Shown here one piece after another: positions 1 to 64,000 of a stretch of DNA of 64,000 nucleotides (the first letter of the stretch is position 1; every line of letters begins with the position of its first letter). The position numbers and the translations under genes are program-made. The notes under the pieces are model-generated. The model had not been told where the DNA came from and made no database searches. It saw only the letters and a list, made by a program, of their open reading frames with translations. The stretch comes from Candidatus Thiodiazotropha endoloripes (GTDB lineage: Bacteria > Pseudomonadota > Gammaproteobacteria > Chromatiales > Chromatiaceae): positions 310,001 through 374,000 of the forward strand of contig LVKA01000008.1 of assembly GCA_001709035.1 (NCBI GenBank), in the 5' to 3' direction.

Positions 1-390
1 AACACTGCGATGAAAACCTTGGCGGGGAGATGGGAGTGTTCGGGCATAGGGTTTAAGCTAATCCATGCTCTGAAATCTTAATGCATCAGTTTCGGTAAGC
101 AGCTTAGTACTCGAAACAGAAGGTTACCTTAGGCTGATCTATAAAGCTTCTTTCAAATGTAAAATCTCTATCTGCCATTATACCCTCACTAGGCCAAGGC
201 CCAGGAACTCATTTCCCGGCTCTCTTCCATGATGCCCGGCAAACGCTTTTCTGACCCATTCATCCGGATCTGTTGGGAATTAAAGGATGATCCTCTATAA
301 ATCCAATCTAAAGATGATTCCCTTCTAGTGATAATCGGCCGGGGCTTGGATAGCTTTAGAGCGTGGTAGTGGTTACCAGGGCGCTATAAA

Positions 391-420
391 CATCCGCCAA
401 TCTTGTTAGTTCGGCGGATG
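391..420 (-). terminator. Probable terminator downstream of rpoH
   Basis: An 8-bp perfect stem (CATCCGCC paired with GGCGGATG) surrounds a 14-nt loop about 30 bp past the rpoH stop codon. On the minus strand it is followed by TTTAT, a short and weak U-tract. Position and stem quality support a terminator for the ftsY-ftsE-ftsX-rpoH strand. Positions 1-390 hold no convincing gene. Confidence 0.5.
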
Positions 421-450
421 GCAGGGTTTACCGATGCTGGGTTATAGGGC

Positions 451-1299
451 CTATAGGGCAAGCTGGGACTTCAGTTTTTTCATCGCTCCCTGCTCAATCT
501 GGCGGATGCGTTCTGCTGAAACCTTAAATCTGTCTGCCAACTCATGCAGGGTGGTTTTCTTATCACTCAGCCAGCGTGCTTCCAGTATCTGCCGACTTCT
601 CTCATCCAGATCCTGAATGGCGCTCATCAGCTTCTGTTTCATCTGGCTCTCGCTGTCCACCGCTTCGAGTATCGAGGCGGGCTCCATGCGCATGTCGCTG
701 AGATAGCCGGCGGGTGTCGGTGTTACCTGCTCATCGCTCTCCTGGCTCGGACCGTCAAACGCGATATCCTGACCGGAAAGCCTGGACTCCATTTCCAGTA
801 CGGTTTCAGGTTTCACGCCCAGGTCCTGGGCGACGCGATCGACCTCTTCCTTGGAGAACCAGCCGAGGCGTTTTTTGGAGCTGCGAAGGTTGAAGAACAG
901 TTTGCGTTGCGCCTTGGTGGTTGCCACCTTGACGATGCGCCAGTTCTTAAGAATGAACTCATGAATTTCGGCCTTGATCCAATGCACGGCAAAGGAGACC
1001 AGTCGGACCCCCATGTCCGGGTCAAAACGCTTGACCGCTTTCATCAGGCCGACGGTACCCTCCTGGATCAGGTCGGGCAGGGCCAGTCCGTAACCACTGT
1101 AGTTTCTGGCGATACGGACAACGAAACGGATGTGGGATGTGATCAGGGCCTGGGCCGCCTGAAGGTCTTTCTGATCACGCAGGCGAACCGCCAATGAGTG
1201 CTCCTCTTCGGCACTCAGCATAGGCAGCTGAAAAGCTGCGCTGATGTAGCTATCCATGTTACCCGTGGGCAAGGTGGCCAGTGCGATCTCTTTACTCAT
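451..1299 (-). CDS. rpoH: RNA polymerase heat-shock sigma factor RpoH (sigma-32)
   Basis: A sigma-70 family protein of about 282 residues that directs RNA polymerase to heat-shock promoters. The region 2 core-binding segment (DLIQEGTVGLMKAVKRFDP) is followed by the RpoH box QRKLFFNLR, which is diagnostic of sigma-32. A C-terminal region 4 helix-turn-helix ends in ERIRQIEQGAMKKLK. The length matches E. coli RpoH. I place the start at 1299 (MSKEIALATL) because a weak GGGG-type ribosome site lies just upstream; an upstream in-frame start would add 13 atypical residues. It follows ftsX as in enterobacteria. Post-transcriptional thermosensor control is known for the family but I cannot demonstrate it here. 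Confidence 0.96.
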   Translation of the reverse strand: MSKEIALATLPTGNMDSYISAAFQLPMLSAEEEHSLAVRLRDQKDLQAAQALITSHIRFVVRIARNYSGYGLALPDLIQEGTVGLMKAVKRFDPDMGVRLVSFAVHWIKAEIHEFILKNWRIVKVATTKAQRKLFFNLRSSKKRLGWFSKEEVDRVAQDLGVKPETVLEMESRLSGQDIAFDGPSQESDEQVTPTPAGYLSDMRMEPASILEAVDSESQMKQKLMSAIQDLDERSRQILEARWLSDKKTTLHELADRFKVSAERIRQIEQGAMKKLKSQLAL

Positions 1300-1444
1300 G
1301 CAGGTTACCCCAGTTTGCTTGATGTAGAATATTAGCACTCTCTATGCAGGAGTGCCAATAACTGACCATTCTGACCGGTTATGGGGTAGAAAGTTCAATA
1401 GGGTATGTGTGGTTTTATGTTCGACTATTCAATTAGTTAGTGCG

Positions 1445-2413
1445 CTAGCTTGGTTCAATCGCGCTCAAGTGGCGGCCGACTGCAAGCCAGGAGCCGGTCA
1501 GGCCCAACAGGGCGCTACCGGATAGCAGTACCAGGACTGTGATTGGGTCGAGTGAGCTTAAATCGAATGAGCTCTGGTAGAGCTGGGCCAGCTTGGCGAT
1601 GGGACCGCTGAGCAGAATCAGCGACAGGGCAACCAGAAACCAGGCGATCAGCCCGCCGAACAGGCCATACCAGAATCCGGTATAGAGAAAGGGTCTGCGG
1701 ATGAAAGCGTTGGTGGCACCGATCAGCTTGGTGATCTCGATCTCGGTGCGGCGGTTCTGGATCTCCAGCCGGATGGTGTTTCCCACGATCAATAAAACCG
1801 CCATGCTGAGTAGGGCCGCCAGAACCACCACGGCCCGCTGTGCGATCACGGTGATGGCCTGCAGGCGTCTGACCCATTGCAGATCGAGTTGAACAATATC
1901 CGCCTCCGGCAGCAGTCGTAACTCCTGGGCGAGCTTCTCTGCTGTCTCCGCTGTGGTGTATTCAACTTTCGGCTGAATTACCAGCAGATTGGGCAGCGGG
2001 TTGCTATCGAGGGCCTGGAGTGCGTCCGCATAGCCGCTGAGACGTTGAAACTCTTCGAGTGCCGTTTCACGATTGATCAGCTCGACGGTTTCAATACGTG
2101 TGTGCTGACGTAGTGTCTCAGCCAGGGAGCGGGCTTTATCGTTGCTGATATTCTGATCAAGAAACAGAGAGATACTGGCGCCGCTCTCCCATCCGCCACT
2201 GATCGTGTTGAGGTTGCTCAGCATCACATGCAATCCGACCGGCAGCGCCAGGGCGATGCCGATAACCGCACAGGTCATCAGGGAGGAGAGGCGATTCCCC
2301 ACCAGTCTGCCGAGGCTGGAGAGGGCGACCTGGGCATGTCTCTGTAACCAGATTCCCGGCATTGAAAGGAGTCGAGACTTAAGTGACATCCCGGTACTCC
2401 GTCTTGGTGTCAT
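1445..2413 (-). CDS. ftsX: Cell division protein FtsX
   Basis: Integral membrane partner of FtsE. FtsEX couples ATP hydrolysis at the septum to activation of cell-wall hydrolases through periplasmic adaptors. The 322 residues show a cytoplasmic N-terminus, a first membrane helix near residues 45-68, a periplasmic domain of about 110 residues, and three further hydrophobic helices in the C-terminal third, which is the standard four-helix FtsX topology. The gene overlaps the end of ftsE by 35 bp if the first start is used. The alternative MSLKSRLL at 2389 reduces this to about 11 bp and may be the real start. The intergenic gap to rpoH is about 145 bp. Confidence 0.95.
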   Translation of the reverse strand: MTPRRSTGMSLKSRLLSMPGIWLQRHAQVALSSLGRLVGNRLSSLMTCAVIGIALALPVGLHVMLSNLNTISGGWESGASISLFLDQNISNDKARSLAETLRQHTRIETVELINRETALEEFQRLSGYADALQALDSNPLPNLLVIQPKVEYTTAETAEKLAQELRLLPEADIVQLDLQWVRRLQAITVIAQRAVVVLAALLSMAVLLIVGNTIRLEIQNRRTEIEITKLIGATNAFIRRPFLYTGFWYGLFGGLIAWFLVALSLILLSGPIAKLAQLYQSSFDLSSLDPITVLVLLSGSALLGLTGSWLAVGRHLSAIEPS

Positions 2414-3062
2414 GACTCAATGCGCCGTTGGCCAGTGTCAGGATGCGTCGATTCATACTGCTGACCAGGGCCAGGTCATGGGTGGCAATGAGCAGGGTTA
2501 CCCCGACCTTGTTGAACTGAGAGAAGAGCTCCATGATCTCTTTCGACAGTTCCGGATCCAGGTTGCCGGTGGGCTCATCTGCCAACACCAGTGGCGGTTT
2601 GCTGACCACCGCCCGGGCAATACCGACACGTTGCTGTTCACCACCCGAGAGAGTGATCGGGGCACTCTTCTCCTTATGCAGCAGACCAACTTTGTCGAGG
2701 GCGGCCCGGACCCTTCTGCCGATCTCTTTATGACCCAATCCGGAGACCACCAGGGGTAGGGCCACATTGTCGAATACGGTGCGGTCGTGCAGCAGGCGAT
2801 GGTCTTGGAAAATCATACCCACCTCTCGGCGGTGGTAGGGGATCTGACGGTTCTTCAGCCGGGTCAGGTTGCGGCCATTGACATGCACCTGTCCGCCACT
2901 GGAGCGCTCCAGCAGTCCAATCAGTTTCAGCAGGGTACTTTTGCCGGCTCCCGAATGGCCGGTGAGAAAGACCATCTCTTCCGCGTCGATGCGCAGATTG
3001 ATGTTACTCAGTCCGGTATGTCCACCCGGATAGCGCTTGCTGACATTGTCAAAGTGAATCAA
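2379..3062 (-). CDS. ftsE: Cell division ATP-binding protein FtsE
   Basis: ABC-type ATPase of the FtsEX complex, acting on the cytoplasmic face of the division site. The 227 residues contain a Walker A (GHSGAGKST, near residue 35), an ABC signature (LSGGEQQR), a Walker B followed by the catalytic Glu (LVLADEPTG) and a switch His (ATHD). Length and motifs fit FtsE closely. It lies 5 bp after ftsY and overlaps ftsX, so ftsY-E-X is a single transcriptional unit, as in other gammaproteobacteria. Confidence 0.97.
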
Positions 3063-3067
3063 ATGTC

Positions 3068-4069
3068 TTAATCCGTCGTATCAGTTTCAAACAGTGCCTC
3101 GACAAACTCCTTGGGATCAAATTCACGCAGGTCTTCAATCGATTCACCGACGCCGATGAATCTGATCGGCACCTTGACCTTATCCGCTATGGCGAACACC
3201 ACACCACCTTTGGCGGTGCCATCCAGCTTGGTGACCACCAGGCCGGTCAGGCCGACAGACTCGTTGAACTGCAGGGCCTGGTTGACCGCATTCTGGCCGG
3301 TTCCCGCATCCACCACCAGCAACACCTCATGGGGCGCTTGCGGGTCGATTTTCTTCATCACCCGGGTGATCTTGGCCAGCTCTTCCATGAGATTGGTTTT
3401 AGTATGTAGCCGGCCGGCTGTATCTGCAATCAGAACATCCACCTGCCGGGAGGTGGCCGCTTGAAGTGCATCAAACACCACGGAGGCGGCGTCTGCTCCG
3501 GTATGTTGGGCAATCACCGGAATCTGGTTTCGCTCACCCCAGGTCTGCAACTGTTCCACCGCAGCGGCGCGAAAAGTGTCACCGGCGGCAAGCATGACGG
3601 ATTCACCGTCGATTTGGAACTTTCTCGCCAGTTTACCGATGGTTGTGGTCTTGCCGGCGCCGTTGATGCCGACCATCACCATCACCATCGGTTTGCCGTC
3701 CTCTCTGTTCTCGACCGGCTTGTCGCAGCCCTGAAGAATCTCAAGCAGATGCTGTTTCAGCGCCTGGGTCAGGGCTTCCGGGTCGTTGAGGGATTTGCGT
3801 TTCACCCGTTCCGTCAAGTCGTCGATGATACGGCTGGTGGCATCGACGCCCACATCGGCGGTAAGCAGCAGGGTCTCCAGCTCCTCCAGCAGATCCTCAT
3901 CGATGGTTTTACGTCCCATCACCAGGTTGGCCAGGCCATCGGTCAGATTGTGCCGGGTGCGTGACAGCCGCTGTTGCAGGCGGGAGAAGAGGCCTGTGCT
4001 CTCTTCCGCCGCCGGCTGTTTGTCGACTTCCTCTGTTGCTGACTTTTTACGTTTACCGAATCCGAACAT
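3068..4069 (-). CDS. ftsY: Signal recognition particle receptor FtsY
   Basis: SRP receptor GTPase that docks SRP-bound ribosomes at the membrane for co-translational insertion. The 333 residues have a short charged N-terminal segment with Lys and Glu clusters and then the NG domain. The P-loop is GINGAGKTTT, the G3 motif is DTAGR, and TKLDGTAKGG is the G4 region. The start at 4069 (MFGFGKRKK) is preferred over a TTG five codons upstream. The acidic A domain is much shorter than in E. coli FtsY, which is common outside the enterics. The gene is divergent from the M16 pair. Confidence 0.96.
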   Translation of the reverse strand: MFGFGKRKKSATEEVDKQPAAEESTGLFSRLQQRLSRTRHNLTDGLANLVMGRKTIDEDLLEELETLLLTADVGVDATSRIIDDLTERVKRKSLNDPEALTQALKQHLLEILQGCDKPVENREDGKPMVMVMVGINGAGKTTTIGKLARKFQIDGESVMLAAGDTFRAAAVEQLQTWGERNQIPVIAQHTGADAASVVFDALQAATSRQVDVLIADTAGRLHTKTNLMEELAKITRVMKKIDPQAPHEVLLVVDAGTGQNAVNQALQFNESVGLTGLVVTKLDGTAKGGVVFAIADKVKVPIRFIGVGESIEDLREFDPKEFVEALFETDTTD

Positions 4070-4124
4070 ATTGGGTAACACCAATGGGGTGATTGGAACT
4101 CTAAACTGATCGCAGGTTCTTAAC

Positions 4125-4167
4125 TAGGGCCTGTTAATACGAATCCAATAGGCCCTGTTGTGCCTGG
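4125..4167 (+). repeat. Dispersed intergenic repeat, copy A
   Basis: About 43 bp in the ftsY/M16 divergent intergenic region match 61858-61899 with roughly four differences. Both begin TAGGGCCTGTTAA and end CCTGTTGTGCCTG. The copy near 61857 has an inverted partner; this one has no clear right end, so it may be a relic. The rest of 4170-4328 shows no gene and probably holds the divergent promoters. Confidence 0.55.
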
Positions 4168-4328
4168 AGCCATTTTGGACAATCCTTCGGGCCTCTGAAA
4201 CAATGCCTGCGGGCTGTAGCCGGCGCTATTCTACAGGTCCTCCAGGGCAATGTTAAAGTGCCGTCGTCTGCTTGGGGGTGTGGATGCTCTACCGCTCGGC
4301 CTTACTTGAGGCATTAAAAGACTGATTA

Positions 4329-5720
4329 ATGATGATAAGGAACACCTTAATGCGAAGATTGATGACGACTTTCATGCTGATGCTGATGCTGATGGCCATG
4401 GCTCACGCACAGGCCAATGTGGTGGAACACCAGCTGAAGAATGGGATGAAGGTGATCGTGAAACAGGACAAGCGGGCACCGATTGCGGTATCCCAGGTCT
4501 GGTACAAGGTCGGCTCCAGTTACGAACATGGCGGGATTACCGGTGTCTCCCATGTGCTTGAGCACATGATGTTCAAAGGTACCGATAACCATGCCCCTGG
4601 TGAGTTTTCCCGGATCATTGCCGCCAACGGGGGCAATGAGAACGCATTTACCGGCCGTGACTATACCGCCTACTATCAGACCCTGGCGAGTGACCGTCTG
4701 GAGGTCTCTTTCGAGCTGGAGGCAGACAGAATGAGAAATCTTCAGCTGCCGGAAGCGGAGTTCAAAAAAGAGGTTGAGGTGGTCAAGGAGGAGCGGCGAA
4801 TGCGCACAGAAGACAAGCCCCAATCCCTGACCTACGAGCTGTTTCTCACCGGTGCCTACCAGGCTTCACCATACCGGATACCGGTGATTGGCTGGATGTC
4901 CGACCTGGACTCGCTGCAGGTGGAGGACCTTCAGGTCTGGTACCGCAAGTGGTATGCCCCCAACAACGCCACACTGGTGGTTGTCGGGGATGTCGAACCG
5001 GATCAGGTGATTCGTCTGGCAGAGCGCTACTTCGGTGTCCTCAAACCGGAACCGGTGGCGATCAACAAGCCGAGAGAGGAGCCTCAGCAGAGAGGCGTCA
5101 AACGGATGGCACTGAAGGTGCCGGCGCGCCAGCCCTATATGGTGATGGGATTCAAAACCCCGGTGATCGGTAAGACAGATCAGGATTGGGAACCCTATGC
5201 ACTGGAGATGCTGGCATACATTCTCGATGGCGGCGCCAGTGCCCGCCTCGCCAGTAACCTGATTCGCGGCAGCGAATTGGCGGTCTCGGTGGATACCAGT
5301 TACAACGCTTTCTCCCGTCTGCCGGGTATGCTGGTGCTCGATGCAGTGCCCAGGCCGGGCACCCCGATTGAGATCGTGGAAAAAGCCATCCTGAAAGAGC
5401 TGGGCCGCTTCAAAACAGAGCTGGTGACCGATGAAGAGATGCAGCGGGTACGCAAACAGATTACCGCTTCAAAGGTATTCGAAAAGGACTCTGTGTTTTA
5501 CCAGGCGATGCTGATCGGGCAGCTGGAGACCGTTGGCCTCGATTGGCGTCTTGGTGACGAGTTTGTGGACAAGCTGAATGCCGTTACCGCCGAGCAGGTC
5601 AAGCAGGTGGCTGAGAAATATCTGGTCGATGACAACCTTACGGTTGCCGTATTGGAGCCCCTACCGATGGAGGATAACGTCACACGTCACTCCGCTGCAG
5701 GAGGTCGTCATGGCCAATAA
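4329..5720 (+). CDS. M16 family zinc metallopeptidase, catalytic subunit type
   Basis: Periplasmic M16 (pitrilysin-type) peptidase of 463 residues. An N-terminal signal peptide of repeated Met-Leu ends at AHAQA near residue 29. The inverted zinc motif HxxEH is present (HVLEHMMFKG), with a distal Glu in the EVVKEERR segment, so this copy should be active. The C-terminal half is the second M16 domain. A start at the Met of MRRLMTTF, seven residues in, is also possible. It overlaps the next M16 gene, which lacks the zinc motif, and the two probably form an alpha/beta heterodimer like other paired bacterial M16 proteins. The substrate is unknown. Confidence 0.93.
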   Translation: MMIRNTLMRRLMTTFMLMLMLMAMAHAQANVVEHQLKNGMKVIVKQDKRAPIAVSQVWYKVGSSYEHGGITGVSHVLEHMMFKGTDNHAPGEFSRIIAANGGNENAFTGRDYTAYYQTLASDRLEVSFELEADRMRNLQLPEAEFKKEVEVVKEERRMRTEDKPQSLTYELFLTGAYQASPYRIPVIGWMSDLDSLQVEDLQVWYRKWYAPNNATLVVVGDVEPDQVIRLAERYFGVLKPEPVAINKPREEPQQRGVKRMALKVPARQPYMVMGFKTPVIGKTDQDWEPYALEMLAYILDGGASARLASNLIRGSELAVSVDTSYNAFSRLPGMLVLDAVPRPGTPIEIVEKAILKELGRFKTELVTDEEMQRVRKQITASKVFEKDSVFYQAMLIGQLETVGLDWRLGDEFVDKLNAVTAEQVKQVAEKYLVDDNLTVAVLEPLPMEDNVTRHSAAGGRHGQ

Positions 5721-7059
5721 CAGTCTGCGTATGCTGCTCCTAGTTGTGATAATCGGCTTTGCGGGCCTTCTGCAGGCCTCACCCAAAATCGAGACCTGGC
5801 AAACCGGCAATGGGGCCAAGGTGCTGTATGTCCATGCGCCGGAAATCCCGATGGTCGATGTGCGGGTCGTGTTCGATGCCGGCAGTGCCAGAGATGGGGA
5901 TAAAGCCGGCATAACCTCCTTCACCAACAGTCTGTTGACCGAAGGTGCCGGGAAATGGGATGCCAATCAGATCGCGCAACGGATCGAAGGGGTTGGATCA
6001 CAGCTGGAATCGGGCTCTTTAAGGGATATGGCCTGGGTTGCCGTCCGGTCCCTGACCGAGCCTGAGGTCCTGGATACATCTCTGGAAACCCTCTCGGCAA
6101 TCCTGGCGAGTCCCAGCTTCACCCAGGAGGATATCGAGCGGGAGCGTCAATCCATACTGGCCGGCCTGTTGCAGGATGAGCAGTCTCCCGGCAGTGTCGG
6201 TAAAAAACAACTCTATGAGCTGGTCTACGGCACTCATCCCTACGCTTCGGACCCTTCGGGAAGTCGTGAGTCTGTTGAGTCGATCACCCGTGAAGAGATT
6301 GTAAAGACCCACCAGCGACTCTATGTGGCAAAAAATGCGGTGGTTGCGATTGTCGGTGCGGTCGATGAGAATCTTGCCGCGATTATCGCCGAAGAGGCTG
6401 TGGGCGGTCTGCCGTCAGGGGAAGCAATGCCTTCTCTGCCGCCGGTACCGTCCCTTGAAAAAGGGGTGATCAAGCAGATTCCCTTTCCATCGACCCAATC
6501 CCACCTCTATCTTGGGCAACCTGGTCTGAAACGGGGTGATGAGGACTATTTTCCGCTCTATGTGGGGAATCATATACTTGGTGGCAGTGGACTGGTTTCA
6601 CTGTTGAGTGAGGAGGTGCGAGAGAAGCGTGGCTTGAGTTACAGCGTCTACAGTTTCTTCATTCCGATGCGCCAGCTGGGCCTCTTTCAGGTTGGTTTGC
6701 AGACCAAAAACGAACAGGCGGATGAGGCGCTAAAGGTGGTCAAGGATACCCTTCAGCGTTACATCACTGAGGGACCGACTGATGAGGAGCTGCAGGCGGC
6801 GAAACAGAACATCACCGGTGGGTTTCCGCTACGGATCGCATCCAACGGCAAGATAGTTGAATATCTTGCGGTCATTGGCTTCTATGATCTGCCTCTCGAT
6901 TATCTCGATCGGTTTGTCGACAGGATCAAGGCGGTCAGTAAGGAGCAGATCCGTGATGCTTTCCGACGCCGGGTCGATTCAGATCGCCTGGTCAGAGTTC
7001 AGGTGGGAAGATTCAGCTCGCCTGTGGCTCAGGTTAAGCGGGTAGAAGCCGCTGAATAG
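5710..7059 (+). CDS. M16 family peptidase-like protein, non-catalytic partner
   Basis: The second M16 protein, about 449 residues, with an N-terminal signal peptide (about 22 residues, ending near LLQAS). The expected HxxEH is absent: the corresponding region reads AGITSFTNSLLTEGAG. The C-terminal half keeps the EKRGLSYSVYS segment, which carries the Arg/Tyr pair that helps substrate binding in such partners. The start is ATG 5710, preceded by AGGAGG at about 5699-5704, and overlaps the upstream gene by 11 bp, which indicates translational coupling. It likely completes the cavity of the catalytic subunit. The 120 bp region overlapped upstream in this frame is not coding. Confidence 0.92.
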   Translation: MANNSLRMLLLVVIIGFAGLLQASPKIETWQTGNGAKVLYVHAPEIPMVDVRVVFDAGSARDGDKAGITSFTNSLLTEGAGKWDANQIAQRIEGVGSQLESGSLRDMAWVAVRSLTEPEVLDTSLETLSAILASPSFTQEDIERERQSILAGLLQDEQSPGSVGKKQLYELVYGTHPYASDPSGSRESVESITREEIVKTHQRLYVAKNAVVAIVGAVDENLAAIIAEEAVGGLPSGEAMPSLPPVPSLEKGVIKQIPFPSTQSHLYLGQPGLKRGDEDYFPLYVGNHILGGSGLVSLLSEEVREKRGLSYSVYSFFIPMRQLGLFQVGLQTKNEQADEALKVVKDTLQRYITEGPTDEELQAAKQNITGGFPLRIASNGKIVEYLAVIGFYDLPLDYLDRFVDRIKAVSKEQIRDAFRRRVDSDRLVRVQVGRFSSPVAQVKRVEAAE

Positions 7060-7098
7060 GACCAGAGCACAACAGAATAACGAATCAGAGACCGACCA

Positions 7099-7668
7099 AT
7101 GGCCAATCACTCAGCATGCCAAGTCCGCATTATCGGCGGTGAGCACAGGGGCAGGAAGCTGCCATTTGCCGAGCTTCCAGGGCTCAGGCCCACCGGTGAC
7201 CGTATCCGGGAAACCCTCTTCAACTGGTTGCAGCCCTGGATAAGTGGGGCACGCTGCCTGGACCTGTTTGCCGGAAGTGGCTCGTTGGGTATCGAGGCGG
7301 CCTCCCGAGGTGCGGGTCAGGTGGTGATGCTTGATACCGCCAACCCGGTGGTTCGGCAACTGGAAGAGAATCGCAAGCAGCTGAACCTGGACCAGGTGTC
7401 CGTGATCAGGGCCGACGCCCTGCAGTGGCTTGAGCAGTCGCCTGTACCCTTCGATGTGGTCTTTCTCGACCCGCCGTTCTCTGCTGATCTACTTGGGCCA
7501 CTCTGTCACAAACTGAACCAGGGCTGGTTGGCGGACAATGCTCGTATCTACATGGAGGATGAGGTATCGAGGCCGCTGCCGGTGCTACCCGAGGGGTGGC
7601 AGTTGCTTAAGGATAAATGTGCCGGACAGGTGCGCTACGGTTTGGCTTGTGCTCCCCTTCCGGGATGA
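7099..7668 (+). CDS. rsmD: 16S rRNA (guanine-N2-)-methyltransferase RsmD
   Basis: SAM-dependent methyltransferase that modifies G966 of 16S rRNA during 30S assembly. The 189 residues begin with the conserved IIGGEHRGRKL segment, then RPTGDRIRETLFNWL. The SAM-binding motif I is LDLFAGSGSLGIEA and the catalytic motif IV is FLDPPF. Length is typical. In E. coli rsmD is beside ftsY; here the M16 pair sits between them. It is 39 bp downstream of the M16 operon and may be cotranscribed. Confidence 0.96.
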   Translation: MANHSACQVRIIGGEHRGRKLPFAELPGLRPTGDRIRETLFNWLQPWISGARCLDLFAGSGSLGIEAASRGAGQVVMLDTANPVVRQLEENRKQLNLDQVSVIRADALQWLEQSPVPFDVVFLDPPFSADLLGPLCHKLNQGWLADNARIYMEDEVSRPLPVLPEGWQLLKDKCAGQVRYGLACAPLPG

Positions 7669-7803
7669 GCGATGGCCTAAAGCTTGCTAAACTCTGCTGT
7701 TACCGTTAGTTGAGGGTGGGTTTAAACCCGTTAAAGACTGGGGTGAGAATTATCATTCATAACTTTCAAGTCTGATATTATGATTATCTTGTTCAATTGA
7801 TAG

Positions 7804-8286
<483 letters not shown>

Positions 8287-8340
8287 CCTAAAATTCCCGC
8301 GCCATTACAGAGGTGGCGCTTATTAATCAGGGTGGGTTGA

Positions 8341-8649
<309 letters not shown>

Positions 8650-10338
8650 ATGATGACGCGAGTCATGAGATTGTATAAGGCTCCCCTGTGGAGCCTTATT
8701 ATTTTGCTTGGCTGTTACAGCCAGCTCTGGGCTGCGCAAAAGCCCGCCAAGGCGGCTATCGCTTCCGCCCATCCCCTGGCTACTCAAGCGGGCCATGAAA
8801 TCCTCAGAAAGGGGGGTAACGCCTTCGACGCGGCGGTGGCGGTGACTGCGGTTCTGGCGGTCGTCGAACCCTACAGTTCCGGACTGGGCGGTGGTGGGTT
8901 CTGGTTGCTGCATCGGGCCAGTGACGGCTTCCAGACCATGCTGGATGGCCGTGAACGGGCGCCCTTGGCCGCACATCGGGATCTCTATCTGGATGCGCAG
9001 GGTGACGTGGTGGCAGACAAGTCGATTGATGGTGCCCTGGCGGCCGGCATACCCGGTGTTCCGGCAGCACTGGCCCACTTGACAGAAAACTATGGGAGAC
9101 TGCCCCTCGTTGATCTGCTGAAGCCAGCCATTGAGGTTGCCGACATGGGGTTTGCCGTCGATGACTACTATCGGCGCATGGCCACATGGCGCCTGCCGGT
9201 GCTGCAGTCCCATGACGCCTCCGCTGGGCAGTTTCTGCTGCAGGGGGAGGTGCCTCCTGCTGGGCATCTGATCAAACAACCCGATCTGGCAGCCACCTTG
9301 AGGGTCTTGGCAGAGCAGGGCGCTGATGGCTTTTATCGGGGTGAATTGGCGCAGCGGCTGGTCGATGGCGTTCAATCGGCAGGCGGCATCTGGACGATGC
9401 AGGATCTGCACGACTATCGGGTTGTGGAGCGACGCCCAATTAGCGGTCACTATCAGGGGATGCGCATCACCAGTGCTGCGCCTCCCTCATCCGGGGGGAT
9501 TGCAATCCTCACCATTCTCAATATCTTGCAAGAGAATAACTATGCGGAATTGCCCGAGCCGCAGAAAACCCATCTGCTGGTCGAGGCGATGCGTCGGGCC
9601 TATCGTGACCGGGCAGAATACCTAGGCGACCCGGACTATGTTCAGGTGCCGGTGGAGAAACTGATTCATCCCCTCTACGGGGCGGGTCTGGCCCGGAGTA
9701 TCGATATGCAACGGGCGACCCCCAGCCCGAAGCAGACCGAAATATCCACTGCCGAGGGGCAGGATACCACCCATTTCTCCATCCTCGACCGGGAGGGTAA
9801 CCGGGTTGCGGCCACGCTGAGTATCAACTACCCCTTTGGCGCCGGTGTTGTGGTTCCCGGCACCGGGGTTCTGCTGAATGATGAGATGGATGACTTCTCC
9901 GCAAGCCCGGGAGTACCGAATGTTTACGGACTTGTGGGTGGGGAGGCAAACGCCATTGAGGGGGGGAAACGTATGCTGTCGAGCATGACCCCCACCTTTG
10001 TTGAGGATTCCCAGCGTATCGCCATTCTCGGTACCCCTGGTGGGAGTCGGATCATCACCATGGTGTTGCTCGGTATCCTGGAGATGGCCGAGGGGCGTGG
10101 ACCTCAGGCCTGGGTCAGCCGTCCCCGTTTCCACCATCAGTATCTGCCCGACGTGATACAGATGGAAACTGACGCCCTCAGTGAGACGCTGATTGGGCAG
10201 TTGACCGAGATGGGGCACAATTTCAAACCCCTGAAGAACCGATACGGCAATATGCAGGCTGTAGTCTGGGATAAATCCACAGGTCAGATTGATGCGGCCA
10301 GTGATCCACGGGGTGTGGGGATGGCAAAAATCGATTGA
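8650..10338 (+). CDS. ggt: Gamma-glutamyltransferase (glutathione hydrolase)
   Basis: Periplasmic Ntn-hydrolase that cleaves or transfers the gamma-glutamyl group of glutathione. The 562 residues start with a signal peptide ending near LWAAQ. The precursor cuts itself before the Thr in GQDTTHFS (around residue 375), and that Thr becomes the nucleophile of the small subunit. The substrate loop segments GGGGFWLLH and SSMTPTF are present. It starts one base after the ferredoxin stop, so the two are probably cotranscribed. The full length agrees with the family. Confidence 0.95.
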   Translation: MMTRVMRLYKAPLWSLIILLGCYSQLWAAQKPAKAAIASAHPLATQAGHEILRKGGNAFDAAVAVTAVLAVVEPYSSGLGGGGFWLLHRASDGFQTMLDGRERAPLAAHRDLYLDAQGDVVADKSIDGALAAGIPGVPAALAHLTENYGRLPLVDLLKPAIEVADMGFAVDDYYRRMATWRLPVLQSHDASAGQFLLQGEVPPAGHLIKQPDLAATLRVLAEQGADGFYRGELAQRLVDGVQSAGGIWTMQDLHDYRVVERRPISGHYQGMRITSAAPPSSGGIAILTILNILQENNYAELPEPQKTHLLVEAMRRAYRDRAEYLGDPDYVQVPVEKLIHPLYGAGLARSIDMQRATPSPKQTEISTAEGQDTTHFSILDREGNRVAATLSINYPFGAGVVVPGTGVLLNDEMDDFSASPGVPNVYGLVGGEANAIEGGKRMLSSMTPTFVEDSQRIAILGTPGGSRIITMVLLGILEMAEGRGPQAWVSRPRFHHQYLPDVIQMETDALSETLIGQLTEMGHNFKPLKNRYGNMQAVVWDKSTGQIDAASDPRGVGMAKID

Positions 10339-10878
10339 GATAGCCTAGGGAACTGTTCACAGGCCCGATTAACCCTGTTTATTGAGCTGTCAGGGGTGAT
10401 TATTTGCAAAAAAGTTCTAAAAGTTGGAATCTTGCCATTGAATTTGTTTAACTTTTGGATCAAGCTTCCGTGCCAGATGTTACCGCTCTTTACAGCCTGA
10501 AGTTTTTAGATACGTGTTTAACGGTGAAGAGCAGGTCTTACAATGTTCTACCCGATACAGCACCCTGTTAACCAATAGGGGGCAAGTCGAGCGAAACAGG
10601 GTATGACCTGATACTTTGGGAGCGTCCCAAATAGACCGTTGAAAGTTGTTGGTGCTACTGATTGAATCGGCAACAGGTGGAGGGTTTGAAATCCATTTCA
10701 GCCACCACACCTGAGCAAATGAGATCAAAGAGCCCTTAACCCCGGGATTGGGGTTGATTCGCGAGAGATACCTGGAGAGGGTCTATTTGGGAAACTCTGT
10801 ATCGCTAAACCACGGGTGCAAAGGTACGGGGCGTCTGCCACATATTGTAAAAACTCATAAGAGAGATCGAGAGTAAAT
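10339..10878 (+). other. Gene-free stretch between ggt and the Lpp-like gene
   Basis: About 540 bp with no convincing coding sequence on either strand; open frames here have no recognisable protein character. The last part must carry the promoter of the small lipoprotein gene. An AT-rich segment (10420-10460) is a possible promoter region but I cannot define boxes with confidence. Confidence 0.4.
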
Positions 10879-11148
10879 ATGAAAACTACCATCAAAACCG
10901 CCGCAATGATTCTCAGTCTTGGTCTGTTCGCAGGTTGTGCTACCAACAGCAGCCTGGAAGCTGATGTCGCAAACGCTCAGGCCGCTGCCGATGCTGCTAT
11001 GAAAGCTGCGAAAGAGGCTCAACTGGAAGCTGCTACCGCTCAGGGTACTGCCGATGCTGCTATGAAAGCTGCGAACGCTGCCAAGGATTCTGCTGAAGCC
11101 TGTAATGAGCGTTGTGGACGTATGTCTGAGAAAGCAATGGCCAAATAA
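10879..11148 (+). CDS. Lpp-like major outer-membrane lipoprotein
   Basis: An 89-residue lipoprotein. The signal peptide ends in a lipobox, LFAGC, with Cys near residue 19. The mature part is an alanine-rich heptad repeat helix with two near-duplicate blocks, ADAAMKAAKEAQ and ADAAMKAANAAK, as in Lpp/OprI alanine-zipper proteins. It ends in Ala-Lys, so the terminal Lys could be joined to peptidoglycan by an L,D-transpeptidase, and such an enzyme is encoded next door on the opposite strand. The two-Cys stretch CNERCGRM near the C-terminus is unusual for Lpp. A strong terminator follows. Confidence 0.88.
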   Translation: MKTTIKTAAMILSLGLFAGCATNSSLEADVANAQAAADAAMKAAKEAQLEAATAQGTADAAMKAANAAKDSAEACNERCGRMSEKAMAK

Positions 11149-11200
11149 GTGCCAATACCTCCAGTCTGCGGCATCAGCCGGAGATTTGAGTGTTATGGGA

Positions 11201-11237
11201 AACCCCCGTCAGATTTTTTCTGCGGGGGTTTTCTGTT
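11201..11237 (+). terminator. Rho-independent terminator of the Lpp-like gene
   Basis: The stem AACCCCCG / CGGGGGTT (11201-11208 with 11223-11230) encloses an AT-rich loop and is followed by TTCTGTTTT. It lies 50 bp after the lipoprotein stop codon and just before the end of the convergent L,D-transpeptidase gene, which it may also serve. Confidence 0.8.
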
Positions 11238-11285
11238 TTATATGGCCATGAGGCAGGGGAGCGGCTGATTGGATCAGACTCTGAT

Positions 11286-12218
11286 TCAGTGGTTGTCAGC
11301 CACCTCGTCTCCCTGCAGTAGGTAGAGCGGCATCGGTAGGCCGGTTTCCTGCTCTGCATAGTTCTGCAGCTGAGTCCAGTCGGGTCTTCGTTTGTCTTCC
11401 ATCAGTTTGCTGATCACCGCATTCACCAGCTCAGTCTGGTTGTGGCCTCGCTCTTCGACATATTCAGCCAGCGGTGGATGGACCTGGACATACAACTCCC
11501 CATCGAGCCAACCGGCTTTGTAGGGTTTGTCGATAATGCGCACCGGAATGCCGGTATCCACTTCGTTGAAAAATTTTGAGATGTTCTCAGGATAGAGACG
11601 AATGCAGCCGTGACTGACCCGCATGCCCACCCCATAGGGTTTGTTGGTGCCGTGCAGCAGATAGCCACTCATACCCAGATAGATGGCATGGCTGCCAAGC
11701 GGATTATCCGGTCCGGGAGGAACTACATCCGGTAGCGGATCACCCTGCTCTTCGTGCTCCTTGAGTATCGATTCCGGTACTGTCCAGCTGGGATCCTTCT
11801 TTTTGCCGATTACGGAGGTTTTGCCCGTCGGGGTACTCCAACCCTCCCTTCCAATGCCGATTGGATAGGTGACCACCACAGGTCTGTTCTTGGGGTAGTA
11901 GTAGAGACGCAGTTCTGCGAGATTGATAACGATGCCTTCTCGGGGGCCAGGGGGGAGAATGTACTGTTGCGGGATGACAATCTCACTGCCTTCTCCAGGC
12001 AGCCAGGGATCCACCTCGGGATTGGCGGCAACCATCTGCCGATAGCCTATGTCATAGATCCGCGCGATGTCGGAGAATGTCTCCTCATAGTGTGTGGTGT
12101 ATCGAAAGGATCGTCCCACCAGATCGTCACCCGCTTCAGGCAGGTCAAAAGTGACTGCCATGAGCGAGCAGCTCATCAATGACAACCAGAGTAGTGTGTA
12201 AAATTGCTTGTGATACAT
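11286..12218 (-). CDS. L,D-transpeptidase (YkuD domain) with LysM
   Basis: Periplasmic enzyme that forms 3-3 cross-links or attaches lipoproteins to peptidoglycan. The 310 residues have a signal peptide ending near residue 22, a LysM-like segment (about residues 40-90), and the YkuD domain with the conserved HGTNKPYGVGMRVSHGCIRL, which contains the active-site His and Cys. The C-terminal part contains the VDTGIPVRIID strand. The length matches ErfK/YbiS-type enzymes. The convergent Lpp-like gene is a likely substrate by analogy with E. coli. Confidence 0.93.
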   Translation of the reverse strand: MYHKQFYTLLWLSLMSCSLMAVTFDLPEAGDDLVGRSFRYTTHYEETFSDIARIYDIGYRQMVAANPEVDPWLPGEGSEIVIPQQYILPPGPREGIVINLAELRLYYYPKNRPVVVTYPIGIGREGWSTPTGKTSVIGKKKDPSWTVPESILKEHEEQGDPLPDVVPPGPDNPLGSHAIYLGMSGYLLHGTNKPYGVGMRVSHGCIRLYPENISKFFNEVDTGIPVRIIDKPYKAGWLDGELYVQVHPPLAEYVEERGHNQTELVNAVISKLMEDKRRPDWTQLQNYAEQETGLPMPLYLLQGDEVADNH

Positions 12219-12701
12219 GTCAATCAGAATAACAACAAACCTATATTGGTGAGTTTACCTCAGATCATGAGGGGTCTGCTGAGATATATCAGACACTTAT
12301 GCAAGACAGTATTCAGCACGGTTTCCTCTCGAGTGGTCTTAAAGAATCGGGTTTCAGGGTCGATAGTCACTGTAGGGTCTTGTGTTGATTGAAATTTTTT
12401 ACCTATCAATAATTACCTGGGGATTGCAGGTAATTACCCGTTAACGCCATTTGGGACTCTTTTGCCATCATCTGTGAGTCCATTGCGACGGGGCAAGGGA
12501 ATTTCCAGGCATTGGTTTTGATCCTTGCAGCAGATGGTATCCGGGTCTTGTAAGCATCTGTTGAATTGGGAGCCAAACTAAAATAGTGACACTATTTATC
12601 TTTTATATCAAAGACCTCAGTATCAATATGGCAGACGGAGTGAGTGCTGATCTACCCCTGAGGGGTGGCAAAGTTATCAAGATCATCGAACAGGAAACCG
12701 C
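12219..12701 (+). other. Gene-free stretch upstream of parA
   Basis: About 480 bp between the divergent L,D-transpeptidase and ParA genes. I see no reliable coding sequence. Segment 12400-12440 holds two near copies of a TAATTACC-type sequence (CAATAATTACCTGG and GGTAATTACCCG), a possible regulator site. Promoters of both flanking genes must lie here. Confidence 0.35.
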
Positions 12702-13466
12702 ATGAGGCGAATTGCACTGATTAATCAGAAAGGTGGTGTGGGTAAAACCACCCTAACCACCAACCTGGGGCATGCCCTGGCACTGGCTGGTCAGCGGGTC
12801 ACGGTGATCGATCTGGATCCCCAGGGGCAATTGGCTTCGAGCTATGGTCTGTTCCGTGCACCCACAAAGGGAATCGATCAGGTTCTGTTGCAGCAGCAGG
12901 GGATCACTGATGTCAGACAGGGTATCCGTGACCTGCTGACCCTGATTCCGGCTGGTGAAAAACTGCAGGAGATCGAGTATCTCCAGGATGGCGGGGCAAC
13001 CCGTGCCCGGTTGTTGCAGCAGGGTTTGCAGGGTATGTCAGCAGACCAGGATTTTGTGCTGTTCGATTGCCCTCCCTCAGCCGGACTGTTGGTGGCGAAC
13101 GCGATTTTTGCCGCAGACGAGGCCCTGATTCCGCTCTGTGCCGATCATATGTCCTTGAATGGATTGGTCATGATGCTGAAAACATTAAAGAAATTCGAAC
13201 CCTATCTGTCCAAGCCCTTAACTCAATGGATCGCCTTGAATCGCTTTTTTCCACGCAGAAAACTGTCGAAGGATATCGCTGAGAAATTACAAAAACACTT
13301 TCCGGATCAGTTGTTGGAGATTACGATACGCGAGGCGGCTGCCATTGCCGAGTGCCCTGGGGCGGGGCGTACAATATTTGAATACAAACCCAACAGTCAG
13401 TCGGCAAAAGAGTTTAAAGCCCTGGCAGAGCTGTTGATGAAATCAGCACCTGTTGCATCTGAATAG
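12702..13466 (+). CDS. ParA/Soj family ATPase (orphan)
   Basis: A ParA-type P-loop ATPase of 254 residues. The deviant Walker A is KGGVGKTT at the N-terminus, with the switch segment DLDPQGQLAS and Walker B FDCPPSAG. The family positions chromosomes, plasmids, chemoreceptor arrays or carboxysomes on the nucleoid. No parB or parS-like site sits beside it, and the next gene encodes a STAS protein, so this is more likely an orphan cargo-positioning ATPase than the main chromosome partition protein. Confidence 0.9.
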   Translation: MRRIALINQKGGVGKTTLTTNLGHALALAGQRVTVIDLDPQGQLASSYGLFRAPTKGIDQVLLQQQGITDVRQGIRDLLTLIPAGEKLQEIEYLQDGGATRARLLQQGLQGMSADQDFVLFDCPPSAGLLVANAIFAADEALIPLCADHMSLNGLVMMLKTLKKFEPYLSKPLTQWIALNRFFPRRKLSKDIAEKLQKHFPDQLLEITIREAAAIAECPGAGRTIFEYKPNSQSAKEFKALAELLMKSAPVASE

Positions 13467-13566
13467 CGCCGCAAGGTGCGATGGTGAGACAATCAATTCG
13501 ATTTAAGCAATGGACGGCTGTGACGATAATGAGTGATAGCAACTTCTACAAACAACGAGGCCAGCC

Positions 13567-13872
13567 ATGTCCATATCCTCTGCACTATCTGATGACGAAA
13601 AGACCGTGACACTGAAAATCGCCGGCCGTTTTGATTTTTCAACTCATCAGGACTTCATGCAGGCCTATAAGACCTACCCAAAGGGTGAGAAGCTGTTTGT
13701 CGTTGATCTGGCAGAGACAGATTATCTGGACAGTTCTGCGATGGGCATGTTGCTGCAGCTGCGTGAGCACAGCGCGGTTCAGGAGAACAATGTGATGTTG
13801 ATCAACGGCAACGACGCCGTGCTGGAAATTCTGCAGATCGCCAACTTCGGTAAGCTGTTCACAATTCAGTAG
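13567..13872 (+). CDS. STAS domain anti-sigma factor antagonist-like protein
   Basis: A 101-residue single STAS domain, similar to SpoIIAA/RsbV and BtrV. The strand-helix order is clear, and the phosphorylatable Ser lies in LDSSAMGMLLQL. Such proteins bind anti-sigma kinases or switch kinases and are regulated by phosphorylation of that serine. No kinase or phosphatase is encoded nearby. It lies 100 bp after parA and has its own GAGG ribosome site. Confidence 0.9.
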   Translation: MSISSALSDDEKTVTLKIAGRFDFSTHQDFMQAYKTYPKGEKLFVVDLAETDYLDSSAMGMLLQLREHSAVQENNVMLINGNDAVLEILQIANFGKLFTIQ

Positions 13873-13932
13873 TGGTGCCAATCAGCGCCGTTTCCGGTAT
13901 GCTGGCTCCTTTTTTTCTCAGGGGCAGCATTC

Positions 13933-15024
13933 ATGGGTTTCAAATGCGGTATCGTCGGTTTGCCGAATGTGGGCAAATCCACTCTTTTCAACGCCTTGAC
14001 CAAGGCGACGATTGCAGCGGAAAACTACCCCTTTTGCACCATTGATCCCAATGTCGGGGTGGTACCCCTGCCCGATCACCGGCTCGATGTGATCGCATCG
14101 ATCGTCAATCCTCAGGCGGTCATCCCCACCAGTATGCAGTTTGTCGATATCGCCGGCCTGGTGGCGGGTGCCTCCAAGGGAGAGGGGCTGGGTAACAAGT
14201 TTCTCGCCAATATTCGTGAAACCGATGCCATTGCCCAGGTGGTGCGCTGTTTTGAGAATGACGATGTTGTGCATGTGGCGGGTCGGGTCGATCCGGCCGG
14301 TGATGTGGAAGTCATCAATACGGAATTGGCCCTGGCCGACCTGGAGTCGGTGGAGAAGGGACTCGACAAAACCGCGCGACAGGCGAAAACCGGAGATAAA
14401 AAGGTTCTTGCCCGTAAAGAGCTGCTGGAGTTGGTTCGTGACCACCTGAATGAGGGTAATCCAGTACGCAGTATGGCATTGAGTGAGGAGCAGCTGATCG
14501 AACTGCGGGATCTGTTTCTGCTGACCGTCAAACCTGTGCTCTATATCGCCAATGTTGATGAGGAGGGGTTTACCGACAATCCTCATCTGCAGACGCTTCA
14601 AGCCCTGGCTGCTGAAGAGGGTGCCGAAGTGGTAGCGGTCTGTGCCGCCATTGAGGCTGAAATTGTGGAGCTGGATGAGGAAGAAAGGGGCGAGTTTCTG
14701 GCTGACATGGGTCTGGAAGAGCCAGGACTGAATCGGGTTGTCCGTGCCGGATACCAGCTACTGGGTCTGGATACCTACTTTACCGCTGGTGAGAAAGAGG
14801 TGCGGGCCTGGACGATTCCCGCCGAAGCCACCGCACCCCAGGCTGCCGGGGTTATCCACACCGACTTCGAGCGGGGATTCATCCGTGCTGAGGTAATTGC
14901 TTATGACGATTTCGTCGCCTGTAAAGGGGAGCAGGGTGCCAGGGAAGCGGGAAAGTTACGCTCGGAAGGGAAGGAGTACGTGGTGAGTGACGGGGATGTG
15001 ATCCATTTTCGTTTCAATGTCTGA
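13933..15024 (+). CDS. ychF: Ribosome-binding ATPase YchF
   Basis: An Obg-family P-loop NTPase that prefers ATP and is linked to translation and the oxidative stress response. The 363 residues begin with G1 [10 protein letters not shown], contain G3 [14 protein letters not shown], a coiled-coil insertion (about residues 130-200) and a C-terminal TGS domain ending in [12 protein letters not shown]. The length is the family norm. Downstream is the tRNA-Met gene, 51 bp away, so it marks the host edge of the tandem insertions. Confidence 0.97.
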
Positions 15025-15075
15025 TTTGACACTTGGCTGCAGCATCAGTATATTTCACGCCCTTCATGCGTATAT

Positions 15076-15152
15076 GGCAAGGTAGCTCAGTTGGTTAGAG
15101 CACAGCACTCATAATGCTGGGGTCGGCAGTTCGAATCTGCCCCTTGCTACCA
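15076..15152 (+). tRNA. tRNA-Met (CAT), elongator type
   Basis: A 77-nt cloverleaf. The acceptor arms GGCAAGG and CCTTGCT pair with a G-U at position 1-72. The D arm contains AGCTCAGTTGGTTAGAGC. The anticodon loop is CTCATAA (anticodon CAT) on a five-pair stem CAGCA/TGCTG. The T arm contains GTTCGAATC, and CCA is encoded. The body resembles elongator tRNA-Met more than tRNA-Ile2. The 3' part is repeated twice downstream and is the integration site of both elements. Its native terminator now lies near 57983. Confidence 0.95.
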
Positions 15153-15153
15153 T
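15108..15153 (+). repeat. Attachment core attL of element 1 (tRNA 3' end)
   Basis: A 46-bp sequence running from the anticodon loop through CCA of the tRNA gene, repeated exactly at 48622-48667 and 57922-57967. Identity to the third copy starts earlier, at 15102. It is the crossover region used by both tyrosine integrases. Confidence 0.93.
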
Positions 15154-15162
15154 TTAAATCAA

Positions 15163-16332
15163 TCAGTTAGCAGCTTTGAAGCCGCGCCATTTTTCCTCTC
15201 TGTGCGGTGATTGTGCGACTGACCTCAAGGTCACAGTAGTTGATCTATGCACTTTTTCAGCCTCCTCCAGTAGTCTTGCCAGACCTGGAGGGCTGTAGTG
15301 CGCTGTTACGTCCTGGATCTCATGACCTAGTAACACCTTTCTATATTCCCATGGTATACCCGCAGCTTCCATGCGTACCCCGAAAGTGTGCCGAAGGTTG
15401 TGAACACCCTTTTTGATGCCTTCAATAGGCAAGTCGGCTTTCTTCCAAGCCGTACGCCACCCACTGTTATTCATCCTTCCCATCTTTCCTTTTGGGCCTG
15501 GGAAAACCAGGTGATCATCATTCTCCCTTTGGCTATCGATAATTGATCTTGCAGTTGCATTACAGATCAAATACCGGCCTGATTGGTCAGAGGCCCGTTT
15601 CCTTGAGTTGCCCTTTCGGATCTCTGGCGGAATCCACCAGATCGATCCTTTAGGCAGCCCTGGAGCCAATACCTCATATTCCCACGCCAATGAACAGATC
15701 TCCTGTTCCCGTGCCCCTGAATTAATACCAAATAAGGTTGGTGCGATCAGGTGCCTAGCTGTCTTCTTGTCCATCTTAGCTATCAGCTTGTCCTGTTCCT
15801 CCCAGTCAAGCTGGTACGGGGGGAGTGTGTCGTTCCAATCAGGTGCCACTATCTTAGGGACTGCGTTTGCCAACCATGGCTGGTTTCCATCACGTAGAAC
15901 CCTAGCAGCGAAATTCAAAACGGCTACTGTCGTTCTGTACACTCTTGCTATGGTGCTAGACCGCCTCACGCCATACTGAGAATCTTCAAACTCACTAAAA
16001 GCACCCTGGTGAACATGGGATATCGGTAAGCCACCAATATAAGGGTCTATCAACCGGAGATCCTGTTTCGCCCTCTCTGGATCTTTTCCGCGACGCTCAA
16101 TCGATAAAACATATTTAACCGCGGCCTCTCTGAAAGTGTGCTCGTGACGCCTTGGTCCATATAGTATTTCCTCCTTTGCTTCAGCTATTTTCTGCTCAAG
16201 AATCAGTTTTGCATCGCTGATTTCTCGGCATCCAGTAGATTGTCGAATAGGCTTTCTGATTCCACCGATTTTGACGATTTTGTCGATGTGCCAGATTTCG
16301 CCCCTTTTCTTAAGTCCTGCCGGTTTCTGCAT
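15163..16332 (-). CDS. int: Tyrosine-type site-specific integrase, element 1
   Basis: A 389-residue phage integrase that recombines the phage and tRNA-Met attachment sites. An N-terminal arm-binding and core-binding region is followed by the catalytic domain, with Arg in NSGAREQEI, the HNLRHTFG box (H-x-x-R) and the nucleophile Tyr in GHEIQDVTAHYSPP. The 3' end lies 11 bp from the tRNA gene, which is usual for tRNA-integrating phages. The 5' end overlaps the AlpA-like gene by 130 bp. It is clearly different from the integrase of element 2 although both use the same site. Confidence 0.93.
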   Translation of the reverse strand: MQKPAGLKKRGEIWHIDKIVKIGGIRKPIRQSTGCREISDAKLILEQKIAEAKEEILYGPRRHEHTFREAAVKYVLSIERRGKDPERAKQDLRLIDPYIGGLPISHVHQGAFSEFEDSQYGVRRSSTIARVYRTTVAVLNFAARVLRDGNQPWLANAVPKIVAPDWNDTLPPYQLDWEEQDKLIAKMDKKTARHLIAPTLFGINSGAREQEICSLAWEYEVLAPGLPKGSIWWIPPEIRKGNSRKRASDQSGRYLICNATARSIIDSQRENDDHLVFPGPKGKMGRMNNSGWRTAWKKADLPIEGIKKGVHNLRHTFGVRMEAAGIPWEYRKVLLGHEIQDVTAHYSPPGLARLLEEAEKVHRSTTVTLRSVAQSPHREEKWRGFKAAN

Positions 16333-16550
16333 GGTGTGTCTTCCTCCCGGCGGGCGTCCGCAGGGGCTATTGTAGGCAAAGAACTGATGAACTCGTCAAG
16401 ATGGCGGGTATCATAGCGTACCATGTCCCGTTTTTTCCCTTTCTTAATCAATCGTTTGCGAATAAATGGCAGGATTTCTTCATCGAATATCCGCTCTGAC
16501 ATCCCACAGTAGGATGCTGCGTCAGCTTTTGTGAGTAGGCGTGGTTGCAT
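16203..16550 (-). CDS. AlpA/Xis-like small DNA-binding protein
   Basis: A 115-residue protein whose N-terminal 60 residues look like a MerR-type helix-turn-helix of the excisionase/AlpA class (LTKADAASYCGMSERIFDEE, then RYDTRHLDEFISSLP). The C-terminal 45 residues are Ser/Lys-rich and overlap the integrase start by 130 bp. It is the best candidate for the excisionase of element 1. Family membership is inferred from motif shape only. Confidence 0.7.
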   Translation of the reverse strand: MQPRLLTKADAASYCGMSERIFDEEILPFIRKRLIKKGKKRDMVRYDTRHLDEFISSLPTIAPADARREEDTPCRNRQDLRKGAKSGTSTKSSKSVESESLFDNLLDAEKSAMQN

Positions 16551-16662
16551 CAGCTATCCTGATTTCCTGCCTGCCTTGTGTGGCATTCACTTTGTCTGGG
16601 TAGTAGTGTTAAATTACTCTTTATGAGTAATTCCACATCAAAAACTACTAGAACGATTTTAA

Positions 16663-16920
16663 TCATGTCGATTGCTGTTCCGCTGTCGGAAACTTTCTTT
16701 CCGGTATTGGATGATCCAGCTTGTCAATTGCCAAGGGAAAAGCTATGTGCTTCCCGTATGGGGGGCGCTCCCAAATACGAAGAACGTCCACACCAACCTC
16801 CCGTCCAAGCAGGGAGCTATTTCGCTGTATCGTCTGCTTCCATTTAGTGAGGTTCATTAAAAATTCCGTTATTAGGAATACTTCCACCAAAACCGATTTC
16901 TTTTTTACGGCCTTTGTCAT
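16663..16920 (-). CDS. Hypothetical protein at the end of the leftward operon
   Basis: An 85-residue protein starting 2 bp after the stop of the ParB-like gene, with a GAGG/AGGG ribosome site within that gene's last codons. The basic N-terminus (TKAVKKKSV) and the block SLLGREVGVDVLRIWERPPYG look protein-like. I do not recognise it. Its position suggests it is the last gene of the repressor-controlled leftward operon. The strand opposite also has an open frame but lacks a ribosome site. Confidence 0.5.
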   Translation of the reverse strand: MTKAVKKKSVLVEVFLITEFLMNLTKWKQTIQRNSSLLGREVGVDVLRIWERPPYGKHIAFPLAIDKLDHPIPERKFPTAEQQST

Positions 16921-16922
16921 CC

Positions 16923-18455
16923 CTAAACCTCAAGCTCAAGATTTTCGTCTGATGGGCGCGTTGTTGTTTCGCCAGTTGCAACGCCTAAATATTTACCGAT
17001 TGCTTCAACATCGTTATGGAGCAAATACCCAATGGCATTGCTCGCTGCTATGCGCTTCATGCCGTCAGCGTCAACCTGGATGCGCATAGAGATGGCCTGA
17101 ATTGTCGGCTCTTCACCGTCAATTTTTTCATCAGAGTCCAACGAATAGCTGTAAACCAGTATCGAGTCGATCTGATCGGGGGTGGCAGATTTTACGGCCT
17201 CAGAAACTCGTTCTTTGTAACGTTTTTGTTGGGCTTGTTCATCGAGCCAGTTTTTGGTTTCCTGCTCGCTTAATCCCGGATCTTCACCGACTGGTTTAGG
17301 ATTGGTTGATGTGGTAGCTGTTGAAGAATTAGGCGGTACTGGATCGCTGTTCTGATCAGGGTCCTGATCGGCCTCTGTGCTTTTAATATCTACCTTTGTC
17401 GCTTCGCACTTCTCCAAGTAACAGGCCGTCTTAGTACAAAACTTACACTCATATCCATTACTCAATCTAGAGGTATGAACGCTTTTGCAGTCTTTGCACT
17501 CTGATTCATAATCGAAAGGGCATGAATAAGGGAACTTTTCGTCATCAAGTTCACCATTTAAGTTACCATCCACATAAGGAAAAACCTGCTCATAAAGATC
17601 GAGGATCTCGGTAGCCATACAGCCAGATGGCGGAGCACTTTTATCATCATCCCTGGTCTTTTTTAACGCCTCGGTTAAATTGTCCAGAATGATTTTATGC
17701 TTGGCATGAACAAGTATTTCTTTGCCATGCGAAGGGGTAAGAAATTCATGTTTGATCATTACCTGGATTTCTGGTGGCAGTTTCCACAATCGCCTGTAAT
17801 TTGTTATTACAGAGCGCGAAAACCCATTGATCCCTCTGGATGCCAGTTCATCAGCAATGGCCTGGTCGGTCATGCCGTCATCATGAAACTGCCGGAATGT
17901 CTCAACCCAATCCCAGGGTTTTAAGGGCTCCCCTGTGTTATCAGCGATCTGACGGAAAATACGCTCATGCGGTGTTTCGGCCTCCTTTACATCAAGCACC
18001 CCCTCAAGGGCTTCAATTTTGCCGATGCAGGCAGCACGCCACCGCCTTTCGCCATGTTTGATAATCAACTGACCATCAACCACAACAAATTTGATCGGTG
18101 TTTCCTGTCCATCTTTACCGAGCGACAGCGCCAGATCTTGAAGGCGGTAGGTATCAAACACCCGACGCGGTTGGTTTTGGTCGCGATTCAGGAGAGAGAC
18201 GGGGATACGGTAAACAATGCCGGGCTTGAGGGTGTCGATCTGTCCCCGCCAGATATCAACCCGGGTGATTTGACCGTTGGTCTCATGCTCGATGATGCTG
18301 GGGTAGTCGGTTTCCGCATCGATGGGGATTCGTCCGGATTTCTCCCAGGTCTTAATTGCGTTTCGTGAGGCAAGGCCGCAAGCCTTGGTCAGTTTTGATA
18401 TACCGACAATCTCAATTGCCTGAGTGACAAGGTTTTGACTGCTCATGGTTACCAT
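16923..18455 (-). CDS. ParB/Spo0J-like nuclease-fold protein, phage type
   Basis: A 510-residue protein. Residues 1-40 look like a Cro-type helix-turn-helix. The ParB N-terminal domain follows, with the HGERRWRAAC box typical of the family, and then the helix-turn-helix that begins near MTDQAIADELASRGI. Around residues 310-350 is a Cys-rich block with four CxxC-like pairs (SECKDCKS, YECKFCTK), a likely metal site. No ParA or centromere-like array is nearby. Possible roles are partition of an episomal prophage form or transcription regulation. It is the main gene of the leftward early operon. Confidence 0.8.
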   Translation of the reverse strand: MVTMSSQNLVTQAIEIVGISKLTKACGLASRNAIKTWEKSGRIPIDAETDYPSIIEHETNGQITRVDIWRGQIDTLKPGIVYRIPVSLLNRDQNQPRRVFDTYRLQDLALSLGKDGQETPIKFVVVDGQLIIKHGERRWRAACIGKIEALEGVLDVKEAETPHERIFRQIADNTGEPLKPWDWVETFRQFHDDGMTDQAIADELASRGINGFSRSVITNYRRLWKLPPEIQVMIKHEFLTPSHGKEILVHAKHKIILDNLTEALKKTRDDDKSAPPSGCMATEILDLYEQVFPYVDGNLNGELDDEKFPYSCPFDYESECKDCKSVHTSRLSNGYECKFCTKTACYLEKCEATKVDIKSTEADQDPDQNSDPVPPNSSTATTSTNPKPVGEDPGLSEQETKNWLDEQAQQKRYKERVSEAVKSATPDQIDSILVYSYSLDSDEKIDGEEPTIQAISMRIQVDADGMKRIAASNAIGYLLHNDVEAIGKYLGVATGETTTRPSDENLELEV

Positions 18456-18781
18456 CCTGTGTGATTGACAAGCAGATCTGAAATAATGAGTCTCTGCTCT
18501 AAAGTAATGTTATTGGCGATATCACCCAATCCATTGCAGCCCACTTTCTTAGCGAGTTTTGCGCCTTCTTCAGGGTTGTAAAAGCTGACCATAGCCGCAA
18601 GGAAAGTGGCCTGCTTTTTTGGATAGACGTGAATCCGTTTGCCGATATCCCGGACTTTGGGAGCCAAACGCTCCAGGCTGCTGGTTTTGTCCACCATGTC
18701 GCCGCTGTAGAAAAGACCGGGAACGCCGCTCGCAAGGATTCCGCGTTTCCAGGCATCAATAAAAAGTCTCTTGTTATCCAT
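18449..18781 (-). CDS. Hypothetical early phage protein
   Basis: A 110-residue, basic, helical protein of unknown function. The end overlaps the start of the ParB-like gene by 7 bp, and the start is 3 bp from the upstream gene, so it belongs to the same leftward operon. No motif is recognised. Confidence 0.7.
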   Translation of the reverse strand: MDNKRLFIDAWKRGILASGVPGLFYSGDMVDKTSSLERLAPKVRDIGKRIHVYPKKQATFLAAMVSFYNPEEGAKLAKKVGCNGLGDIANNITLEQRLIISDLLVNHTGW

Positions 18782-18784
18782 GGC

Positions 18785-19336
18785 TCACTCCGGAGTTGCT
18801 GGGTGTGTCGCACCAAACTGGCCGCGACGATGAGGGAATTTCACGACGTTTGCGTTTGTGTGTACGGCTCGGGGGGCGATCACATAGTGATTGCCATCGG
18901 TTCGCGTCATTTCGCAGTCGATGGCATTCAGCATGACGAGCAATTGCCGGTGGGTAATCTCTGGATGCAGAGAGACGGTGTGGCTTGGGATGACTTGTTT
19001 CTCTGGAAACAATCGACAGCTGAGAGCGATCAGAAAATCAGAGCCATCCACAATCAGCCGTTGGATTTCAGCGCCTCGGCGCTTAAGCAGGAAAACATCC
19101 AATATTGCCTCTGCTGCTTTATCGCTCAGCAGTTCTAAATCATTGACGTTGAAGGGATAACGCGAGCTGTCGTGAGCAGAAAGTAAGCCAGCGGCAATGA
19201 TTCTGCCGGCGGCATCTTCGATAGCGGCCATATCAACGCACAGCTGGAGATTACAGGCGAGCTGTGGGAGGACCGAGAAAGAAATCCCCGGCACTTTATG
19301 TAGTTCGAGTAGATCAATTTGCATATTCATTCTCAT
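18785..19336 (-). CDS. Hypothetical early phage protein, first gene of the leftward operon
   Basis: A 183-residue protein with no recognised domain. It is the first gene downstream of the leftward promoter with two operator copies, so it should be silenced in the lysogen. There are scattered Cys residues but no obvious metal cluster. The start is uncertain: ATG codons at 19336 and 19330 or 19324 are all in frame. Confidence 0.65.
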   Translation of the reverse strand: MRMNMQIDLLELHKVPGISFSVLPQLACNLQLCVDMAAIEDAAGRIIAAGLLSAHDSSRYPFNVNDLELLSDKAAEAILDVFLLKRRGAEIQRLIVDGSDFLIALSCRLFPEKQVIPSHTVSLHPEITHRQLLVMLNAIDCEMTRTDGNHYVIAPRAVHTNANVVKFPHRRGQFGATHPATPE

Positions 19337-19384
19337 TTGGCTCCTTGAAAACGCTCGTTACAGCAATAACAACAACGCTATAAA

Positions 19385-19424
19385 AAAATAGCACTGCTGT
19401 ATTATTAAATCAATAGCAATGCTG
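19385..19424 (-). promoter_or_regulatory. Leftward early promoter with two repressor operators (OL-like)
   Basis: On the minus strand, -35 TTGATT (19413-19408) and -10 TATTTT (19390-19385) are separated by 17 bp. An 11-bp palindrome-like operator, TAGCAATGCTG, lies just upstream of the -35 (19414-19424) and TAGCACTGCTG lies between the boxes, touching the -10 (19389-19399). The same operator sequence and arrangement recurs at 20217-20278 on the other side of the repressor gene. Confidence 0.75.
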
Positions 19425-19501
19425 TATATTTTTGCGGAAGTGAGAATGTTGGCCTATGGGGGGGCTAGAATGTAATTGTGCTGAAAGCCATTAGGCGGGT
19501 T

Positions 19502-20203
19502 TTATTCTGGTTCCCATTTCCCAATGACTTTTCCCAGAAGCCTGAATTCTTCAGTGATGGGAGGGTATTGGGTGTTAAGGGGTCGTAAGAACTGCCTTCC
19601 TGCGTCCTCGATATATACTTTGAATGTGACTGCGTTGTCACCTACGAGTTTGGCGATTACTCTATCACCACTAACCACGCCCCCTCTCTGGTCTGGGTCC
19701 ACGAAAATAATACAACCTTCAGGATAGCTTTTACCGTGAGGAGAGGTCATGGAATCACCTTCTACTCGTAAGGCATAGGTGTGGATTCCATGAGAAGCGG
19801 GGCAGGGTAATATAAGTTCAGCGTCACCAGGCTCATATAGATCCTCGGCTTCACGCCAATGGCCTGCTTGAATCCATGATATCAAGGGCACAAGTCCTCT
19901 TACCTCGGGCCCTGCAATAACATTATCTTTGTCTGCATCACGTAGTACTAGACGTTCTGCTAATTGAGGGAAAATTTCTGATGGGTCGACCTGCAGTAAC
20001 TTAGAAAGCAGAGTTAGTGAATTTAAATTAATTGGGATGATGCCATTTGCATACTGGCCGAATGCAGATGGTGATTTCCACCCGGCAGCATATGAAATTG
20101 TTTCCTGGGTAAAGCCTAGCTCTTTCTTTTTCCCATTAAAAATAGCCTTTAGTCGAGCAGCGGCAGCTTTTTCGTCTGATGTTAAGTCGCGTCTCTTTTT
20201 CAT
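19502..20203 (-). CDS. LexA/CI-type phage repressor (HTH plus S24 peptidase)
   Basis: A 233-residue lysogeny repressor. The N-terminal helix-turn-helix spans about residues 18-70 (GFTQETISYAAGWKSPSAFGQYANG). The C-terminal S24 domain has the catalytic Ser in EGDSMTS and the Lys in DRVIAKL. An Ala-Gly bond in ISWIQAGHW is the likely RecA-stimulated cleavage site. Operator sites lie on both sides of the gene, as in lambda. Its own promoter on the minus strand may be TTGTCA and TAATAC with 17 bp spacing within the right operator region, which would allow autoregulation. Confidence 0.92.
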   Translation of the reverse strand: MKKRRDLTSDEKAAAARLKAIFNGKKKELGFTQETISYAAGWKSPSAFGQYANGIIPINLNSLTLLSKLLQVDPSEIFPQLAERLVLRDADKDNVIAGPEVRGLVPLISWIQAGHWREAEDLYEPGDAELILPCPASHGIHTYALRVEGDSMTSPHGKSYPEGCIIFVDPDQRGGVVSGDRVIAKLVGDNAVTFKVYIEDAGRQFLRPLNTQYPPITEEFRLLGKVIGKWEPE

Positions 20204-20216
20204 TTTGTAAAGTTAA

Positions 20217-20278
20217 CTAGCACTGCTAGTATTAACAAACAGCATTGCTGTTGACAATAAAAACAGCATTGCTATTAT
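20217..20278 (+). promoter_or_regulatory. Rightward early promoter with three repressor operators (OR-like)
   Basis: -35 TTGACA (20251-20256) and -10 TATTAT (20273-20278) have a 16-bp spacer. Three operator copies are present: CTAGCACTGCTAG (20217-20229), CAGCATTGCTG (20240-20250, abutting the -35) and CAGCATTGCTA (20264-20274, overlapping the -10). Repressor binding should shut off the promoter. The region also contains a divergent candidate promoter for the repressor gene. A start site about 7 nt after the -10 falls on the ATG at 20285. Confidence 0.8.
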
Positions 20279-20284
20279 TTGCGC

Positions 20285-20515
20285 ATGGACATGAAGACAT
20301 ACATAGCTGCCCATAGTGATAGCGAAGTTCAAAACCTAGCCGACAAAGTCGGATCAAAAGTGGTGTATTTCAAACAGATTGCATCAGGTTTCAGGCGGCC
20401 AAGTAAGATTTTGAGTAAGTCAATAGAAATGGCTTCTAACGGGAAGATCTCTGCCGCAGAACTAAGGCCGGACCTTTATGCGTCTGTAGATTCAAGGTGC
20501 AGGGGTTCAGTTTGA
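20285..20515 (+). CDS. Cro-like regulator, divergent from the repressor
   Basis: A protein of about 76 residues with the length and position of Cro: it is the first gene of the rightward operon. The segment VQNLADKVGSKVVYFKQIASGFRRPS fits a YdaS/Cro-type helix-turn-helix. No ribosome site is visible before the candidate starts at 20285 and 20291. The predicted transcript starts at about 20285, so the message may be leaderless. Confidence 0.75.
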   Translation: MDMKTYIAAHSDSEVQNLADKVGSKVVYFKQIASGFRRPSKILSKSIEMASNGKISAAELRPDLYASVDSRCRGSV

Positions 20516-20560
20516 TCATGGCCAAAGATGACGCCTGGCTGGATCCGTCACGCAAACTAC

Positions 20561-20785
20561 TCAATGACTGGCATCGCCGCCTCTCAGCGAGTCGCTCCAA
20601 CTGCGAACCTTGCTTGCAACTCCGGGCATGTCTGGCGGGATGTCTTCGGCAAGCTTTAGGAAAGCTTCGAGCAGTCTGCCGCCGGTGGCTGGGTCGGCCT
20701 TGTTGATGGAGGCAAGTAGTACGGACATGGCCATATCCAAGGCAATTATGGTCTCCGCTACTTCTAAATCTAAATTTTCTCTCAT
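20561..20785 (-). CDS. Hypothetical small helical protein, antisense to the early operon
   Basis: A 74-residue acidic helical protein (begins MRENLDLEVAETIIALDMAM, ends DSLRGGDASH). It has no stop-rich or shadow-like character and looks better than the overlapping plus-strand frame. It has no clear Shine-Dalgarno sequence. Function unknown. Its orientation opposes the rightward early transcript. Confidence 0.45.
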   Translation of the reverse strand: MRENLDLEVAETIIALDMAMSVLLASINKADPATGGRLLEAFLKLAEDIPPDMPGVASKVRSWSDSLRGGDASH

Positions 20786-20932
20786 AGGGGAATCCGTTGT
20801 TGTTGCGTTTCGGGTTTGGCGATTTGGAGTGTAGCACGATGGGTTCTCCTTCTTACGTTAATAGGTTAGCGGTGTATCTGAAATCTGTATATGAAGCGCG
20901 GGTTTCAAAAAACTCGTTTAAGGGGAATGGCA

Positions 20933-21514
20933 ATGGAATTGGGTAATACATGGCATGGTCATAGAGAGCCCAGATCTCGCTTGATTGGCCGATATATTGA
21001 AAACTGGCTCAATGGGACCATCGAAAAACAGTCAGCGTATGCCGATAAAGTCAGAGAAATTTACTACTCCCACTATCCAGATCCTGCTGATCGTCGGATA
21101 AAGTTCAAAACGTCCGGCGATGCCCACAGTGATCTACGTGAAAACCGGCAGATTGTCATGCGTCGTCTGCGCGGCGAGATCAAATTTGAGTCGGATATCG
21201 AAGAGGCTATGGTTGAGGCGCTGCCTGATCAAGAGCGCATGACGCTCTATCGGTTATTACTAGCACGTGTTGGGTTATTGGCGGTAAAGATTCCGGCTGT
21301 TACAACCCAGGGGGCCGCGCAAGACCTTGGGCGCTTTGCTCGGGAGTTTGCTGAGGCGGTCGAGGCGGTGGGCGAACTGCTCGGTGATGGTGTTATTGAT
21401 CGCAATGATGCGCCTGAGCAGCTACAGCGCGCGCAAAAGGAACTTGATGATCTGATTGGCGCTGCTTTCACCTACAAGGTCGCGATTACAGCCGCTCGGG
21501 ATCAGCAGTCTTGA
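20933..21514 (+). CDS. Hypothetical early phage regulator, possibly CII-like
   Basis: A 193-residue protein. The start at 20933 is chosen because AGGGGA (20921-20926) lies 6 bp upstream; a longer form starting at 20891 is possible. N-terminal residues are charged with a possible DNA-binding surface (GRYIENWLNG), and the rest is helical. The position after the Cro-like gene is that of a CII-type lysogeny regulator, and the overall pattern vaguely resembles the phage regulatory protein CII family. I cannot confirm it. Confidence 0.65.
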   Translation: MELGNTWHGHREPRSRLIGRYIENWLNGTIEKQSAYADKVREIYYSHYPDPADRRIKFKTSGDAHSDLRENRQIVMRRLRGEIKFESDIEEAMVEALPDQERMTLYRLLLARVGLLAVKIPAVTTQGAAQDLGRFAREFAEAVEAVGELLGDGVIDRNDAPEQLQRAQKELDDLIGAAFTYKVAITAARDQQS

Positions 21515-21705
21515 GCATAACTCAGCCTGAAGTAGCGCAAACCCAAAGCGGGCAGCAGGCTCACATATGGGGCCGAACAGAACAGTATATTATTGGCGCT
21601 TGGTTGGGAAGCGATGGATGGTGGAGAGCAGAGGCGTGGCGACCTGACGGGCGAGTGTCTGGGATAGACAGCCCACAGGATCTCGATATGAGGTTAGTGA
21701 CTTGA
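21511..21705 (+). CDS. Hypothetical early phage protein
   Basis: A 64-residue protein with a TTG start overlapping the upstream stop (TTGA) and its own stop overlapping the next start. It is Trp- and Gly-rich in the middle (GRTEQYIIGAWLGSDGWWRAE). Tight coupling supports expression. Function unknown. Confidence 0.55.
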   Translation: MSITQPEVAQTQSGQQAHIWGRTEQYIIGAWLGSDGWWRAEAWRPDGRVSGIDSPQDLDMRLVT

Positions 21706-21986
21706 TGGATATGGTTACTATCGCCGCGCTGGCCTTCATACAAAACGTTGCGTTTACTCTGACATCGCGGTCACGAAACCGTGACAATCTTACCTATCAC
21801 ACCATTACAGCTATTTTCTCAAACGGGATTTTTTTCCTGACATTCCGTGAACTCATTTTGGCGGATATGAGTTGGCTTTTGTTTGTGCCCTACATTATCG
21901 GGACCGTGTCCGGATCGCTCTTTGGTGCACAGATCGCGTTTCGTATCGAGCGCTTAATAGGCGCGAGGGCTGATGTGCATGGGTAG
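21705..21986 (+). CDS. Small membrane protein, early operon
   Basis: About 93 residues with two to three hydrophobic segments (near residues 3-18, 37-52 and 55-78). The start is ATG 21705, overlapping the upstream stop. Small inner-membrane proteins in phage early operons often act in superinfection exclusion or host takeover, but nothing specific is recognised here. Confidence 0.6.
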   Translation: MDMVTIAALAFIQNVAFTLTSRSRNRDNLTYHTITAIFSNGIFFLTFRELILADMSWLLFVPYIIGTVSGSLFGAQIAFRIERLIGARADVHG

Positions 21987-22170
21987 TGCACTACCAAAGT
22001 ATTTTTATGGTGACCCCGCTAACGTGCTTGAGCGTCAGCAGCGATTTGATGTGTATCGGGATAAACGATGTTTGGGCTGTATTAATTGGGATACTACGCG
22101 CCAAACAGACCCTTGTTTATTGAGATTAACACCCGGCAAGAACTGGTGTAAGGGGTTTGATGAGCGATGA
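21973..22170 (+). CDS. Small Cys-containing early phage protein
   Basis: A 65-residue protein with four cysteines after the initiator region (CLGCIN, DPCLLR, NWCKG). The spacing suggests a small metal-binding fold of the kind found in many phage early operons. It overlaps the upstream gene by 14 bp and the primase start by 4 bp (ATGA). Confidence 0.6.
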   Translation: MCMGSALPKYFYGDPANVLERQQRFDVYRDKRCLGCINWDTTRQTDPCLLRLTPGKNWCKGFDER

Positions 22171-23276
22171 CTAAGGGCCTGGACCTATCGCTAGATGATC
22201 TAGCCAACGCACTGGCTGTGATTGATCCAAATGACCGTGAGACCTGGGTTCAAATGGGCATGGCGATTAAATCAGAATTTGGAGAGATGGGATTTTCTGA
22301 GTGGGATGACTGGAGCAGTCAGTCAGACAAGTATAAAGCCAAAGAGGCGAAGACGGTTTGGAAATCATTCAGGCGCGGCGGTGTCAGTATCGGGACTTTG
22401 ATCAATGAGGCGCGCCGCAATGGTCATGAATTCAAGACCGGTGAGCTGACCAAGGAAGAAAAGCGCCAGCGCAAAAAAGAAGCTGAACTCAGGCGCAAGC
22501 AGCGAGCTGAAGAGATCGAGCGTGATGAGCAGGCATTGTTATCCTGGAATAACCGGGTCTCTAAAGCGGTAAACCAATTGATCGAGGATGGTTTTCTCGA
22601 TATTTCCGGCACGTCACCTTATCTGCAAAACAAAAAAGTACGTGCCTATGGTGTGTATTTCGTGCCTCGCGCTTTTCTATGGGTGACTCACATCGATAAG
22701 GAAACAATCGAGATCATTACGGCCCGAAATGAAATCAACCGCTTCTTTGAGAAAAACAAGCGTGGAGAGATTAACCATGAGAGTGTTTCATTCATCTATT
22801 TGAAGCGCGGCACAATAGCGATCCCAATGCGTGATATTGACGGTAAACTGGTAAATGTTCAGTTTATCTTTGCTACCGGAAAGAAGACCTTTCCGAAGTT
22901 CGGGAGAAAGTACGGGCTTTTTCATATCTGCGAAAAAGCTGACAGCGCTGTATCAAAACAACGTCCGGCGATAGCCGGACACCTTATCACTTCTGATGCG
23001 TCAGACATTTGTTTTGCGGAAGGTTACGCAACCGCCGCATCCATCCTGCAGGCCACCGGGTTACCTGTTGTCATCACATTTGATGCCGGCAATATGCCGA
23101 CGGTCGCGGCAGCTTTTAGAGGGGTATATCCAGATTCAAACATGATCTTATGCGGAGATGATGACCAGAAAAATCAAAGCAATGCAGGCCGGGAGAAGGC
23201 TGAAGCGGCTGCAAAGCGAATTAATGGCGTGACAGTCTTCCCAAACTTTTCATCGATACAGGAGACTGCTGAATGA
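22167..23276 (+). CDS. Phage DNA primase-type protein (PriCT-2 plus Toprim)
   Basis: A 369-residue replication protein. Residues 1-80 look like a primase C-terminal type 2 domain (ETWVQMGMAIKSEFG, KTVWKSFRRGGVSIGTL). A charged coiled-coil stretch (about residues 93-125) follows. The C-terminal half is a Toprim domain with the catalytic Glu in FAEGYATAASIL and the acidic pair in CGDDDQ. It overlaps the VapE-type helicase gene by 4 bp, and together they form the replication module. It probably primes DNA synthesis near the repeat array just downstream. Confidence 0.86.
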   Translation: MTKGLDLSLDDLANALAVIDPNDRETWVQMGMAIKSEFGEMGFSEWDDWSSQSDKYKAKEAKTVWKSFRRGGVSIGTLINEARRNGHEFKTGELTKEEKRQRKKEAELRRKQRAEEIERDEQALLSWNNRVSKAVNQLIEDGFLDISGTSPYLQNKKVRAYGVYFVPRAFLWVTHIDKETIEIITARNEINRFFEKNKRGEINHESVSFIYLKRGTIAIPMRDIDGKLVNVQFIFATGKKTFPKFGRKYGLFHICEKADSAVSKQRPAIAGHLITSDASDICFAEGYATAASILQATGLPVVITFDAGNMPTVAAAFRGVYPDSNMILCGDDDQKNQSNAGREKAEAAAKRINGVTVFPNFSSIQETAE

Positions 23277-24763
23277 GCGACAAGGCCCCGACAGACTTTA
23301 ATGATTTGCATGTCCTTGCCGGTCTTGATGCGGTTAAAAAACAAATTGAGGTCGCTGTAAATCAAGCGCAACGCAGTTTTCAAGGGGTAGAAGGGGGTCA
23401 GGGTCAAACTGACTCTGAAATGTTTCTTGAGGAACATCAAATAGATTATGAAGCGCCACCAGATGACCAACCCCCGCTTGATGTTTATGATGATAATCAA
23501 GGTGACGCAATCATTGATCAGCTTTGGTATCGGTCGCTAGATAGGACAGATGGCGGCATGATCAAGCCGCATCTGGCAAATCTTGAGACTATTCTGCTGA
23601 ATGATCATCGTTGGGATGGCGTGTTGGCCTATTGTGATTTTTCTTATCGCATCATGATGAGAAAAACACCGCCTATCGCGGGGATCCCTGGGGAGTGGAC
23701 TGACGGCGATGCGGCCCGGTTAAGGGCTTGGTTTCATCGCAGTTATAAAATGCCGCCACCAGCAAAGACAGAGATCGGTGACGCGATTTTGATCGCATCT
23801 CAACGGCATCGCTTTCACCCTGTGTGCGAGTATCTGCAAAAGCTTCGCTGGGATGGCAAGCCAAGGGTCGAGCAGTGGTTAAGGTGTGTGTTTAATCCCT
23901 CTGAGCCTAACGAGTATTTATCGCCGGTGGGTAAAAAGTTCTTGATTGGGGCGGTTGCTAGAGTCATGCGGCCTGGCTGCAAGATGGACACGGTGCTCAT
24001 CCTTGAGGGGGAGCAGGGAAAGGGTAAGTCTACCGCTGCAGCGATATTGTTCGGTGATTGGTTTTCGGATGCGCCGATACCGATTGGTGAAAAAGATGCT
24101 TATCAGGTGATTCAGGGCGTGTGGGGGTTGGAGCTGGCTGAATTGGATAGCTTTAACAAAGCTGAGACCACCGCTGCGAAAGCGTTTTTTTCACAGACCA
24201 AAGATCGATACCGGCCGAGTTATGGGCAGAACGCTCAGAACTTTCCAAGGCAAACCGTTTGTCTGGGCACAACGAACCAGGATGAATACCTCAAAGATTA
24301 TTCCGGTAACCGTCGTTACTGGCCGGTGAGGTGCCGAAAGGTAGACACACAGTGGCTAAGAGACAACAGGGATCAACTGTGGTCTGAGGCATTCACGCTT
24401 TATCAGTCCGGTGAAAACTGGTGGGTATCCAATGAAGCCGACCGGGTCTTGATCGAGGATCAACAAGATCATCGGTTGCAGCGTGACCCATGGGAAGAGC
24501 GATTAGTTGAGTTTTTATCCAGTAACACAGGGCAATACTACTCGGCTTACCAATTGCTGACAGATGCAATCGGCATGGATGCGCCGCACATTCAGCGGGC
24601 ACATCAAAACCGAATCGCGCCGATCCTGAAAGCAATCGGCTGGAATAGGGAAAGGAAGCTACTACCGGATCCACTGAACCCGAGCAAAAAGACTCAGCAG
24701 CGGGTCTATGTGCGCCCCGTTGAGATGGATCAAGATGATCCATTTCAGGGAATAGAGCCATGA
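23273..24763 (+). CDS. VapE/VirE-type P-loop protein, replication helicase
   Basis: A 496-residue protein of the virulence-associated E family, which serves as a replicative ATPase in many phages and satellites. The Walker A is LEGEQGKGKST (about residue 245) and the acidic Walker B-like segment is WGLELAELDSF. The family segment NRRYWPVR follows. The C-terminal 110 residues probably mediate DNA or partner binding. It is translationally coupled to the primase gene. Its end is immediately followed by the octamer array. Confidence 0.88.
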   Translation: MSDKAPTDFNDLHVLAGLDAVKKQIEVAVNQAQRSFQGVEGGQGQTDSEMFLEEHQIDYEAPPDDQPPLDVYDDNQGDAIIDQLWYRSLDRTDGGMIKPHLANLETILLNDHRWDGVLAYCDFSYRIMMRKTPPIAGIPGEWTDGDAARLRAWFHRSYKMPPPAKTEIGDAILIASQRHRFHPVCEYLQKLRWDGKPRVEQWLRCVFNPSEPNEYLSPVGKKFLIGAVARVMRPGCKMDTVLILEGEQGKGKSTAAAILFGDWFSDAPIPIGEKDAYQVIQGVWGLELAELDSFNKAETTAAKAFFSQTKDRYRPSYGQNAQNFPRQTVCLGTTNQDEYLKDYSGNRRYWPVRCRKVDTQWLRDNRDQLWSEAFTLYQSGENWWVSNEADRVLIEDQQDHRLQRDPWEERLVEFLSSNTGQYYSAYQLLTDAIGMDAPHIQRAHQNRIAPILKAIGWNRERKLLPDPLNPSKKTQQRVYVRPVEMDQDDPFQGIEP

Positions 24764-24776
24764 TTGGTGTGGATAT

Positions 24777-25004
24777 TTGCCAACGTTGCCAACCTCTTCA
24801 AGGTAGGTTGGCAAGCCCGAAACCCGCGCCACACAAGGCCATTGCCAACGTTGCCAACCTTGCCAACCCCCTCACGTGTACGCGCACGCGCGCGTGTATG
24901 TGTGTATTACCCCGTTGGCAACGTTGGCAAGGTTGGCAAGTAATAAGAGATTCAAAGACTTATGTATTGCCAACCTCAAAAACATAGGTTGGCAAGGTTG
25001 GCAA
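24777..25004 (+). repeat. Array of 12 TTGCCAAC/GTTGGCAA octamers, candidate phage origin
   Basis: Forward copies start at 24777, 24786, 24842, 24851, 24860 and 24967; reverse copies start at 24807, 24914, 24923, 24932, 24988 and 24997. Within runs the period is 9 bp. There are three inverted units, 2+1, 3+3 and 1+2. The central unit is symmetric about an alternating purine-pyrimidine tract of CG and CA/TG steps (about 24873-24905). It lies directly after the primase and helicase genes. Open frames across the array are probably not translated. Confidence 0.88.
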
Positions 25005-25313
25005 ATGGAGTGGGATAGGCCAGATCGCTATTACCTGAGGTCAAATATGGATTATGTGATCTCGGCGGCCAAGGTGAATGACCGCTGGAAATTTACAGCT
25101 CACGGACCAACCGCTGAATGGTGGCGTGAGTATCGAGGCTGGATTATGGGCAAGCAATCAAACCCACCGCCTGCAGCTGGCGTTAAAGTCAGATATCAAC
25201 GTGGTGAGCCCCAACCGGCTAAGCGGGAATGGTTAGGAACATTTGACGATACCGAATCAGCAAAGCAGCAATGTGAGGAACACTGGAGACAAAGCAACGA
25301 TGACGCAGCATAG
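25005..25313 (+). CDS. Hypothetical phage protein
   Basis: A 102-residue protein starting at ATG 25005, immediately after the last octamer. The longer in-frame extension would be translated from the repeat array and is unlikely. It is rich in Trp and Arg (WKFTAHGPTAEWWREYRGW). Its end overlaps the next gene by 14 bp. Function unknown; the position between origin-like repeats and the late-control gene suggests a replication or regulatory accessory. Confidence 0.6.
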   Translation: MEWDRPDRYYLRSNMDYVISAAKVNDRWKFTAHGPTAEWWREYRGWIMGKQSNPPPAAGVKVRYQRGEPQPAKREWLGTFDDTESAKQQCEEHWRQSNDDAA

Positions 25314-25677
25314 TGATGAATGGTTAGCGCCAACGCGGGAGAAGCTGGACCGTTGGGGTGAATACCTCAGGGCCATTAAGAGCGACAAGCTTGGTTACAG
25401 CTCCAGGGCTTCGCACTTGAGCACACCGGGTGAAGGATCGGCCATGCCGGATGATGAGGTTGCGGAAATGATGGACCGGTTGATGTGTAAAGTGCAGGAG
25501 ATTAACTTTGAGGCATACAGGGTTTTATCGATGTACTACTGGACAAAGCACTCAGATGGCTCGATTGGAAAAGCATTACAAAAGCCTCGTTTAAAATGTC
25601 GGGAGATCAGGATTTCAGGTGAGGCGATGGTCGCCGCCATGATCCATGAAGAAAAAAAACTAAAAATTAACACTTGA
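25300..25677 (+). CDS. Possible late-gene regulator (antiterminator-like)
   Basis: A 125-residue protein starting at ATG 25300 (MTQHSDEW). The C-terminal half (EAYRVLSMYYWTKHSDGSIGKALQKPRLKC) has the shape of a sigma-region-4-like helix-turn-helix found in Q/RinA-type phage late regulators. It is the last early gene, upstream of a terminator and the terminase genes, which is where late regulators lie. The assignment is by position and helix pattern only. Confidence 0.55.
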   Translation: MTQHSDEWLAPTREKLDRWGEYLRAIKSDKLGYSSRASHLSTPGEGSAMPDDEVAEMMDRLMCKVQEINFEAYRVLSMYYWTKHSDGSIGKALQKPRLKCREIRISGEAMVAAMIHEEKKLKINT

Positions 25678-25733
25678 CCTGTTAACAGCTTTCTACTAAA
25701 TTTCGGCTAACTTCGAAAAAGTGACTTCAAACA

Positions 25734-25767
25734 AAACCCGCACCGGCAACGGTTGCGGGTTTTTTTA
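25734..25767 (+). terminator. Rho-independent terminator between early and late genes
   Basis: The stem AACCCGCA / TGCGGGTT (25735-25742 with 25754-25761) has an inner CCGG...ACGGT loop and is followed by a seven-T run. It ends the early operon and is a natural target for an antitermination factor such as the preceding gene product. Confidence 0.85.
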
Positions 25768-25783
25768 TACCTAGGTTTTACAT

Positions 25784-26086
25784 GTGAGTGACAATCCACC
25801 TGAGTTATCCGAGATGAGTTGGCGACAACGCATCGAGAGAAAGTTAGATGAGGCCGTTGCCGCTCTACGTGTGATTGAGCGAGTCGAGGAGCGGCTGGCC
25901 AGCCAAGGGTCAGGCATCAAACGTGCTCACCATCGGCTTGATGATCATGAAGAGCGAATCAGAAACCTGGAGATCTCAGGGGCGGCTGAACGCAACAAGA
26001 CATCAACCAATGAATGGGTAATCCGGTTGGTGATATCGTCAGCCTTTGGGCTGGTTATCGGCGTGGGTGTCTACTTGCTCAAGTGA
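25784..26086 (+). CDS. Small coiled-coil membrane-anchored phage protein
   Basis: A 100-residue protein with a GTG start at 25784; the ATG two bases earlier hits an immediate stop. A long charged helix (about residues 12-70) is followed by one C-terminal membrane helix (VIRLVISSAFGLVIGVGVYLL). This layout resembles XhlA-type and holin-accessory proteins. It lies upstream of the terminase genes and not in the lysis cassette. Confidence 0.65.
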   Translation: MSDNPPELSEMSWRQRIERKLDEAVAALRVIERVEERLASQGSGIKRAHHRLDDHEERIRNLEISGAAERNKTSTNEWVIRLVISSAFGLVIGVGVYLLK

Positions 26087-26152
26087 TCAAAGTTTGGGTC
26101 CTTCCAGGGGTTCGCGTAGTACGGAGGCGGAAGCCGCGAAATTCCTGCAGAT

Positions 26153-26674
26153 TTGAAAAGCTATGGGGGGTTGTGGTTGTCAGATCAGTTTGACCAGTTA
26201 GACAGAACGGCAACCCAATCAGGCTTTGGTGTGCTGGTTGGCATCTCACAGCAGGCTGTCTCAAAACTGGTAACCAAGGGCCTCATCCCAAAAACCGGCT
26301 CATACCGTGAATGGTTGCTGGCCTATACCAAGGCACTGCGCGCAACCGCAAGCGGTCGGGAAGAGGAAGCACGCTTAACCTCAGCGCGGATAAGAGAAGC
26401 TGACGCAAGTGCAGCACTGAAAGAGCTTAATTTTCACAAACAGGCTGAATCACTGGTGGAGGTGGCCGCAATTGAACCACTGCTCATCTCATGGGCGGCC
26501 CGTAGTCGATCAGCTGTTCAGGCTGCAGAAGCCAAGATCATCGAGGGCTTGGAGTCAAAACACGGTTTAAACATTGATGGTGACCTCATCAGCGGACCGC
26601 TTAGGTCTGCCCTCAAAACTATCGCAGATTACCCGACGGGTATTGAAAGCGATGTTGATGAGGGTGGCGCTTGA
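26153..26674 (+). CDS. Terminase small subunit (Nu1-like)
   Basis: A 173-residue protein preceding the large terminase. An N-terminal helix-turn-helix (GVLVGISQQAVSKLVTKGLIP) is followed by a helical oligomerisation region rich in Ala and Glu, as in lambda gpNu1. There is no ATG in the relevant region; the start is a TTG at 26153 or a little later. It recognises the packaging site and recruits the large subunit. It overlaps the terL start by up to 23 bp. Confidence 0.8.
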   Translation: MKSYGGLWLSDQFDQLDRTATQSGFGVLVGISQQAVSKLVTKGLIPKTGSYREWLLAYTKALRATASGREEEARLTSARIREADASAALKELNFHKQAESLVEVAAIEPLLISWAARSRSAVQAAEAKIIEGLESKHGLNIDGDLISGPLRSALKTIADYPTGIESDVDEGGA

Positions 26675-28664
26675 GTATGTACCACCAAAGCTGATCCCAT
26701 CGGCTGAGTGGGTCGAGAAATACTTTTATCTCCCTGAAGAGGGGGCAGATCTACCGGGCTTGTACAGTCTGGATTATTCGCCTTACTTTCACGGTGTTTA
26801 TGCGGCCTTGGATGATCCAGGGATTCCTGAAGTGGTCGCCATGAAAGCGGCTCAAGTGGGATGGACCTTTGGTCTGGTTGGTTACCTGGGAAAGCGTATA
26901 GACCTGGATCCGGGTGCTATCGTCATGCTGTTTGCAGCGGATGAGGCAGCCCGTGAATTTGTTGACGAAAAATTCTCGCCATCGGTGAGCGCATCACCCA
27001 GGCTTGCAAACCGGATCGATGTATCAACATCACGGAAATCGGGCAACCGATCTCTGTTTAAGAAATTCCCCGGCGGTTTTTTAAAGCTGGGTGGCTCAGG
27101 CTCGATTCACAAAGTGAAATCAACACCGGCAAAGCTGGTGGTTGTTGAAGAGCCTGACGACGCGAAAGAAAATGTTAAGGAGCAGGGGGACGCCATCCTG
27201 CTGCTATGGGAGCGCGTCAAGCGGGCTCGCCAAGGTAAGCGCGTGATGGGTGGCACCCCGTCGATTGCTGGGTTGTCCCGTGTTGAGGAACACATTGAGC
27301 AATCAGACAAACGGGTGTTACCGGTTGTCTGTCATAGCTGCGGTGATCGGCATGTTTTAAATTTTGAAAACGTTGTCTGGTCATCGGCTGAATCTGGCCC
27401 TGAACACCCAGTCTATGGCTCAGCGCTGCCGGAGACTGCTGTCTATGTGTGCCCGCACTGCGGCACACCATGGGACGATTACCAGCGAAAAGAAAACATC
27501 CGTGAAACGGTTCGCCAAGCCGTTGAAGATGGCGACCCCTTTTGTGGCTGGACCCCAACCGCACCCTATAACGGGGTAGCGGGGTTTATGGAGTTGAGTG
27601 AACTGTATTCGTGCCTACCAGGCGCGGGCGTTGTTGATTTGGTGCGTGATCATCTCAAGGCAGAGTATCGTGCCGCGCAAGGCGATGAAAACGCCAAGAT
27701 TGTTTTCGTTAACTCCAAACTGGGCCGCCCCTATGAGTTTAAGGGCGAAGAGGCCGACGCGGAAACGCTCCGCGAGTTAGCCCTAGACTACCCTGAATTG
27801 ATTGTCCCGCCCGGTGGATTGCTGGTGACGGCAGGGGTTGATGTTCAACATAATCGTCTAGCGGTAATTATTCGAGCCTGGGGGCGTGGTGAGGAGTCCT
27901 GGGGAATCTACTGGGGCGAGTTGCCGGCGGAAGATACGCGACTGAAAAACGATCCCGTTTATGACGCATTGGATGAGTTGCTGTTCAATGGTTTTGAGAT
28001 GGCACAGGGTGGCCGGGTCAAGCTGTCGGCTGTATCAATCGATTCATCTGATGGTAATAGCTCTGATGCTGTCTATCACTGGGTGCGGACTCGCAGCAAA
28101 AAACACCGTGACACATTGATCATGGCGGTTAAAGGGTCGTCAGAACAGACAGACCCGGAGATCTTCACCACGCCTAAGGTGCGCGGCGTTGATCACAAGA
28201 ACCCGAAGAAACAGACGAAGGCCGATAAGTACGGCGTCAAGGTCTATATCGTCGGCACAAACAAGGCCAAGGATTGGATTTCACCCCGTTTGGGTAAAGC
28301 GGGGGCTGGGCCTGAGCATATGCACATGTATGCCGATGTGCGGCCGGATTATTTTGACCAGGTCACGGCGGAAACCAAAGCGCCTCACCGGCGTATCCGC
28401 AACCGTAAAATCTGGCAGCTTAAAAGCGGTCGGCGCAATGAGGCGACAGACTGCGAGGTCTATACCTTGCACAGTGCCCGAGCGCGACGGATTCACTTGA
28501 TGCGCCCCGATCAATGGGACGCACTGGAGCAGTCGATCAAGCAAGTCGAACTGTTTCCGGCAGAGGATACTAGTGACACTGTTTCTCAAGAAACAAACGA
28601 ACATGAGGCCCCGGCAGAAAAGCAAAGTGGGCGTTTTAAAATCAAGCGGCGGCGTAATCGATGA
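26652..28664 (+). CDS. Terminase large subunit, lambda GpA family
   Basis: DNA-packaging motor of about 670 residues. The N-terminal ATPase contains VAMKAAQVGWTFGLVGYLGK as the Walker A region and LVVVEEPDD as Walker B. Two CxxC pairs (CHSCGD and CPHCGT) form the zinc-like insertion typical of GpA. The C-terminal nuclease includes the acidic segment TAGVDVQHNRLAV. I choose the start at 26652 or 26658; the longer frame would read within the small subunit gene. A copy of the 14-bp palindrome lies near the 3' end, encoding VSQET. Confidence 0.92.
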   Translation: MLMRVALEYVPPKLIPSAEWVEKYFYLPEEGADLPGLYSLDYSPYFHGVYAALDDPGIPEVVAMKAAQVGWTFGLVGYLGKRIDLDPGAIVMLFAADEAAREFVDEKFSPSVSASPRLANRIDVSTSRKSGNRSLFKKFPGGFLKLGGSGSIHKVKSTPAKLVVVEEPDDAKENVKEQGDAILLLWERVKRARQGKRVMGGTPSIAGLSRVEEHIEQSDKRVLPVVCHSCGDRHVLNFENVVWSSAESGPEHPVYGSALPETAVYVCPHCGTPWDDYQRKENIRETVRQAVEDGDPFCGWTPTAPYNGVAGFMELSELYSCLPGAGVVDLVRDHLKAEYRAAQGDENAKIVFVNSKLGRPYEFKGEEADAETLRELALDYPELIVPPGGLLVTAGVDVQHNRLAVIIRAWGRGEESWGIYWGELPAEDTRLKNDPVYDALDELLFNGFEMAQGGRVKLSAVSIDSSDGNSSDAVYHWVRTRSKKHRDTLIMAVKGSSEQTDPEIFTTPKVRGVDHKNPKKQTKADKYGVKVYIVGTNKAKDWISPRLGKAGAGPEHMHMYADVRPDYFDQVTAETKAPHRRIRNRKIWQLKSGRRNEATDCEVYTLHSARARRIHLMRPDQWDALEQSIKQVELFPAEDTSDTVSQETNEHEAPAEKQSGRFKIKRRRNR

Positions 28665-29191
28665 CAGAACCTACACACATCAGGGCGGGTGACAGTGCGA
28701 CCTGGGAGCGTGAAGAGCTGGCCTATTCCGCTGACGATGGGTGGACCTTGCGTTATGCCTTGCGTGGTCCGTCAGAGATCAATATAGATGCAGTGGGTAA
28801 CGGTACTTTGCACACGGTTAACCTGGCTAGTGCTGACACTTCGGTTTATGTGGCCGGTGACTATACCGCTGTTGTTTATGTGGAGAGTGACGCCGGCGAA
28901 CGGGTGACCTTGGGGTCAGGCATGATTCAGATCCTGCCTGACTTGGTAGCGGCTACCGGGGATCAACGCTCTCATGTTAAGCGCACCCTGGATGCCTTGC
29001 AGGCCATGATTGAAAGGCGGGCCACCAAGATTCAGGAAGAGTATGAGGTTGAGGGGTATCGAATCAAATACATGCCCTTGGATATGTTGATCAAGTTGCG
29101 TGATCGTTATGCGCGCCTCTATGACAACGAGCAAGTCGAAGCCGGTTTAAAACCTCGCTCGCCTAAATCAGTTAAATTCAATTTTCGGTAA
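28661..29191 (+). CDS. Head-tail connector protein, gpW-like C-terminus
   Basis: A 176-residue protein between terL and portal, where lambda-type phages encode the gpW connector. Residues 1-95 look like a beta-rich domain. The last 70 residues, helical with IKYMPLDMLIKLRDRYARLY, resemble the gpW fold. The ATG overlaps the terL stop (ATGA). The assignment is by position and pattern. Confidence 0.65.
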   Translation: MTEPTHIRAGDSATWEREELAYSADDGWTLRYALRGPSEINIDAVGNGTLHTVNLASADTSVYVAGDYTAVVYVESDAGERVTLGSGMIQILPDLVAATGDQRSHVKRTLDALQAMIERRATKIQEEYEVEGYRIKYMPLDMLIKLRDRYARLYDNEQVEAGLKPRSPKSVKFNFR

Positions 29192-29194
29192 ATC

Positions 29195-30697
29195 ATGCCA
29201 AAACAGAAAAAGAAACCGGGGCTCTTGCAGCGCCTGGCGCTGGGCTATTTGCGCCGTTCCGCTGGATTCAAGGCGGCCGAGAAAGACCGTCTGAAACTGG
29301 CTTGGCAGGCCCGCGCTCATGCTTTGAGCGCCAATGAGTTGATCTTTCGTGATCTGCCGACACTGGTGCAGCGCGCCCGTGAGCAGGGGATCAACAATCC
29401 CTATGCAAAACGGTTTTATACGTTACTGAAAACCAAGGTGATCGGCCCTCGGGGGCCGCGTCATCAGAACCGCGCAAAGCTGTCTGATGGCAAACCGGAC
29501 AAGATTACCAATACCTTAATTGAGGAAGGTTGGAAAGACTGGTCAAAAGTCGGTGTTTGTGATGTGACTGGGCGTTACTCCCTGATCCGTTTTCTGCATC
29601 TCTGGATGGAGACTTTAGCTAGAGATGGTGAGGTGTTGGTCCGTGAGGTTTTCGGGTTCGAAAACAAGTTTGGTTATGCAATCCAGATCATCGAAGCGGA
29701 TCGCCTGGACCGAAAACTCAACGCTGAGCTGACCAATGGAAACACAATCCGCATGGGGGTTGAGCTTAATCAGTGGGAACGCCCAGTAGCCTATTACTTG
29801 CTTGTACAGCATCCAGGGGACCGATATCAACAAGTCCATGGTAAGGACTATGAAAGGGTTCCAGCTGAAGAGCTGATCCATACATTGGATCCGATGCGCC
29901 CACACCAGGCGCGCGGGTTTCCATGGCTGCATGCGTCGATGGTCGATCTGCATCACGTGGGTGAGTACCGTGAATCTGAAATGATCGCGGCAGAGTTTGG
30001 CGCGAAGAATATCGGGTTTTATGAGCAAAACCCTGACGCCATCGAAGAGCCAAAGACCGACGAAGGCGAACTGGTTGAAGAGATCGAAGCGGGTACAGCG
30101 CAACTGTTGCCCTGGGGTGTTAAGTGGGTAGAAGGCTTAACCAATCATCCTAATGCGAATTTTGGTGATTTCATTCGCAATAGCCTGCGGGGCGTCTCCA
30201 GTGGTGCCGGGATCTCTTATCCGAGATTGGCCAATGATGGCGCTGATATGAGCTGGTCATCACTCCGCGATACTGAGCTGGATGATCGAGATTTTTACCG
30301 ACTGCTTCAGGGCATGTTCACTGATGAGCTGATGGATCGCCTCAGAACCAACTGGCTGAGGATGTCACTTTTAAGTGGTGCAATTCAACTGCCGTTTTCG
30401 GATTTCGACCGTATCAATAAACCTCATTTTCAGGCCCGAGGTTGGCAGTGGGTCAGCCCGAAAGATGAGGCGGTTGCCAACGAGAAGAGCATCAAGAACC
30501 GTACAGACTCCCGTTCAAGTGTGATTCGCAGCCGGGGTGAAGATCCTGAGGAGGTCTTTGATGAGATCGCCTGGGAAGAATCGGTTTTGGATGAAAAGGG
30601 TTTACTGAACCAAGAGCAGAGCACAGACGATGACAACGAGCACACAGACGATGACGACAACGCCAGTGAGTCAGATGACGCAAAGAGTGATTCCTGA
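29195..30697 (+). CDS. Portal protein, lambda family
   Basis: A 500-residue protein that forms the dodecameric ring at the capsid vertex through which DNA is packaged. The N-terminal segment AARxHALSANELIFRDLPTLVQRAREQ is followed by NNPYAKRFYTLLKTKVIGPRG, both typical of lambda gpB-like portals. An Asp/Asn/Ser-rich tail (about residues 470-500) precedes the overlap with the protease-capsid gene. Confidence 0.93.
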   Translation: MPKQKKKPGLLQRLALGYLRRSAGFKAAEKDRLKLAWQARAHALSANELIFRDLPTLVQRAREQGINNPYAKRFYTLLKTKVIGPRGPRHQNRAKLSDGKPDKITNTLIEEGWKDWSKVGVCDVTGRYSLIRFLHLWMETLARDGEVLVREVFGFENKFGYAIQIIEADRLDRKLNAELTNGNTIRMGVELNQWERPVAYYLLVQHPGDRYQQVHGKDYERVPAEELIHTLDPMRPHQARGFPWLHASMVDLHHVGEYRESEMIAAEFGAKNIGFYEQNPDAIEEPKTDEGELVEEIEAGTAQLLPWGVKWVEGLTNHPNANFGDFIRNSLRGVSSGAGISYPRLANDGADMSWSSLRDTELDDRDFYRLLQGMFTDELMDRLRTNWLRMSLLSGAIQLPFSDFDRINKPHFQARGWQWVSPKDEAVANEKSIKNRTDSRSSVIRSRGEDPEEVFDEIAWEESVLDEKGLLNQEQSTDDDNEHTDDDDNASESDDAKSDS

Positions 30698-32522
30698 CGA
30701 TGTCCGGGACTTGGTCCGGGAGCTGAATGACGATCAACAGACCCGTGATTTCTCGGTTGATCTTGAAACGCTGGATGTAAAAAAACGTACCGTTGAGGTT
30801 GCGGCATCCAGTGAGTACCCCGTCCGCCGTTGGTACGGCGATGAGATCCTGGACCACACCAAGGGCGCGATCCGCATGAAGCGGATGAAAAACGGCGCGC
30901 CTGTACTGGATTCACATGGTCACCGATCACAGGTCGGTGTGGTGATGCGCTTTTGGTTGGATGGTGACAAGCGCACCCGTGCAAAGCTGAAGTTTTCGCG
31001 TGGTTCGATGGGTGAGGAGATCCTGCAGGATATTGCCGACAGCGTTCGTTCTCACGTCTCCATCGGTTACATCATCCATGACATTGTTCTTGAGTCCCGC
31101 ACGGAAGATATGGAGGTTTACCGCGTACTGGATTGGGAACCCTATGAAATCAGCATGGTGTCCGTGCCAGCTGACCCAACTGTCGGCGTAGGCCGTAAAT
31201 TTGACAATCCTTCTGGAGGAAACAACGTGGCTAAGAAAGACCCACAAGTCGCCGACGATCAGCGCGGCACCGAAAACCCAAATGAAACTACTGCTGTTGA
31301 CGCCGCTGCAATTCGCGCTCAAGAGCAGACCCGCATTGCCGAGATCACTGCGATGGGTAATCAGTTTGGTCAGAGTGACATTGCGTCGCGGGCGATCACG
31401 GAAGACTGGACCGTTGACCAGACCCGCAAGGCGATCATGGAGACCATCAACCCGGCTGCTACCCCTAGCGCGCCGGCAGACACTGACTCCCGTGACGGCT
31501 TGGCCGGCATCGGTGATGCGGGCATCACCATGCGCGACTTGAAAGGCTTTAGTCTGATGCGCGCCATCAATGCCGTGGCGACTGGCAACTGGAAGAAGGC
31601 CGGTCTGGAGCGTGAAATCAGTTTGGCCATGGCGGATCTGGTGGGCAAGGAGTCGCGGGGTATTTATGTACCCCATGCCTATCTTGCCATGCGTCTGGGT
31701 CTGATGGAGAAGGCAACCGGCAAGGGTGCTGAGCTGGTGGCAACCGATCTGATGGAAGAGGAGTTTATTGATGTGCTGCGCAATAAAGCGCTGGTCGGTA
31801 AACTGGGCGCACAGATGTTGACCGGCTTGGTGGGTGATGCGGATATCCCGAAAAAGACCGCTGGCGCGAACTTCTACTGGTTGGGCGAGGATGAGGATGT
31901 GGATACCTCTGATTTCGACCTCACCACACTGCCGCTGACACCCAAGACCATCGCAGGCGCTGTGCCGGTGACCCGCCGCATGCGTAAGCAGTCCAGTCTG
32001 GGTGTTGAGAACTTCATCACCAAGGATCTGGTAGAGGGTATTGGGGTAGCCATCGACCATGCGGCGATTGTTGCCGATGGCACCCTCAATACACCGATTG
32101 GCCTACTGAACATGACCGGCGTGAATGCAGTTGTTCGCCCGGTTGGTGGTATGGACTGGGCCACCGTGGTCGCCATGGAGAGCGCTGTAGCCAATCATAA
32201 TGCGGATGTGAGTTCCATGGCCTACCTCACGAGTGCAACCGAACGCGGCGCAATGAAGGTCGAGGAGAAGGCTGCCGGTACGGCTAAGTTCATCTGGGAA
32301 GATGGCGAGGTTAACGGCTACCGCGCCGAGGTTTCCAACAACGTGCCTGCTGCCACCTGGTTGCACGGTGATTTTTCTCAACTCATCTTCGGCTTTTGGG
32401 GTGTGATGGATCTCCAGGTTGATCAAGCCGCCAAGGCGGCCAGTGATGGCCTGGTGATTCGCGTCTTCCAGGATGTGGATTTCCAAAACCGCAACCCTCA
32501 GGCGTTCTCTATCGCACAATAA
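30630..32522 (+). CDS. Prohead protease fused to HK97-fold major capsid protein
   Basis: A single reading frame of 630 residues. Residues 20-195 form an S78-type prohead protease: the catalytic His is in APVLDSHGHRSQ and the Ser in SHVSIGYI. A Gln/Glu-rich linker (about residues 195-290) is probably the scaffolding/delta domain. The remainder is the capsid protein (PHAYLAMRLGLMEKATG through the C-terminus). The gene overlaps the portal by up to 68 bp; starts at 30651 and 30675 are alternatives. An in-frame internal start with a strong ribosome site would also yield capsid protein alone. Confidence 0.9.
   Translation: MTTSTQTMTTTPVSQMTQRVIPDDVRDLVRELNDDQQTRDFSVDLETLDVKKRTVEVAASSEYPVRRWYGDEILDHTKGAIRMKRMKNGAPVLDSHGHRSQVGVVMRFWLDGDKRTRAKLKFSRGSMGEEILQDIADSVRSHVSIGYIIHDIVLESRTEDMEVYRVLDWEPYEISMVSVPADPTVGVGRKFDNPSGGNNVAKKDPQVADDQRGTENPNETTAVDAAAIRAQEQTRIAEITAMGNQFGQSDIASRAITEDWTVDQTRKAIMETINPAATPSAPADTDSRDGLAGIGDAGITMRDLKGFSLMRAINAVATGNWKKAGLEREISLAMADLVGKESRGIYVPHAYLAMRLGLMEKATGKGAELVATDLMEEEFIDVLRNKALVGKLGAQMLTGLVGDADIPKKTAGANFYWLGEDEDVDTSDFDLTTLPLTPKTIAGAVPVTRRMRKQSSLGVENFITKDLVEGIGVAIDHAAIVADGTLNTPIGLLNMTGVNAVVRPVGGMDWATVVAMESAVANHNADVSSMAYLTSATERGAMKVEEKAAGTAKFIWEDGEVNGYRAEVSNNVPAATWLHGDFSQLIFGFWGVMDLQVDQAAKAASDGLVIRVFQDVDFQNRNPQAFSIAQ
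31214..31229 (+). promoter_or_regulatory. Internal ribosome binding site and GTG start for free capsid protein
   Basis: TGGAGGA (31214-31220) lies 6 bp upstream of GTG 31227, which is in frame with the fusion (codon 200). Initiation here would give a 430-residue scaffold-plus-capsid protein without the protease, allowing many capsid subunits per protease molecule. Confidence 0.65.
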
Positions 32523-32571
32523 AACAATCCCCGCCTGAGCGGGGAGGCTCTCTCCTTTGAGTTAACACGGC

Positions 32572-32600
32572 GGGCATCCCTGATGCCCGTTTTCTTTTTG
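32572..32600 (+). terminator. Terminator after the capsid gene
   Basis: The perfect 7-bp stem CGGGCAT / ATGCCCG (32572-32578 with 32584-32590) is followed by TTTTCTTTTT. A second GC-rich hairpin (TCCCCGC / GCGGGGA, about 32529-32546) lies just upstream. It may attenuate late transcription between the head and tail genes. Confidence 0.75.
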
Positions 32601-32623
32601 AGCTGATTTGGAGTTAAAAAACC

Positions 32624-32830
32624 ATGGCTAATCGAGTTGAAATGACCGCCCTGCAGGATGTCCGTGTAGAGGGTGAGGTCGTAAAGAAAAACAAACATTT
32701 CCACTGCGAGGCGCGGGATTCCAAAATCCTGCTTGGGAACAAGCAGGCGGTATTGCGTAAGAAGCGCGCCACCAAAAAAACCGCTGATGATGATCAAGGC
32801 GGTGCCGGTAGCGAGTCAACCGGCGAATAA
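32624..32830 (+). CDS. Small hypothetical head/tail protein
   Basis: A 68-residue, highly basic then acidic protein (RVEGEVVKKNKHFH..., ending in DDDQGGAGSESTGE). In this position many lambda/P2-type phages encode a short protein of similar layout, but the function is not known. The stop overlaps the next ATG. Confidence 0.6.
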   Translation: MANRVEMTALQDVRVEGEVVKKNKHFHCEARDSKILLGNKQAVLRKKRATKKTADDDQGGAGSESTGE

Positions 32831-33171
32831 TGATCATCGATGATGACGATCTGGCGGACCTGCTGGATCCCGATGAGTTTGCGGTCTCTGTAACAGCTCC
32901 TTTCGGGGAGCTGTTCGCAATCAATCGCAGCGGCGACCGCCAGACGCTGGACCGAACTGATCGGGCCGGAAAGGGTATGCCTGTTGGCGTGGACGGCCCT
33001 GAGCTGCTTGTTCGGTCTTGTGATGCGGCATTGCTCAACAAGGGTGACCCTTTGACCGTGGAGGGCGCTGACTGGGCGCTGGTTGACACAAGCCCCATGG
33101 ATAACGGGCTTACCTGGTTGTTTTTGGGACCACCGTCTCCGCCGCCATCCGCTAACTCAGCCTGGCGATAG
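32830..33171 (+). CDS. Probable head-tail joining protein
   Basis: A 113-residue protein with an acidic N-terminus, then a beta-rich middle (GELFAINRSGDRQTLDRTD, WALVDTSPMDNGLTWLFLG). Size, fold pattern and position between capsid and tail genes fit the FII-like head-tail adaptor class. The stop codon abuts the palindrome at 33171. Confidence 0.6.
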   Translation: MIIDDDDLADLLDPDEFAVSVTAPFGELFAINRSGDRQTLDRTDRAGKGMPVGVDGPELLVRSCDAALLNKGDPLTVEGADWALVDTSPMDNGLTWLFLGPPSPPPSANSAWR

Positions 33172-33185
33172 TTTCTTAAGAAACA

Positions 33186-33788
33186 ATGATTGATCTTGAT
33201 TTCGATCTGATTACCGACGGCTTGACCTTAGGGTTGGATCGAAACTCCCGAGCGGTCAAGTTAGCGATCAAACGGGCGGTGAGAAAAACGCTCAACGCCT
33301 TACGCACATTTGTTTTGCGTCAGGTCAGCCGTGATAGCGGTATGAGTCAAAAGAAGCTGAGGCACTATCAACGGGTTCATATCTCGTTGCGTGACAACGA
33401 TGGTTTATTGTGGGTTGGACTGAATCCTGTCCCGCTTCATGAAACCGGTCGCGTCAGCTGGAGCCGAAAGCGCAGCGGTGCGCGCGTCCGGGGCAAGACC
33501 TATGCCGGATCGTTTTACCGGTCGGTCTATGGTTCACAGCCTAAAGTCTGGATACGTTCATCACGTAACCGACAAGAGGGTCACCCAGGGTATCACCCAA
33601 AGCGCCGACGCTATAAAGCAGCGCCTGGATCGTTAAACCGTGGCCGCTTCCCGGTGGAGCTGCTGGGTGCGCCACTAGAAGACAGTGCGGATAAGCTTGA
33701 CGTCCGCATTGAACAGTTTGCACGGGATCGGTTCCGTAAGAACCTGGCCCATGAATTGGAGTACGCCCTAGAACATGAACGCCGGTGA
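33186..33788 (+). CDS. Minor tail protein Z-like
   Basis: A 200-residue, strongly basic protein. The N-terminal helix pattern (NSRAVKLAIKRAVRKTLNALRTFVLRQVS) and the segment LWVGLNPVPLHETGRVSWSRKRSGARVRG match the prophage minor tail protein Z family. In lambda gpZ works near the connector. The start is ATG 33186, directly after a copy of the palindrome. Confidence 0.75.
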   Translation: MIDLDFDLITDGLTLGLDRNSRAVKLAIKRAVRKTLNALRTFVLRQVSRDSGMSQKKLRHYQRVHISLRDNDGLLWVGLNPVPLHETGRVSWSRKRSGARVRGKTYAGSFYRSVYGSQPKVWIRSSRNRQEGHPGYHPKRRRYKAAPGSLNRGRFPVELLGAPLEDSADKLDVRIEQFARDRFRKNLAHELEYALEHERR

Positions 33789-34305
33789 TCTTAAAACGGT
33801 TCATGATGCACAGGTGAGGTTTTTTAAATCACACCTTGAGTCGCGAGTTGAGACTGTCGACGCCTATCGATCTGATGCGCATGATAAAGTCATAAACACG
33901 CCGGCATTGCTGTTAGAGCTGGAACTGATCAGCGAAGGGCATGATGCGGGGGATGGTCGCGACGCTTTGCGTTGTAGTTTTACGGCTCATTGCATCCTTA
34001 GCAACTTAACCGATGGTGTTGAAATTGAAGTCCGAAACTTTGCCGCTGTGGTATTCCGCTTGGTTAAAGGTGCTCGTTTTGGCTTGGGAGAGTTGGCCGG
34101 TGATCCGGAAGCGATTACGGCGGGGCCTGGTGAATTCAAGCCGGGTGCTGAGGGGTATGAATCCTGGTATGTCAATTGGGAGCAGAATGTCTATCTCGGC
34201 GAATCCATGTGGGAGGGCGGTATTGTACCGCACACCGTAAAGCTTGGCTGGTCTCCTGATGTGGGCGTGGGCCACGCAGATGATTATGAGCAGGTAACCG
34301 AATGA
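33775..34305 (+). CDS. Hypothetical tail completion protein
   Basis: A 176-residue protein overlapping the Z-like gene by 14 bp and the baseplate V gene by 4 bp. It has a mixed alpha/beta pattern typical of phage proteins between head-tail joining genes and the baseplate V gene (LLELELISEGHDAGDGRDALRC). The specific function is not recognised. Confidence 0.65.
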   Translation: MNAGDLKTVHDAQVRFFKSHLESRVETVDAYRSDAHDKVINTPALLLELELISEGHDAGDGRDALRCSFTAHCILSNLTDGVEIEVRNFAAVVFRLVKGARFGLGELAGDPEAITAGPGEFKPGAEGYESWYVNWEQNVYLGESMWEGGIVPHTVKLGWSPDVGVGHADDYEQVTE

Positions 34306-34802
34306 GTTTTGAGGTTGCAGAGCTGAGCCGCCGTCTGGCAAATCTGGTGATGCTGGGAAAGGTCGCTGAGGTAGATCATGAGGCGGCCCGCGTTAAAGTG
34401 AAAGCGGGTGAACTGCTGACTACCTGGCGGCCATGGTTGGCGCTACGGGCTGGCGCGGATAGTCATTGGCATCCGCCTGAGGTTGGTGAGCAGGTCGTCT
34501 TGTTGTCAGTCAATGGCGATCCGGCACAGTCGATTGTGTTGGTGGGTGTTTATCAGGATGCGCACCCTGCGCCCTCTGCGGATCCGGATGTTGATGTATC
34601 AGAATATTCGGATGGCGCGACAATTAGCTATGACCGCAAAAAGCATGTGCTCAGCGCCACGTTACCCGCTGGGGCATCGGTTGAGCTGATCGCAACGGGT
34701 GGTGTGACAATCGAGGGGGATGTAACGGTCGGCGGCTCTATCTTCGTTGGCGGCATTTTGATCGACGGCGGCGGTAACACAAACCATCACTCGCACCCAT
34801 GA
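34302..34802 (+). CDS. Baseplate assembly protein V (spike hub)
   Basis: A 166-residue P2 gpV-like protein. An OB-fold is in the first half (LGKVAEVDHEAARVKVKAG, WHPPEVGEQVVLLSVNGDPA), and a Gly-rich beta repeat at the end (GVTIEGDVTVGGSIFVGGILIDGGGNTNHHSHP) terminates in His residues typical of an iron-binding spike tip. It forms the membrane-piercing spike of contractile tails. Confidence 0.88.
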   Translation: MSFEVAELSRRLANLVMLGKVAEVDHEAARVKVKAGELLTTWRPWLALRAGADSHWHPPEVGEQVVLLSVNGDPAQSIVLVGVYQDAHPAPSADPDVDVSEYSDGATISYDRKKHVLSATLPAGASVELIATGGVTIEGDVTVGGSIFVGGILIDGGGNTNHHSHP

Positions 34803-35407
34803 TGAAAACAGAAATTTCCCAGCTATTACAGGTCAGCGGTCCGGTAAGTGTTCATCCGTTTGCTGACCAAATTGTTGAATTTCAAGCTGAGATAGAGCCG
34901 CTAAAAACTCACATAGCCATCACGGTTAACGTGCCGTTTGCGAATAGTCTGGCCGATTTTTCAGACAAGTTAGCGGCTTGGGATGCGCAGCTTAAAGAGC
35001 TGGCCACTCCGAGCCGGCTGGTGGAGGCTAAGGCGGTCTTCCATGCCATGGCGGAATTTATTGAAGAGCCTGATGGGTGTTCTGACCACATGGCTTTTTT
35101 TGATGATCTTCTGGGTGCGGGTGATGTGCTTACCGCGCGCATTGCAGAAGCACTATCCATGCTGACGCTTGCCGTTGATCAGGGAACGGAAATCCTTCAG
35201 TCAGTGTTTGACCTGATTGATCAGATAACAGCCGATCTGGCAGATCGTCTTGTGTGGATCGCCGATCATATTGCCGAGCTTCGGGAGTTTGAAAACCGTT
35301 TGGCTGAGGCCGTTGCCATGGTGACGGCTGCCGCTGACCCATGTTTGAAAACGATCATTGAGCGCACAGCGCCGCCAGAAGTGAAAGAGATCTTAAACGT
35401 CACTTAA
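34799..35407 (+). CDS. Hypothetical baseplate-region protein
   Basis: A 202-residue, almost wholly alpha-helical acidic protein between gpV and gpW. No family is recognised. Amphipathic heptads (residues 60-180) suggest a trimer or coiled-coil structural component or a chaperone. Confidence 0.6.
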   Translation: MMKTEISQLLQVSGPVSVHPFADQIVEFQAEIEPLKTHIAITVNVPFANSLADFSDKLAAWDAQLKELATPSRLVEAKAVFHAMAEFIEEPDGCSDHMAFFDDLLGAGDVLTARIAEALSMLTLAVDQGTEILQSVFDLIDQITADLADRLVWIADHIAELREFENRLAEAVAMVTAAADPCLKTIIERTAPPEVKEILNVT

Positions 35408-35442
35408 CAAGAGCCCGCCTCAACGGGTTACTCAATACTCAC

Positions 35443-35778
35443 ATGCTTGGACTTAATCAAACCGACGGATCACCGCTGTCTGGTGTGGATCACTTGCGCC
35501 AGTCGATCAGGAACATCCTGACAACCCCGCTCGGCACCCGAGTGATGCGCCGGGATTTTGGGTCGCGGATTTTTGAACTGATTGATTCGCCGCTGGACGG
35601 TCAGACACAAGTGTCCTTGATCGCCGCCACCGCTGAAGCTTTGGATCGTTGGGAGCCAAGATTCAACTTGAGTCACGTGAGTGTGTCGAGTGGCGAAGCC
35701 GGGGGCGTTGTCCTGGATCTGGTGGGGACCTACATACCAGAAGGGCGAGAGATTACGCTACCGGGCATTTATCTATGA
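35443..35778 (+). CDS. Baseplate protein W (GPW/gp25 family)
   Basis: A 111-residue protein with the conserved features of the gp25-like family: SIRNILTTPLGTRVMRRDFGSRIFELIDSP near the N-terminus and a C-terminal strand region. It forms part of the baseplate wedge that starts sheath assembly. The stop overlaps the start of the amidase-like gene (ATGA). Confidence 0.9.
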   Translation: MLGLNQTDGSPLSGVDHLRQSIRNILTTPLGTRVMRRDFGSRIFELIDSPLDGQTQVSLIAATAEALDRWEPRFNLSHVSVSSGEAGGVVLDLVGTYIPEGREITLPGIYL

Positions 35779-36278
35779 AGTATGAACAAGCCAAGCATCA
35801 GATTGGTGATGGTGACTTGGTGGCGCTCAAGCGGGCTGATACATGGTTTTGGCGGTTGGTGAGTTGGGTGACTAACTCCCCTTACACTCACACGGCCATT
35901 GCGGTGCGTATTGGGACGGGCGCGTTTGTGGTTGAGTTGCACTGGTCAGGTCCGCGCATAGTGCCGCTGTTGAGTTATCGCCACCCCTTCGATGTGTTTC
36001 GTTGTCCTGTTTCTCAAGAAACAGTCAGGGGTGCTGCGTTCGAGTTTGCAGCAAAGCGAATCCGTTATGACTGGCTGGATCTGTTCCGGATCGGGCTATT
36101 TAACTTGTTTCGTCTCAAGCCGTCGGCCGATGAGGGCGGCTTGGTCTGTTCGTCATTCAATGCCCGAATCTATCGGCATGCGGGCTGGCAGCCGCCGCCA
36201 AAGTTTCCGCGCATTCCTTCGCCCGCCGCGATGGTCCGCGCCATGAAGAGTAAACCCATCTTGGAGGTTATACCGTGA
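35775..36278 (+). CDS. YiiX-like permuted NlpC/P60 hydrolase
   Basis: A 167-residue protein. The order of motifs is His first (YTHTAIAVRIG) and Cys last (GGLVCSSFNARIY), as in permuted papain-like amidases such as YiiX/YaeF. The start is ATG 35775, not the upstream in-frame codon, which would lie inside gpW. Location among baseplate genes suggests a tail-associated peptidoglycan-degrading or lipid-modifying enzyme. A copy of the palindrome is inside (VSQET). Confidence 0.75.
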   Translation: MKYEQAKHQIGDGDLVALKRADTWFWRLVSWVTNSPYTHTAIAVRIGTGAFVVELHWSGPRIVPLLSYRHPFDVFRCPVSQETVRGAAFEFAAKRIRYDWLDLFRIGLFNLFRLKPSADEGGLVCSSFNARIYRHAGWQPPPKFPRIPSPAAMVRAMKSKPILEVIP

Positions 36279-36739
36279 TACGCATAGTGATATTTCTGAT
36301 CGCGCTTTGTTCCAGCTTCTTGCTTGAGGCGGCTGATATAACCGCCCAGGATGAGATGCGCCTTAATCTGAGATCGATTCATCATTCAGATTGTGGCGGC
36401 TGTAATGAAGTCCCCTTGGGTGTTGGTCTGCATCGATTGTTTGGTGATCGGTTTTACCTCAACACCGGTGCCGGCATGTTTGTGGATTCACATGAATCCC
36501 ATGCTGGGTATGTTGAGTTAGGCGGTGGGGTTAAAATCGATGAATTCTTACCTGTCCCTCCTCAGCTAGGGCTAAGGGGTGGGTTTCATCGAATGGTTCA
36601 TTGGGGTGCGGCTGGTCGGCATGCTTCTGATACTGAGCCGGTCGACTATTTTTCATTGACGGGCACGTTTGCTGGGGTTGGCTTGCGATATATTCGCATG
36701 CCGGTTGTCGATGTCTATCAGTTGGTCTGGGAGTTCTGA
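36275..36739 (+). CDS. Exported protein of unknown function in the baseplate cluster
   Basis: A 154-residue protein with a signal peptide (about residues 1-20, ending LEAAD). Mature part: a Cys pair in SDCGGCNEV and alternating Gly-rich beta strands that look like a small outer-membrane barrel or surface protein. An exported protein is unusual among baseplate genes. It could alter the lysogen surface or block superinfection. No family is recognised. Confidence 0.65.
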   Translation: MIRIVIFLIALCSSFLLEAADITAQDEMRLNLRSIHHSDCGGCNEVPLGVGLHRLFGDRFYLNTGAGMFVDSHESHAGYVELGGGVKIDEFLPVPPQLGLRGGFHRMVHWGAAGRHASDTEPVDYFSLTGTFAGVGLRYIRMPVVDVYQLVWEF

Positions 36740-36742
36740 TCG

Positions 36743-37585
36743 ATGCCGTTCACTGGTGTTGATCTATCCAAACTGCCGCCGCCTGAGGTTGTGCAGGGCA
36801 TCGACTATGAGAGCTTGGTCACGCAATGGAAAGACTACCTGATCAATGCAGATCCCGCGCTTGCGGATGTGTTGGCGCTGGAGTCTGACCCGCTATCGAT
36901 TGATGGTGAAGCAACAGCCTATCAAGCGCTGTTGATCTACCAGCGGATCAATGAGGCCGCCCGCGCGGTGATGCTGAACACGGCCAAGGGTGCGGATCTT
37001 GATAACCTGGCGGCCTTGGTATCCACCGAGCGGCAAGCCGATGAGTCGGATGATCGTTTGCGGATGCGTACCCAAATGGCGCTAGAAGGGATCACCACAG
37101 CGGGCAGTCATGGAAGCTACCTTTATCACGCGCTCTCTGCAGATCCCAACGTCTTGGATGTGGACACCTACAGTCCCGGCCTTGGGGCTGTCGTGGTGAC
37201 CGTACTCTCTGCTGTTGGTGATGGCATCCCGGATGAGGCGCTGCTTGATACGGTGAGAGCGGCTTTGAATGATGAGTCCGTGCGCCCATTGACTGAGACA
37301 GTGATCGTTCAAGGGCCGGCGGTGTTGGAGTATGCCATCAAAGCCAATCTGACCATTGATGCGGGGCCTGATCCGGAGCTAATCCGCACAGCTGCGATTG
37401 AGGCGGTCAATACAACCGTTACCGAATCATTTCAGCTGGGACATCCCATTACACGCGGGGGCATCTTTGCCGCGCTGCATCAGCCAGAGGTCAGGCGTGT
37501 TGTTCTGGCCGAGCCGGCAGCCGATCTGCTGCTTGAGCGCTATCAGGTGGGCCGCTGTCAGTCGATTGAGGTGAATCTCGCATGA
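36743..37585 (+). CDS. Baseplate assembly protein J
   Basis: A 280-residue P2 gpJ-like protein. The helical N-terminal region contains ARAVMLNTAKGADLDNLAAL, which is characteristic, followed by ESDDRLRMRTQMALEGITTAGS and a C-terminal region with FQLGHPITRGGIFAALHQPEVRRV. It forms the outer edge of the baseplate wedge. It is coupled to gpI by a 4-bp overlap. Confidence 0.92.
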   Translation: MPFTGVDLSKLPPPEVVQGIDYESLVTQWKDYLINADPALADVLALESDPLSIDGEATAYQALLIYQRINEAARAVMLNTAKGADLDNLAALVSTERQADESDDRLRMRTQMALEGITTAGSHGSYLYHALSADPNVLDVDTYSPGLGAVVVTVLSAVGDGIPDEALLDTVRAALNDESVRPLTETVIVQGPAVLEYAIKANLTIDAGPDPELIRTAAIEAVNTTVTESFQLGHPITRGGIFAALHQPEVRRVVLAEPAADLLLERYQVGRCQSIEVNLA

Positions 37586-38298
37586 GTGCGGAGCTATTAC
37601 CTTATAACGTCACTGAGCTGCAGAAAACTATGGCAGATGCGGCGTTCGATCTGCTGGCCGCTGCGCCTGGTCATGTTGACGATCTGACCAGTCTTTGGAA
37701 CCCGGCTACCTGTCGCCTGGATTTGCTCCCATATCTGGCCTGGGCGCTCGGGGTTGATGAGTGGGATCCGGATTGGGATGAGCCAACACAAAGGGCTGTG
37801 GTTGCTGATGCGCATGCGGTTCATGCGATCAAGGGCACGCCGGCGGCGATTAAGCGCGTGTTATCTCTTGCAGGTTATGGGGATGCCACGATCACGGAAC
37901 ACAGAAAATCATTCTATAACGGCGATGCGCGCTTTGATGGCGGTGTTGAGCAGGCGGCGGATTGGTACTGCTTTGAGGTGTCACTGAACGCACCTGAATC
38001 GCCTGATGCTGATCGGGTGACACGCATCGTCGCTGCAATTAATCGAGTCAAGCCGGTGCGGGCCTGTCTTCGTCGTGTGACGCGCACAACGCATGTCTAT
38101 GACGGATCGAGCAACTATGACGGCTCAATCGTTCAAGTTTTGGATGTGCTCTATCAGGCCGGTGCTGAAATTCCGGCGGGGCTTTTTGATGGGCAGATCA
38201 TTGCAAACGGCCTGAAGACATACGGCCACCGAAACCCAACATGCACGCCGATCTATGACGGTACGGCACAATTTAACGGCGCACTGAAAAGAGGTTAA
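37582..38298 (+). CDS. Tail protein I
   Basis: A 238-residue P2 gpI-like protein of the baseplate. Conserved segments are CRLDLLPYLAWALGVDEWDPDWDE, then VHAIKGTPAAIKRVLSLAGYGDATITE. The C-terminal part contains two similar YDG motifs (FNGDARFDGG-like and YDGTAQFNGALKRG), a feature that often anchors the tail fibre. Confidence 0.9.
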   Translation: MSAELLPYNVTELQKTMADAAFDLLAAAPGHVDDLTSLWNPATCRLDLLPYLAWALGVDEWDPDWDEPTQRAVVADAHAVHAIKGTPAAIKRVLSLAGYGDATITEHRKSFYNGDARFDGGVEQAADWYCFEVSLNAPESPDADRVTRIVAAINRVKPVRACLRRVTRTTHVYDGSSNYDGSIVQVLDVLYQAGAEIPAGLFDGQIIANGLKTYGHRNPTCTPIYDGTAQFNGALKRG

Positions 38299-38301
38299 AC
38301 C

Positions 38302-38901
38302 ATGGCACTACCATACGCACCTGTTCCCACATGGCGCGAACAATTCAATCTACTCGAAATCACGGATGAGGTGCTTGGCGGTCTGGATGGCCCGGCGAAC
38401 AAGACCGCCAAGGAGTTGGCTGATGCGATCAAGTGGCTCCATGAAGCCATTGCAGGCGGAAACGCTGAAGGGGATGTCATTATCCTGCGTCACAACGGCA
38501 TCCAGGATCTACCAGTTGCCGCCTACCAAAACCTGGAATTCACCACGATTGTGCGTGACGACACGGAAACGATACCGGGCGGTGGAAACTATGATGAGAT
38601 CGTAGTCCCTGCAGGTTACAGCTCAGCGCGCGTCAGTGGCGCGACAGTAATTGACCGTACCAGCACAGCCACCTATGCGATGGCGATTAATAGCAGTATC
38701 AATGACGACGTGAATCATGAGCTGGCAGGTGCAGGTGCTACTGCGCTTTATAACCAACCTGGTTATCCGCAAGAGAGCGTAATGTCTCCCTGGATTCCTG
38801 TGATGGAGGGCGACCGACTTGCGATCCAGCTTTATACAAGCACAACCTCGTGGGACACCTATCCCGGCCTGCAATGGATGCAGGTTGAACTGAAGAAATA
38901 A
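38302..38901 (+). CDS. Probable short tail fibre or tip protein
   Basis: A 199-residue protein directly after gpI, the usual place of tail fibres. Residues 1-60 are helical; the remainder is beta-rich with Thr and Tyr repeats, ending PGLQWMQVELKK, like receptor-binding head domains of the C1q/TNF type. There is no long repetitive shaft, so it is short for a fibre. Assignment is by position and composition. Confidence 0.6.
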   Translation: MALPYAPVPTWREQFNLLEITDEVLGGLDGPANKTAKELADAIKWLHEAIAGGNAEGDVIILRHNGIQDLPVAAYQNLEFTTIVRDDTETIPGGGNYDEIVVPAGYSSARVSGATVIDRTSTATYAMAINSSINDDVNHELAGAGATALYNQPGYPQESVMSPWIPVMEGDRLAIQLYTSTTSWDTYPGLQWMQVELKK

Positions 38902-38916
38902 AGCGTAGGGGCAAAC

Positions 38917-39552
38917 ATGGCAAAAGTAACTCTTGAACAATTTTCGGCGCTGCGTGAGTGGGCGGCAACAAACCAACACCGAGCGCCAGTTTACAAAGGT
39001 CTTCGCGGTGAGGCCGTCATTCCTGGTATGGATGATGAGGTCTTGGCCGGCGTGATTGCAGGTCTGACGATTGAGGATGAAATCAACGCTCAGCGCCTGG
39101 CGCCAATCCGTAATATTCAGCAGCAGCTTGGTAATCCGCCAATCGGTGACGCTGACAGAATGCAGTCCTATGCGCGCTCTTTGGTCACGGCGATCTGTCA
39201 GTTTGTGCGCGATGAGATCACCGAATCTGCCGACGCGGCCAAGGTGGCGGGTTGGACAGATAAGGCGGCTGTTGCTGAGCGTGTAATTGCTGGCACGGCA
39301 AGTGATGCTGATGTCGAGGTTGTGCGCCTTGAGGCGACCTCACGCGGGTTGTCTGAGACGCCCGAGGAATTGGCTGCGTTACAGCTGCAGCGCGCCAGTG
39401 AATTGCGTGTTGCGCGGGCGCTCATCGACGGCTTTGAATCGCAAGCGTTCCGCCAGGTCGAATCAGCTGTAACGCTGCCGGAAGTCGTCCAAACCTATCA
39501 TGATCTAGTTGATCAGGCAGGTAACCTGATCGAACAAGTCACAAGCCAGTAA
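38917..39552 (+). CDS. Hypothetical helical protein, possible fibre chaperone
   Basis: A 211-residue protein that is nearly all alpha-helix and rich in Ala and Glu, between the fibre-like gene and the sheath. The position is that of a tail-fibre assembly protein, but no known family is matched. Confidence 0.55.
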   Translation: MAKVTLEQFSALREWAATNQHRAPVYKGLRGEAVIPGMDDEVLAGVIAGLTIEDEINAQRLAPIRNIQQQLGNPPIGDADRMQSYARSLVTAICQFVRDEITESADAAKVAGWTDKAAVAERVIAGTASDADVEVVRLEATSRGLSETPEELAALQLQRASELRVARALIDGFESQAFRQVESAVTLPEVVQTYHDLVDQAGNLIEQVTSQ

Positions 39553-39563
39553 GGGGGAAATAA

Positions 39564-40745
39564 ATGCCTTTAGCTTATTTGCACGGGGTCGAGGTACAGG
39601 AGATCCAGACAGGTGACCGTCCTATCAGAACGGTTAAAAGTTCAATCATTGGTATTGTGGGCACGGCCCCTGATGCCGATGCCGCAAAATTCCCGCTGAA
39701 TACGCCTGTATTGGTAACAGGTAGTCGGCTTGAGGCCGCTGGCCTGGATACGGTAGGCGACGGGGCGGGCACCTTGCCTGATATGCTCGATGGCATCTTT
39801 GATCAGGCAGGCGCGATGGTGGTTGTGATTCGCGTTGATGAGGGCGTGGATGCTGCAGAAACGCAATCCAATGTGATCGGAGGCGTTGATGCCGGCACTG
39901 GTGAATACACCGGCGTGCATGCGCTACTGGCCTCTGAGGGCGCGGTCCATGCGATCCCAAGGATCTTGATTGCACCTGGTTTTACCGATCAGGCAGCGGT
40001 TGTCACAGAGATGCTGGCGATTGCGGATCGGTTGCGTGCGGTCATTATTGCTGATGGCCCCAATACCAATGATGCCGATGCGATTGCCTACCGTGACGGC
40101 TTCGGGTCACCCCGCGTCTACGTGGTGGACCCACAAGTCAAGGTATGGGATACCGTCGCTGACGCTGAGGTCTCACAAGTCGCCTCGGCGCGTGTGGCCG
40201 GCTTGATCGCTCGATCCGACGCTGAGCGTGGTTTCTGGTGGTCTCCATCCAATCAGGAGATCTACGGTATTGTTGGGACACACAGGCCGGTTGATTTCTC
40301 GCTGGGCGATGTGAATGCACGGGCAAACTATCTGAATGAAAACGAGGTTGCCACAATCATTCATAAAGATGGTTACCGGCTGTGGGGTAACCGGACTTGC
40401 AGCAGCGATCCAAAGTGGGCGTTTCTCAGTGTGCGCCGCACCGCTGATATGATCAATGAATCCCTGCAGGTAGCCCACATGTGGGCGGTGGATCGCAATA
40501 TCACAAAAACCTACCTGGAGGATGTGGTTGAAGGCGTTAACGCCTACATGCACCACCTGAAAGCTCAGGGGGCCATCATCAACGGTAAGGCGTGGGCTGA
40601 CCCGGAACTCAACACGCCGGATCAGATCGCTCAGGGTATCGTGTACATCGATTTTGATTTCACTCCGCCGTATCCAGCCGAGCATATTGTGTTCCGGTCA
40701 CAACTCACCAATGACTATCTAGTCGAGGTCTTACCGGCGGCATAA
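39564..40745 (+). CDS. Contractile tail sheath protein (FI)
   Basis: A 393-residue P2 gpFI-like sheath. It begins with YLHGVEVQEIQTGDRPIRTVKSSIIGIVGTAPDAD, which is typical, and the C-terminal domain contains RLWGNRTCSSDPKWAFLSVRRTADMI. Subunits form the sheath around the tube and drive contraction. Together with the tube gene it marks this as a myovirus. Confidence 0.95.
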   Translation: MPLAYLHGVEVQEIQTGDRPIRTVKSSIIGIVGTAPDADAAKFPLNTPVLVTGSRLEAAGLDTVGDGAGTLPDMLDGIFDQAGAMVVVIRVDEGVDAAETQSNVIGGVDAGTGEYTGVHALLASEGAVHAIPRILIAPGFTDQAAVVTEMLAIADRLRAVIIADGPNTNDADAIAYRDGFGSPRVYVVDPQVKVWDTVADAEVSQVASARVAGLIARSDAERGFWWSPSNQEIYGIVGTHRPVDFSLGDVNARANYLNENEVATIIHKDGYRLWGNRTCSSDPKWAFLSVRRTADMINESLQVAHMWAVDRNITKTYLEDVVEGVNAYMHHLKAQGAIINGKAWADPELNTPDQIAQGIVYIDFDFTPPYPAEHIVFRSQLTNDYLVEVLPAA

Positions 40746-40811
40746 TCACCGGTACCTATTGAGCGCCCGATCTGGGGCGCGGTTAAAAAATCTCTTTGAG
40801 GAGTATTGCTA

Positions 40812-41312
40812 GTGAATATTGAAAAGCTGGTCGGCTTTTCCGTGTCTGTTGATGGGCGCGGTTATGTGGGTGAGGCAGATATCACGCTGCCGGCGTTATC
40901 GTTGAAAACAGAGACCGCTCCAGGCGGGGCGGCTGACTTTAAGATTCAGGCCGGCGGTATGGATGAAATGGATGCCGCACTGATGTTCGAGTCATACCCG
41001 CTTGACGTGCTGAAACAGTTCGGCGCTGAGGGTGACACCATGACGCCACTCACTGCGCGCGGCTCAATTCGTCGGCCAAACGGTGATGAAGTGCCGGTGC
41101 TGGTGCAGATGCGCGGTCTGATCTACCAGTTGTCAGGTCAAGAGTGGAAGCGCGGCGAGGGGGCTATCAATAATGAGGTCACCGTCAGTCTGCGTTATTA
41201 CCGCCTGGAGGTTGCCGGTGAGGAGCTGGTCGAGATCGACGCGGTGAACCATGTTCGCCGTGTTGGTGGTGTGGACCAGCTGGAGACCTACCGCTCAAAT
41301 ATCGGGGTCTGA
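40812..41312 (+). CDS. Tail tube protein (FII)
   Basis: A P2 gpFII-like inner tube protein of 166 residues. The start is GTG 40812 because GAGGAG (40798-40803) is 8 bp upstream; a TTG at 40806 would be only 2 bp from it. The segments ADFKIQAGGMDEMDAAL and RRPNGDEVPVLVQMRGLI are conserved. The length is family-typical. Confidence 0.92.
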   Translation: MNIEKLVGFSVSVDGRGYVGEADITLPALSLKTETAPGGAADFKIQAGGMDEMDAALMFESYPLDVLKQFGAEGDTMTPLTARGSIRRPNGDEVPVLVQMRGLIYQLSGQEWKRGEGAINNEVTVSLRYYRLEVAGEELVEIDAVNHVRRVGGVDQLETYRSNIGV

Positions 41313-41314
41313 TC

Positions 41315-41482
41315 GTGACCCCGAATAACCAGCCGCCGATTGACCTGGTTGTTTCTCAAGAAACAACCGGGCCTCAATTCATTGATGATGAACAGGAGTA
41401 TGTACTCAACCCCGGTTTGGTCAGTTTGATCCCTGAACCGGGGTTGGTGCGTGCTCAAGCATGGGATGATCAGGTGAGATGA
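41315..41482 (+). CDS. Small hypothetical protein between tail tube and chaperone genes
   Basis: A 55-residue frame with a GTG start 2 bp after the tail tube stop, ending over the next ATG. It contains the palindrome at 41351-41364 in the frame that gives VSQET. Acidic, Pro-rich, unknown. Coupling to both neighbours supports translation, but with no homologue in mind confidence is limited. Confidence 0.5.
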   Translation: MTPNNQPPIDLVVSQETTGPQFIDDEQEYVLNPGLVSLIPEPGLVRAQAWDDQVR

Positions 41483-41808
41483 TAAGGGACAAAATTTACT
41501 TGGACCGTGACGGTCTGATCGATTGGTTGGTAACTGCAGGGAAACCGCCTTACCCGTTCAACCTGGTGACCTGGGGCGTGTCGCGGGTTCAATTGGTGTT
41601 CAGCGAAAATGTGATCATTGACTCCCAAGGCCATGAGCAGGATGTCATCTGGGATGGGGCACGCCTGCAGGTCATCAATCCCGGCAAACTGCTCCCGGCT
41701 GATATGCCGCTGGATGTCTATACCTGCGCTCTGGTGTTCTACACAGCAGCTAAGCCGGCGGGTTATGTGTGGGACGATACGATTGAAATTGATGTGAGGA
41801 AAGCATGA
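41479..41808 (+). CDS. Hypothetical tail protein
   Basis: A 109-residue protein between the tail tube and tail assembly chaperone genes, overlapping both neighbours by 4 bp. Mixed alpha/beta. No recognised family. In related phages this slot often holds a small virion or assembly protein. Confidence 0.6.
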   Translation: MIRDKIYLDRDGLIDWLVTAGKPPYPFNLVTWGVSRVQLVFSENVIIDSQGHEQDVIWDGARLQVINPGKLLPADMPLDVYTCALVFYTAAKPAGYVWDDTIEIDVRKA

Positions 41809-42068
41809 CAGACAATAACGATCCAAAGGCGACACGTCTTGAACTGGATTACCCGGTAACTGTAAAAGCTGCCGAGTATAAAACACTGAAGATGCGCCGG
41901 CCGAAGGTTAAGGATCAATTGGTGGCAGAAAGGGGCGGCGTCACTCAAGCCGAAAGGGAAACGGTGCTCTTTGCGAATCTCTGTGACGTGTCGCCTGAGG
42001 TAATCGAAGAGCTGGATATGAAAGATTATGCCAAGCTTCAGGAGCGTTATGAGGGTTTTTTAGCCTAG
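41805..42068 (+). CDS. Tail assembly chaperone E
   Basis: An 87-residue P2 gpE-like chaperone that coats the tape measure during tube growth. The segment KTLKMRRPKVKDQLVAERGG is typical of the family. The slippery heptamer is within the last codons, and a frameshifted longer form is predicted in the next entry. Confidence 0.85.
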   Translation: MTDNNDPKATRLELDYPVTVKAAEYKTLKMRRPKVKDQLVAERGGVTQAERETVLFANLCDVSPEVIEELDMKDYAKLQERYEGFLA

Positions 42069-42190
42069 ACACCCGCGAACTCAAGCGACTGGTGATGTTG
42101 CTTGGGGCGCGGGTTGGTGGTGCGCTGGGGGATCTGCGTGAAATGCCAATCGATGAATTAGTCGATTGGTTCGCCATCTTGAAAGAGTAG
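41805..42190 (+). other. Predicted -1 frameshift product E+E' of the tail chaperone
   Basis: T TTT TTA at 42056-42062 lies in the correct phase (GGT TTT TTA in frame 0). A -1 slip continues through FSLDTRELKRLVMLLGARVG to a stop at 42188-42190, giving about 128 residues. Without it, the frame ends six bases past the heptamer. The extension LDTRELKRL...DELVDWFAIL has the pattern of E' and GT-type C-termini that bind the tape measure. Confidence 0.85.
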
Positions 42191-42406
42191 TTTTCGAACT
42201 GACGGGTAGATCTTTTTCATAACCCAGGCGACCGGGATTGAGTAGAGCGCCCCCAACAGCAAGAAGCCTGGCCAGTTATTCCAGGTTAAAGAAACTGAAT
42301 CTGGATCGGCTCTATGCGGTAGAACTACCAGCAAAATCACAATACCAATCCACACGCAAACCCATAAATACCAGAACCAATCTTTTTTTGGGGCGTTCCC
42401 TGTCAT
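42158..42406 (-). CDS. Antisense small membrane protein in the tail operon
   Basis: An 82-residue protein on the minus strand with two hydrophobic helices (near residues 10-31 and 46-62) and charged ends. The start codon at 42406 overlaps the start codon of the tape measure gene on the other strand, and the 3' end overlaps the E' end by 33 bp. Phage late operons are otherwise single-stranded, so it is a moron candidate, for example a superinfection exclusion protein. The plus-strand frame here is poor. Confidence 0.55.
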   Translation of the reverse strand: MTGNAPKKDWFWYLWVCVWIGIVILLVVLPHRADPDSVSLTWNNWPGFLLLGALYSIPVAWVMKKIYPSVRKLLFQDGEPID

Positions 42407-44336
42407 GTCAAAATCTCTCGCTATCGGTGTACTTGTTGGTGCTGCTCTCAGCAAAACGTTCAATAAACCATTCAAAACCCTGGATGAGAAGGCGAAGCTA
42501 GCGCGTAAAAACCTGAAAGGGCTAACCGATCAGAAGAAAAGCGCCGCCTCACTCATAAGATTAGGGAAAACGCTCGATAATCTCAAGGACAAGCAAAAGA
42601 AGCTTGGTCGCTCTACACCTGAGCTGGACCGGCAAATTGCCAAGCTGACCCGTCGCTACAACCAGGCCCAGCGAGCCGCCAATCAGTATGGCATTAATGT
42701 TAAGAATGCCGCAGAGCGCCAAGCTAAACTCACGCGGTCGATTTCAAAAACAGAGCGACAGCTCAAGCGTGTTGGTCAGTCCCGCCGCTTGCGTAAGGCA
42801 TGGGATGAGGTCGGCACCAGGGCGGCTGCTTATGCCGGCGCGGCTTATGTGGGTGCGCGGACGGTAGGGAATGCTCAGACCTTTGAGCGTGCCGGGACTC
42901 GCCTTGGTACGGTGGTGAATACTGGCGCTCCCGGCGCTGCCCTGTCGCAATCAAAGCGTCAGGCGTTGGCGTTTTCGCGCCGCACCGGTGAAAGTGAACT
43001 GGATGTACTGAACAGCGAATACGCGCTGAACTCAGCCGGCTTGAATGTGGATGCCTCCCGCGTTGGCGCAATGGTCGTGACCAAGATGTCAAAGGTTACC
43101 GGGGGTGTCGCTGAGCAGGTTGGCGAGGTCATGGCGACCACTTTCAATAACCTGGGTGATCGCCTGACCGGCACTACACAGGAGCGCATGGAGCGTATCG
43201 GCGACCTCCTGACGAAAACTCAGTTTAAGTTTCAGATCCGTAACTTTGGGCAGCTTGGCGAGTCGCTGAAATACGCTACACCCAGCCTGGCTCAATACAA
43301 CGTGGAGCTGGAACAGGGCTTGGCGTTGATCGGTGAACTCAATTCGTCAGGTTTGCAAGGTTCCATGGCGGGTACGGCTCTGGCTGCAACCTTCCGGAAA
43401 ATGTCCAAGGCATCCGAGGATCTGGGTTTTGATCTTGTTCGTTCGGCTGATGGCTCTTTTGATTTCATCTCCTCACTGGAAAATCTCTCAGCGGCGATTG
43501 GTGGTTTTGAGAACATGGATCAAGACACCATCGATGAGCTACAGCAGATCTTTGGTGAGGAAGGAATCCGGGGTATTACCCTGCTGGGTAAGCGCCTTAA
43601 AACCCTGAGGCAATCTCAAAAGGCTGTTGGTGATTCCTCGGGGCTGGTCGATGCCAGTCACCAGGCTTTTATTGATGACGCACAGGGCCAGTGGGATCGC
43701 TTGACTGCGAATGTCCGGACCCTGGGGACTTCAATCTCTACCGCATTGCTTCCAGTGATCACGCCTGTTGTAAGTGGTCTGGCGAGCATGGCCGGCTGGC
43801 TGGGTGATGTGGTTGACAAAATGCCTGGCGTCACAATGGCGCTTGCCGGTTTGGTTACGGGTTATAGCGCTTTCCGAGCTTTGTCCATTGGTAAGGCGGT
43901 TCTGGGTGGTGATTTCGGGAAAGCGAAAGATATCGCCACTATGAAGAAAGGGCGTGGTTTGCTGGGATCTCTGGGTAAGACCCTGGTCAAAAACAAGGGG
44001 CTTATTGGTAAAGCTGCGGGCCGCGCCGGCTTTGTGGGTGCTGCCGGTGCGGCTGGTTATGGTGTCGGCACGCTGGTTAATGATCATCTTATATCTGGCA
44101 CAAAGTTTGGTGATGCTATCGGTGAAGGGGTGACCCGAGTCCTGGCGTTTCTGGGGAGCGATGAAGCCAAAAACGCATTGGCGTTGAATGAAAAGAATGC
44201 CGCCGCCATCAATCAAACCACTCACATCACGGTCAATCCGCCACCCGGTGCAGATCCTCGCGCGATAGCAGAAGAGCTAGAGCGTTTGCAGGGTGAACAG
44301 ATGCGGGCCGCATTGTTTGATGGGGTGTCACCATGA
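42405..44336 (+). CDS. Tail tape measure protein
   Basis: A 643-residue protein that sets tail length. The N-terminal coiled-coil (about residues 20-130) is followed by the conserved tape measure domain, with RRTGESELDVLNSEYALNSAGLNVDASRVG and a helical middle. Gly-rich hydrophobic segments near residues 465-575 are the usual membrane-active part. For a contractile tail it is short, implying a tail of roughly 100 nm if about 1.5 angstrom per residue holds. Confidence 0.93.
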   Translation: MSKSLAIGVLVGAALSKTFNKPFKTLDEKAKLARKNLKGLTDQKKSAASLIRLGKTLDNLKDKQKKLGRSTPELDRQIAKLTRRYNQAQRAANQYGINVKNAAERQAKLTRSISKTERQLKRVGQSRRLRKAWDEVGTRAAAYAGAAYVGARTVGNAQTFERAGTRLGTVVNTGAPGAALSQSKRQALAFSRRTGESELDVLNSEYALNSAGLNVDASRVGAMVVTKMSKVTGGVAEQVGEVMATTFNNLGDRLTGTTQERMERIGDLLTKTQFKFQIRNFGQLGESLKYATPSLAQYNVELEQGLALIGELNSSGLQGSMAGTALAATFRKMSKASEDLGFDLVRSADGSFDFISSLENLSAAIGGFENMDQDTIDELQQIFGEEGIRGITLLGKRLKTLRQSQKAVGDSSGLVDASHQAFIDDAQGQWDRLTANVRTLGTSISTALLPVITPVVSGLASMAGWLGDVVDKMPGVTMALAGLVTGYSAFRALSIGKAVLGGDFGKAKDIATMKKGRGLLGSLGKTLVKNKGLIGKAAGRAGFVGAAGAAGYGVGTLVNDHLISGTKFGDAIGEGVTRVLAFLGSDEAKNALALNEKNAAAINQTTHITVNPPPGADPRAIAEELERLQGEQMRAALFDGVSP

Positions 44337-44728
44337 ACCGGGTAATGATGCAGTTAGGTGATTATCGGTTTGGCGTTGAGACGGCCGCCTATGAGCAGCT
44401 GAGGCGATCCACGCAGTATCGCTGGCAGGGTCAAGACCGGATTGGTCGCCGACCTGCACAGCAGTTTTCCGGGATCGGTCAGGAAACTATCTCACTCTCG
44501 GGTCGAATCTATCCCTTTTATAAAGGCGGGCTCGGTCAACTCGATCAAATGCGGACCGAAGCGGGACAGGGAGAACCGCATATCTTGGTGGATGGTTTAG
44601 GGCGGATCTGGGGTAAGTGGGCGGTGACCCGAATCGATGAAACGCAATCAACACTGATGCCGGATGGTGTGCCAGAGAAGATCGATTTTACCCTTGAGTT
44701 GGTGCGTTATGGCGAGGATGCAGCATGA
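44333..44728 (+). CDS. Tail protein U
   Basis: A 131-residue P2 gpU-like tail completion protein. Conserved features: MQLGDYRFGVETAAYEQLRR at the start and TISLSGRIYPFYKGGLGQLDQMR in the middle. It overlaps the tape measure stop by 4 bp and the gpX start by 4 bp. Confidence 0.9.
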   Translation: MNRVMMQLGDYRFGVETAAYEQLRRSTQYRWQGQDRIGRRPAQQFSGIGQETISLSGRIYPFYKGGLGQLDQMRTEAGQGEPHILVDGLGRIWGKWAVTRIDETQSTLMPDGVPEKIDFTLELVRYGEDAA

Positions 44729-44928
44729 TTTATCGATCAGTTGATGGGGATGTGCTCGATCAGGTTTGTTTGCGCCATTATGGGCACGTCGGAACCGTTG
44801 AGGCTGTGCTTGATGCAAATCCAGGCTTGTCTGCTGTTGGTGCTGTATTACCTGCTGGTGTTGAGATTGAACTGCCTAAGCTGCCGGATTCTGAGGCGGA
44901 TATTGATGTGGTGAGGCTCTGGGACTGA
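44725..44928 (+). CDS. Tail protein X (LysM-like)
   Basis: A 67-residue P2 gpX-like protein with a single LysM-like fold: DQVCLRHYG near the start and LPAGVEIELPKLP near the end. It works at the baseplate hub and may contact peptidoglycan. It overlaps gpD by one base. Confidence 0.9.
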   Translation: MIYRSVDGDVLDQVCLRHYGHVGTVEAVLDANPGLSAVGAVLPAGVEIELPKLPDSEADIDVVRLWD

Positions 44929-45893
44929 TGAAGCCTGTCTTTAAGGTTATTGTGGGTGGTGAGGATATCACCAGCCGTTTAAGTGACCGGTTGATCTCTT
45001 TGTTGGTTAGTGATGAGGCGGGCTTTAAGTCAGACACCGTATCCATCTTATTGGATAACAGGGATCAGCGTGTAGCTATGCCATCAAAGGGCGCGGAGTT
45101 AAAGGTCAGTCTGGGTTATCGTGGTGAGGGCGTTTTATTTACAGGACGCTACACCGTTGATGAGGTTTCTGTATCAGGTACACCGTTGAGGATGACGATT
45201 GCTGGGAAGGCCGCCAATATGCGGGCAGGCCTAAAGGAACGCAAAACCCGGTCATTCTCAGATACAACACTGGGTGATCTGGTTGCTACTGTAGCGGCTG
45301 ATAACAGCATGACACCCAAGGTTAGTGATGACCTTGCATCAATTGCCGTGGCTCAAGTCGATCAGACCAATGAGTCAGATATCCATCTATTAACCCGTCT
45401 CGCTGCTGACTATGGCGCTGTTTCTAAGCCTGCTAATGGTTTCCTGTTATTTGTAAAGCGGGGGCAGGCGAAATCAGTGAGCGGTCAACTGATCCCGGCT
45501 GTCACGATCAAAGAAAATCAGGTGAGTAGTTATCGGTTCACGTTTGCAGATCGAGGCAAGTACCAGTCAGTGGTTGCGCATTGGCACAACACGGCATCCG
45601 GTGAGCGCGAGCCAGTCAGCGCGGGGGCAGGGAGTCCGGCTTATACACTCCGGGGCAGCTACCCAGATCAGGCATCTGCTCAGGCGGCGGCAGCGGCCAA
45701 ATTGGCATCACTGCAGCGCGGCGAGGGTGTGGGCTCAATCACTCTATCAGGAAACCCGCGTTTAGCTGCTGAGGGCGTCGTCAGTCTATCCGGTTTTATG
45801 AGTGGGGTTGATGGTGACTGGGTTGCGTCACGGGTTGAGCACTCGTTGACTGACACCTTAACAACAACTGTTTCATTGGAGATGAGGAAATAA
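44928..45893 (+). CDS. Tail protein D (baseplate hub)
   Basis: A 321-residue P2 gpD-like hub protein. Typical segments are FKVIVGGEDITSRLSDRLISL, DEAGFKSDTVSILLDNRD, and KARTRSFSDTTLGDL-like RKTRSFSDTTLGDL. It is structurally related to T4 gp27 and holds the gpV spike. It is the last clear tail gene. Confidence 0.93.
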   Translation: MKPVFKVIVGGEDITSRLSDRLISLLVSDEAGFKSDTVSILLDNRDQRVAMPSKGAELKVSLGYRGEGVLFTGRYTVDEVSVSGTPLRMTIAGKAANMRAGLKERKTRSFSDTTLGDLVATVAADNSMTPKVSDDLASIAVAQVDQTNESDIHLLTRLAADYGAVSKPANGFLLFVKRGQAKSVSGQLIPAVTIKENQVSSYRFTFADRGKYQSVVAHWHNTASGEREPVSAGAGSPAYTLRGSYPDQASAQAAAAAKLASLQRGEGVGSITLSGNPRLAAEGVVSLSGFMSGVDGDWVASRVEHSLTDTLTTTVSLEMRK

Positions 45894-45895
45894 CC

Positions 45896-46237
45896 ATGGA
45901 TGCACCAGGCTACACCTATAGGGCGACCATTACCGGTGTCTATGATGGTGACACGGTGACCGCTGATATCGATTTAGGGCTGAGTACGTGGGTGCATGGT
46001 GAAAAGTTACGCCTGCATCGCATCGACGCGCCTGAAGTAAGAGGCGCTGAGCGTCCGGCCGGCTTGGAGTCACGCGATTGGTTGCGTGAAAAGGTTCTGG
46101 GGAAAACGGTCATTATTCAGACAATCAAAGATCGAAAGGGTAAGTATGGACGGTACTTGGCTGAGATCTGGCTGAATCGACAAAACGTTAATGATCTGAT
46201 CGTTGCTGCTGGTCATGCGGAATACCGGGACTACTGA
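45896..46237 (+). CDS. Thermonuclease-like (SNase) protein
   Basis: A 113-residue protein of the staphylococcal nuclease fold without a signal peptide. Conserved: ITGVYDGDTVTADIDLG (metal-binding Asp), LRLHRIDAPEVRG (catalytic Arg region) and GKYGRYLAEI with the second Arg. The domain is complete although short. It lies 2 bp after gpD and before the lysis genes, so it is expressed late. It may degrade host DNA or process DNA in the particle. Confidence 0.85.
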   Translation: MDAPGYTYRATITGVYDGDTVTADIDLGLSTWVHGEKLRLHRIDAPEVRGAERPAGLESRDWLREKVLGKTVIIQTIKDRKGKYGRYLAEIWLNRQNVNDLIVAAGHAEYRDY

Positions 46238-46677
46238 TGAACCGGTTAGTTTTGCGTCGCAGTGGATCGTCTCCACAGGGAACCTTTGGGCGGCTGATAT
46301 TGCCTGGCGGGGCTGAGATTAGAACAACTGAACTGCCATGGCGCGATAACACCAGATCGAAAAGCTGTATCCCTTCCGGGATCTACCAGGTTCGATACCT
46401 TGCCAAGTCAGCTAGTGGGAAGTATCGGGATGTCTATTATGTCGAGGGTGTTTCTGATCGCTCAGGCATTCTGATCCATGCCGGCAACTTTGCTGGGGAT
46501 CGTGAGTTAGGTTATCGGTCCCATTCCTGGGGCTGCATTCTGCCGGCGTTGCGTGTCGGGTATCTCAAATCGGGTAAAGATCAATATCAGCGTGCTGGGT
46601 TGGCCAGTAGGGCGGGTCTAGGCCGATTGCATGGCGCTGTTGGGCGTGAGGATTTTGAATTGGAGGTGATCGGGTGA
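46237..46677 (+). CDS. DUF5675-type protein, candidate lysis protein
   Basis: A 146-residue protein with the pattern of DUF5675: PQGTFGRLILPGGAEIRTTELPW, IPSGIYQVRYLAKS, and GILIHAGNFAGDRELGYRSHSWGCILP with a His and Cys spaced as in L,D-transpeptidase-like enzymes. The family is common in phage lysis cassettes and is thought to act on the cell wall. It overlaps the SNase stop and the holin start. Confidence 0.8.
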   Translation: MNRLVLRRSGSSPQGTFGRLILPGGAEIRTTELPWRDNTRSKSCIPSGIYQVRYLAKSASGKYRDVYYVEGVSDRSGILIHAGNFAGDRELGYRSHSWGCILPALRVGYLKSGKDQYQRAGLASRAGLGRLHGAVGREDFELEVIG

Positions 46678-47255
46678 TTTCTGAAATTGTTGGGATTGTT
46701 GGGTCTGCGGCAAGTGGTGGTTTGTTGGGATTGGCTGGCACCGGTATCCAGGCGCTACTGAAATATTTTGAGGTTCGGGAGGAGCGAAAGACTCAGATCG
46801 CATTAAGGGAGTTGGATATCCGTGAGATCGAGGTCGAGCGCCAGTTAGCCATGCAACAGGCTGAAATCGATCTTGAAAAGATCCGGGAGCAGTCAGCGGG
46901 CGATCTGGCTATCATGGAGGAGCGTGTAGCTGGTGAGGTCATGACCGCCAGCTATGAGGCTGACAGGGCGTCATATAGCCTGGAATCTGTGCAGCGCCTG
47001 ACAGGATTCTGGAAAAACCTCGCTGGTTTCTTCCTGGCTTTTGTCGATGTGGTTCGTGGTTTGATGCGGCCCTTGATAACGCTTTACTCACTGGGATTGT
47101 TAACCGCAATTGCCTGGCTGCTGTATCAAGCAGTAGATGGTGTGATTCCTGAAATGCCGGCGCTGTGGTTGGAAATTGTGCGGGCTGTAATACTGCTATC
47201 TACTACATCAGTAACCTGGTGGTTTGGGTCGCGGCAGTTGCGCAGATACAACTAA
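46674..47255 (+). CDS. Holin of the 3-TM type
   Basis: A 193-residue protein like the GTA_holin_3TM family. A short N-terminal hydrophobic segment, a charged coiled-coil with repeated Glu (residues 40-105), then hydrophobic segments near 110-135, 136-152 and 165-187. Together with the DUF5675 gene it forms the lysis module. No separate spanin was found. Confidence 0.75.
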   Translation: MISEIVGIVGSAASGGLLGLAGTGIQALLKYFEVREERKTQIALRELDIREIEVERQLAMQQAEIDLEKIREQSAGDLAIMEERVAGEVMTASYEADRASYSLESVQRLTGFWKNLAGFFLAFVDVVRGLMRPLITLYSLGLLTAIAWLLYQAVDGVIPEMPALWLEIVRAVILLSTTSVTWWFGSRQLRRYN

Positions 47256-47821
47256 GCGCAATGCCCACCGTGTAATTCACAAACTTCCTTTTCGGCATAT
47301 TCGGTTACTTTATAGGCACCCCGAATTGATGCGTTTTTCGGGACAAACTGAAATAGTATTGTCACGGGGTTAAGGTATCTAGTGATAATAAAAGCTATCT
47401 TTAGAATGCTGCTATGAGATAACAACATGAACTGAATGCCTATATAGTAATTTTCTATAGCATCCTTCACTTCATCCTTCTTTGCTGACTTGCTTTCTAG
47501 TATTTTGTCAACTTCTTTTTTTACTCTTTCTAACTCTTTGTCAAGATCTCGGTTTTTATTATTGAGCATAGCTTGAAGTATATTGTCGATGCCGATATCT
47601 GGTGCCATCGATAAAATACGGTTGATGCGTTTATAGTAATATGTGAAAACTGGATCAGTTTCGGTCACTACTCCAGATGCCACTAAGTAAATAAATTTAT
47701 CTCGCGCCTCGTACATTTTAAATGACGCGTTTTCTCGCTGGGCGGCTACGTAACGGCTATAGATATAGATCACAGCAATACTAAAAAGTGTTGCATGTAA
47801 TAAATAATCGTTAATTTCCAT
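47252..47821 (-). CDS. Membrane protein, right-end prophage cargo
   Basis: A 189-residue protein: an N-terminal membrane helix (about residues 5-22), a cytoplasmic coiled-coil rich in Lys and Glu (residues 90-130), and a second hydrophobic stretch (residues 131-162). Base composition is more AT-rich than the late genes. It is convergent with the holin (4 bp overlap) and preceded by another small membrane gene. Unknown. The location is typical of lysogenic conversion or anti-phage genes. Confidence 0.7.
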   Translation of the reverse strand: MEINDYLLHATLFSIAVIYIYSRYVAAQRENASFKMYEARDKFIYLVASGVVTETDPVFTYYYKRINRILSMAPDIGIDNILQAMLNNKNRDLDKELERVKKEVDKILESKSAKKDEVKDAIENYYIGIQFMLLSHSSILKIAFIITRYLNPVTILFQFVPKNASIRGAYKVTEYAEKEVCELHGGHCA

Positions 47822-47824
47822 ATT

Positions 47825-48088
47825 TCACCTGATTGAAGATATGCGGTTTCTTAAAAGTACTTTTTCGAGGCGCGCTTTTGCTTCCGCGCACCCTTGCAGT
47901 CGCGTTCTTAAACTTTGATGACGATATGTACAATAGTTCATTGCCAAGAAAACGATCAGAAATAGTGTAGCGGCTGTCATAGCCCAAATTTTAGGCGGTG
48001 ACTGCACATCAAATGTATTCCATGCCCACTCTAACCCTGTCATGATGCCGAAAAACGAGGCAACCGTTCCAAAAATTGTCTTCAGCAT
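47825..48088 (-). CDS. Small membrane protein, right-end prophage cargo
   Basis: An 87-residue protein with two membrane helices (residues 5-20 and 34-52) and a basic C-terminal tail (HQSLRTRLQGCAEAKARLEKVLLRNR). It starts the two-gene minus-strand unit, 3 bp before the larger membrane gene. No family is recognised. Confidence 0.65.
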   Translation of the reverse strand: MLKTIFGTVASFFGIMTGLEWAWNTFDVQSPPKIWAMTAATLFLIVFLAMNYCTYRHQSLRTRLQGCAEAKARLEKVLLRNRISSIR

Positions 48089-48621
48089 ATGTCCCTAATT
48101 ATATGAAGTTTGAGCAAAATTACCACTTGAGCCTCATATTAGCTTGATTTAAACCGTTGATTTATCTATAGGTTATTCTGTCTCTAGGATCCGAAAACAA
48201 CCGGGTAACAACAAATGTCCGCCTAATATTTAGTTGCTACCGAAAAAGCAAAAGTGAGGCGCTGGTCCCATTTTTGTAGTTTACAGCTTGCTTGTGGTGC
48301 ATTATATACACGCGGCAGATAACTGCCACTTATTTATTAACTGACTGAATTAAAAGACTAATTAATTTAGTTTTACTTTAATTTGTCCGCCAGTTTATTG
48401 GTCTCAGGTGCATAATAAATGTATGTAGGGTCCACAAATCACGATGACCTGAAATCTTTGCTAGCGCCATCAAGCTGAAAATCTTGGAGAGTCGAGGCAG
48501 CGTCTCTGGGTGCATGGTAAAAGCGGGGCGCTCAATAGGGTTTAATAGTAATTTATGCGGGAATTATTGCGGACACCCGCCTAAGTTGTTGAATTTAAAG
48601 GGCCCAGATCCGAGCCTACCC
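48089..48621 (+). other. Gene-free right end of element 1
   Basis: About 530 bp between the cargo unit and the attachment core. There is no convincing gene; the frame that runs over the attachment core is not plausible. It should contain the promoter of the minus-strand cargo and integrase arm sites, which I could not define. Confidence 0.4.
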
Positions 48622-48667
48622 CTCATAATGCTGGGGTCGGCAGTTCGAATCTGCCCCTTGCTACCAT
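48622..48667 (+). repeat. Attachment core shared by element 1 (attR) and element 2 (attL)
   Basis: An exact 46-bp copy of tRNA-Met positions 15108-15153. The upstream flank belongs to element 1 and the downstream flank to element 2. The copy lacks the tRNA 5' half and so is not a functional tRNA gene. Confidence 0.93.
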
Positions 48668-48687
48668 AAAATCAATAACTTACAATT

Positions 48688-48710
48688 AATCCGGCTCTGC
48701 CGGATTTTTT
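48688..48710 (+). terminator. Terminator carried by the left end of element 2
   Basis: The stem AATCCGGC / GCCGGATT with a 3-nt loop is followed by TTTT, 20 bp after the attachment core. When element 2 alone sat at the tRNA gene, this hairpin would have replaced the displaced host terminator. Confidence 0.8.
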
Positions 48711-48711
48711 G

Positions 48712-48729
48712 TGTAAGCATCATGTAAGC
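48712..48729 (+). repeat. Integrase arm-type repeat TGTAAGC, left pair
   Basis: Two TGTAAGC copies at 48712-48718 and 48723-48729, 11 bp apart (one helical turn). Two further copies lie near the other end of element 2 (57782-57788 and 57891-57897). The location at both ends of the element supports arm-type sites of the element 2 integrase. Confidence 0.55.
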
Positions 48730-48909
48730 GCTATTTGATCCTGATATCCGTGTCAAAAATAATTTCAATCGCGAGGAACTTTAGCAGTCCTGATGGGGAC
48801 CAAAATAAGGATTTAAGAATATATCCAAAACAATTGGACTATATTTTCATATTAAGCCAGAATGACACGAATAAATGGATAAGGTTCTGTCTCCAGAATT
48901 CGTTTTAAA

Positions 48910-49656
48910 ATGAGAATCAAAATACCTCGAAAGCTCAAGGATGATTGCATTTTAGAAGCGTTATGCGAAATCCGATTTTCTAGTCCGATCCCCGCTGAAA
49001 TTGTTTTAGGGCGACTCACGGACTGTGAGTCATGGAATGGTTTTCGTATAAATCGCCTGCCTATATCAAATGTTCCTGAAAGTATTCGTATGCAAGATCC
49101 GGGATTGCGCTACCAGCCTTCTCTGGAGCTTCTGGAGATTGGCGGGAATCAGAGAATACGTGTAGGTGGTAATGTAATATCCCTCCATGTCGTTAAACCT
49201 TACTGTGGTTGGAATGAATTCTCAAAAAAACTTAAAGAGCTGACAACATGTGTTTTTGAGAAAGTTGATAAAGTTTCAATTGAACGTATCGGGTTCCGTT
49301 ACATTAACGCGTTTAATTCTAAGCTTCATGATATAAAAAATGTAAATGATTTAAATATTAAAATACAGTCAGGTGATAAAGAAATATCAGAGTTGTTTAA
49401 CTTAAACTATCTAGAAATTTCAGATGACACTCATAAGACACTAACTAAAGTCGCAACTACTAACTTTATGAGCGGTGAGTTGCCTGCAGATACTTCACTG
49501 GTTGTCGATATTGATGTTAGCTCTACAGATAAATTAAGTTTAAAAAATATTGAAAATACAGTTGAGTGGTTAGATTCTGCTCACAAATACGAGAAAGTAG
49601 CTTTTTTCAAGCTATTCAAAGAAGATGTTCTGAAAACATTGGTCGAGGAATGGTGA
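48910..49656 (+). CDS. TIGR04255-like protein, first gene of the AT-rich cassette
   Basis: A 248-residue protein resembling the TIGR04255 family, sporadic in bacteria and archaea and of unknown function. Family-like features are an early ALCEIRFSSPIP, YQPSLELLE, WNEFSKKLKELT and ERIGFRYINAF (about residue 130). AT content is visibly higher than in the host and prophage genes. It starts a tight operon with two more genes (1-bp gaps), placed at the end of the satellite where cargo lies. Mobile location and sporadic distribution suggest an accessory or defence role. That is inference. Confidence 0.75.
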   Translation: MRIKIPRKLKDDCILEALCEIRFSSPIPAEIVLGRLTDCESWNGFRINRLPISNVPESIRMQDPGLRYQPSLELLEIGGNQRIRVGGNVISLHVVKPYCGWNEFSKKLKELTTCVFEKVDKVSIERIGFRYINAFNSKLHDIKNVNDLNIKIQSGDKEISELFNLNYLEISDDTHKTLTKVATTNFMSGELPADTSLVVDIDVSSTDKLSLKNIENTVEWLDSAHKYEKVAFFKLFKEDVLKTLVEEW

Positions 49657-49657
49657 A

Positions 49658-49999
49658 ATGTTTTTCCTAACACAAGCTGCAACTGTTGATTTTATTGATG
49701 AATTGAATGTGTATGATTTGGCGCAGCATGACGGCAAACCTTCATATGTTTGTATAGAAGAGCCTAGAGTGTATGCGATAAGCCAGTTATTTAACACGAA
49801 TACTGTTACATTTGGTGCTTCCAAAGATGTAGCAAATAATGTGTTTGAAAAGGCACTTTATTACATTCAAGATATGAGTTTTCTTGAAGTAAATGAAGAG
49901 CATGATCGTTTAGTAAGTGAAACCGTATCAAAGATTACTAATAATAATGCGAAGCGGACACTAGATAAGAAGGCATTCTACGACAGAAAATATAAATGA
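49658..49999 (+). CDS. Hypothetical protein, second gene of the TIGR04255 cassette
   Basis: A 113-residue protein, 1 bp after the previous stop. Acidic and helical with a basic C-terminus ending DKKAFYDRKYK. No homologue recognised. Size and coupling suggest a partner of the TIGR04255-like protein, possibly a regulator or effector. Confidence 0.65.
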   Translation: MFFLTQAATVDFIDELNVYDLAQHDGKPSYVCIEEPRVYAISQLFNTNTVTFGASKDVANNVFEKALYYIQDMSFLEVNEEHDRLVSETVSKITNNNAKRTLDKKAFYDRKYK

Positions 50000-50000
50000 A

Positions 50001-50570
50001 ATGCTGATAGATCCGACAACGGAGCGTTGGCCGCCTACTTACGATGCAAAGGACTTGGCTAATACGCTAAAGGAACTATTAACTAAGGATAGGTTAATTT
50101 CGAAATTTTATACTGATTACCGCGATCCTAATTTGCGTTACTGTCAGGGAGATATTATTCGATTAACTTCGCCTGTCCCATCTATATCAGGAGATGGTGA
50201 AATTGATATTACTGATGACTATTTCTATTGGATGGTAATTGGTAATACTTGTGATATAGCTAGAGATGTAAAGGAAGTAAATTGGTCTCAAATTGTTCCT
50301 CTAGAGTATCTTGGAAATGATCAAGAATTAGATGATGAGTTTAAAACAACACTGAAAAAGTATGACTACAATAGGCTGTTCTATGTGCCTCCATGGGATC
50401 GTAACCAAAGTGGGCAAAATTATATAGCAGATTTTCTTAGGCCAGTAATTATCGATAAAAGTGTATTTGATATTGTAAGTCTTGAGGCTAGATTGGATTA
50501 TTATTCGTGGATGCTATTTCATATATGTTTAGTCCGTTTTCTAGCGAGAGATGATGGAAGAAATGCATAA
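50001..50570 (+). CDS. Hypothetical protein, third gene of the TIGR04255 cassette
   Basis: A 189-residue protein, 1 bp after the previous stop. The first half has a beta-rich core (YCQGDIIRLTSP, YFYWMVIGNTCDIARDV, SQIVPLEYLG), and the NTCDI motif may hold a catalytic or metal-binding Cys/Asp pair. Function unknown. Base composition matches the other two genes. Confidence 0.65.
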   Translation: MLIDPTTERWPPTYDAKDLANTLKELLTKDRLISKFYTDYRDPNLRYCQGDIIRLTSPVPSISGDGEIDITDDYFYWMVIGNTCDIARDVKEVNWSQIVPLEYLGNDQELDDEFKTTLKKYDYNRLFYVPPWDRNQSGQNYIADFLRPVIIDKSVFDIVSLEARLDYYSWMLFHICLVRFLARDDGRNA

Positions 50571-50644
50571 ATTAGATTTTATCTGATACGCACTTACATG
50601 AACTCTTATTGTCTAGAACTAAAGTATTACTTGCAATGATCTGT

Positions 50645-50941
50645 CTAATCGCATAACCATTCTCGGAAATTTTTTTTCATATATCTCATATATTCGATAA
50701 CTAGCGTAATATCCTCATATTCGACTAAATCTTCCTTGTTAAGATTCTCCAAGTGCTCTGCCCAATCTTCGAACGAATCAGAAATCATCAACAGAATCTC
50801 GTCTGCCGGCAAGTAAGCAGCTACATCTCGATCACGTTTCGCCTGACGCCGTATCCGGCTTCTTTTCTCGGCGATTATAGATAGATCGCCATTCGGATTG
50901 AGCTCGATGATATTGCTGTCGTTCGTGTCGTCGTTATCCAC
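50645..50941 (-). CDS. Hypothetical acidic protein
   Basis: A 98-residue protein with an acidic N-terminus (MDNDDTNDSN), a basic helix (KRSRIRRQAKRDRD) and an acidic helical C-terminus. It lies downstream of the capsid gene on the same strand with a gap of about 490 bp. Possibly a small regulator or capsid-associated factor. No homologue recognised. Confidence 0.5.
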   Translation of the reverse strand: MDNDDTNDSNIIELNPNGDLSIIAEKRSRIRRQAKRDRDVAAYLPADEILLMISDSFEDWAEHLENLNKEDLVEYEDITLVIEYMRYMKKNFREWLCD

Positions 50942-51433
50942 TGCCGATCTCCTAAAAAGTACTATATCAGCATCATAACGAAAAGAATTTAAGTGTACTG
51001 ATTGTCTACTTTTCAGTTTGCTTAAACTTATAGGGGAGTAAAGAAGATCAGTCAGCGATCTATGGATTACTTTTCTAAAGAGGGATTATGAGGATGGTGT
51101 TACTCGGTTGAATTACTATTTGCAGCATCCTGTAAACCACACCGCCACCTCCTTTGGACGGGGGGCTTTGATGCGGGGCCTGGCATAGGGCCACTTTCAA
51201 GTATAAAGACTGAAGAAATTGTTGCAATTATTTATTAGCAGGTTGTAAATTGCCGGCCGCGTTCGGTCATGAAAACCAGTTATGACGTTAAATAACTGAT
51301 TTTAATGGGAGTTGCGAACCGCCGGCTGTCGGGGTTTTACTATGAGCCGGGCACTCACCGACTTATCCCGGTCCCCTTACGGGGCTCTAGAAATGAAATA
51401 GGGCAGTTTTTGGACATGCCCAGGTCCAAACCT
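50942..51433 (-). other. Gene-free stretch downstream of the satellite capsid gene
   Basis: About 490 bp with no convincing gene. It holds several GC-rich inverted segments (for example CCGCCGGC and GAGCCGGGC) in an AT-rich setting. It may contain a terminator for the capsid unit or a packaging signal. Nothing can be assigned. Confidence 0.35.
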
Positions 51434-52600
51434 TTAAGTTAGAGAAAACTTAACCAATTTAATAGCTTCGGAGTTCACCACAGCGCCACCAGTACGTTTT
51501 GTCGTGTAAAAGTGGACAAACGGTTTATTGGTGAATGGGTCGCGTAATACGCGGGTTCCCATACGGTCTACGATTGTATATCCACGATCAAAGTTACCGA
51601 AAGCGACAGACAGACTGTCCGCCGCAATGTCCGGCATATCTTCGGCCTCGATCACTGGGTACCCGAGCAACATGCCGGGCTGACCTTCTACCACAGAGTT
51701 TTGCCAGATGAATTGCCCGTTGGCGTCTTTTAACTTACGGATCGTCGCCAGTGTGGAACTGTTCATGACCCATACGGCGCCCTGGCGGTATGCCGGGCGT
51801 AGTGAGTGGACAACATCAATAAGTAGGTCTGCTGTGTCTCCGTCTGCTGCGGGCCAATTGCTAGCAACTCCAGTCGGAATGTGCTGTAGGGTTCCGAAGG
51901 CTCGAACAGTGTCGGCCGTTGATGCAGTGGTATAGGTCAAGAACCCTTTCGGCTTGTTGGTCCCATCACCGAGGATGAAGGCATTACCTTCCTGAATTGC
52001 CACTTCTTCGGCAATCTCTTCCGCAATCCAGTTCTCGGCATTGAAAAACACATCGTCTAATGCGTGTTGTGTGATTGACGGGTTACAGTAAATTTCACCA
52101 ATCGGCGGAACTACCTCCGCGAATTGCGGTGTATTGGTTTCAGGTCTGGCATCAGTTTCTCCGACCCATCCTGAAGTCAATCCGCCGATATTGACCAGTT
52201 TTTTATAGTCACTGGTTCCGACCGCTATGACTCGTGCAATCTGGCGGATAGGTGACCGGTCACGGAGTAATTTTTCAATTTCACCATCGATCTCTGTGGG
52301 TAAGGCAAAACCGCCATCGGCATTGACACCGATGGACATCGCCTTCTGTTGAAGATCGATTAACCCGTCTTCGTCCCTTCCTCGGACGATCCAATTACGG
52401 AAAGCAGCCCGATGTTCTCTCTGTGCAGAAGATTCACCGCTATAGAAAGAAAGGCCTCCGCCTATAGTGCTGCGACTGGAGCGATTTTCAAGAGTCTCGA
52501 TACGATCATTGATCGAGCGGAGTTTGTCGTGTTGATTGGTTTTGAATTCCTCGAAACTGTGTCCAAGGTCGTGGATAACTTCATTAATTTGGGTTGGCAT
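51434..52600 (-). CDS. HK97-fold phage major capsid protein (lone, in satellite)
   Basis: A 388-residue protein of the HK97-type major capsid family. The N-terminal 90 residues are coiled-coil (delta domain), followed by GGFALPTEIDGEIEKLLRDRSPIRQIARVI and the family segments VAIQEGNAFILGDGTNKPKG and WVMNSSTLATIRKLKDANG. The start at 52600 (MPTQINEV) is preferred, with AGGA 8 bp upstream. The sequence shows little resemblance to the capsid of the neighbouring prophage. No protease, portal or terminase is encoded here, so maturation would need a helper or be protease-free. Confidence 0.92.
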   Translation of the reverse strand: MPTQINEVIHDLGHSFEEFKTNQHDKLRSINDRIETLENRSSRSTIGGGLSFYSGESSAQREHRAAFRNWIVRGRDEDGLIDLQQKAMSIGVNADGGFALPTEIDGEIEKLLRDRSPIRQIARVIAVGTSDYKKLVNIGGLTSGWVGETDARPETNTPQFAEVVPPIGEIYCNPSITQHALDDVFFNAENWIAEEIAEEVAIQEGNAFILGDGTNKPKGFLTYTTASTADTVRAFGTLQHIPTGVASNWPAADGDTADLLIDVVHSLRPAYRQGAVWVMNSSTLATIRKLKDANGQFIWQNSVVEGQPGMLLGYPVIEAEDMPDIAADSLSVAFGNFDRGYTIVDRMGTRVLRDPFTNKPFVHFYTTKRTGGAVVNSEAIKLVKFSLT

Positions 52601-52762
52601 TTTATGCTTCCTGGTCAACGTACATAATTGGTCGGTTGTGAATCAGGCCGTCACAGCATCGCGCAGGAGGTTGCTGATTTGGCCAACCGGCGTCGCGCAG
52701 GTGGCACGCTTCAATTATAAACTTTCTCCGGATTAATGCGAACATTAAGGAAACTTAACTCA

Positions 52763-52981
52763 TCAATTGATCGTGACCGGTGGACGTCCTTCAGCGATCT
52801 TTGCAGAGATATCGGCAAGCCATTTTTGGGTCGGTTCCGTTCCCTCGTGGTCAAGGCTTAGAGCTGTGCCGATACCGACCAGGGCTGCGGATACGTCCGC
52901 TGGGTCGACGCCGGCGTCGATCATCTGTTCAGCACCTTTCTTGAAAATTTCGTAAGCTTTTCGCATATGTATTTCGTTCAT
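52763..52981 (-). CDS. Small hypothetical protein upstream of the capsid gene
   Basis: A 72-residue helical protein (AYEIFKKGAEQMIDAGVDPADVSAALVGIGTALSL) between DnaB and the capsid genes. The 5' spacing of about 190 bp to the helicase contains a C/T-rich tract. Function unknown. It could be a scaffold or size-redirection factor, by analogy with satellites, but there is no sequence support. Confidence 0.65.
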   Translation of the reverse strand: MNEIHMRKAYEIFKKGAEQMIDAGVDPADVSAALVGIGTALSLDHEGTEPTQKWLADISAKIAEGRPPVTIN

Positions 52982-53169
52982 TATTTGACTCCAATTGATT
53001 AATTTAGAGGACTTTTGCCAGTGTTCTCGGTCTAGCCATTTTGAATCATCTTGATATCAAAAATTCGACCCCCCATTTTGGGGATGTAAAAAAATACCTA
53101 GGCAGACGGTACTAGGAACGAATCCTGCCAGAGATCCGACCCCCCCCTCCCCCTTATGCATCTGGATTG

Positions 53170-54438
53170 TCAGGCTGTATCTCGTTCATCTTTACATTCA
53201 TAAGGCGATTGAATGTCTTCGAAACGCATCGACTCTGCGATCCAAGCTACTTGGACTCGACCAGTTGGCCCATGACGGTTCTTTTCAACGTTCAATTCAG
53301 CAATCCCTATGTCCTGGGTATTTGCGTTGTAGACCTCGTCCCGGTACAGCATTGTGATGACATCAGCCTCCTGTTCAATCGAACCGCTGTCTTTGAGGTC
53401 ACCCATACTGGGCCGTTTGTCATCTTTGTGCTCAACACTTCGATTCACTTGGGCCAGGGCGACAACCGGGATATCTAAGTCTCTGGCTAACTCCTTCAGA
53501 CCCATGACAACTTCCGCGACTTGTTCGTGACGCGGGATCACTTTAGAGGAGGCCCGTAACCGCTGAATATAATCGACATACAGGATCCTAATGTCGTGTT
53601 TATGTTTCCACGCACGGGCACGTCGAACAATGTCTATGATCGATGGTGCTGCTTGGTCGAATATGTAATAACTCATCTCGTTGAGTCTGCTGGTCGCTTC
53701 CGCGATACGTGACCAGCTTCGTTCACTTAGTACTCGGTTTCGCAGACCCCAGGCATTCGTCTGACTCAGGATAGCCGCGGCCCTACCAGCGATTTGTACA
53801 TGACTCTGTTCAGAGGAAATAAACCCACAAGGTACGTCGGCTTTCAAGCTGAGGTTAATCGCCAATGCAGTTTTGCCCATTGAAGGCCGTGCGCCGAAGA
53901 TGTAAAGGTCACCATTGCGAAATCCTCCGAGCAATCGATCAAGGTCACTCAACCCGGTAGTTATGCCACGGTCCCCACATTCCACTTCCTCATAAAAATT
54001 CCTTGTAGCCTCCCCCAAAGTGTAACTGTACTGATGGGATTCAGGCCCAATACCCATCAATGCACGCATCGCCGAATCGATGTCGCCGGACTCTGCGAGC
54101 TGCTGGCCGATATCGCGGGCCGTGCGTTGTTTCGAATGGATCCGTAGAGCATCACCGAGTGCGGGGGTATTCGAGACGCCAATCACAGCAGACTCATAGG
54201 CGCGTTCCAATACAGAGAGGTAACCTTTACCAGTCTTTTTCTCGAGGTGTTCGGCAACTGTCACCAAGTCGACTGTTTTTCCCTGCGCAACCATCTCCAG
54301 CATAGCGGCATGAGTTTCACGAAGGGTCATTAATTCAAAGTCGTCAGGTTTTAAAGGAATAGTGCTAATGAATGTAGAATCAATCAGCATTCCACCAATA
54401 ACTCGGTGTTCAATTTTAAGGGTTTGTTTCTTGTTCAT
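53170..54438 (-). CDS. DnaB-type replicative helicase
   Basis: A 422-residue helicase. The N-terminal DnaB domain (residues 5-100) begins with EHRVIGGMLIDSTFISTI. The RecA-like domain has Walker A FGARPSMGKTALAIN, Walker B IRILYVDYIQRL, and the later HEQVAEVVMGLKELARDLDIPVVALAQVNRSVE. It is a full-length replicative helicase of the phage type. It overlaps the rep gene by 4 bp, giving an initiator-helicase pair like P22 gp18/gp12. Confidence 0.93.
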   Translation of the reverse strand: MNKKQTLKIEHRVIGGMLIDSTFISTIPLKPDDFELMTLRETHAAMLEMVAQGKTVDLVTVAEHLEKKTGKGYLSVLERAYESAVIGVSNTPALGDALRIHSKQRTARDIGQQLAESGDIDSAMRALMGIGPESHQYSYTLGEATRNFYEEVECGDRGITTGLSDLDRLLGGFRNGDLYIFGARPSMGKTALAINLSLKADVPCGFISSEQSHVQIAGRAAAILSQTNAWGLRNRVLSERSWSRIAEATSRLNEMSYYIFDQAAPSIIDIVRRARAWKHKHDIRILYVDYIQRLRASSKVIPRHEQVAEVVMGLKELARDLDIPVVALAQVNRSVEHKDDKRPSMGDLKDSGSIEQEADVITMLYRDEVYNANTQDIGIAELNVEKNRHGPTGRVQVAWIAESMRFEDIQSPYECKDERDTA

Positions 54439-55271
54439 AGCGACTGGCCAGCGATGATTTCATCAACTGTCTTTACGTGCTTGGAGTTCTGCAAATCCAG
54501 AGTACCGGATCTCTTAACTAGTTCGTCTTCCCAACGTCTTCCGGAAAGCCATCCCTGCGCCCATTTAACTGCCGGACCTTTTTCTCCTTGCTTTGTTCTA
54601 GTTTGTACCTCGTGTTTGGCCGCGGATATAATTTTCGAAAATAGGTCTTTGGTCACTTTTGAATCAATCCAGGCATCCGCTGCTTCAGCCTTACCTTTTT
54701 TGTAGTCAAATGTTTCCCAGAACTGATTGAACCATTCAAGTTGTTGACCTTTGAGTTTTCTTCCGCGCTTTGTGCTGTAGGACTCTTTCATCCGCTCATC
54801 AGACAGAACAGCATCGCTAGATGCGGTTAACTTGTTCTTGCCTTGTTCAATACCTTGTTCGGGTGACTCGTCGGTCAAGGGTAGGAGGACACGTAGGTCA
54901 GGGGTATGGGGCTCTATGGTCAGGGGTGGCTCACGAGTCAGGGGTGACTCCTCGGTCAGGGGTGACTCCTCGGTCAGGGGTGACTCCTCGGTCAGGGGGA
55001 TTAAGACATAGTTGTTAGTAAATTTAGATGCACCACCCTGACTTCGGACCGCCGAAATTACACCCAATTTTTCGAGGTCATTTATTGCTCGATTAATTGA
55101 GCGAGGGTGAAGAGCTGTATCTTTCGCTAGTCGACTCCTTGATGGATTGAGTTGCCCAGTCGTCGAGTTCAGTCTGTAGGCTAGGACGACTGCAACCTTG
55201 AACATCGCGGGCTTTAACTCCGACATTTTACTAAGGTCAAATAGCCAATTCAGGCGCTCAATTGGGCTCAC
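54435..55271 (-). CDS. Phage-type replication initiator (HTH, O-like)
   Basis: A 278-residue protein. The N-terminal winged helix (about residues 15-90; SRSRLAKDTALHPRSINRAINDLEKLGV) is followed by a linker containing the SPLTEE repeats and a C-terminal helical domain with WFNQFWETFDYKKGKAEAADAW and WLSGRRWEDE, both typical of phage replication proteins. The start is GTG 55271, overlapping the upstream stop. It would bind its own in-gene repeats and load the DnaB-type helicase. Confidence 0.85.
   Translation of the reverse strand: MSPIERLNWLFDLSKMSELKPAMFKVAVVLAYRLNSTTGQLNPSRSRLAKDTALHPRSINRAINDLEKLGVISAVRSQGGASKFTNNYVLIPLTEESPLTEESPLTEESPLTREPPLTIEPHTPDLRVLLPLTDESPEQGIEQGKNKLTASSDAVLSDERMKESYSTKRGRKLKGQQLEWFNQFWETFDYKKGKAEAADAWIDSKVTKDLFSKIISAAKHEVQTRTKQGEKGPAVKWAQGWLSGRRWEDELVKRSGTLDLQNSKHVKTVDEIIAGQSL
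54874..54998 (+). repeat. 18-bp direct repeats inside the rep gene (candidate satellite origin)
   Basis: GTCAGGGG occurs at 54897, 54919, 54937, 54955, 54973 and 54991, and a one-mismatch GTCAAGGG at 54874. The last five copies are spaced exactly 18 bp, and units 54937-54990 are near-perfect copies. The repeat encodes the hexapeptide SPLTEE on the minus strand. Iterons within an O-type gene are the layout of lambda ori. Confidence 0.8.
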
Positions 55272-55510
55272 GAGCCCCCCTTTATAGAATTTTTGCGGGT
55301 TTTGCGAGCCCTTTGTGGGGGAGATACAAGGTCACCGCAATTCCAATCGGTTGGTTCAGAGTAGTCGCGCCATGTCATGAGTCCGCGCGCACGCCGCCAC
55401 GCGGCTGTGCCGGGCTCTGGGCCAGGAAACTTGGCAACTGGAGCGGGTGGGAGTGGGGGTCCAGGTCGTCGGGACACGGTTTGACCCTTACGCAGCAGTG
55501 CCTGGTTCAA
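55268..55510 (-). CDS. Small basic Pro-rich hypothetical protein
   Basis: An 80-residue protein with a TTG start overlapping the upstream gene and a stop overlapping the rep GTG (GTGA). A GTG at 55477 is another possible start. Rich in Pro, Arg and Trp (RRPGPPLPPAPVAKFPGPEPG). No homologue recognised. The 4-bp coupling to rep is the main support for its reality. Confidence 0.5.
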   Translation of the reverse strand: MNQALLRKGQTVSRRPGPPLPPAPVAKFPGPEPGTAAWRRARGLMTWRDYSEPTDWNCGDLVSPPQRARKTRKNSIKGGS

Positions 55511-55694
55511 CTAGTTTATCTGCGACCCAACCATCCAAGTCTTCTTTGGTGTACAGCGCCTTATTTCCAAAAAGGACGTAACGTGGACCGCCCCCGAGCG
55601 AGGCAAGTTTCTGGAGGGTTTTTGGGGAGTATGGAATTCCTTGGTTGTTTAAGTACTCCGCCGCTTTACTGCGAGTCAAAAAGGATTCATTCAT
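55488..55694 (-). CDS. AlpA-like transcription regulator/excisionase
   Basis: A 68-residue protein of the MerR/AlpA helix-turn-helix class: FLTRSKAAEYLNNQGIPYSPKTLQKL, then KALYTKEDLDGWVAD. In satellites AlpA controls the integrase and excision. It lies directly upstream of the replication genes and likely acts as the switch of element 2. Confidence 0.8.
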   Translation of the reverse strand: MNESFLTRSKAAEYLNNQGIPYSPKTLQKLASLGGGPRYVLFGNKALYTKEDLDGWVADKLVEPGTAA

Positions 55695-55777
55695 CTGTAA
55701 TCTCCGTTAAATGCATACGGAGGGAAGGATAAGTAACAGCTAGCAAAACGAGAATATGAGGATTATTTTTGGCTTAG

Positions 55778-56464
55778 TTACTCGTTTTTTGAAGGTTTCC
55801 GAATGGCCCGGTTAAATTCGTCCATAAGGTTATGCGGGGCGTTTTGATCGTTAGATAACTTGCGATTTTCGTACGATAGCTGATCTTCGATTCGTTTCGA
55901 TAGTCGATTAATGTCGTGATTTTCTGATGTCATGAGGCCAGTCTCCAATCGAATTAGAGCGATCATTTTCGATGCTGATTTTCGATTTAGACCGGAGTCC
56001 ATTAACAGGCTGCCGAGTGGGACGTTGAAGTGATAATCATCGTGTTTAGGGCGTTGATTTTTCTTTGAATATGAGGTTAGTTCTTGTGAATATATTGCCT
56101 TGTCGAGTGCAGCAAAAACGCTGTTTGCGGTATCAACTGAAATGCCCGCATCTTCCAAAGCACTGTTAATCTCAGCATCAAACCACGAGCCATCCATGTC
56201 ATCAAGTGCCTGAATGAACTGACTGTGTTTTTTTGCGAGTTTCTGCTTTCGGTCGCGGTATATCGTTGCCACTTCTGTTAGGCGATCGGAAAGGCGAGCA
56301 CCTGTTGCCTGAAGACTAAATGCCCAAGCCTGGCGTGCAATTTTATTTACACACCGGATTTCATCCGAACCGAGCCTTTCTTTCAAAAGTTTGCGTACTA
56401 TTTTGAGAAAATTCGCCCTTTTTCGGCGGCTAGCATTTGTTTCCCCCTTTAACCGGCGCGTCAT
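55778..56464 (-). CDS. Hypothetical protein downstream of the integrase gene
   Basis: A 228-residue helical protein, very basic at the N-terminus (TRRLKGETNASRRKRANFLK). Its ATG overlaps the integrase stop (ATGA). No domain recognised. It might be an integrase accessory or a regulator of element 2 excision or helper response. Confidence 0.7.
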   Translation of the reverse strand: MTRRLKGETNASRRKRANFLKIVRKLLKERLGSDEIRCVNKIARQAWAFSLQATGARLSDRLTEVATIYRDRKQKLAKKHSQFIQALDDMDGSWFDAEINSALEDAGISVDTANSVFAALDKAIYSQELTSYSKKNQRPKHDDYHFNVPLGSLLMDSGLNRKSASKMIALIRLETGLMTSENHDINRLSKRIEDQLSYENRKLSNDQNAPHNLMDEFNRAIRKPSKNE

Positions 56465-57732
56465 TTCACAACCTTGAGACCTGGTTGCTCACAAGGTACC
56501 TTCAATACCTTGCTGATATGCGACGCAGCCTTTTCAGCAAGTTTCGCTCTTTCGTCTCGCGCCCAGTGAACATATCGCTGCGCGGTCGACAATTGTTGGT
56601 GACCAAGTGTTGTCATGATCTCTGCTGCCTGTGCACCTTGCATGGCCATGTGACTAGCGAGCGAATGCCGGAGACCGTGTAACCCGATTCCTTCTGGCAG
56701 TTTTGCCTCCACACGTATTTTCCGCCATGGCTTAGACAGATTGACGGGGCCAACACCGCGAGCAGGTGGAAAAACGTAGTCGTCGTCCTCTCCGTTCGTT
56801 TGGCGAGCCAGAATTGCTTGTGCGGCCGCAGGAAGACCGATAATACGGGGTTTACCCGTCGACTTGCCGGTTTTGTGGGCATTGAGAGGGAGAGTGAGTA
56901 CTCCTGCCCGTAAGTCAACATGCGACCACCGAAGTGCAGCGATTTCATTCCGTCGGGCGCCGGTCAGAGCGATTACCCGGATTGCATCGGCTACCGGTTG
57001 GCGTAACCGGAGCTCTGTTTCCAATCGATCAAGAGTTTCAAACAGCGATTTGTAATGTTCGGTAGATTCCAGAATTGTGGAACGGTTACCATCTGCACCG
57101 ATTTTCACACCGACTGCGGGATTTGATGAAATGTATCCCTCATCGATCGCCCAATTAAGAATTGCTCGAAGGACACGGATCGCCATTCGGGCTGCTCCTT
57201 CACCACCGGTAACCCGGGCTCGTCCACGAACGCCAGTTTTAACGTTACAGGCCGTTTTACCATCCCGAATTGATGCGTAGGCCCTCCGGATATCGTCAGG
57301 TTTCAGTTTTTTAGCGATTTTTCGACCGAGGGTAGGGATCAGGTGCCTTGCGACTCGACCACGATCTACGGACTGTGTAGTTTCTGCCTTTTCGGCGAAC
57401 TTTGCGGACTCGAGGTATTTTTCAAGTAATTCTTGTACCGTGATGGCTTCTTTTTCGGCTTTCGCCTCTTCTAAAGGATCCCGACCATCTTCAACAGCTC
57501 GCCGCATTTTTTTTGCGTGTTTTCTCGCTAAGTCGGCAGTCATGGTGGTGGAGAATTTGCCTATTGTGGCTCTTCGGGTCCTTCCGGAGCGATTCCGAAA
57601 TTGATAGATGAAGGTTTTAACTCCCGACGGCAGGACCAAAAGGCCAAATCCCTTGATTTCGACATCCCAGACGTAATATCGCCTCGATTTAGAAATTGAT
57701 CTATCGACTAAGGTTTTGGTTAATTTTTCCAT
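56461..57732 (-). CDS. int: Tyrosine integrase of element 2 (P4-like)
   Basis: A 423-residue integrase with an N-terminal DUF4102-like domain (VDRSISKSRRYYVWDVEIKGFGLLVLPSGVKTF), a SAM-like core-binding domain and the catalytic domain: Arg in TGARRNEIAALRWSHV, HGLRHSLASHM box, and GHQQLSTAQRYVHW with the nucleophile Tyr. The family is the P4-type integrases common in genomic islands and satellites. Its 5' end faces the right attachment core. It is clearly distinct from the element 1 integrase. Confidence 0.95.
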   Translation of the reverse strand: MEKLTKTLVDRSISKSRRYYVWDVEIKGFGLLVLPSGVKTFIYQFRNRSGRTRRATIGKFSTTMTADLARKHAKKMRRAVEDGRDPLEEAKAEKEAITVQELLEKYLESAKFAEKAETTQSVDRGRVARHLIPTLGRKIAKKLKPDDIRRAYASIRDGKTACNVKTGVRGRARVTGGEGAARMAIRVLRAILNWAIDEGYISSNPAVGVKIGADGNRSTILESTEHYKSLFETLDRLETELRLRQPVADAIRVIALTGARRNEIAALRWSHVDLRAGVLTLPLNAHKTGKSTGKPRIIGLPAAAQAILARQTNGEDDDYVFPPARGVGPVNLSKPWRKIRVEAKLPEGIGLHGLRHSLASHMAMQGAQAAEIMTTLGHQQLSTAQRYVHWARDERAKLAEKAASHISKVLKVPCEQPGLKVVK

Positions 57733-57781
57733 GGAAATTATCCCGGTTTTTTTGCTGACACGGGATCCTGTGTCAGCACTA

Positions 57782-57897
57782 TGTAAGCAGGAGAGAGTAA
57801 AAATGGGTAAATTTTAGTTTGACCACAGTACTAAAAAGTAAATATAAATGTCAATAATAACAATACTTTAGTAAACTTAAGTAAGGGTTGTGTAAGC
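57782..57897 (+). repeat. Integrase arm-type repeat TGTAAGC, right copies
   Basis: TGTAAGC at 57782-57788 and 57891-57897, upstream of the integrase gene and left of the attachment core. They match the left-end pair and would be the right arm sites. The first copy lies in the likely integrase promoter region, so binding may also regulate it. Confidence 0.5.
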
Positions 57898-57915
57898 GAG
57901 GGTAATAGGGGGGTG

Positions 57916-57967
57916 ACAGCACTCATAATGCTGGGGTCGGCAGTTCGAATCTGCCCCTTGCTACCAT
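57916..57967 (+). repeat. Attachment core attR of element 2
   Basis: 52 bp identical to 15102-15153, six bases more than the copy at 48622. It includes the anticodon loop, T arm, acceptor end and CCA of the tRNA gene. Host sequence resumes to the right. Confidence 0.93.
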
Positions 57968-57982
57968 ATTTTAGTATGTTAC

Positions 57983-58009
57983 AAAAAACCCGGCATCGCC
58001 GGGTTTTTT
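57983..58009 (+). terminator. Original host terminator of the tRNA-Met gene
   Basis: The stem AAAAAACCCGGC / GCCGGGTTTTTT with an ATC loop lies 16 bp after the right attachment core. In the uninterrupted chromosome it would follow the tRNA directly. It is now separated from the tRNA by 42.8 kb. Confidence 0.88.
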
Positions 58010-58222
58010 GTGCCTGCGTAAAATAATAGACTTCCCCCTCCTTAATGATGGCTCAGAATATATAATCACTGAGCCGATTTGATTGGCCATTACTGATCTG
58101 CCGGGTCTTGTGCTGGGACCTGAATCAACACCTTGAGATGACTTCCTCCGATGACAGGCTGTTATCACACCGATGTAGGTATTGTTGGAAAAGGTATGGC
58201 TGTTTAACTATGCGGATGTTAT

Positions 58223-58696
58223 ATGAAGACCTTGATCGTTGTTCTGTTGTTCCTGCTGTTTTCTGTTTTTACCTCACAAGCTGATTGGCGCGAAAAGAGT
58301 GAGCCGTCAGAGCAACTGGCTAACCTGGTTAAGCTGGTGCCCGGAACTTCCCACTGGATGTTTGAAATTGGTGAGCGCTACAAGAATCTCTACTGGGCAG
58401 CTAAACAGGGTCGTTGGGAGTTTGCTCAGTATCAGGTGGAAGAGATTGAGAAACTGATCAAGGTTGTTCAGTTGGCCAGACCTAAACGGGCTGAAACAGC
58501 ACAGGAGTTCATTGAGACAGGAATTCCGGCAATCAGTGATGGGGTAGCATCCAGAAACTGGAAGTTCTTCAAACCAGCATTTGTTAAGCTGAATCAGGCC
58601 TGCATGACCTGCCACGGTAAGAACGATCATGCCTTTATTTCTTTGCCTGTTGAACCGGCAAGTGCCAGTAGTCCTGTCTTGAATCTGTCTGACTGA
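58223..58696 (+). CDS. Periplasmic c-type cytochrome-like protein
   Basis: A 157-residue protein with a signal peptide ending near SQADW. It is helical with a single CxxCH heme-binding motif (ACMTCHGKND) near residue 133. The late position of the heme motif and the helical bundle resemble cytochrome c'-like or c-556-like families. It is the first host gene to the right of the insertions. Role in electron transfer or sensing not determined. Confidence 0.85.
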   Translation: MKTLIVVLLFLLFSVFTSQADWREKSEPSEQLANLVKLVPGTSHWMFEIGERYKNLYWAAKQGRWEFAQYQVEEIEKLIKVVQLARPKRAETAQEFIETGIPAISDGVASRNWKFFKPAFVKLNQACMTCHGKNDHAFISLPVEPASASSPVLNLSD

Positions 58697-59447
58697 TAAC
58701 CTTTGAGTTGGTCTCCGGTGTGGCTTGGTTATATGGATCGTGTGCAGCGCTATAGAAAGGTTGTTTGCACTCAGGATGGAAGTTGAGAAGTAGGAACCTA
58801 CAACAATAAATATTAGATGGCTGAGTGGTGGTTTGACGCTAATGTTCCTGCTCAGGAATACCGGTTATGGCTATGGGCATACGGACAGTATCCATCTGTT
58901 TTATTCTGCTATGTTGTCTAACATGATTGGTCCGCGGTTGCGGATTGCACCCTAAACCAATCGTCAGTGCTGTCTGTCTTTACTGCTAGCAATGATTTTT
59001 TTAACTATTGACGGATCAGGCCATATTTCTATTGCCAATCTCTACGATAGAAAAAACAAGTGTTACAACATATCCCAGTTATCTTAAGAGCGGATTGTGT
59101 GAGGTATTGGTTTAAATAATCAAATACTGAATTACTGGCATTGAAAATGACACTGGCTTGGGATTTTAATGGTATTCAATTAAGCGTCTATACAGTAGGG
59201 CCGATTGGATCGGTGTTGACAGGCCCTAATAGAGCGATGGGCGAAATACGAGGTTGGTCTGTTAAAACAATAACTCAATTAAAGTTTTACAAATAACAGT
59301 CGAGTAAGAAATGGAGATTACAAATCAAGCTCGAATCTCACGTGAAAACTGATCGATGGATTCGACTTATAAAAACTGAATTCTGATACACCCTCAATAA
59401 GTATCGAATGAACAGTGTTAAATATAATTCACCAAGGAGATTATTCG
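58697..59447 (+). other. Gene-free stretch between the cytochrome and rhodanese genes
   Basis: About 750 bp with no convincing gene on either strand. At 59220-59229 is CAGGCCCTAA, which matches the right end of the MITE-like repeat at 61857-61983. The region before 59448 should hold the rhodanese promoter. Confidence 0.4.
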
Positions 59448-59903
59448 ATGAAATCTGTGGCCAAAAGTACCTTAGTATCGCTTTGTCTTTTATTTTCCGG
59501 TTCTGCATTTGCTGTCGATCTGCCAGTCAAAACGGATAAAAGTTATGTCTCCCCAGCAACCGTTACCGGCGCCACCACCGTCGACAGCGCCAAAGCCCAC
59601 GAGCTTTGGAAAGCCAGAGCCTGGTTTATCGATCCCCGTAAGCCGGAGCAGTATGAAGCCGGCCGTATCCCAGGTGCTTTGAATATTGAGTATGACCCGG
59701 GTACTCCGAATCAACAACTGACAGCAGACTCGCTGGCTGCGGAAGTTCCCAAAGATGAGGCGGTTGTCTTCTACTGCAATGCAGAGGGCTGTGATCGCTC
59801 CAGTTGGGGCGCTGCTTTGGCTGTGGAGTGGGGCTGGAGCAAAGTCTATTATTTCAGAGATGGGTTTCCAGGCTGGACAACGGCAGGTTATCCGGTTGAG
59901 TAA
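59448..59903 (+). CDS. Periplasmic rhodanese-like protein
   Basis: A 151-residue protein with a signal peptide ending AFA-VDLPV. The rhodanese domain has DPRKPEQYEAGRIPGALNI and an active-site loop FYCNAEGCDRSSWG, with the catalytic Cys in YCN. It has a second Cys in the loop, which is unusual. The start at 59448 has AAGGAGA upstream. Sulfur transfer or thiosulfate metabolism is a likely role. The next gene, 85 bp on, is a chemoreceptor. Confidence 0.88.
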   Translation: MKSVAKSTLVSLCLLFSGSAFAVDLPVKTDKSYVSPATVTGATTVDSAKAHELWKARAWFIDPRKPEQYEAGRIPGALNIEYDPGTPNQQLTADSLAAEVPKDEAVVFYCNAEGCDRSSWGAALAVEWGWSKVYYFRDGFPGWTTAGYPVE

Positions 59904-59988
59904 TGCCGAAGCGGTGCGCTGGGAGTGTATCCCGGCGTGCCATGATAACGGCAAACCACTTGGTTGAAGCTCCCGTCGGAGATCTCTG

Positions 59989-61860
59989 ATGACATTGCTA
60001 AATCGACTCTCGCTTAAGCTCAGGCTCAGTCTTGTGATTGGTCTGGCGACGCTGGTTTTCACCATCGTGCTGTTCTCTTTGGGACAGCATCTCTACGATA
60101 GGAAAAACAGTGATTATCAGATGTCCTACCTGGCCGGACTCGAAGATCTCTGGCGCGCCATCGGTGAAAACGAACGTTCAACCATGGCGGCAAATTTCAC
60201 CTCGCTAACCCGGAATCGCAAACTCAGTGCGTCACTCTATCGGTTTAGTAAAGAGGGTGTTAGAGATGCCGTAGGACCAACCGCAACCCGATTGCAGGCA
60301 ATGGGGATTGCAGACAATGTGATGATCCTTGCCAAGGATGGTCGAATCGGCTTCAGCTCCCTGGATGGCGTCAGTCAGAGCCCGGAAGTGGCGAATCAAG
60401 CCATCGCCACAGGCAAATCGGCGGATGGATTTGAGCTGACAGCTGATGGGCGTCTGGTAAATCTGGTGGCTTTCCCAATCTATGATCGCTCCGATCTGGT
60501 TGGTGTCGGTGTCTATGAAAAAGGGCTCGATGCCGTCGCAGAAAAAATCAAAGCGGCAAATGGCAGGGAGATTATTTTCAAGACAGATAGCGGCAAAGTG
60601 GCTGCCACGACTACAGATACCTATCCCGATCTGGAAAATCATCAGGGTGATCAGCAGAGTTACCATGAGGTCAGTTGGCAGGAGAGTATTCTGGGAGTTG
60701 GCTCTTTGCCCTTGCTCAGCACGGATGGCAAGCTGGTTGGCAGAATGGTGTCGATCGAAGATATCACTGAAAATGCCAAATCCCAGCAGAGACTGATCAT
60801 CATCAGTTATACCATTGCTGTGGTGATGCTTGGCTTGCTCATGCTCGGGGTGATGCTTTATATGAAGATTGCATTGAAGCCACTCGATATGGGCGTCCAG
60901 CATATGGAACGAATCGCCTCCGGCGACCTTTCACAGGAGATTACCTGCAATCGTAACGATGAATTCAAACGATTACTCGGTGCGATGCAGAAAATGAACT
61001 ATGACCTGAGCGGATTGGTGGGTAAGGTGGCCAATACCTCCGAGAGTCTGGTTATGACGATTGATGAGGTAAACAACTCATCTGAAAAAACCAACCTTGC
61101 CGTGACGCACCAGAAACAGGAACTGGATCTGTTGGCGACTTCGTTGAGTGAAATGACCGCCAGTGCAACCCATGTCTCTGAGAATATCAATCATCTGGCA
61201 AGCTCCGCGACAGATTCGATGACCGCGACAGAAGAGGGCAACCGGATCGTCAAACAGTCGGTACAGAGCATCGGTACCTTGACTGAAAAGATCCGTAAGG
61301 GCAGTGATGTCATCCAGACTCTGGTTGAAGAAAGCCAGCAGATCGGTGTGGTACTCGAGGTGATCAAGAGCATTGCTGAACAGACCAATCTATTGGCACT
61401 GAATGCGGCGATTGAGGCGGCGCGTGCCGGTGAGCAGGGAAGAGGTTTTGCGGTGGTGGCAGATGAGGTGAGAACCCTGGCTGGTAGAACCCAGGACTCG
61501 ACCAAAGAGATCGAGCAGATCATCTCCGCGTTGCAGGCGGGGGTCAATGAGGCGGTTGATGTTATGGCGGTCAGTGTCAGCCATGCCGAAGAGTCATCTC
61601 AGCAGGCAACCACCATTGGGGATACCCTGGATTCCGTACAGCAGAAGATTGGACTGATCAATCAGCTCGGTTCCCAGGTGTCTGCGGCAGCTGATCAGCA
61701 GCGTGCCACCACGGAGGAGATGAACCAGAATATTCAGAGAATCTCCAAAAGTGCAGATGAGACTTCAGCCCAATCCAACAACACAAGCAGCGTTGTACGG
61801 GACCTGAAAGGGCTCTCCAGAGTCCTGACTGAAGAGATGGATCGGTTTAAGGTCTCTTAG
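59989..61860 (+). CDS. Methyl-accepting chemotaxis protein
   Basis: A 623-residue chemoreceptor. N-terminal membrane helix (residues 13-34), a periplasmic sensor domain of about 240 residues (single CACHE-like, with [19 protein letters not shown]), a second membrane helix (residues 266-292), HAMP, and the signalling domain with the hairpin tip [32 protein letters not shown]. No C-terminal pentapeptide. Ligand unknown. It may respond to a sulfur compound given the adjacent rhodanese, which is inference. Confidence 0.93.
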
Positions 61861-61983
61861 GGCCTGTTAACACGAATCCAATACGTCCTGTTGTGCCTGA
61901 AAAAGCGCCAATCAAGGCGCGAGGCGTGTAGTTTGGTTGTACCAAATGAGCGACGAGCAACGGTTCGTGGCAGCAGGCCCTAA
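61857..61983 (+). repeat. MITE-like repeat with terminal inverted repeats
   Basis: Ends TTAGGGCCTG (61857-61866) and CAGGCCCTAA (61974-61983) are perfect 10-bp inverted repeats about 127 bp apart. The left part matches 4125-4167. The unit overlaps the last codons of the chemoreceptor gene. An inner hairpin (GCGCC / GGCGC near 61908-61924) is present. No open frame. Confidence 0.65.
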
Positions 61984-62094
61984 TCAGGCTGACATTCACG
62001 AATTCACTGGGGCGGTGAGCTTTCCCGTACCAAAAAAATGGCCTGAGATGATCAGGCCATTTTATTTCATGTTCGCTTGACTGCTGGAGATGGT

Positions 62095-63003
62095 TTAGTG
62101 ACTGGCAGGATTGCTCCACACGAGCTGGATCATTGCACTGCGCCGTATCTCAATCAGACGATCGGTAAATTCCTCGATGTTCTCATCCAGCAGGTCCGCC
62201 AGTTCCAGTTTGCCGATCCGTTCAGTGATCAGCTGGGCTCGCCGATCAAAAAGGTCCTGGATCAACTGCTTATCACGGGCTCTGGAGATAGGAATCACCA
62301 GTTCAGATTGAGTGGCTCGGGTTTGTTTGGAGAAAGCCTTGCGGCGCTGCAGCAGTTCCTGGTCAAGCAACAGGATATCAGCATCGATGTTGTCGATGAC
62401 TTCCAGTTGTTCATCCATCAGGGCGAACAGATTGTCCACGCCCTCTTCAACCCAGTTTTGGATCTCCTGAAGGTGTTGAGTTTTGATCAGCTGCATGATC
62501 TCGAGCGAGTCGGACATTGAGATCAGGTGTTCGAACACCTCGATCCATCCCTCTTCCCGATAGTTGAACATTTTGTGCATGTAGTGCAGCAGCAGTCCAA
62601 CTGATTCACTGTAGTCGTAGCTCGGAAAGCTCTGACTCACTGTGTTCAATATGTCGGCAAAGTTGACTGCAGTGCGGGTGAAGGCCCGGTCATTGGTATT
62701 GCGCAGGCCCTGAGCGTAGATACTGTTCAAACGCTTCAGCATGCGGCTGTAGCCGTCAGCCCTGAGCTGGCTTTTATTGGAACGGATGAAGCCGGAGACT
62801 TCGTTGAGCATATCACGCAGTTGCTCGACGTCGACTATGGCCTCCTGATTCGACAGGGTGCGCTCAAGATAGTCGAAATACTGCTTGATAATATGACACG
62901 ACTCATCCTGAGCAAGTGTTGGTAACTGCTCTATGCTGCTGATTCTAAAAGGGGTTACCCCATTTGAGACAGCTTGAGTCTGTGTGTATGTCCTGATATC
63001 CAT
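62095..63003 (-). CDS. Hypothetical helical protein
   Basis: A 302-residue protein starting at ATG 63003 (MDIRTYTQ). Nearly all helix, Gln-, Glu- and Leu-rich, with a predicted coiled-coil near residues 200-260. No recognised domain. There are no signal peptide or membrane segments, so it should be cytoplasmic. It is convergent with the chemoreceptor gene and divergent from amtB. Confidence 0.75.
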   Translation of the reverse strand: MDIRTYTQTQAVSNGVTPFRISSIEQLPTLAQDESCHIIKQYFDYLERTLSNQEAIVDVEQLRDMLNEVSGFIRSNKSQLRADGYSRMLKRLNSIYAQGLRNTNDRAFTRTAVNFADILNTVSQSFPSYDYSESVGLLLHYMHKMFNYREEGWIEVFEHLISMSDSLEIMQLIKTQHLQEIQNWVEEGVDNLFALMDEQLEVIDNIDADILLLDQELLQRRKAFSKQTRATQSELVIPISRARDKQLIQDLFDRRAQLITERIGKLELADLLDENIEEFTDRLIEIRRSAMIQLVWSNPASH

Positions 63004-63290
63004 TGTTCCAGTCGGGCCGTAAGTAGTAAAACACTGCTTCACGGGATACTGTATTAATAATTGCTTATATAGTCAAGTATTTTTGGACAATCCACTCTAT
63101 GGTATTGTTCATCCGCGAACCCACGTGAGGCGTAACGGCTAAATTGGTGGTAACTTTAGTTCCGATCTGCCATTTTGTGACTTTAACTTAATGAATATTG
63201 AGTTAAAGCATTAATTTGTAAAAAAACAGTAAATTGTGTGCTTATTCCTGATCTTGGGAGAGGGGGGAGTAATGACTAGAAGGGGTATTC

Positions 63291-64000
63291 ATGAATAGTG
63301 CAAATACGGCTTGGATCATGGCGTCAACCGCCCTGGTGTTGTTTATGACGTTGCCGGGGCTGGCGATGTTTTACGGCGGCCTGGTGAGAACCAAGAATGT
63401 TCTCTCCGTACTGATGCAGTGTTTTGCCATTGCCGGTCTGGTGTCAATCCTATGGTTGATTGCCGGCTATAGTCTGGCCTTCGGTGAAGGAAACGCCTGG
63501 ATCGGCGATTTCAGTCGGATTCTCATGGCTGGTGTCGGTAAGGAGACTCTTTCTGGCGATATCCCGGAATCCCTGTTCATGCTTTTTCAGATGACATTCG
63601 CCATCATTACGCCGGCTCTGATTGTCGGTGGTTTTGCCGAACGTATGCGCTTCTCAGCCATGCTGCTGTTCAGTGCCATCTGGCTGATGCTGGTCTATGT
63701 GCCGGTTACCCACTGGGTTTGGGGCGGTGGCTGGCTTGGCAGTATGGGATTGTACGACTTTGCCGGTGGCACGGTGGTTCATATCACCGCTGGCGTGGCC
63801 GCTCTGGTCGCTGCCATGGTGATGGGCCCGAGGCGTGGCTTCGGTACAGCATCCATGATGCCTCACAATATGACCATGACCATTGCCGGTGCCGGCATGC
63901 TCTGGGTCGGCTGGTTCGGATTCAATGGAGGCAGCGCCCTGGCGGCCGATGGCAGTGCCGCGATGGCAATGCTGGTTACCCATATCTCCGCGGCCACCGG
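63291..64000 (+). CDS. amtB: Ammonium transporter AmtB (5' part, runs off the window)
   Basis: The frame is open to the window end (about 236 residues). Conserved Amt features: FMTLPGLAMFYGGLVRTKNVLSVLMQ near the N-terminus, THWVWGGGWLG, FAGGTVVHITAGVAALVAA, and WVGWFGFNGGSAL. No cleaved signal peptide is needed in this subclass. The start is ATG 63291, preceded by AGAAGGGG. A tiny in-frame-independent ATG frame at 63272 overlaps it. A glnK gene is often linked but would lie outside the window. Confidence 0.95.
   Translation, partial: MNSANTAWIMASTALVLFMTLPGLAMFYGGLVRTKNVLSVLMQCFAIAGLVSILWLIAGYSLAFGEGNAWIGDFSRILMAGVGKETLSGDIPESLFMLFQMTFAIITPALIVGGFAERMRFSAMLLFSAIWLMLVYVPVTHWVWGGGWLGSMGLYDFAGGTVVHITAGVAALVAAMVMGPRRGFGTASMMPHNMTMTIAGAGMLWVGWFGFNGGSALAADGSAAMAMLVTHISAAT

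Follow-up and report, generated by a model that had tools for sequence, protein, structure and literature searches.

A mirror-symmetric iteron array behind a VapE-type helicase gene as a very probable prophage replication origin with an alternating pyrimidine-purine core

In Candidatus Thiodiazotropha endoloripes, a prophage carries an array of short repeats in both orientations directly behind its primase and helicase genes, mirrored around a segment in which pyrimidines and purines alternate. Is such an array a replication origin or a large operator, the two readings offered by a preliminary description of the sequence, and what might the alternating segment at its centre do? We address both questions by dissecting the array and comparing it with the DNA behind related helicase genes in other phages.

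The array and its prophage

The window, by which we mean the whole stretch of 64,000 nucleotides analysed, belongs to a host assembly of 4.87 Mb in 25 contigs. A scan of the window found a 52-bp identical direct repeat at 15102-15153 and 57916-57967, which encloses a prophage of about 42.8 kb. Two predicted tRNA-Met genes overlap the repeat copies and the left copy adjoins the integrase gene. The repeats are probably the attL and attR sites of this 42.8-kb prophage, which is apparently complete. Its genes include those for an integrase, a CI-like repressor, a CII-like activator, a primase, a VapE helicase, a Q-like antiterminator, a terminase and a portal protein. With terminase and portal genes in the same prophage, the carrier is a full phage rather than a phage satellite. 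The early region also encodes a ParB-like protein of 510 aa on the minus strand (16923-18455; PHROG 1033, E 1.8e-10).

The features around the array are the following:

22167-23276, + strand: primase gene (PriCT_2 + Toprim_3; Pfam PF08707 E=5.1e-21, PF13362 E=7.6e-9; PHROG DNA primase)
23273-24763, + strand: gene of the VapE-type D5-like helicase, proposed initiator (PF05272 E=2.5e-78, 262.9 bits against a cut-off of 25)
24777-24793, + strand: outer left iteron pair FF (exact octamers)
24786-24814, no strand: left F-R inverted repeat with 10-bp perfect arms TTGCCAACCT/AGGTTGGCAA and a 9-bp loop
24842-24867, + strand: inner left iteron triple FFF, 9-bp period (exact octamers)
24868-24913, no strand: 46-bp core that separates the inverted triples and is proposed as the opening element
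24873-24907, no strand: strictly alternating pyrimidine/purine tract, 35 bp without a break (shuffled-core p=0.0005)
24914-24939, - strand: inner right iteron triple RRR, 9-bp period (exact octamers)
24940-24966, no strand: AT-rich right spacer (base composition)
24967-24995, no strand: right F-R inverted repeat with 10-bp perfect arms and a 9-bp loop
24988-25004, - strand: outer right iteron pair RR (exact octamers)

The array thus lies between the VapE stop codon at 24763 and the next gene, 25005-25313, whose ATG is at 25005. Exact counting found 14 copies of TTGCCAAC/GTTGGCAA in the 64 kb, 12 of them at 24777-25004, six per strand. In dinucleotide-shuffled versions of the window the mean is 3.00 octamers (sd 1.81), and 0 of 100 such versions reach 14. 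Every one of the six matches to TTGCCAACNTTGCCAAC in the 4.87-Mb host assembly falls within the array. When the 64 kb are scanned in 228-bp segments with 57-bp steps, the top 8-mer counts (10 and 9) are at the array and the maximum elsewhere is 6. In the same scan, the densest repeats outside the origin form a second block at 54861-55008, made of GGTCAGGGGTGACTCCTC units spaced 18 bp.

The sites follow the order FF-R-FFF, core, RRR-F-RR. The gaps between them mirror exactly (13, 27, 46, 27 and 13 bp), with six sites on either side of an axis at 24890.5. The preliminary description had given the count of twelve octamers, six forward and six reverse, as well as the central inverted unit of three plus three and the position directly after primase and helicase, and our analysis agrees on all of these. 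It had also noticed the alternating segment, for which its extent of about 24873-24905 is too short by comparison with the unbroken tract listed above. Its proposal that the 9-bp period places the sites on nearly the same face of the helix does not hold: 9 bp amount to 0.86 helical turn, which rotates each site by about 51 degrees relative to its neighbour and off a shared face. A more fitting repeat unit is the 9- to 10-bp TTGCCAACC(T).

The core, at 65% GC and alternating, is not AT-rich. Within 130 bp either side of it, the most AT-rich 24 bp (75% AT) start where the right triple ends. At the array GC skew does not turn; in the window it tracks gene direction. The left spacer AAACCCGCGCCACACAAGGCC (24815-24841) is not made of iterons; it is identical in one same-genus relative (L147), differs by one base in another (L148) and may be a further origin element.

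Arrays behind VapE genes in other phages

Relatives of the helicase were collected from viral contigs (56 loci), from species genomes (best 80 of 567) and from 195 genomes of the window's order, 6 of which, counting the window's own, gave a match. VapE was present in 147 of 149 sequences, which gave 63 representatives under 85% identity, window included, for a first survey. L007 and L008 were excluded from the counts because the stretch examined holds no VapE match; L016, with a stretch past the gene's stop and a downstream window that starts late, was omitted from protein alignments A1 and A2. Further locus collections comprised 77 loci kept of 183, 80 kept of 157, 51 loci and 17 loci.

The preliminary description had pointed to related phages as the place to look for the same array, and it does recur there. 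The closest same-genus helicases are those of L147 (76-77% identical) and L148 (70-71% identical), and both loci have the array in the same place and on the same plan as the window. A Candidatus Thiodiazotropha genome among the best 80 of 567 relatives (L066, helicase 70% identical) equals L148 in sequence over the stretch compared. Farther out the iteron word differs: distant relatives use GACAACC, TGTGACG, GTGGTCA, GTCCCAC, TTCCAAC, TCCGCAC, TGAGTCA and others. At least five exact copies of one word are found 3' of VapE in 39 of the 63 dissimilar helicase loci, window included, the other 24 representatives having fewer than five exact copies of any one word. Among the 39 array loci, 25 have converging inner pairs (FF facing RR) and 10 the full plan F-R-FF/RR-F-R; among the 63 representatives as a whole, 35 have the converging pairs and 12 the full plan, all plan calls being automatic with one mismatch allowed. 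As for location, 38 of 58 loci, counting the window, have all of their densest repeat windows at the VapE 3' end, compared to 7.2 expected (five of the 63 representatives were too short).

Neighbours in the same orientation are most often 9 bp apart. This spacing is modal in 20 of the 39 first-survey loci, with 8 bp modal in 10, and in 14 of 21 Gram-positive loci hand-picked from 68. The number of sites per arm varies among relatives (six here, five in some) and therefore 2 x 6 is no strict rule. L009 has the same octamer as the window, yet its VapE is only 29% identical over the matched part. L007 and L009 belong to another phage type, with TTGCCAACC(T) iterons and an AT-rich core, and in L007 the gene next after the array encodes a primase-like protein, judged by eye.

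The array region also contains a 75-aa frame, and conservation of an encoded peptide in place of the octamers, or loss of the octamers near the origins of homologous phages, would have spoken against the preliminary description. Neither is seen: the frame is open in L147 and interrupted in L148, where the sites persist, partly as TTGCTAAC, and farther out it is the iteron word that changes. Clear matches to the frame (E<=0.01) among the matches listed are L147, L148 and L015, all of which share the DNA repeats. A coding reason for the array is accordingly rejected as far as tested.

Several functions could be imagined for repeated inverted sites in such a place. An operator or autoregulatory site of the early operon would suit an intergenic array in the early region, and the sites would fit cooperative repressor binding. 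However, the array follows VapE whatever the downstream gene. A relative of gene 25005-25313 (E<=1e-3) occurs in only 8 of the 62 other representatives while the word-changing arrays stand 3' of VapE, and the array therefore appears to go with the helicase rather than with the gene downstream. Furthermore, one promoter-like site is found near the array compared to 0.7 expected. We regard an operator as very improbable, and the comparison, which supports the origin well, lends no such support to the large operator that the preliminary description had kept as its other option; autoregulation by origin-bound VapE may be a side function. A parS-like partition site is a further candidate, given that a ParB-like gene lies in the same prophage and that parS sites can be clustered inverted repeats. 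Yet this gene is 6 kb off, whereas the arrays of relatives stand 3' of VapE, which makes a partition site extremely improbable in our view.

We conclude that the array is very probably the replication origin of the prophage, served by VapE. This reading, drawn from sequence comparison, is based on the symmetric anatomy, the gene order, the recurring word-changing arrays 3' of VapE and the conserved alternation of the core. Counting against it are the absence of a GC-skew turn at the array, the lack of a significant link between iteron word and VapE C-terminal domain, the sharing of the octamer with the distant VapE of L009, the loci that lack a tract of at least 14, the shorter tracts of the closest relatives and the varying number of sites per arm.

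Alternation in the core

The longest alternating tract within 700 nt 3' of VapE has a median of 16 compared to 9 in 606 other windows of the same loci (p 5e-24; 61 loci, window included, two of the 63 representatives being too short). The longest tract of the whole locus sits 3' of VapE in 42 of these 61 first-survey loci, window included, compared to 6.9 expected. Tracts of at least 14 are present in 44 of the 61 loci and absent from 17, against 18 of 613 background windows. The core tract surpasses shuffles of the same core at p<0.05 in 28 of the 38 strong arrays. These counts retain some cores misplaced by automatic core finding; for example, L149 has a 6-bp tract in the chosen gap and a 27-bp tract outside.

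Not every origin candidate has a long tract. The closest same-genus relatives have shorter ones than the window (11 in L147 and 15 in L148), and L009, L127 and L153 have AT-rich cores instead. Among eight named phages, four have a tract of at least 14 (Marinobacter PS3, Pseudomonas vB_Pae_U5, Clostridioides phiCDKH02 and Streptococcus Javan630), shorter tracts are found in Variovorax VarioGold (12) and Staphylococcus QT1 (11), and no tract of at least 11 was found in Corynebacterium IME1320_01 and Escherichia ep3.

For the Gram-positive groups, named after the query phage and not after the hosts of the other contigs, the longest tract was measured in the 500 nt behind VapE. The median is 23.5 against 9 in Clostridioides-type loci and 19 against 8 in Streptococcus-type loci, and the tract is the longest of its locus in 13 of 16 (1.5 expected) and 18 of 19 (1.9 expected), respectively. 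Staphylococcus-type loci have a median of 10 against 8, with the locus's longest tract in 10 of 23 (2.2 expected), and Corynebacterium-type loci 11.5 against 8, with 5 of 10 (1.1 expected); one contig (L360, identical to L377) enters both the Streptococcus-type and the Corynebacterium-type counts, once each. Tracts of at least 14 are absent from 17 of the 23 staphylococcal-type and 9 of the 10 corynebacterial-type loci. Tract enrichment 3' of VapE is strong in the proteobacterial, Clostridioides- and Streptococcus-types and weak in the staphylococcal and corynebacterial types.

Most of these tracts lie between iterons of opposite orientation. Where a locus has at least four exact iterons and its tract reaches at least 14, the two iterons that flank it most closely are opposed in 10 of 12 cases for the Clostridioides-type, 10 of 13 for the Streptococcus-type, 3 of 5 for the Staphylococcus-type and 0 of 1 for the Corynebacterium-type. 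In 9 of the 16 Clostridioides-type loci the tract is 33-35 bp from the nearest left iteron; the iteron words of this type are GTCAACA, GGATACA, GGAAACA, GTAAACA, GGGTACA and GCAACAA (14 of 16 loci assigned).

What is conserved within the tract is the alternation. Transitions make up 70% of tract differences compared to 35% in the flanks for the 16 Clostridioides-type representatives, and 73% compared to 39% for the 19 Streptococcus-type representatives, over non-independent pairs in both cases. A sliding transition profile peaks at the tract. In this test all representatives are retained and one anchor sequence sets the tract columns. Tracts selected by length give 94% and 97% transitions, a partly circular result, and we therefore use the unselected version. 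Since the differences are mostly transitions, the purine/pyrimidine class is kept while the bases change.

Palindromy, or a cruciform, was also considered as an explanation of the core and rejected: none of 79 tracts exceeds purine/pyrimidine-preserving shuffles at p<0.05, and the palindrome arms have a mean of 4.90 in the tracts and 5.09 in the shuffles.

Two further explanations of the tract deserve consideration. The tract may be a mere microsatellite-like or compositional run between functional iterons, and simple dinucleotide-like runs do arise by slippage. But the tracts are irregular mixtures of CG, CA, TG and TA steps, they recur in separate helicase groups, and they combine a pairwise difference of 0.37-0.39 with a share of 70-73% transitions, all of which makes such a run very improbable. 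Alternatively, the core could act specifically as Z-DNA, with VapE hexamers or transcription-driven supercoiling flipping the tract and the junctions or a Z-reader starting the melting. The length of the tract, 35 bp unbroken, speaks for this idea, as does composition: first-survey tracts are 0.14 higher in GC than the loci that contain them (p 2e-7), they have more CG steps (0.52 compared to 0.34), and CG steps are also raised in Clostridioides-type tracts (0.15 compared to 0.05). By a rough energy calculation, the midpoint of the B-Z transition would fall near sigma -0.04 to -0.055. However, TA makes up 0.38-0.60 of the pyrimidine-purine steps in those Gram-positive groups that have tracts, and GC is not raised there. 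The Z-form is unfavourable in TA-rich alternating tracts and therefore is not the shared reason for alternation. Because tracts are CG-rich in Proteobacteria and TA-rich in the Gram-positive groups, the shared feature is alternation itself. A specific role as Z-DNA thus seems to us possible but rather unlikely, while the Z-form that the preliminary description envisaged for the window core is, from its sequence, plausible and not required by the comparison.

Proposed mechanism and known origin systems

How could VapE use such an origin? The AlphaFold2 model of the helicase has a mean pLDDT of 87.7, and its best structural match is 7pds, 'PriRep1 with dsDNA' (Z 34.4, rmsd 3.7, 398 residues), which phmmer also retrieves (E 1.4e-44). 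This entry is deposited as six chains, and we take its PriRep1 to be of the staphylococcal-island kind. In the model, residues 406-480 form a helix, a strand, two helices and two strands, which we read as a winged helix and as the likely iteron-binding part of VapE. Speculatively, the roughly 51 degrees by which a 9-bp step misses a full turn may be seen as near the 60 degrees between the subunits of a hexamer ring.

Iteron words differ even between closely related helicases, as in the Clostridioides-type loci. Across 14 of these with differing words (L159, L260-L262, L269, L273, L278-L281, L285-L287 and L289), the C-terminal domains of same-iteron pairs show hardly more likeness (0.651 compared to 0.637). 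Among 310 columns of this set, the one that follows the iteron word most closely is a residue in 'YGxQRA', with a max-statistic p of 0.12. Taken together, the last 35 columns do not outscore the others. In the first survey, the partial correlation between iteron and C-terminal domain is only 0.17, over non-independent pairs. None of these three comparisons establishes that iteron and C-terminal domain covary.

In the mechanism that we propose, the C-terminal winged-helix domains of VapE would bind the 9-bp iterons and one hexamer would assemble on each mirror-image arm, head to head. The loading hexamers would underwind and open the alternating core, possibly together with the adjoining AT-rich spacer, and the primase encoded just upstream would prime both forks. 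We infer each of these steps, namely binding by VapE, two hexamers, core opening and a bidirectional start, and for the core-opening step we see the chances as about even. We read the core as the opening element because every second step in it goes from pyrimidine to purine, and such steps stack most weakly and are the most flexible.

More generally, VapE-type origins may contain an opening element coded in structure, in which selection keeps alternation and not base sequence or AT-richness and which is opened by a helicase pair, a proposal that we think could equally prove right or wrong. A tract of maximal pyrimidine-purine step density would be opened by head-to-head self-loading helicases, via the Z-form where it is CG-rich; flipping of CG-rich cores to the Z-form under negative supercoiling would be one physical route to opening. 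AT-rich elements are the usual place at which bacterial, plasmid and phage origins are said to open; if the proposal is true, VapE-type origins would be marked and opened in a way unlike the classical AT-rich unwinding element. One helicase, one primase and about 230 bp would then make a small system for studying DNA opening by ring helicases, and would allow one to ask whether non-B DNA functions in bacteria. The alternating core could also serve as a sequence-independent signature for origins in unannotated phages, useful because the iteron words change between close relatives. The alternating core looks to be what is new about the VapE phage origin: we found no description of it for such origins in the open PMC subset, though one may exist elsewhere.

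The closest precedents are origins behind other phage-related helicase genes. A published account of PICI/SaPI elements (PMC6092414) describes an ori directly 3' of the helicase gene, with the primase before it and two iteron sets flanking a presumed melting region. The window origin likewise stands directly 3' of a primase-helicase module and has two iteron sets around a central region (6 + 6, mirrored), and its VapE shares the fold of the solved PriRep helicase (7pds). Unlike these elements, the window carrier is a phage and not a satellite, its array of 12 sites is wholly mirror-symmetric, and its core is strictly alternating at 65% GC whereas their central region is AT-rich. A second precedent is the record of Streptococcus phage Sfi21, which annotates a 302-bp origin (phage-encoded resistance) 3' of a D5-like helicase gene. 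The sequence of this origin has converging iterons 8 bp apart, further copies outside and a 70-bp core of 89% AT, and the element is described in one report (PMC6356513) as an origin activated by infection. As in the window, the origin follows directly 3' of a D5-like helicase with converging iterons around a core. However, the spacing (8 bp compared to 9 bp) and the core (89% AT compared to alternating) differ, and the Sfi21 helicase matches DUF5906/Pox_D5, not VapE.

The better-known systems are more distant. In lambda-type and plasmid iteron origins (O protein, RepA/RepE), the iterons also adjoin the opening element, but they are direct repeats placed to one side of it, the element is AT-rich, and the initiator loads the host DnaB helicase; the window differs in having an inverted arm to either side of its core and a helicase encoded by the phage. 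The origins of SV40 and papillomavirus, which are animal viruses, differ from the window in site number, spacing and core. Papillomavirus E1 is nonetheless among the structural matches of the VapE model (Z about 10), a likeness at the domain level. For SV40 T-antigen, a published account (PMC9894130) describes hexameric viral helicases loading head to head on the origin. By analogy with the PICI/SaPI and Sfi21 precedents, the array would be an origin of this kind that belongs to a VapE phage and differs in its alternating core.
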